Of a stretch of DNA of 20,250 nt, positions 1-20,250 are shown in pieces. Position 1 is the stretch's first letter. Every line of letters begins with the position of its first letter. The position numbers and the translations under genes are program-made. The notes beneath the pieces were generated by a model. It was not told where the DNA came from, did not search any database, and saw only the letters and a list, made by a program, of their open reading frames with translations. The DNA lies in IMG/VR virus record IMGVR_UViG_3300015360_000243, positions 1 through 20,250 of that record. The stretch is one strand, 5' to 3'. Source of the DNA: a virus.

Positions 1-1476
1 GGTACGCACCGATATTGCGCCGAGCACTCCAACGCGACGACGCGATGGCCCGGAGAATCCGCCGACAAAGTCGAAGAACGTGTTTGCTCCGGGGTTGTCG
101 GCGGTGTCTCCGTCAAAGTAGGCGTTCATCGTCGCGCTCTCTTCGAGCATGAAGCCGTCGACGCGAAGCTCACCGGTTTGCGCCTCGATGCGCACGACAT
201 AGTCCCTTCGGACGGGAACCGTGGCGAGCGCCGATAGCCGTGTCCAGCCAGCGGCAGCTTGGGGCAGGGTTGCAGAGAAGACCTGCGACCCTGCCTCGTC
301 CTTCACGGTCACGAGAGCGTCTCCGACGAAGCGCTTATAGAACGACAGAGTACCGAAGACCCCGTCGTCAAAGGGCCCCAGCATGGTCGCCTCGATCCAC
401 GCCTTGGGCTCGGCGACGGTCGTTGCAACCGAGGCGTAGCTGACCCCCTGTGGAGGACTGTCCCCCGTTGCCTCGGCGATGGGGGCGCTTGCCCGCCAGC
501 CCTGGAGTTCCGCGTCTCCATTCTCAAAGCTTGGATCCGGCAACCAGTTTTCAGCGTAGACGACGGGAGACGCCTGATCGGCTCGGCCGTACGTGTTGCC
601 GCCGACACTGCGACGAACGATCGTTCCGCTCGTGGCCGACCAGAGGTTCGCGTCGGTCAGGAACCGGGGGTTCGGAACGTGGTTTGCTCGCCGCAGGACG
701 ATCGGGCCGCGCTCCTCGAGCACCTCGGGGTCGGAATACCCGAGCGCTCCCCACCGGACAACGACGCCCTCTAGCCCGCCCACCAGTGGCGGGGTCACGG
801 CGTTGGGGCTGATCCACCACGACGTCTTCGGCCGAGCACCCTCCCCGGGCTCGTAGCCGGCGATGAGGGGGGAGGTTTCTGCGTCAAGTGGGCCCAGGTC
901 TAGGACGACGGCGCTCAAGTTGGTGCTGGCGTAGAGGAACTCGCACACCTCAGGCTTGGCGAGGAAGTAGCGCAGGTCGGAGTAGCCACACATATCGCCG
1001 TGCATCGCGCAGGCGTTCGCTCGGAGCGCATTGCGCAGCCACGCCATGCCGGTCTGCACGGCAAGATCCGTCGCTCCGACCAAGAGCCCTCGGACTCTGA
1101 TCGGTCGGCTGGCATCCCGCTCGGCCCCGAGTACCCCACCGTCAAGGATCGACTCGACAACGGGAGACCCCATGGTCGAGTCGTCAATCCCCTCGATGGC
1201 CAGCGGGTACAGGCCGTAGAAGTCGTGCGAGGAGTTCTGGGCGACTGATCCGCGCCCCCCGCTTTCGTCGGTGTTCGCTGTGTCCGTTTCCACCCAGTCG
1301 GCCCTGTCGAGAAGCGGAGTGCGGTATTCCGCCTCCTCCAGCGCAAAGCGCAGCGTGTCATACTCGGCGGTTCGATGGGCAAGCGGGAACGAGGGCAGGA
1401 GATTCTCGACGTAGGCGCGCGTCCGAGCGGCGTTGATTATCTCGGTCCCGCCAAACATTAGAAACCCGTTGAACAC
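1..1476 (-). CDS. Minor tail protein with sugar-binding-like modules (C-terminus beyond the window)
   Basis: I translated this frame directly: 492 codons without a stop, running off the left edge, so the gene is partial. GTG at 1476 is preceded by GGAGG eight bases upstream, and the start lies only four bases after the tape measure stop. The N-terminus contains FGGTEI followed by AARTRAY (about residues 8-22), a pattern I associate with minor tail proteins that follow the tape measure in actinobacterial phages. Residues 1-260 would be the tail-tip (distal tail-like) part. From about 266 two segments each open with an N/L-P-N/D-P-x-F motif (PNPRF near 268, PDPSF near 313) and a Trp soon after. 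With the later YFDGDT motif (near 453) they resemble jelly-roll carbohydrate-binding modules of phage tail proteins. Likely role: tail tip and host-surface binding. An in-frame ATG at 1458 is a weaker alternative start. Confidence 0.8.
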   Translation of the reverse strand, partial: MFNGFLMFGGTEIINAARTRAYVENLLPSFPLAHRTAEYDTLRFALEEAEYRTPLLDRADWVETDTANTDESGGRGSVAQNSSHDFYGLYPLAIEGIDDSTMGSPVVESILDGGVLGAERDASRPIRVRGLLVGATDLAVQTGMAWLRNALRANACAMHGDMCGYSDLRYFLAKPEVCEFLYASTNLSAVVLDLGPLDAETSPLIAGYEPGEGARPKTSWWISPNAVTPPLVGGLEGVVVRWGALGYSDPEVLEERGPIVLRRANHVPNPRFLTDANLWSATSGTIVRRSVGGNTYGRADQASPVVYAENWLPDPSFENGDAELQGWRASAPIAEATGDSPPQGVSYASVATTVAEPKAWIEATMLGPFDDGVFGTLSFYKRFVGDALVTVKDEAGSQVFSATLPQAAAGWTRLSALATVPVRRDYVVRIEAQTGELRVDGFMLEESATMNAYFDGDTADNPGANTFFDFVGGFSGPSRRRVGVLGAISVRT

Positions 1477-1480
1477 AGTG

Positions 1481-3883
1481 TCAGCCTCCCGTCATTGTGA
1501 CAAGTCGGTCGAGCGCCGCGCTTGCCGCCATTCGACCGTCAGACACTCCGTTGATCTGGATGGCGCCACTCTCGACAAGGAGGCCACGGCCATCGCCGCC
1601 GTTAGTGGGTGGCGGCTGCTTGCCCTGTGCGATGGCGGAGAGCGCACGAACCCGTGGGTCTACTCGGTCAAGGGGTCGGTCCAGCGGAACGATGGCCTCT
1701 GGCCCGGCTTCGCCGTAGACCCCGTACGTGGCACGCGTTGCGATGGTTCCCGCTGCGTTGAACTGAGTGCGAGTGCCGCCACCGCCGCCACCGCCCAAGC
1801 CGCTCGGGACCCTCACGTTCGTTCCGTTGAGGAGATTGATCAGGTCGATGAGGCGCTGAACCGCTCCAATGGGGCCCGAAAACGCGCTGACGAAGACGCC
1901 TGCTGTGAACTGAACGAGAGTGACAAAGGTGTCGAAATCCTTCATCGCCTTAGCAAAGTCAAAGTCCTCGATGAACTCCGCAAGCTTCTTGATCATCGCC
2001 TCGGTGGCTGGGACGGCGACCTCAATAAGCCACCTGGCGAACTGGTCGATCGCGGGGATGACTTCCTGCTCAATGATTCGAGCAAGCTCCTGCGGGCTGG
2101 GAAGCAGGTCAAGGATCGTGTCCGCGAGGTCCTCGATCGCTGGGGCAAGGGCTGCAAACGCGCCGTCGAGCGCCTCCTGCACGAGCACGAAGATCTTTTC
2201 CATGCTCTCGGCAAAGGGAGCGAAATACTCGGTTGCCCTCTCGACGGCGATCGACACAAGCTCGAGCAGAAACTTGAATGGGGTGAGTAGGATGCCGATG
2301 AGCTCCAGCTCAGCCGTCAGCGGCTTGAGCCCAGCCGTAGAGAGCGTGTTGAGTATCGAGAACAGCGGGTCGAGCAGGTCAAGGATTGGGACGATAGCGT
2401 TGCCGAGGTCGTTGAGGACCTGGGCGATCAGACCAAAGGCGTCAAGCTCGCCGAGGACGTCAAGGATCTTGAAGAGAAAGGGGGTCGCCCCCGAGAGGTT
2501 CTCAAGGAAGTCCTCCGTGCGCTTGACCGAGTCCTCGTCGACGAGGCCAGCGAGCCCCTTGCCGATGTCCCCGACGAGATCCCCAAACTTTCGCAGCACG
2601 CGCTCGCCATTGCTGAACCACTCGGCAATAGCGTTCTGCCCCCCGACCGATTCCGTGAAGTCCTTGAAGTCAGAGGTTACCTCGTCGATGTATTCCACGA
2701 AGTTCTGGACAAAGGGCTGCGCGATGATCAGGATATTGGCGACGGCTGCACCGATGTTGCCGATCGTCTGAACGATGGGTCCGATCTGGTCCTTGAAGCC
2801 GTCAAAGAGCTCGCTGATCTTCGCGATCCCCTCGGGTCCAGTCAGGTCGGTGAGCAGGCCCGCGAATGCGTTTCCTAGCGCCGCCGAGAAGCTGTCGAAC
2901 TGCGGAGCGAGTGCCTCAAGCGCGGCCGGAATAGACTCGAGGCCGACGGTGAGCGGGGTGAAGAACCCGCGCTCGATCCCCTCGCTTGCCTTGGAGAATG
3001 CGGCCGGAAGACCCGAGATCGCCCTGACGTAGTTGGGGTACGCGGCAGTGAGTGCCTGTAGGTTGGCGAGCTGCTTCTGCTCGGCCTCCGAGAGCGTTTC
3101 GGTTAGGGACTTTGCCAGCAGCTCGTTTTGATCCTTGAGGTTCCCGGTCTTTTCGCTCACGCTCGCAATCGCGGCGGCAACGAACCCGAGCCCCGTGACC
3201 GCCGGCGCGAGGGAGAGCGCCAAGGTCGTCAGGCCCGCCCCAAGCGCGGACCCGAGGACCGCAATCTGCTCTCCACCGGCGGCGATGGCTGCTGTGATGA
3301 TGAGCGCTTGGCGGACGTTGAAGGAAAGCCGCTTCCACGCACTGCCGTAGCCGTCATTGGACTTGGTGCCTCGCTCTATTTCTCTCCGGTTGGTCTCGCT
3401 TGCCGCTGTCAGCTCGTCTAGCTGGCTCTCGGCCTCGCGCGCCTTGCCGAGCCACTGATTCAGTGTGCCCCCAAACCGCCCCCAGGTCTCGTTGTTGAGG
3501 TTTCCACTGTCCGAGAGCTCCTGCAGACTCAGTCGCAAGTCCTTCGCGGCGTCATCGACGCGATCAAAGTTCCTGGAGAAGTTATCAAGCCCTTCCGGCG
3601 TGAGAAACGCGTCAGCAACCTTGGCGGCAAGACCACTGAGCCGAGACTCAATCGCCACTTCCATCGCATCGGAGATCCTGAAACCAGCGAGCTTGCCGTC
3701 GGCCGACATGCGCGCGAGTACACCACGACCGAACGGGGTGAACTTCTCCGCGAAGCGCTTTGTCGCCGCAGTCCCGGCCGCGTCTCCTGCGCCCTCACCG
3801 ATCTGCCGCGCGCGTGCGGGGAGCTTTCTTCCGTCGAAGTCGACGAGAAAATCGACCCTGCCGATGGTAGTCGTGATCCTCAC
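1481..3883 (-). CDS. Tape measure protein
   Basis: An 800-residue protein that would set tail length and occupy the tail lumen before DNA ejection. The largest tail gene sits directly after the frameshifted chaperones, the standard place for a tape measure. Residues about 192-243 are a long hydrophobic Ala/Gly/Leu-rich stretch that could span a membrane. The middle is a series of amphipathic helical repeats rich in Leu, Ile, Phe and acidic residues. The C-terminal region has a Gly run and then GEAGPEAIVPLDR, a motif common near the ends of siphophage tape measures. Using the family rule of about 0.15 nm per residue, the tail would be roughly 120 nm (inference). The start is GTG at 3883 with GGAGGGG immediately before it. 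A palindrome is centred 46 bases upstream. Confidence 0.92.
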   Translation of the reverse strand: MRITTTIGRVDFLVDFDGRKLPARARQIGEGAGDAAGTAATKRFAEKFTPFGRGVLARMSADGKLAGFRISDAMEVAIESRLSGLAAKVADAFLTPEGLDNFSRNFDRVDDAAKDLRLSLQELSDSGNLNNETWGRFGGTLNQWLGKAREAESQLDELTAASETNRREIERGTKSNDGYGSAWKRLSFNVRQALIITAAIAAGGEQIAVLGSALGAGLTTLALSLAPAVTGLGFVAAAIASVSEKTGNLKDQNELLAKSLTETLSEAEQKQLANLQALTAAYPNYVRAISGLPAAFSKASEGIERGFFTPLTVGLESIPAALEALAPQFDSFSAALGNAFAGLLTDLTGPEGIAKISELFDGFKDQIGPIVQTIGNIGAAVANILIIAQPFVQNFVEYIDEVTSDFKDFTESVGGQNAIAEWFSNGERVLRKFGDLVGDIGKGLAGLVDEDSVKRTEDFLENLSGATPFLFKILDVLGELDAFGLIAQVLNDLGNAIVPILDLLDPLFSILNTLSTAGLKPLTAELELIGILLTPFKFLLELVSIAVERATEYFAPFAESMEKIFVLVQEALDGAFAALAPAIEDLADTILDLLPSPQELARIIEQEVIPAIDQFARWLIEVAVPATEAMIKKLAEFIEDFDFAKAMKDFDTFVTLVQFTAGVFVSAFSGPIGAVQRLIDLINLLNGTNVRVPSGLGGGGGGGTRTQFNAAGTIATRATYGVYGEAGPEAIVPLDRPLDRVDPRVRALSAIAQGKQPPPTNGGDGRGLLVESGAIQINGVSDGRMAASAALDRLVTMTGG

Positions 3884-3920
3884 CCCCTCCGGTGTTCTGT
3901 GCCGCTTTCGAGAATACCGT

Positions 3921-3937
3921 TCTCTAGGACCTAGAGA
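3921..3937. promoter_or_regulatory. Palindrome copy 1 (TCTCTAGGACCTAGAGA), before tape measure
   Basis: A perfect 17 bp inverted repeat about a central A (plus strand), 46 bases from its centre to the tape measure GTG. It is one of five copies of the core CTCTAGGWCCTAGAG in the window. On the coding strand its first TAG (3933-3931) is the stop codon of the -1 frame of the tail assembly chaperone. With one central base it is better suited to a dimeric DNA-binding protein than to an RNA hairpin, and no T-tract follows. Function is inferred, not shown. Confidence 0.7.
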
Positions 3938-4526
3938 CCGCGACCACGCTCAAGGGCGTCAAACGCTGCCATCTCGGTCTCACGGAGTTCCTCCGCCAAT
4001 TCGGGCGATATTTCTGCGCCGTCATCTGGGGTGATGAGCTCTGTCCGGAACTGCAAGAGCTGCTCTCGGCTTAGGTTCCGCGTGAAGAACCAGTAGATGA
4101 GGTTGAGGAAGCGCGGGAGGGAGAGCTCACGCGCCTCGACGCCGGACGCTGCGAGTTCCCCGTCGATCGCGATCCAGTGTTCGCCCGCGAGCTGGAAGAG
4201 CCGGCGGACGACGTGGGAGGGTTTTCTGCAAACTCCACGATGATCTCAGTTGAAAGCTGCAGAAGCTCAGCAAAGTCCAGCATGTCGTCCCTCACCGCCT
4301 TGAAGATCAGGGCGTACGCTTCGGGCTCAAGGTTTTTCTCGAGGAACTCAAGAACCCCCGAGAGCGCAGACGCGATGTTTTTCTTGCCCTGGGCGGCATA
4401 GAAAAGAGCGATGGAGTTGGTGCTAGGGCGGTAGGCGAAGTAGATGTCACCGTTGATCGGCAGCTCCACCGTATCCCTGCCGTCAGGGCCTATCGGCCGA
4501 TTCGACTCAAAGCGGATTTCTTTCAT
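3931..4526 (-). CDS. Tail assembly chaperone, frameshifted long form (GT-like)
   Basis: This is the predicted -1 ribosomal frameshift product. Residues 1-103 come from the upstream frame (4526 to 4218). The ribosome slips on A-AAC-CCT (4224-4218), rereads base 4218, and continues for 95 residues to a TAG at 3933-3931, giving about 198 residues. The -1 frame encodes a coherent helical domain (for example LPRFLNLIYWFF and SPELAEELRETEM) with no stop, unlike the Ser/Arg-rich sequence of the 0 frame. In siphophages the G and GT proteins bind the tape measure and recruit tail-tube subunits. Gene position just before the tape measure matches this role. The stop lies inside the palindrome centred at 3929. 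The coding fusion is read from sequence; frameshifting efficiency is unknown. Confidence 0.85.
4071..4526 (-). CDS. Tail assembly chaperone, short form (G-like)
   Basis: The 0-frame product has 151 residues. ATG at 4526 has AGGAA about ten bases upstream and lies 12 bases after the preceding gene. Residues 1-100 look like a normal phage chaperone: a beta-rich N-terminus (KEIRFESNRPI, DIYFAYRPST) followed by helices (ALSGVLEFLEKNLEPEAY). After the slippery site the 0 frame continues for 48 residues dominated by Ser, Arg, Thr and Gly, which is probably a by-product of constraint on the overlapping -1 frame. In known siphophages the short form is made in excess over the frameshifted form. I infer the same here. 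Confidence 0.85.
   Translation of the reverse strand: MKEIRFESNRPIGPDGRDTVELPINGDIYFAYRPSTNSIALFYAAQGKKNIASALSGVLEFLEKNLEPEAYALIFKAVRDDMLDFAELLQLSTEIIVEFAENPPTSSAGSSSSRANTGSRSTGNSQRPASRRVSSPSRASSTSSTGSSRGT
4218..4224 (-). other. Programmed -1 frameshift slippery heptamer A-AAC-CCT
   Basis: On the coding strand the heptamer AAACCCT fits the X-XXY-YYZ rule in the correct phase: the third base of GAA, then AAC, then CCT. Slippage re-pairs the two tRNAs to AAA and CCC. The 0 frame changes abruptly from ordinary protein to Ser/Arg-rich sequence here, and the -1 frame downstream is open and protein-like. I could not identify a convincing stimulatory hairpin by eye. Confidence 0.8.
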
Positions 4527-4538
4527 GAGGGGTTCCTA

Positions 4539-5045
4539 TCATCGAACGCGCGGCTTGTAGATTCCAACCACGCCGTACGGCAAGAGTACAACCTCGGCAG
4601 CGTTTAGTAGCCAAGGTTGGCCAGCTTGTCCGCGAACCCTTGGAACGTACTTGGGGCGCGGCTTGCCCCCTCGCCGGCCGTTGTTGTACGGCCCGAACCC
4701 GAGAAAAGGCAGGGGGCCGAGCATCTCGTTGCGTGTGGGGTAGATGAATCCGGTCCCCTTGTTGGCGGTGCCCTCATGCACCCACTCGGCGTGCCGGGCA
4801 GAGTTGACCACGAAGGCCCGCGTGCCATAGATCCCCGAGCGTACGAGGTTGATGCTGTGCGAGAGCTTGATCTTGTCCTGCTGCCCGTCAATTCTTGCGG
4901 GTCCGACAGGAGCGGTGAGGATGGCCAGCGCCTCGACCGCCCGAGCGATCTTCCGGGCCTCCGCGTAGACGTCTCCAACGCTACTGAACTCTTTGGCGAT
5001 CTCGGGACCGTAGACCTGAACCCGGCTCGTGTAGCGAGAGGCCAC
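4539..5045 (-). CDS. Neck / tail-completion protein, HK97 gp10-like
   Basis: A 168-residue protein starting at GTG 5045, whose first base is the last base of the preceding TAG stop. The frame is open further upstream to 5273, but that part overlaps the preceding gene and is Arg/His-rich junk. The segment with LSHSINLVRSGIYGTRAFV, then HAEWVHEGT and a following IYPTRNEML, matches the general plan of HK97 gp10-type proteins: 'L..SI..', beta strand, 'YA.wVE.GT...P'. Such proteins close the head-tail joint or complete the tail. Its place between the adaptor and the chaperones agrees. The exact subtype (stopper or tail completion) is uncertain. Confidence 0.65.
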   Translation of the reverse strand: MASRYTSRVQVYGPEIAKEFSSVGDVYAEARKIARAVEALAILTAPVGPARIDGQQDKIKLSHSINLVRSGIYGTRAFVVNSARHAEWVHEGTANKGTGFIYPTRNEMLGPLPFLGFGPYNNGRRGGKPRPKYVPRVRGQAGQPWLLNAAEVVLLPYGVVGIYKPRVR

Positions 5046-5542
5046 TACGCCTCGCCCCCGACGACGACGACCCACGTCCCGCCGACAACTCCCCCGTTGG
5101 GCCCGTAGGGTTGCCAGCCGCGCACGACGTACTCTCGCTTGCCACCCAAGCAGCACCGGATCGCAGTGTGCATCGCCCTCATGTCCGCGATGTGAAGCGC
5201 CGTGGACTCGAGCGTTGCGGCCGGGGTGGGCGGCTTGGGCTTGGTGCTCCCGCCGGTCATTGCTGGTGCGCACCGGAGAATGCCGACGGCGATCTCATAG
5301 GCCAGCTCAACCGCGCAGGTAGCAGCCTCGGCGGGCGCTGGGAACCCCGCGCCGCTGGGATAGACCTGCGTCACGTTGAGGATCAGCTCAGCGCAATTCT
5401 TGCCGTTTCCGGCGTAGTCGTTGACGGGCTGGGCGCCGGGCTGAATCGTCGTGACGTCAACACCCGGCAGGCCGCGCTCGTCAAGCTCGTCGACGACGCA
5501 CTGCGCTAGTTCCTGTAGGACTGGAAGGATCTCATCGCTCAC
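5045..5542 (-). CDS. Head-to-tail connector or tail terminator protein
   Basis: About 165 residues. I prefer GTG at 5542, which gives an N-terminus of MSDEILPVLQELA, five bases after the adaptor stop. A TTG at 5551 overlapping that stop (TTGA) is the alternative; neither has a clear ribosome site, so translation is probably coupled. Visible traits are an amphipathic N-terminal helix, NCAELILNVTQVYP, several Cys residues (including a CC pair) and a C-terminus rich in Gly, Val and Trp (GPNGGVVGGTWVVVV) that would be beta strand. Small alpha/beta proteins in this slot between adaptor and chaperones are typically stopper or tail-terminator proteins. The assignment rests mainly on gene order. Confidence 0.55.
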   Translation of the reverse strand: MSDEILPVLQELAQCVVDELDERGLPGVDVTTIQPGAQPVNDYAGNGKNCAELILNVTQVYPSGAGFPAPAEAATCAVELAYEIAVGILRCAPAMTGGSTKPKPPTPAATLESTALHIADMRAMHTAIRCCLGGKREYVVRGWQPYGPNGGVVGGTWVVVVGGEA

Positions 5543-5547
5543 GATGA

Positions 5548-6375
5548 TCAACTTATGCGGTAGGGCGGAATTGTGGTCTGCCTAGCCGGCTGGCGGTCCA
5601 GAGAAAATACCTGTGCCGGCAGCTTCTGCCGAAACGGGTTGAACCTTGCGGTGACGTCGTCGACGAGCCGGATGCCGGTCATGCCGTTCTCGAACATATC
5701 CCTATCGAGCTCGATCGTGATCCCCTGCCGAACGACCTGAGTCGTTCCGGCCGGAAGCGCACAATCGTCGTCTCCCTTGATCGCCTTGAGGTACTCAGCC
5801 GCAAGCGTCCCCGCTGCGTAGCGAACCAGCGTGTCTGCCGTCGCGCCGTGGTAGTACGTCACGGTAAAGGTGCCGACCGAGCCAGCGGGAAGATTGAAGT
5901 CCTGGTGACTGGGCCAGCCCTGGCCATCCTCACGCACCAGACGGTTGCCGTTGTCCACCCGGTACATCTCTGGGTCGAGCACGACGCCGTCGATTATTAC
6001 CGACTGGACCTTTCCGACCGGGCCGGGCAAGACGATTTCATCGACCCACTCTTGCGATGAGCCGTCGCGGAGCATCACATTGATCATCATTCCATCGACC
6101 AGCGACGGCCACCACGGACTGCCGCCGTTGGGCCCGTCGATTGGAGCGATGTAGTAAGAGCCGCGCGCGCCGCCGCCTGAGCCACAGGGCCTGACCGTGA
6201 TAGGGCAGATGGAGATCTGGTACGCGGTCAGCACCTGCAGCGTTGACCACCCGTACCCCAGCGCGAGGTCGACCTGAACCCTGTGCAGAGCAACTTCCCC
6301 GGGCGTCGCCCCGGTGCTCGGAAGAGTCACGGAGGCGTCCGGCCAAATGGCAGTGTCTGGGTGGCAGATTGTCAT
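5548..6375 (-). CDS. Head-to-tail adaptor (connector)
   Basis: A 275-residue protein starting with ATG at 6375, preceded by GGGGAGA. It resembles the adaptor proteins of actinobacterial siphophages that sit under the portal. Visible features are an N-terminal helical part, a central PVGKVQSVIIDGVVLDP beta segment, GTFTVTYYHGATAD, then a helix with LVRYAAGTLAAEYLKAIKGD, and near the C-terminus a beta-hairpin with FENGMTGIRLVDDVTARFNP. It follows the major tail gene rather than preceding it, which is unusual. A palindrome centred at 6423 lies 48 bases before the start. Confidence 0.72.
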   Translation of the reverse strand: MTICHPDTAIWPDASVTLPSTGATPGEVALHRVQVDLALGYGWSTLQVLTAYQISICPITVRPCGSGGGARGSYYIAPIDGPNGGSPWWPSLVDGMMINVMLRDGSSQEWVDEIVLPGPVGKVQSVIIDGVVLDPEMYRVDNGNRLVREDGQGWPSHQDFNLPAGSVGTFTVTYYHGATADTLVRYAAGTLAAEYLKAIKGDDDCALPAGTTQVVRQGITIELDRDMFENGMTGIRLVDDVTARFNPFRQKLPAQVFSLDRQPARQTTIPPYRIS

Positions 6376-6407
6376 GGTCCCAGTATCTCCCCTCGAAGGC
6401 CAATGAT

Positions 6408-6438
6408 GGTGGCGTCTCTAGGACCTAGAGGCGCCACC
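6408..6438. promoter_or_regulatory. Palindrome copy 2 with extended arms, between major tail and adaptor genes
   Basis: The CTCTAGGACCTAGAG core (6416-6430, centre 6423) is extended outward by GGTGGCG on the left and CGCCACC on the right, with a single T/G mismatch, giving an inverted repeat of about 15 bp per arm. It fills the gap between the TAA of the major tail gene (6445) and the adaptor start (6375). As RNA it would make a strong hairpin, so it could act as an attenuator or transcript-end protector as well as a protein site. No T-tract follows on either side. Confidence 0.7.
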
Positions 6439-6444
6439 GCCAGA

Positions 6445-7392
6445 TTAGGAGCCCGGAAGGATGATGACCGTGGTCGTGCGAACCACTCCGCCGCCGCTGG
6501 TCGCCGTGACGATATACGTCCCGGGCGCAGCGTAGCCATGCGTGGTGTCACCGCCGCCGGTCGTGACATAGTCCCAGGTGTCGTCGCCGAAGTCGTAGTA
6601 GACGCCTTGGCCCGCCAAGATGGATGGGGAGACATCGAACGCAACGTTGAATCCGGTGACGACGGCGTTGAGCGTGGCGAGAGTGACCCACGAGCGGCTG
6701 AGAAGCGGTCGCCCGCCCACGTATGCCGCCGGGGGCGCGACCTTGGTGCGCATGACAATCATGATCTGCGTCGACGCAATCGCGTTCAGGAGCGGCCCGG
6801 CCACGTCGCCCGTGTTGACCACGACGTTGTACGGGCCCTTGCCCCACGACCCGCCCCTGCGTGCGCTGGCGTCGGCGACGGTGAAGTTGATCTCTCCGTT
6901 GGCGACACTGAAGTCGGCGAGACGACCGCCCTTCATAAAGGAGAGCACGATGTAGCCGTACTCGATACCGCCGACCTCGCCACAAGCGTCGTCGCTGGCA
7001 AGGCCAGTCCAGACCTCAAGGCCAAAGGCGAAGTTCTCGAGCGACACTCCGACGTCGACCGCGATGCCGACCGCGATGCCCGCGATGTCATAGATCACCG
7101 GCATGCCCGTGAGCATCTCGAACATATCGGGGTCCATCCCACAGAAGACAATCTCTGCGGTGAAGCCCTCCAGCGACACGATGCTTGGCTCGTAGAGGCA
7201 GCTCTCGCCGCCCGAATTGGTCACTCGGATCTCGTTGGTTGCGGTCGTGACAGAAGTGAATGTGGCAGTGACGACGCCCTTGGTCACCACCTGCCCGTTG
7301 TCACCGTATACCGGGTTCCCGCAGGAGTCCTCCCGCGTCACGCGATAGCGACGACCACGGACTGGCGTCAGTGTCTTGGTCACCCTTGGCAT
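6445..7392 (-). CDS. Major tail protein with C-terminal PKD/Ig-like domain
   Basis: A 315-residue protein. ATG at 7392 is preceded by AGGAGG at ideal spacing, the mark of a highly expressed gene. Residues 1 to about 230 look like a tail-tube protein: TATNEIRVTNSGGESCLYEP, then FCGMDPDMFEMLTG, FALEVWTG, YGYIVLSFMKGG, a pattern I associate with major tail proteins of actinobacterial siphophages. The last 80 residues or so contain YYDFGDDTW followed by THGYAAPGTYIVTATS, the signature of a PKD/Ig-like fold, which in tail tubes projects outward and often aids surface attachment. The gene precedes the connector genes, an atypical order. A palindrome follows the stop. Confidence 0.8.
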   Translation of the reverse strand: MPRVTKTLTPVRGRRYRVTREDSCGNPVYGDNGQVVTKGVVTATFTSVTTATNEIRVTNSGGESCLYEPSIVSLEGFTAEIVFCGMDPDMFEMLTGMPVIYDIAGIAVGIAVDVGVSLENFAFGLEVWTGLASDDACGEVGGIEYGYIVLSFMKGGRLADFSVANGEINFTVADASARRGGSWGKGPYNVVVNTGDVAGPLLNAIASTQIMIVMRTKVAPPAAYVGGRPLLSRSWVTLATLNAVVTGFNVAFDVSPSILAGQGVYYDFGDDTWDYVTTGGGDTTHGYAAPGTYIVTATSGGGVVRTTTVIILPGS

Positions 7393-7402
7393 GGTTATCC
7401 TC

Positions 7403-7555
7403 CTAGTTCAAGTGTGTGATCGTGCTGCTACTGAACACCGTAGCCGTGTTGCTCAGATTGAAGAGATTGCCGCGCGGAGGCGCGGTGGCCCGGCCCCTCG
7501 CCGAACCACCGCTCACGCGACCGAGTGCGACCCTCTCAACGCCTACCCCGATCAC
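7403..7555 (-). CDS. Small 50-residue protein, unknown function
   Basis: GTG at 7555 overlaps the TGA of the preceding head gene by four bases (GTGA), the same coupling seen at several junctions here. The frame stays open for 50 residues to a TAG at 7405-7403, just before the AGGAGG of the major tail gene. The product begins MIGVGVERVALGRV, is Gly/Arg-rich in the middle and ends with NLSNTATVFSSSTITHLN, which looks like a short beta-hairpin. It fills an otherwise empty 160-base gap exactly, which favours a real gene. I do not recognise the family. Confidence 0.5.
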   Translation of the reverse strand: MIGVGVERVALGRVSGGSARGRATAPPRGNLFNLSNTATVFSSSTITHLN

Positions 7556-8322
7556 GATGCGCCACCGAAGCTCGAGGCGATCGAGAGGATTGGCCCATCG
7601 AGCGCGACGTAGTATGCACGTTCGACAAGCACGTCAACCTCATTGACTGCCGGGTTGAGAGCGTTGTTGACTTCTGCCGGCCCTCGCCAGACAGCAACGA
7701 CACCGGTGGCGTAGAGCTTGCCGCCAGTGACCTCACCACCGAAGCCTGATCCGACAACCAGCGTTGCTCCGGTCCGGGCGACAGTGTCGCGCTGCTGGAG
7801 CTGAACCCCGGTCCCCCGCCCAGAGAGGATCATGGGGGCGTACGGGTACGTCTTCGAGATCTCTTCGAGGAGCTTGGCAACCGCAAGTTCTGGGTCCGCG
7901 CCGACCAGCGTCACGACCGTGTCGTTGGCCTCGAAGTAGGCGCGGAGGGCGAGCTCAAGGTCGAACGACTCCCACGCCTCGTAGCGCTCGATCGCGCGCG
8001 CTTGCTGCTCCTCGACCGTGCCGCCCGAGTGAGCGCCGAGGGTAACGAATCGAGCAAGCTCAATGCGGAACCCCGTGGTGAATGCGAGCTGATTCTGCCG
8101 AACCTTGGTTGACGAGGTGAACGCGCCGTCGACAAACACGACGGGAGCGTTGTCGCCGATGACCGCCTCTGACTCCCAGAACACGCCGTTGGTCAGGTGT
8201 GAGCTGTTGGATGCCTCGGTGAGCAACCCCTCGGCGCTCAGCACCGTGAGTAGCGATGACGGATACGGGTTCAGCGGCGGAGCTTCAACAGCCGCTCCGC
8301 TGCCTGGAATACGACCTACCAT
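7552..8322 (-). CDS. Head-associated structural protein, function unassigned
   Basis: A 256-residue protein directly after the major capsid gene. ATG at 8322 has AGGAGG nine bases upstream, so it is probably abundant. The N-terminus is Pro/Gly-rich (GRIPGSGAAVEAPPLNPYP). The centre has a helical segment (RAIERYEAWESFDLELALRAYFEAN) and VTLVGADPELAVAKLLEEI. The C-terminal third is beta-rich with AVWRGPAEVNNALNPAVNE and ERAYYVALDG, reminiscent of the closing strands of HK97-fold capsid proteins. It might be a minor or second capsid protein or a decoration protein. This is inference from position and a faint pattern; I cannot assign a function. Confidence 0.6.
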   Translation of the reverse strand: MVGRIPGSGAAVEAPPLNPYPSSLLTVLSAEGLLTEASNSSHLTNGVFWESEAVIGDNAPVVFVDGAFTSSTKVRQNQLAFTTGFRIELARFVTLGAHSGGTVEEQQARAIERYEAWESFDLELALRAYFEANDTVVTLVGADPELAVAKLLEEISKTYPYAPMILSGRGTGVQLQQRDTVARTGATLVVGSGFGGEVTGGKLYATGVVAVWRGPAEVNNALNPAVNEVDVLVERAYYVALDGPILSIASSFGGAS

Positions 8323-8347
8323 GCGCCCTACCTCCTGTCGGAAGTTG

Positions 8348-8381
8348 GACCGGGGGCGACTGGGCTTAGCCGCCCCCGGTC
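8348..8381 (-). terminator. GC-rich hairpin after the major capsid gene
   Basis: GACCGGGGGCG (8348-8358) pairs perfectly with CGCCCCCGGTC (8371-8381) around a 12-base loop. It starts six bases after the capsid stop codon and ends 25 bases before the next start. No T-run follows on the minus strand, so it is an 'I-shaped' hairpin as often proposed for actinobacteria, or an attenuator that lowers expression of the genes after capsid. Confidence 0.65.
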
Positions 8382-8386
8382 AGAGC

Positions 8387-10114
8387 TTAGGAAACGCCAG
8401 CGCCAAGTACGTTGGCGCCAGTGAGGCCGTACGGGTTGAGGTGGAGCTCGTAGAGCGCGCCCTCGCCGCAGGTGTTGGCAACAAGCAGGCTCTCCTCGAA
8501 GAACGCCGCGATGTACTCGTTCTTCTCGAGGTTGGCCTGGTCGTAGATCGCGTCGAGACGGATGATCTCGTCTCCACCGCGAACGAACGTTCCGGGAACC
8601 CAGACGCCGAAGCGGGCGTTGGCGCGCAGGAGCAGGTTGCTGACAACACCGTTGAGGTCCTGTCCCTCCCAGTCCTTGACGTACTGAGTGCGGATACCGC
8701 GCGTGCGGAACCAGCTCTCGATCTGGGCGTCCGAGATGTTGAACGGGTCGATACCGAGGTAGGACCGGCGCGACAGCTCTGCACGGATGTGCGACTTGAT
8801 CCAGCTCGGGAACATGAACTCCAGAACCTGGTTGTCGGCCAAGCTGTACTTCTGGATGAACTGGAGCCGGATCATTTCGATCGTCTGCAGAAGGTCAGCG
8901 GTCGAGCCACCGTACTCGGGAGCATTGATCACTGAGCCAAGGCTGGCGAGCACGCGGTTGATCACGCTGCGGTTGACGTACTTCTGGTAGGCGACAAGCG
9001 ACTTTTCCATGTAGTCGTCGAGCAGCTCGGGGAACGAGTTGCGCAGCGGGATCGGAGCCTTGGCGCCCATGCCGATCGAGTCCAGACGAATGTCCTGCCA
9101 CGTCGGGACCTGGATCATGCGCATCGGCTTGGTCGGCCGGGCGATCATCTGAGCCTCGGTGTAGATGAAGCTTCCGTCTGCATCGTTGAAGATGGCAGAG
9201 AAGTCGATGCCCTTGGTGAAGTTGATGCCACCACGGCGGACGGTGATCGACGGGAGCGTGAGCCCACCGCTGAACGTTGCCCACTGGCACAGCTCGTACA
9301 GGTTCTCCGACGGGGTGACCCAGCCGTTGTACGCTGCCGCCGTCAGTGCGTCGACGCCGTCCTCGCCCCGGAAGGAACGAGCTTCCCGCGCGATGTTCAT
9401 GATCTTCTCGAACGTGGATTCTGGCGTGTCGGTCTCGGTGATCGCTGCGCGACTGGCGTCGTTCAGCGGGCGCTTGATCGTCGCAACCCCGAATGCGCTC
9501 GGGGAGCTCTCGACGTTCTTGGCGCCACGGCCGACCGAGCGAATCATTGAGGTGCGAGCCTTGAATGCCTCGGCAAGACCACGGATGCCGTCAAGCTCGG
9601 AGCCGCCGGCAAAGCCCTTGACGTCCGGTGCGACGGTGATGATCGCCTTGGCCGCTGCGGGCTCTGGTGTTTCGAGAGCTGCTGCGGCCTGCGCGGCGCG
9701 GCGCTTCACGGCGGCGCGAGCGGAGACGCTCTGGCGACGAGCGGCAGAAGCAACGAGTGCGTCTTCCTTCTCTTCGGCCGGCTCTTCCTCTGCCTCGGGG
9801 TCTTTGGCATCCTCCTCGGCGGGGTCAGCCGCCGGGTCTGCCTCGTCCTCGTCCTCGTCGATCCCGGCCTTTGCGGCGTCGAGACGAGCGTTGCGCTCTT
9901 CAGCGGCTTCGTCGCGAGCTTTCTGCTCGCCCTTGATCTCGGTGACGCCACCCTTGAGCTCTTCGAGACGCTCAAGCTGGTCGTCGGTGATCTCGTCGTT
10001 TTCGATCTTCACAAGCTCGCTGTACTCGTCGAGCGCGTAGTTCTTCTGAACTTCGAGCTCGTCGTCAGCGACACCCGCCCAGCCACCTTCTGGCTTTGCG
10101 AACTTTGGGGACAT
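8387..10114 (-). CDS. Major capsid protein with fused N-terminal scaffold-like domain
   Basis: A 575-residue protein starting at ATG 10114, with GGAG seven bases upstream. The frame is open to 10441 but that part is unlike protein and covers the 44-residue gene and the hairpin, so I reject it. Residues 1-150 are helical and highly charged: LERLEELKGGVTEIKGEQ, then a strongly acidic stretch at 85-118, then Ala/Arg-rich helix. This is what a scaffolding (delta) domain looks like. From about 165 the sequence reads as an HK97-fold capsid subunit, with features such as RRGGINFTKGIDF, RPTKPMRMIQVPTW, SRRSYLGIDPFNISDAQIESW and FVRGGDEIIRLDAIYDQ. ALVASA at 119-124 is a candidate maturation cleavage site. 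GC hairpins flank the gene on both sides, suggesting an individually controlled transcript. Confidence 0.88.
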   Translation of the reverse strand: MSPKFAKPEGGWAGVADDELEVQKNYALDEYSELVKIENDEITDDQLERLEELKGGVTEIKGEQKARDEAAEERNARLDAAKAGIDEDEDEADPAADPAEEDAKDPEAEEEPAEEKEDALVASAARRQSVSARAAVKRRAAQAAAALETPEPAAAKAIITVAPDVKGFAGGSELDGIRGLAEAFKARTSMIRSVGRGAKNVESSPSAFGVATIKRPLNDASRAAITETDTPESTFEKIMNIAREARSFRGEDGVDALTAAAYNGWVTPSENLYELCQWATFSGGLTLPSITVRRGGINFTKGIDFSAIFNDADGSFIYTEAQMIARPTKPMRMIQVPTWQDIRLDSIGMGAKAPIPLRNSFPELLDDYMEKSLVAYQKYVNRSVINRVLASLGSVINAPEYGGSTADLLQTIEMIRLQFIQKYSLADNQVLEFMFPSWIKSHIRAELSRRSYLGIDPFNISDAQIESWFRTRGIRTQYVKDWEGQDLNGVVSNLLLRANARFGVWVPGTFVRGGDEIIRLDAIYDQANLEKNEYIAAFFEESLLVANTCGEGALYELHLNPYGLTGANVLGAGVS

Positions 10115-10272
10115 TTCGATACTCCTTGCGTCGGAACTAGCTGTGGGCGAAAACCTGTATTTCGGAAGAGGTGCGCCTTGCTGTTCTACGACAGAAGTGC
10201 CGGTGGTTCTACTGAGAGTAGGTTGCCACAGTTTTTGCTCGGGAACAACCTCGTGCTCGACGACACGCCGAC

Positions 10273-10293
10273 GTTCTCTAGGTCCTAGAGAAC
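10273..10293. promoter_or_regulatory. Palindrome copy 3, upstream of the capsid gene
   Basis: The longest perfect copy of the family: the core CTCTAGGTCCTAGAG (10276-10290, centre 10283) is extended by GTT on the left and AAC on the right to a 21 bp perfect inverted repeat. Its central base is T on the plus strand, whereas the other four copies have A. It abuts the GC hairpin at 10294-10335, and its centre is 169 bases from the capsid start, much farther than at the other sites. Confidence 0.72.
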
Positions 10294-10335
10294 CACCGAG
10301 GGGCCCAGAGGATGCACTCCCTGGGCCCCTCGGTG
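10294..10335 (-). terminator. Strong GC hairpin before the capsid gene
   Basis: CACCGAGGGGCCCAG (10294-10308) pairs perfectly with CTGGGCCCCTCGGTG (10321-10335), a 15 bp stem with a 12-base loop. It begins five bases after the stop codon of the 44-residue gene and is followed on the minus strand by the palindrome, not a T-run. It probably ends or attenuates transcripts from the portal/protease genes so that capsid is expressed separately. Confidence 0.7.
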
Positions 10336-10340
10336 TAAGA

Positions 10341-10475
10341 CTATCCCGTCCTGACGATCCCGCCGATGCGCTTTGCGGCGGCATCGGCCTCCATCTTGGT
10401 CGAGTAGGTGTTGATCTTGCTGCCGTTCTTGTAGACGACAAACTTTCCGGTTTTAGCTGCGCAGTTGCATGCCAC
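10341..10475 (-). CDS. Small 44-residue MACNC protein
   Basis: GTG at 10475 lies one base after the stop of the MuF/protease gene, with GGGGA just upstream, and the frame closes at TAG 10343-10341. The product begins MACNCAAKTGKFVVYKNG and continues with a helix (STKMEADAAAKRIGG). Short proteins that open with MACNC or a similar CxC and carry a 'VV..dG' strand are widespread in actinobacterial phage head operons. I associate them with the DUF7196-type family, from memory and unverified. The fold is likely a small beta-beta-alpha unit. The two Cys could bind metal, but two residues alone do not show it. Function unknown. Confidence 0.75.
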   Translation of the reverse strand: MACNCAAKTGKFVVYKNGSKINTYSTKMEADAAAKRIGGIVRTG

Positions 10476-10476
10476 G

Positions 10477-12891
10477 TCAGTCCCCTAGATCCCTCGCCTG
10501 CGCCAGTCGTGCGGCTCGCCGACCCTGGCCCTCGGCGATCAGCTCGGGGTCACGCACCAAACTGAGGCGCTCTTTGCGATCGGCGCGGTACTCGAGCTCG
10601 TCAGCGACAACCCGCCCAATCGCGAGGAGCGTGTCGCCGTCGTCGACGCCAAGAGAGGCGGTGATTGCGGTGCGCTGACGACCCACCTTGTGTGGCGCCA
10701 GCATCCCCGCGCTCGACAGCAGGGAGAGCTGCTGTCCGCCGTCCATCGCAAAGGCGGGGTAGCGAGGAGCTGCATACCCCGGCGTGTTGACGGCAAGGAT
10801 TGCGATCAGCTCAAGGCTCCCGGTCATGCCGCGTCGCCAGTCACCCGAGAGGGCGGAGGCGCGAAGCACCTTGATGTCCTCGGGGGTTGCGTTGTCTCGC
10901 ACCTTGCCGGAGAACCAGATCCCGATGCTGTCCTCGCCGATCGCTGCGTCTGCGATCGAGTGGCCGGTGTCGTCGTAGTGCGCCGCCGCCTTCTGCATGG
11001 TGGTCCTCAAGCCAGCGTGCCCAGTCCACATGACGATGCGGCCGGTGTTCTTGAAGCCGGCCTCGGTGAGCACCTGGCCAGTGGCGTAGTAGGCGTAGCC
11101 GCTCGCCGAGGTCGGAGGCATGACGCACTTCTCGCCGATGCCAAGGTGGCACGTCCCCCAGAGCGCGAGGTGCCCGAAGATGCGGCCCTCCTCATCGACG
11201 GTGATCGGCGTGATCTTGGTGAAGTTCGGGTTCTCGAAGAACCGAGCCCTTTCCTTGACCGCTGAGGCGGCAGAGGCAACAAGGGCAAAGCCCTCGGAGG
11301 CCGCCGCAGCGCCCCGCTTGAGGTCACCGCGCTTGCGACCCGGCCACATCCCGACTGCTTCCTTGTGGAGATTCGCGCACGTCCCCGCGAGGAACCGGGG
11401 GTTGACGTACTTTGCGAGCTGCAGGCGGCAACGATTGAAGTCGCCAGAAACGCCCCAGCGAATCTTGGCCGCTCCCTCGCCGCGCACCCAGTAGGAGCGC
11501 AGTCGCTGCGTTGCTCGCGGGTTGGTGATCCAGCCCGGCCCATCCTTGGTGCCGGGAGCAAATGCGCTCGCGACCAAGGCGTCGTGCTTCTCGTAGGTGG
11601 CAAAGAACGCGTCGCTGTCGTCAGACTCCAGCCACTCGATCATCTCGTCGAGCGTGTCGAACTCCGCCGATGCCTTGACGTCTTCGCTGTCGGCGACGTC
11701 CTCTTCCATGTCCGGCTCGCCGACAGCAGATGGATCACGCATGGGCTCCTCGAAGTCCGGGCCCAAGGCGATATACGCCTCGGCAAACGCCGGAATCTGG
11801 ACCATGGATGCAGACCGGATTCGGCCTGCCGTGAAGTGTGTGAGCTTGACCTCGCCGCCAAACAGCATTGCGAGCATGTCCTCTTCGTCGGAGTCTTCGC
11901 TCTCCTCGTACTCGACCTCGACTTCCGGCGAATCGACGTCGACCGAAACTCCGCCGAGCATCCCAAACACAAGGCCGTCGATGACCTCGTTGGCCTCGGG
12001 GATGTTCGTGTTGAACATTCCGCGCGCGCGATGCTGATTGCCGTCAAGCCACATCTCGTCGATCCGGCCGATGGTAACCGAGCCCTTGTGGCCCTCGTCG
12101 CTGAGCCGCTGATACGTCAGGGGCAGCGGGAAGGCGTCGTACGTCAGCGCGCCGACGTCGAACTGGCGCTTGTCACCGGTGGCGACGCCCTCAACAACCA
12201 GAACGCCATGCCACGGCACCTCGTTGCCTGAGTCGACGAACTCATCCTCGGAGACATCCTCGTCCATGAGGTCTCCCTCAGCGGGACGCTCCTCCTCGGC
12301 GTCTGCCGCGAAGCTCGTAGCTCTCGTTCCCATTTGTGGTCCTCCTGTGGTTGCAAGCAAACAGCGGCAGTTGATCCAGATCTCCGGGGGGCCGACCGGC
12401 TCTCCGGGAAACTGGAGCTGGAAACCACCCACTGCAAAGGTTCCCACGATCGGCACGGTCTGTCCATCGACCGCGCGGTGCGTGCTGCGCGTGGCATCGT
12501 CGTCCATGGCGATCCATGTCTTGGTCTCGCGGTCGCCGTCCCGGCCCGCAGCGAGGGTTGCCGAGTTCACGGTGTACGTGCCGACCCATCGTGAGACGCG
12601 ATCAACCTCGCCCCGCGTCGGGGGGTCGCTGGGCTGGGCGGTCTTCGCAAGGCTCTCGCCAAGCTTGACAAGGAAGCGCTGCAGCGCTTGGCCGTCAGCG
12701 TCACCGGTGGGCGACTCGCTCTCAAATATCTCGCTCCACAGCACGCCAGCGCCGTCGACGATCGGGGAATACCACGAGCCCCCGCTGTGCTGGGCAAGCG
12801 CATCCTCGACGATTGGACGGATCTCGTCGTCGAAATTGTTGAGCCGCGCGCTGCGTTCGGCGGCGAACTGGACGAGCCTCACGACCGCCAC
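10477..12891 (-). CDS. MuF-like minor head protein fused to prohead protease modules
   Basis: An 804-residue multidomain head morphogenesis protein. Residues 105-180 form a MuF-type domain: KTWIAMDDDATRSTHRAVDGQ, FPGEPVGPP and the closing INCRC. Residues 222-380 resemble an HK97-family prohead protease, with His268 in GHKG and Ser316 in GGVSVDVDS as candidate catalytic residues. An acidic linker (380-430) follows. Residues 445-520 form a conserved-looking unit (GPGWITNP, WGVSGDFNRC, CANLHKEAVGMWPG). Residues 565-710 hold a second protease-like unit seen in actinobacterial phages: GHLALWGTCH, WTGHAGLRT, IGEDSIGIWFSG, RASALSGDWR. ALVASA occurs at 438 and 536, each before one of the last two modules. 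GTG at 12891 overlaps the portal end by 13 bases; a GTG at 12882 (GTGA overlap) is equally plausible. Catalysis is inferred. Confidence 0.85.
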   Translation of the reverse strand: MAVVRLVQFAAERSARLNNFDDEIRPIVEDALAQHSGGSWYSPIVDGAGVLWSEIFESESPTGDADGQALQRFLVKLGESLAKTAQPSDPPTRGEVDRVSRWVGTYTVNSATLAAGRDGDRETKTWIAMDDDATRSTHRAVDGQTVPIVGTFAVGGFQLQFPGEPVGPPEIWINCRCLLATTGGPQMGTRATSFAADAEEERPAEGDLMDEDVSEDEFVDSGNEVPWHGVLVVEGVATGDKRQFDVGALTYDAFPLPLTYQRLSDEGHKGSVTIGRIDEMWLDGNQHRARGMFNTNIPEANEVIDGLVFGMLGGVSVDVDSPEVEVEYEESEDSDEEDMLAMLFGGEVKLTHFTAGRIRSASMVQIPAFAEAYIALGPDFEEPMRDPSAVGEPDMEEDVADSEDVKASAEFDTLDEMIEWLESDDSDAFFATYEKHDALVASAFAPGTKDGPGWITNPRATQRLRSYWVRGEGAAKIRWGVSGDFNRCRLQLAKYVNPRFLAGTCANLHKEAVGMWPGRKRGDLKRGAAAASEGFALVASAASAVKERARFFENPNFTKITPITVDEEGRIFGHLALWGTCHLGIGEKCVMPPTSASGYAYYATGQVLTEAGFKNTGRIVMWTGHAGLRTTMQKAAAHYDDTGHSIADAAIGEDSIGIWFSGKVRDNATPEDIKVLRASALSGDWRRGMTGSLELIAILAVNTPGYAAPRYPAFAMDGGQQLSLLSSAGMLAPHKVGRQRTAITASLGVDDGDTLLAIGRVVADELEYRADRKERLSLVRDPELIAEGQGRRAARLAQARDLGD

Positions 12892-14666
12892 CGGCGCCCA
12901 AGATACTTCGCGAGGGTCTTGCGGTCGTAGGGCTGCTGGTTCGAGATGAGTAGGCGCGCGTAGCTGTCGAGAGCAGCCTCGAGCTCCACCACATTCACAC
13001 TGGTCGGCAGCGTGAGTCGGTCGAGATTCGGCCAGGCGTCGGCAAGGACGTGGTCAAGCTGGCTTTTCGAGAGTGTCACGTACTGGTAGCGATCCATGGC
13101 CGGGACCCCGGGAGGGATCCCCTGAATCGCCGAAGACGTCGACTTGAGTCGGTTGCCGGCACGAGTCAGCGCGTGGAAGAGCGCCGCCTCCCCGCTGGCC
13201 AAGAGCGAGGCGCTGTCCGCATCCTCTTGGGTATCCGGGATGTCCTGCGTTGGGTGCTCCTCAAGAGAGCGCGGCAGTGGCCGCAAGCCCCTTTCCTTGT
13301 CGGCGTCGGGGCCGGTGGGAATCGTGATGTCGACGCCAAGCTGTCGAGCAGCCTCGGCCACCAACTCGGGGGAGGGAGAACCTTGCGCAAGCTTCATGAG
13401 GAGCCAAGTCTTGCGCTCGTCCTCGTCCATGACGTCGGTCTCCTCGAACCCGTTCTCGCGACGAAGCGTTGCCCCGCTGATCTCCCCGCGCTCGTGGAGC
13501 TCCATCGCCTCTTTCGAGCGGTTCGGGCGCAGACGCATTTCCGTCGAGTCGGCCTCAATTTCATACAGCTTGGACTCTTCCGGGTCCATCCCGTATTCAT
13601 CCTCCAGAACGACGCGGAGGTAATCAGTGGTCAGGGCCTGTGTCAGCAGCGCCAACAGCGGCTCGGAGAACGACTTGATCAGTGAGTCCTCGATCTGCCA
13701 TGCGCCCCAGTGATTGACGTCGGCGGTCCCGAGTAGCGCCTCGGGCGGCATGTCCATGCCAAGGGCAAGGCGACGGATTGCCTCGTCGCGCAGCTTGGCG
13801 GCGTTTTCGTCGAGCTCGCTCCACAGTGTCAGGTGGTCGATCTTATCAAGGAACTCTCCCGGCGCCTGGAGGATCGTGGGAACTCGCGAGGAGGCAGAGG
13901 TCCGATCTTGCTTTGCCGCCGCCATGGTTGCCGCGAGCTCGGCGATGAAACCGTTGACCCCTTGCTGAGCGACGGTGGTGCCGTCCACATTCGTTGTCTG
14001 GGTCGGGAACACGACCTCGGTCGGGATCTTAAGGAAGCCGGCACCGCTGAGCCGAGAATCGAGCTGAGCACTGACGTACTGGGTCAGCTCTTGGATCTGG
14101 CTCAGGATCGGCAGCAGCGGGCGCGTCGGGCAGTCCGAGAGCCAGCGCTTGCGGGGGTGCGGGCGCCAGAAGCGAATGAGAAGCATGTCGTCGATCGAGA
14201 TCTTCTCTTTGCTGATGCTGTAGGTTTCGTCGTCTTCCCACTTCACCTCGGTCGCCGCAAGAGTCGACCACTCCCTGTCCTCCTCTTCGCCTTGAGCGAA
14301 GATATAGCCCTCCCCGGCCACCGTCATGTGGATGCCACCTTGGCGAAGGAACTCGCCGTGCTGATCGGGCCCACCGTAGAACTTGTTGAGGACCTCGACC
14401 GCATCCCCCGTGGTCTGCATCTCACCCTTGTACTTCACGATTAGCTTGGCCCGGGAGAGGTTGTTTCCTACCCACTGGACCCCGTAGTGGAAAACCTCGA
14501 TGGTGTCGTACCAGAACCACGCCTCTTCCTGCCAGTCCTGCTTTTCCACCTTGCGAGACGGAGTCGCGGCCACCGGGTTTCGACCGAGGTTGCGTGCCGA
14601 CGCGATCAGGCCATTGGCGAAAGTCTCTGCGGCCAGCTTTCCGCGTACAGTGCGGCTACGCGGCAT
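12879..14666 (-). CDS. Portal protein
   Basis: A 595-residue protein that would form the dodecameric DNA entry ring at one capsid vertex and dock the terminase. ATG at 14666 is preceded by GGGGAGA. Typical phage portal features are visible: an N-terminal helical region with FWYDTIEVFHYGVQWVGNNLSRA, a central QELTQYVSAQLDSRLSG, and the portal signature GMDMPPEALLG followed by NHWGAWQIEDSLIKS (about residues 310-335). The C-terminal third is helical and Glu/Asp-rich (NGFEETDVMDEDERK, EALFHALTRAGNRLKS). It lies between the modification cassette and the MuF/protease gene, which it overlaps. A palindrome is centred 52 bases upstream, so it may begin its own transcript. Confidence 0.9.
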   Translation of the reverse strand: MPRSRTVRGKLAAETFANGLIASARNLGRNPVAATPSRKVEKQDWQEEAWFWYDTIEVFHYGVQWVGNNLSRAKLIVKYKGEMQTTGDAVEVLNKFYGGPDQHGEFLRQGGIHMTVAGEGYIFAQGEEEDREWSTLAATEVKWEDDETYSISKEKISIDDMLLIRFWRPHPRKRWLSDCPTRPLLPILSQIQELTQYVSAQLDSRLSGAGFLKIPTEVVFPTQTTNVDGTTVAQQGVNGFIAELAATMAAAKQDRTSASSRVPTILQAPGEFLDKIDHLTLWSELDENAAKLRDEAIRRLALGMDMPPEALLGTADVNHWGAWQIEDSLIKSFSEPLLALLTQALTTDYLRVVLEDEYGMDPEESKLYEIEADSTEMRLRPNRSKEAMELHERGEISGATLRRENGFEETDVMDEDERKTWLLMKLAQGSPSPELVAEAARQLGVDITIPTGPDADKERGLRPLPRSLEEHPTQDIPDTQEDADSASLLASGEAALFHALTRAGNRLKSTSSAIQGIPPGVPAMDRYQYVTLSKSQLDHVLADAWPNLDRLTLPTSVNVVELEAALDSYARLLISNQQPYDRKTLAKYLGRRWRS

Positions 14667-14709
14667 AGTGTTCTCCCCTGGTATGTGACGGCATCATTCT
14701 GACAGAGAT

Positions 14710-14726
14710 TCTCTAGGACCTAGAGA
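14710..14726. promoter_or_regulatory. Palindrome copy 4, before the portal gene
   Basis: TCTCTAGGACCTAGAGA is a perfect 17 bp inverted repeat centred at 14718, 52 bases before the portal ATG. Its right-hand CTA (14720-14722) is the TAG stop of the preceding glycosyltransferase on the coding strand. The 43 bases between the palindrome and the portal start hold only the ribosome site and no clear promoter. Confidence 0.7.

Positions 14727-20250: not shown

Follow-up and report, generated by a model that had tools for sequence, protein, structure and literature searches.

A short motif at domain boundaries of phage head proteins is a probable cleavage motif of a polyprotein-borne head-maturation protease

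The hexapeptide ALVASA, which occurs three times in the head proteins of a virus, is very probably one version of a motif, shared across the family, at which a head-maturation protease contained in a polyprotein recognises and cuts its substrates. Comparison of the head proteins with those of relatives, together with structure prediction, gives the motif roughly as [A/S/P]-[L/V/I]-[V/T/A]-A-[S/A]-[A/G], and the scissile bond would most likely be that between A and S (LVA↓SA), which fits the consensus of herpesvirus proteases, (V/L/I)-x-A↓S. We infer cleavage from the positions of the motif, its conservation, its restriction to head proteins, the disorder of the sites and an apparent resemblance of folds. 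A shared cleavage motif of a prohead protease had been proposed in the initial annotation of this DNA, and both lines of analysis support the proposal. Prohead proteolysis as a system is already known; the proposed recognition motif is new, and its A↓S character would be herpesvirus-like. The window analysed is the whole viral record of 20,250 bases, and anything said beyond it is taken from relatives.

Results

Three copies of ALVASA lie between modules of two head proteins

The genes for the portal, the 804-residue polyprotein and the major capsid protein follow one another in this order (Table 1). The 804-residue protein is a member of the actinophage 'capsid maturation protease and MuF-like fusion' proteins. 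All three copies of ALVASA reported in the initial annotation, two in the polyprotein and one in the capsid protein, were found in place and, as it had stated, the peptide rather than the DNA is shared, since the codons differ among the copies. A repeat at the DNA level as the source of the three copies was ruled out by these differing codons together with the unrelated flanks. Among the 15 window proteins examined, ALVASA was the only hexapeptide found three times, and any hexapeptide triple appeared in just 1 of 500 per-protein shuffles.

Table 1. Head genes, predicted domains and motif copies in the window (capsid residue numbers start from the ATG at 10114)
Feature	Position	Strand	Residues, context and basis
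Portal protein gene (595 aa)	12879..14666	(-)	phrog_776, E 2e-127
MuF / PR1 / basic module / PR2 polyprotein gene (804 aa)	10477..12891	(-)	PHROGs and phage annotation; layout by model
Major capsid protein gene (575 aa), N-terminal helical delta domain	8387..10114	(-)	NCBIfam MCP_Sipho, E 3e-124; HK97-fold matches
PR1, putative S78-like prohead protease domain	11746..12228	(-)	residues 222-382; by model; S316/H268; homologue L037 matches Pfam S78
PR2, second protease-like domain	10786..11262	(-)	residues 544-702; by model; H625, S682, H638; phrog_18402
ALVASA copy 1	11563..11580	(-)	polyprotein residues 438-443; linker between PR1 and small basic module; GCCTTGGTCGCGAGCGCA; exact match
ALVASA copy 2	11269..11286	(-)	polyprotein residues 536-541; linker ahead of PR2; GCCCTTGTTGCCTCTGCC; exact match
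ALVASA copy 3	9743..9760	(-)	capsid residues 119-124; junction of acidic delta domain and shell fold; GCACTCGTTGCTTCTGCC; exact match
LIASA, candidate N-terminal portal cleavage site	14595..14609	(-)	portal residues 20-24; context NGLIASARNLG
Motif-like LLSSAG and ITAS	10654..10722	(-)	polyprotein residues 724-729 and 743-746; linker between PR2 and C-terminal helices
LLASG, weaker candidate	13191..13205	(-)	portal residues 488-492

The AlphaFold model of the polyprotein, built from a 31-sequence alignment, consists of MuF (1-184), PR1, a small helical module (447-519), PR2 and C-terminal helices (756-804), separated by low-confidence segments at 185-221, 383-408, 432-446, 520-543 and 703-755. 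Of these segments, 432-446 holds the first ALVASA copy and 520-543 the second. The capsid model has a delta (scaffold-like) domain made of helices 17-35 and 44-85, and the shell fold follows after a linker; residues 87-131, which hold ALVASA, are of low confidence and predicted to be disordered. The position of ALVASA between modules, another point of the initial annotation, is thus borne out by the models, with the polyprotein copies in linkers that separate predicted folded domains and the capsid copy between the helical domain and the shell. The alignments behind the models drew on sequences from the contig scans alone. Foldseek matched the capsid model to the HK97, T5 and Che8 capsids, and the protein is an HK97-type shell with a delta domain and a flexible linker. 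The N-terminus of the polyprotein is a MuF-like minor capsid protein domain: Phage_Mu_F is matched with E 2e-4 (below the curated cut-off) in the window protein, and in 26 of 31 homologues at E ≤ 0.01 (best 4.5e-7). Sequence searches of the PDB gave no convincing homologue, hence no solved N-terminus that could be used.

The polyprotein motif lies only a few residues ahead of PR2, and a similar sequence begins the shell domain in capsids, as might be seen if the motif were a short structural element, a strand or a cap, of the adjacent folded domain. We regard this as very unlikely, because the models are least confident precisely at the three ALVASA copies and predict no strand at any of them, and because folds unrelated to one another (portal, helical module, PR2 and capsid) all have this sequence in front of them.

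The polyprotein has two protease-like domains

Two protease-like domains, each with a conserved serine and histidine, are seen in the polyprotein (window 10786-12228). PR2 matches phrog_18402, 'head maturation protease', and of the two domains it is the one to which phage genes called capsid maturation protease have their matches. The Pfam Peptidase_S78 profile is matched over PR1 by the homologue L037 (21.8 bits against a cut-off of 21), and the window protein itself gave no match to it. In the 31-row alignment the candidate catalytic residues of PR2 are kept in 31 of 31 (S682 and H625) and 30 of 31 rows (H638); those of PR1 in 31 (S316) and 25 (H268). A profile comparison of PR1 with PR2 gave no evidence of sequence homology (probability 0.1 per cent). 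The 35 best PDB matches of the polyprotein model in Foldseek were herpesvirus proteases (EBV, PRV, HCMV, HSV-2, KSHV and VZV) and T4 gp21, with modest E values (best 2e-3) that apply to the whole model, the matching domain not being reported. Judged by sequence, either PR1 or PR2 is a candidate for the acting domain.

The motif is kept in relatives

Relatives were gathered from 24 annotated phages, 80 viral contigs and 21 bacterial genome contigs; the phage records matching the protease numbered 1,006, some of them by one module only, and those matching the capsid 841. Single-protein scans of viral contigs with the window proteins found no relative, and aligned capsids proved too divergent to scan with. 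The idea that the motif recurs at the same places in related phages held for a degenerate motif and failed for the exact hexapeptide: in 80-odd non-redundant relatives the core [LVI]-[VTAL]-A-[SA]-[AG] stands both where the acidic delta domain of the capsid ends and ahead of the C-terminal protease domain. As to the strict form, [LIV][VTAL]AS[AG], 38 of 80 non-redundant sequences had it in the linker leading to PR2 (shuffle mean 0.8, maximum 5), as did 32 of 75 capsids ahead of the shell fold (shuffle mean 1.5, maximum 5). When A or G was allowed for S, the counts rose to 77 of 80 and 75 of 75, with shuffle means of 31.5 and 50.6; we relied on the strict forms since the looser pattern is frequent by chance.

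Relatives share ancestry and their counts are not independent events, so that the argument rests on the motif being kept while its flanks diverge. Across 18 divergent capsids that were aligned, the motif's Ala (A122) never varies, whereas the flanks do. At the position of copy 1 many relatives carry the motif, in forms such as LVASAFAPGTH, ILASAFAPGTK and LTASAFAPGTH. Some relatives, for example most of the Arthrobacter phages examined, lack the site ahead of the 'GDFNRC' module. Some linkers hold two copies, such as LVASAAPLFSLVASADP in L003. In many relatives the S of the motif is an A, hence A↓S would not be strict.

The motif was found in phages of many actinobacterial genera and, in a related form, in the cyanobacterial phage Pam4. 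This breadth of hosts argues against the sites being cut by a host protease and not by the phage enzyme. A-X-A-like sites do resemble those of some host proteases, but the motif here has no secretion signal context and adjoins a protease of what may be the fold that cuts A↓S in herpesviruses, and cleavage by the host is most improbable.

The portal carries the motif as well. Within the first 45 residues, [LIV][VTLMIA]AS[AG] was found in 25 of 59 non-redundant portals (shuffle mean 0.36, maximum 4), in relatives about 10-30 residues from the N-terminus, and most other portals have A in place of S, or Met or Phe at the first position of the motif. The LIASA site of the window portal was absent from the initial annotation. 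For the portal LLASG, which may be part of a helix, a minority of relatives have partial counterparts, which lie some 100-120 residues ahead of the C-terminus. Where the window polyprotein has LLSSAG and ITAS, between PR2 and the C-terminal helices, relatives have sequences of the LAASG/LVAAG type.

The motif is specific to head proteins

An EM motif finder was run separately on capsids, pre-PR2 linkers and portals. It returned E-P-V-[TAV]-A-[SA]-A for the capsids, [AST]-L-[VT]-A-[SA]-A for the pre-PR2 linkers and, after exclusion of a conserved W-Q-x-x-A-W element, [NR]-[SA]-L-[VT]-A-[SA]-A for the portals. A first portal search over whole N-termini had been captured by that structural element, and a search restricted to the sequence upstream of it recovered the LVASA motif. 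Log-likelihoods for capsid, pre-PR2 and portal were 257, 397 and 363, respectively, against about 79-95, 97-112 and 91-106 in shuffled windows, and the mean column correlations among the three matrices were 0.58-0.79 with no shift. One motif is, in this way, common to several head proteins (capsid, portal and polyprotein) at their domain boundaries.

We then counted [LIV][VTLMIA]AS[AG] in whole proteins. Observed and shuffle-expected numbers were 147 and 8.0 for the protease, 60 and 6.4 for the capsid, and 43 and 4.9 for the portal, an excess of 9-18 times expectation. In terminase and tail-side proteins the motif was not enriched, being absent or at background: terminase had 0 against 1.4 expected, the gene-6445 family 0 against 1.5 and the gene-5548 family 0 against 0.6 (expected counts this small make the zeros weaker evidence than the excess in head proteins), and the gene-7552 family had 8 against 2.8, inside the shuffle range (maximum 11). 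Of the 60 motif copies counted in 31 polyproteins, 57 fall within linkers and 3 within folded domains. Such a restriction to head proteins, seen at the level of sequence, is what would be expected of a substrate motif of a protease confined to the prohead.

These proteins are Ala-rich, LVAA-like sequences are frequent in them, and some copies are structural (LELVAALAVN, SLVAAGGWC), all of which would suit an accident of Ala-rich, high-GC proteins combined with the common ancestry of the loci. Ala-rich composition, however, does not explain the pattern, because the shuffles keep composition (0.8 against 38 seen before PR2) and because other proteins of the same genomes served as controls, among which the equally high-GC terminase and tail-side proteins lack the strict motif; nor does an accident account for a motif that stays while its flanks diverge. 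For the motif as a class the sequence comparison refutes such an origin, which has next to no probability, although a single copy in the window could have arisen by chance.

Like docking peptides, the motif is found where three head components are disordered, and it has a hydrophobic core. It might then be a docking or assembly peptide that binds head components or the protease, rather than a scissile site. We consider this unlikely: the motif is alike in the capsid scaffold domain, in the portal and in the linkers of the protease itself, exactly at module boundaries; its small-small A-S/A core is typical of scissile sites and matches herpesvirus substrates; and some linkers hold it twice.

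A basic module and inserted enzyme domains

The middle module of the polyprotein (442-539) has a pI of 10.9, and the same module is strongly basic in nearly all relatives, with a median pI of 10.1 in 31 of them. Motif-like sequences stand on both sides of it in 18 of 31 relatives. The stretch between the ALVASA copies (window 11335-11553) matches phrog_6439, a family of unknown function with a profile length of 82 residues. Between MuF and PR1, a number of relatives (L001-L009, L011, L063, L072 and others) have a domain of the 2'-5' RNA ligase/2H-phosphoesterase type, often bordered by [LI]TAA-type sequences. In one case, L079, a Nudix domain lies upstream of PR1 at residues 101-230, and no [LI]TAA-type flanks were found around it. 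The window polyprotein has neither the 2H-type nor the Nudix domain. It is possible that these domains are virion-borne enzymes.

We put forward tentatively, as a reading that is rather less likely to hold than to fail, that the polyprotein carries cargo in addition to acting as a protease, and that its paired motifs would free the basic protein (442-539), and in other phages 2H-type enzymes, in the head, to be ejected with the DNA into the host, with an A↓S specificity in common with herpesvirus proteases. Release of cargo inside the head is a possible step, and the proposed cargo may be likened to the processed internal proteins of T4.

Other features of the window

A palindrome, TCTCTAGG[A/T]CCTAGAGA, occurs in five copies (3918-3937, 6412-6431, 10272-10291, 14707-14726 and 16754-16773), two of which differ at an end. 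The starts at 3883, 6375 and 14666 each have a copy about 35-41 bp upstream, and the capsid start has one at a distance of 158 bp. The palindrome is a candidate late-gene regulatory element. Two genes lie between terminase and portal (15352-16818 and 14720-15445), and for the larger there are glycosyltransferase matches, which are weak and do not reach the curated cut-offs. A ParB-N-like domain, just under its curated cut-off, was seen upstream of the terminase region (window 19606-20250).

Discussion

In the mechanism that we propose, the protease would enter the prohead inside the polyprotein, become active and, after assembly, cut unstructured linkers at LVA↓SA-like sites. Such cuts would remove the acidic helical delta (scaffold) domain of 13.4 kDa from the capsid protein (residues 1-122), trim about 22 basic residues off the N-terminus of the portal, and split the polyprotein into MuF with PR1, the small basic module (442-539) and PR2, of 48.0, 10.6 and 28.4 kDa, respectively; PR2 would probably also be freed from the C-terminal helical tail. 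Capsids of some relatives (for example L026, L027, L073 and L077) have a second motif-like sequence, [LI][VTI]A[AS]-A[DN]VPG[FI], where the shell domain starts, about 40 residues past the first. This sequence may mark a second cut or form a structural strand, and LTAA-ADVPGF could be the real, or final, capsid cut in those phages. The window capsid lacks it and has IITVAPDVKGF at this place.

The maturational protease of herpesviruses is made as a fusion with other head components; it releases itself and cleaves the scaffold (PMC4498786), and the HCMV protease cuts its substrate VVNASS between A and S (PMC3853728). The likeness to herpesvirus assemblin (R-site, M-site) lies in the fused protease, the probable A↓S bond after V/L/I-x and perhaps the fold, for which assemblin-type proteases are the best PDB match. 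In contrast to herpesviruses, the window has the delta domain on the capsid protein itself, MuF and a further protease-like domain belong to its polyprotein, and its portal also carries the motif. HK97 gp4/gp5 resembles the window in the N-terminal helical delta domain followed by the HK97 shell, and perhaps in PR1, which is S78-like in a homologue, but HK97 is without the MuF fusion and PR1 of the window itself falls short of Pfam S78. We know of no motif common to portal, protease and capsid in HK97.

The protease gp245 of the giant phage SPN3US cleaves a number of head proteins after A-X-E and prefers Ser in the position that follows (PMC10052503). As is proposed here for the window, T4 gp21 and SPN3US gp245 cut one short motif across head proteins in the prohead, and T4 gp21 is among the fold matches of the polyprotein model. 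However, A-X-E requires Glu, whereas the motif here is [LVI]-x-A-[S/A], and both of these proteases are separate genes, unlike the fused protease of the window. The lambda protease belongs to the unrelated ClpP-like family, and the lambda portal gpB undergoes N-terminal trimming of about 20 residues. Portal cleavage is what lambda has in common with the scheme proposed here, and the protease family is the difference. As the lambda head is assembled, its connector protein is cut (PMC3185693).

Fusions of MuF and capsid maturation protease have already been described in actinophages, for example in Microbacterium cluster EG (PMC7302621), and those of this type share the gene family and gene order of the window. 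Our literature search found no published cleavage motif for the actinophage fusions, no report of head-protein cut sites in these phages, and no protein-chemistry, N-terminal or virion mass-spectrometry data for this protease/capsid family.

This protease and capsid are found in hundreds of sequenced phages, most of them actinophages, and for all of these phages the motif predicts the mature N-termini of capsid, portal and protease. If true, the motif would be a phage counterpart to the A↓S cleavage of herpesviruses, and would bear on the proposed common origin of head assembly in tailed phages and herpesviruses.
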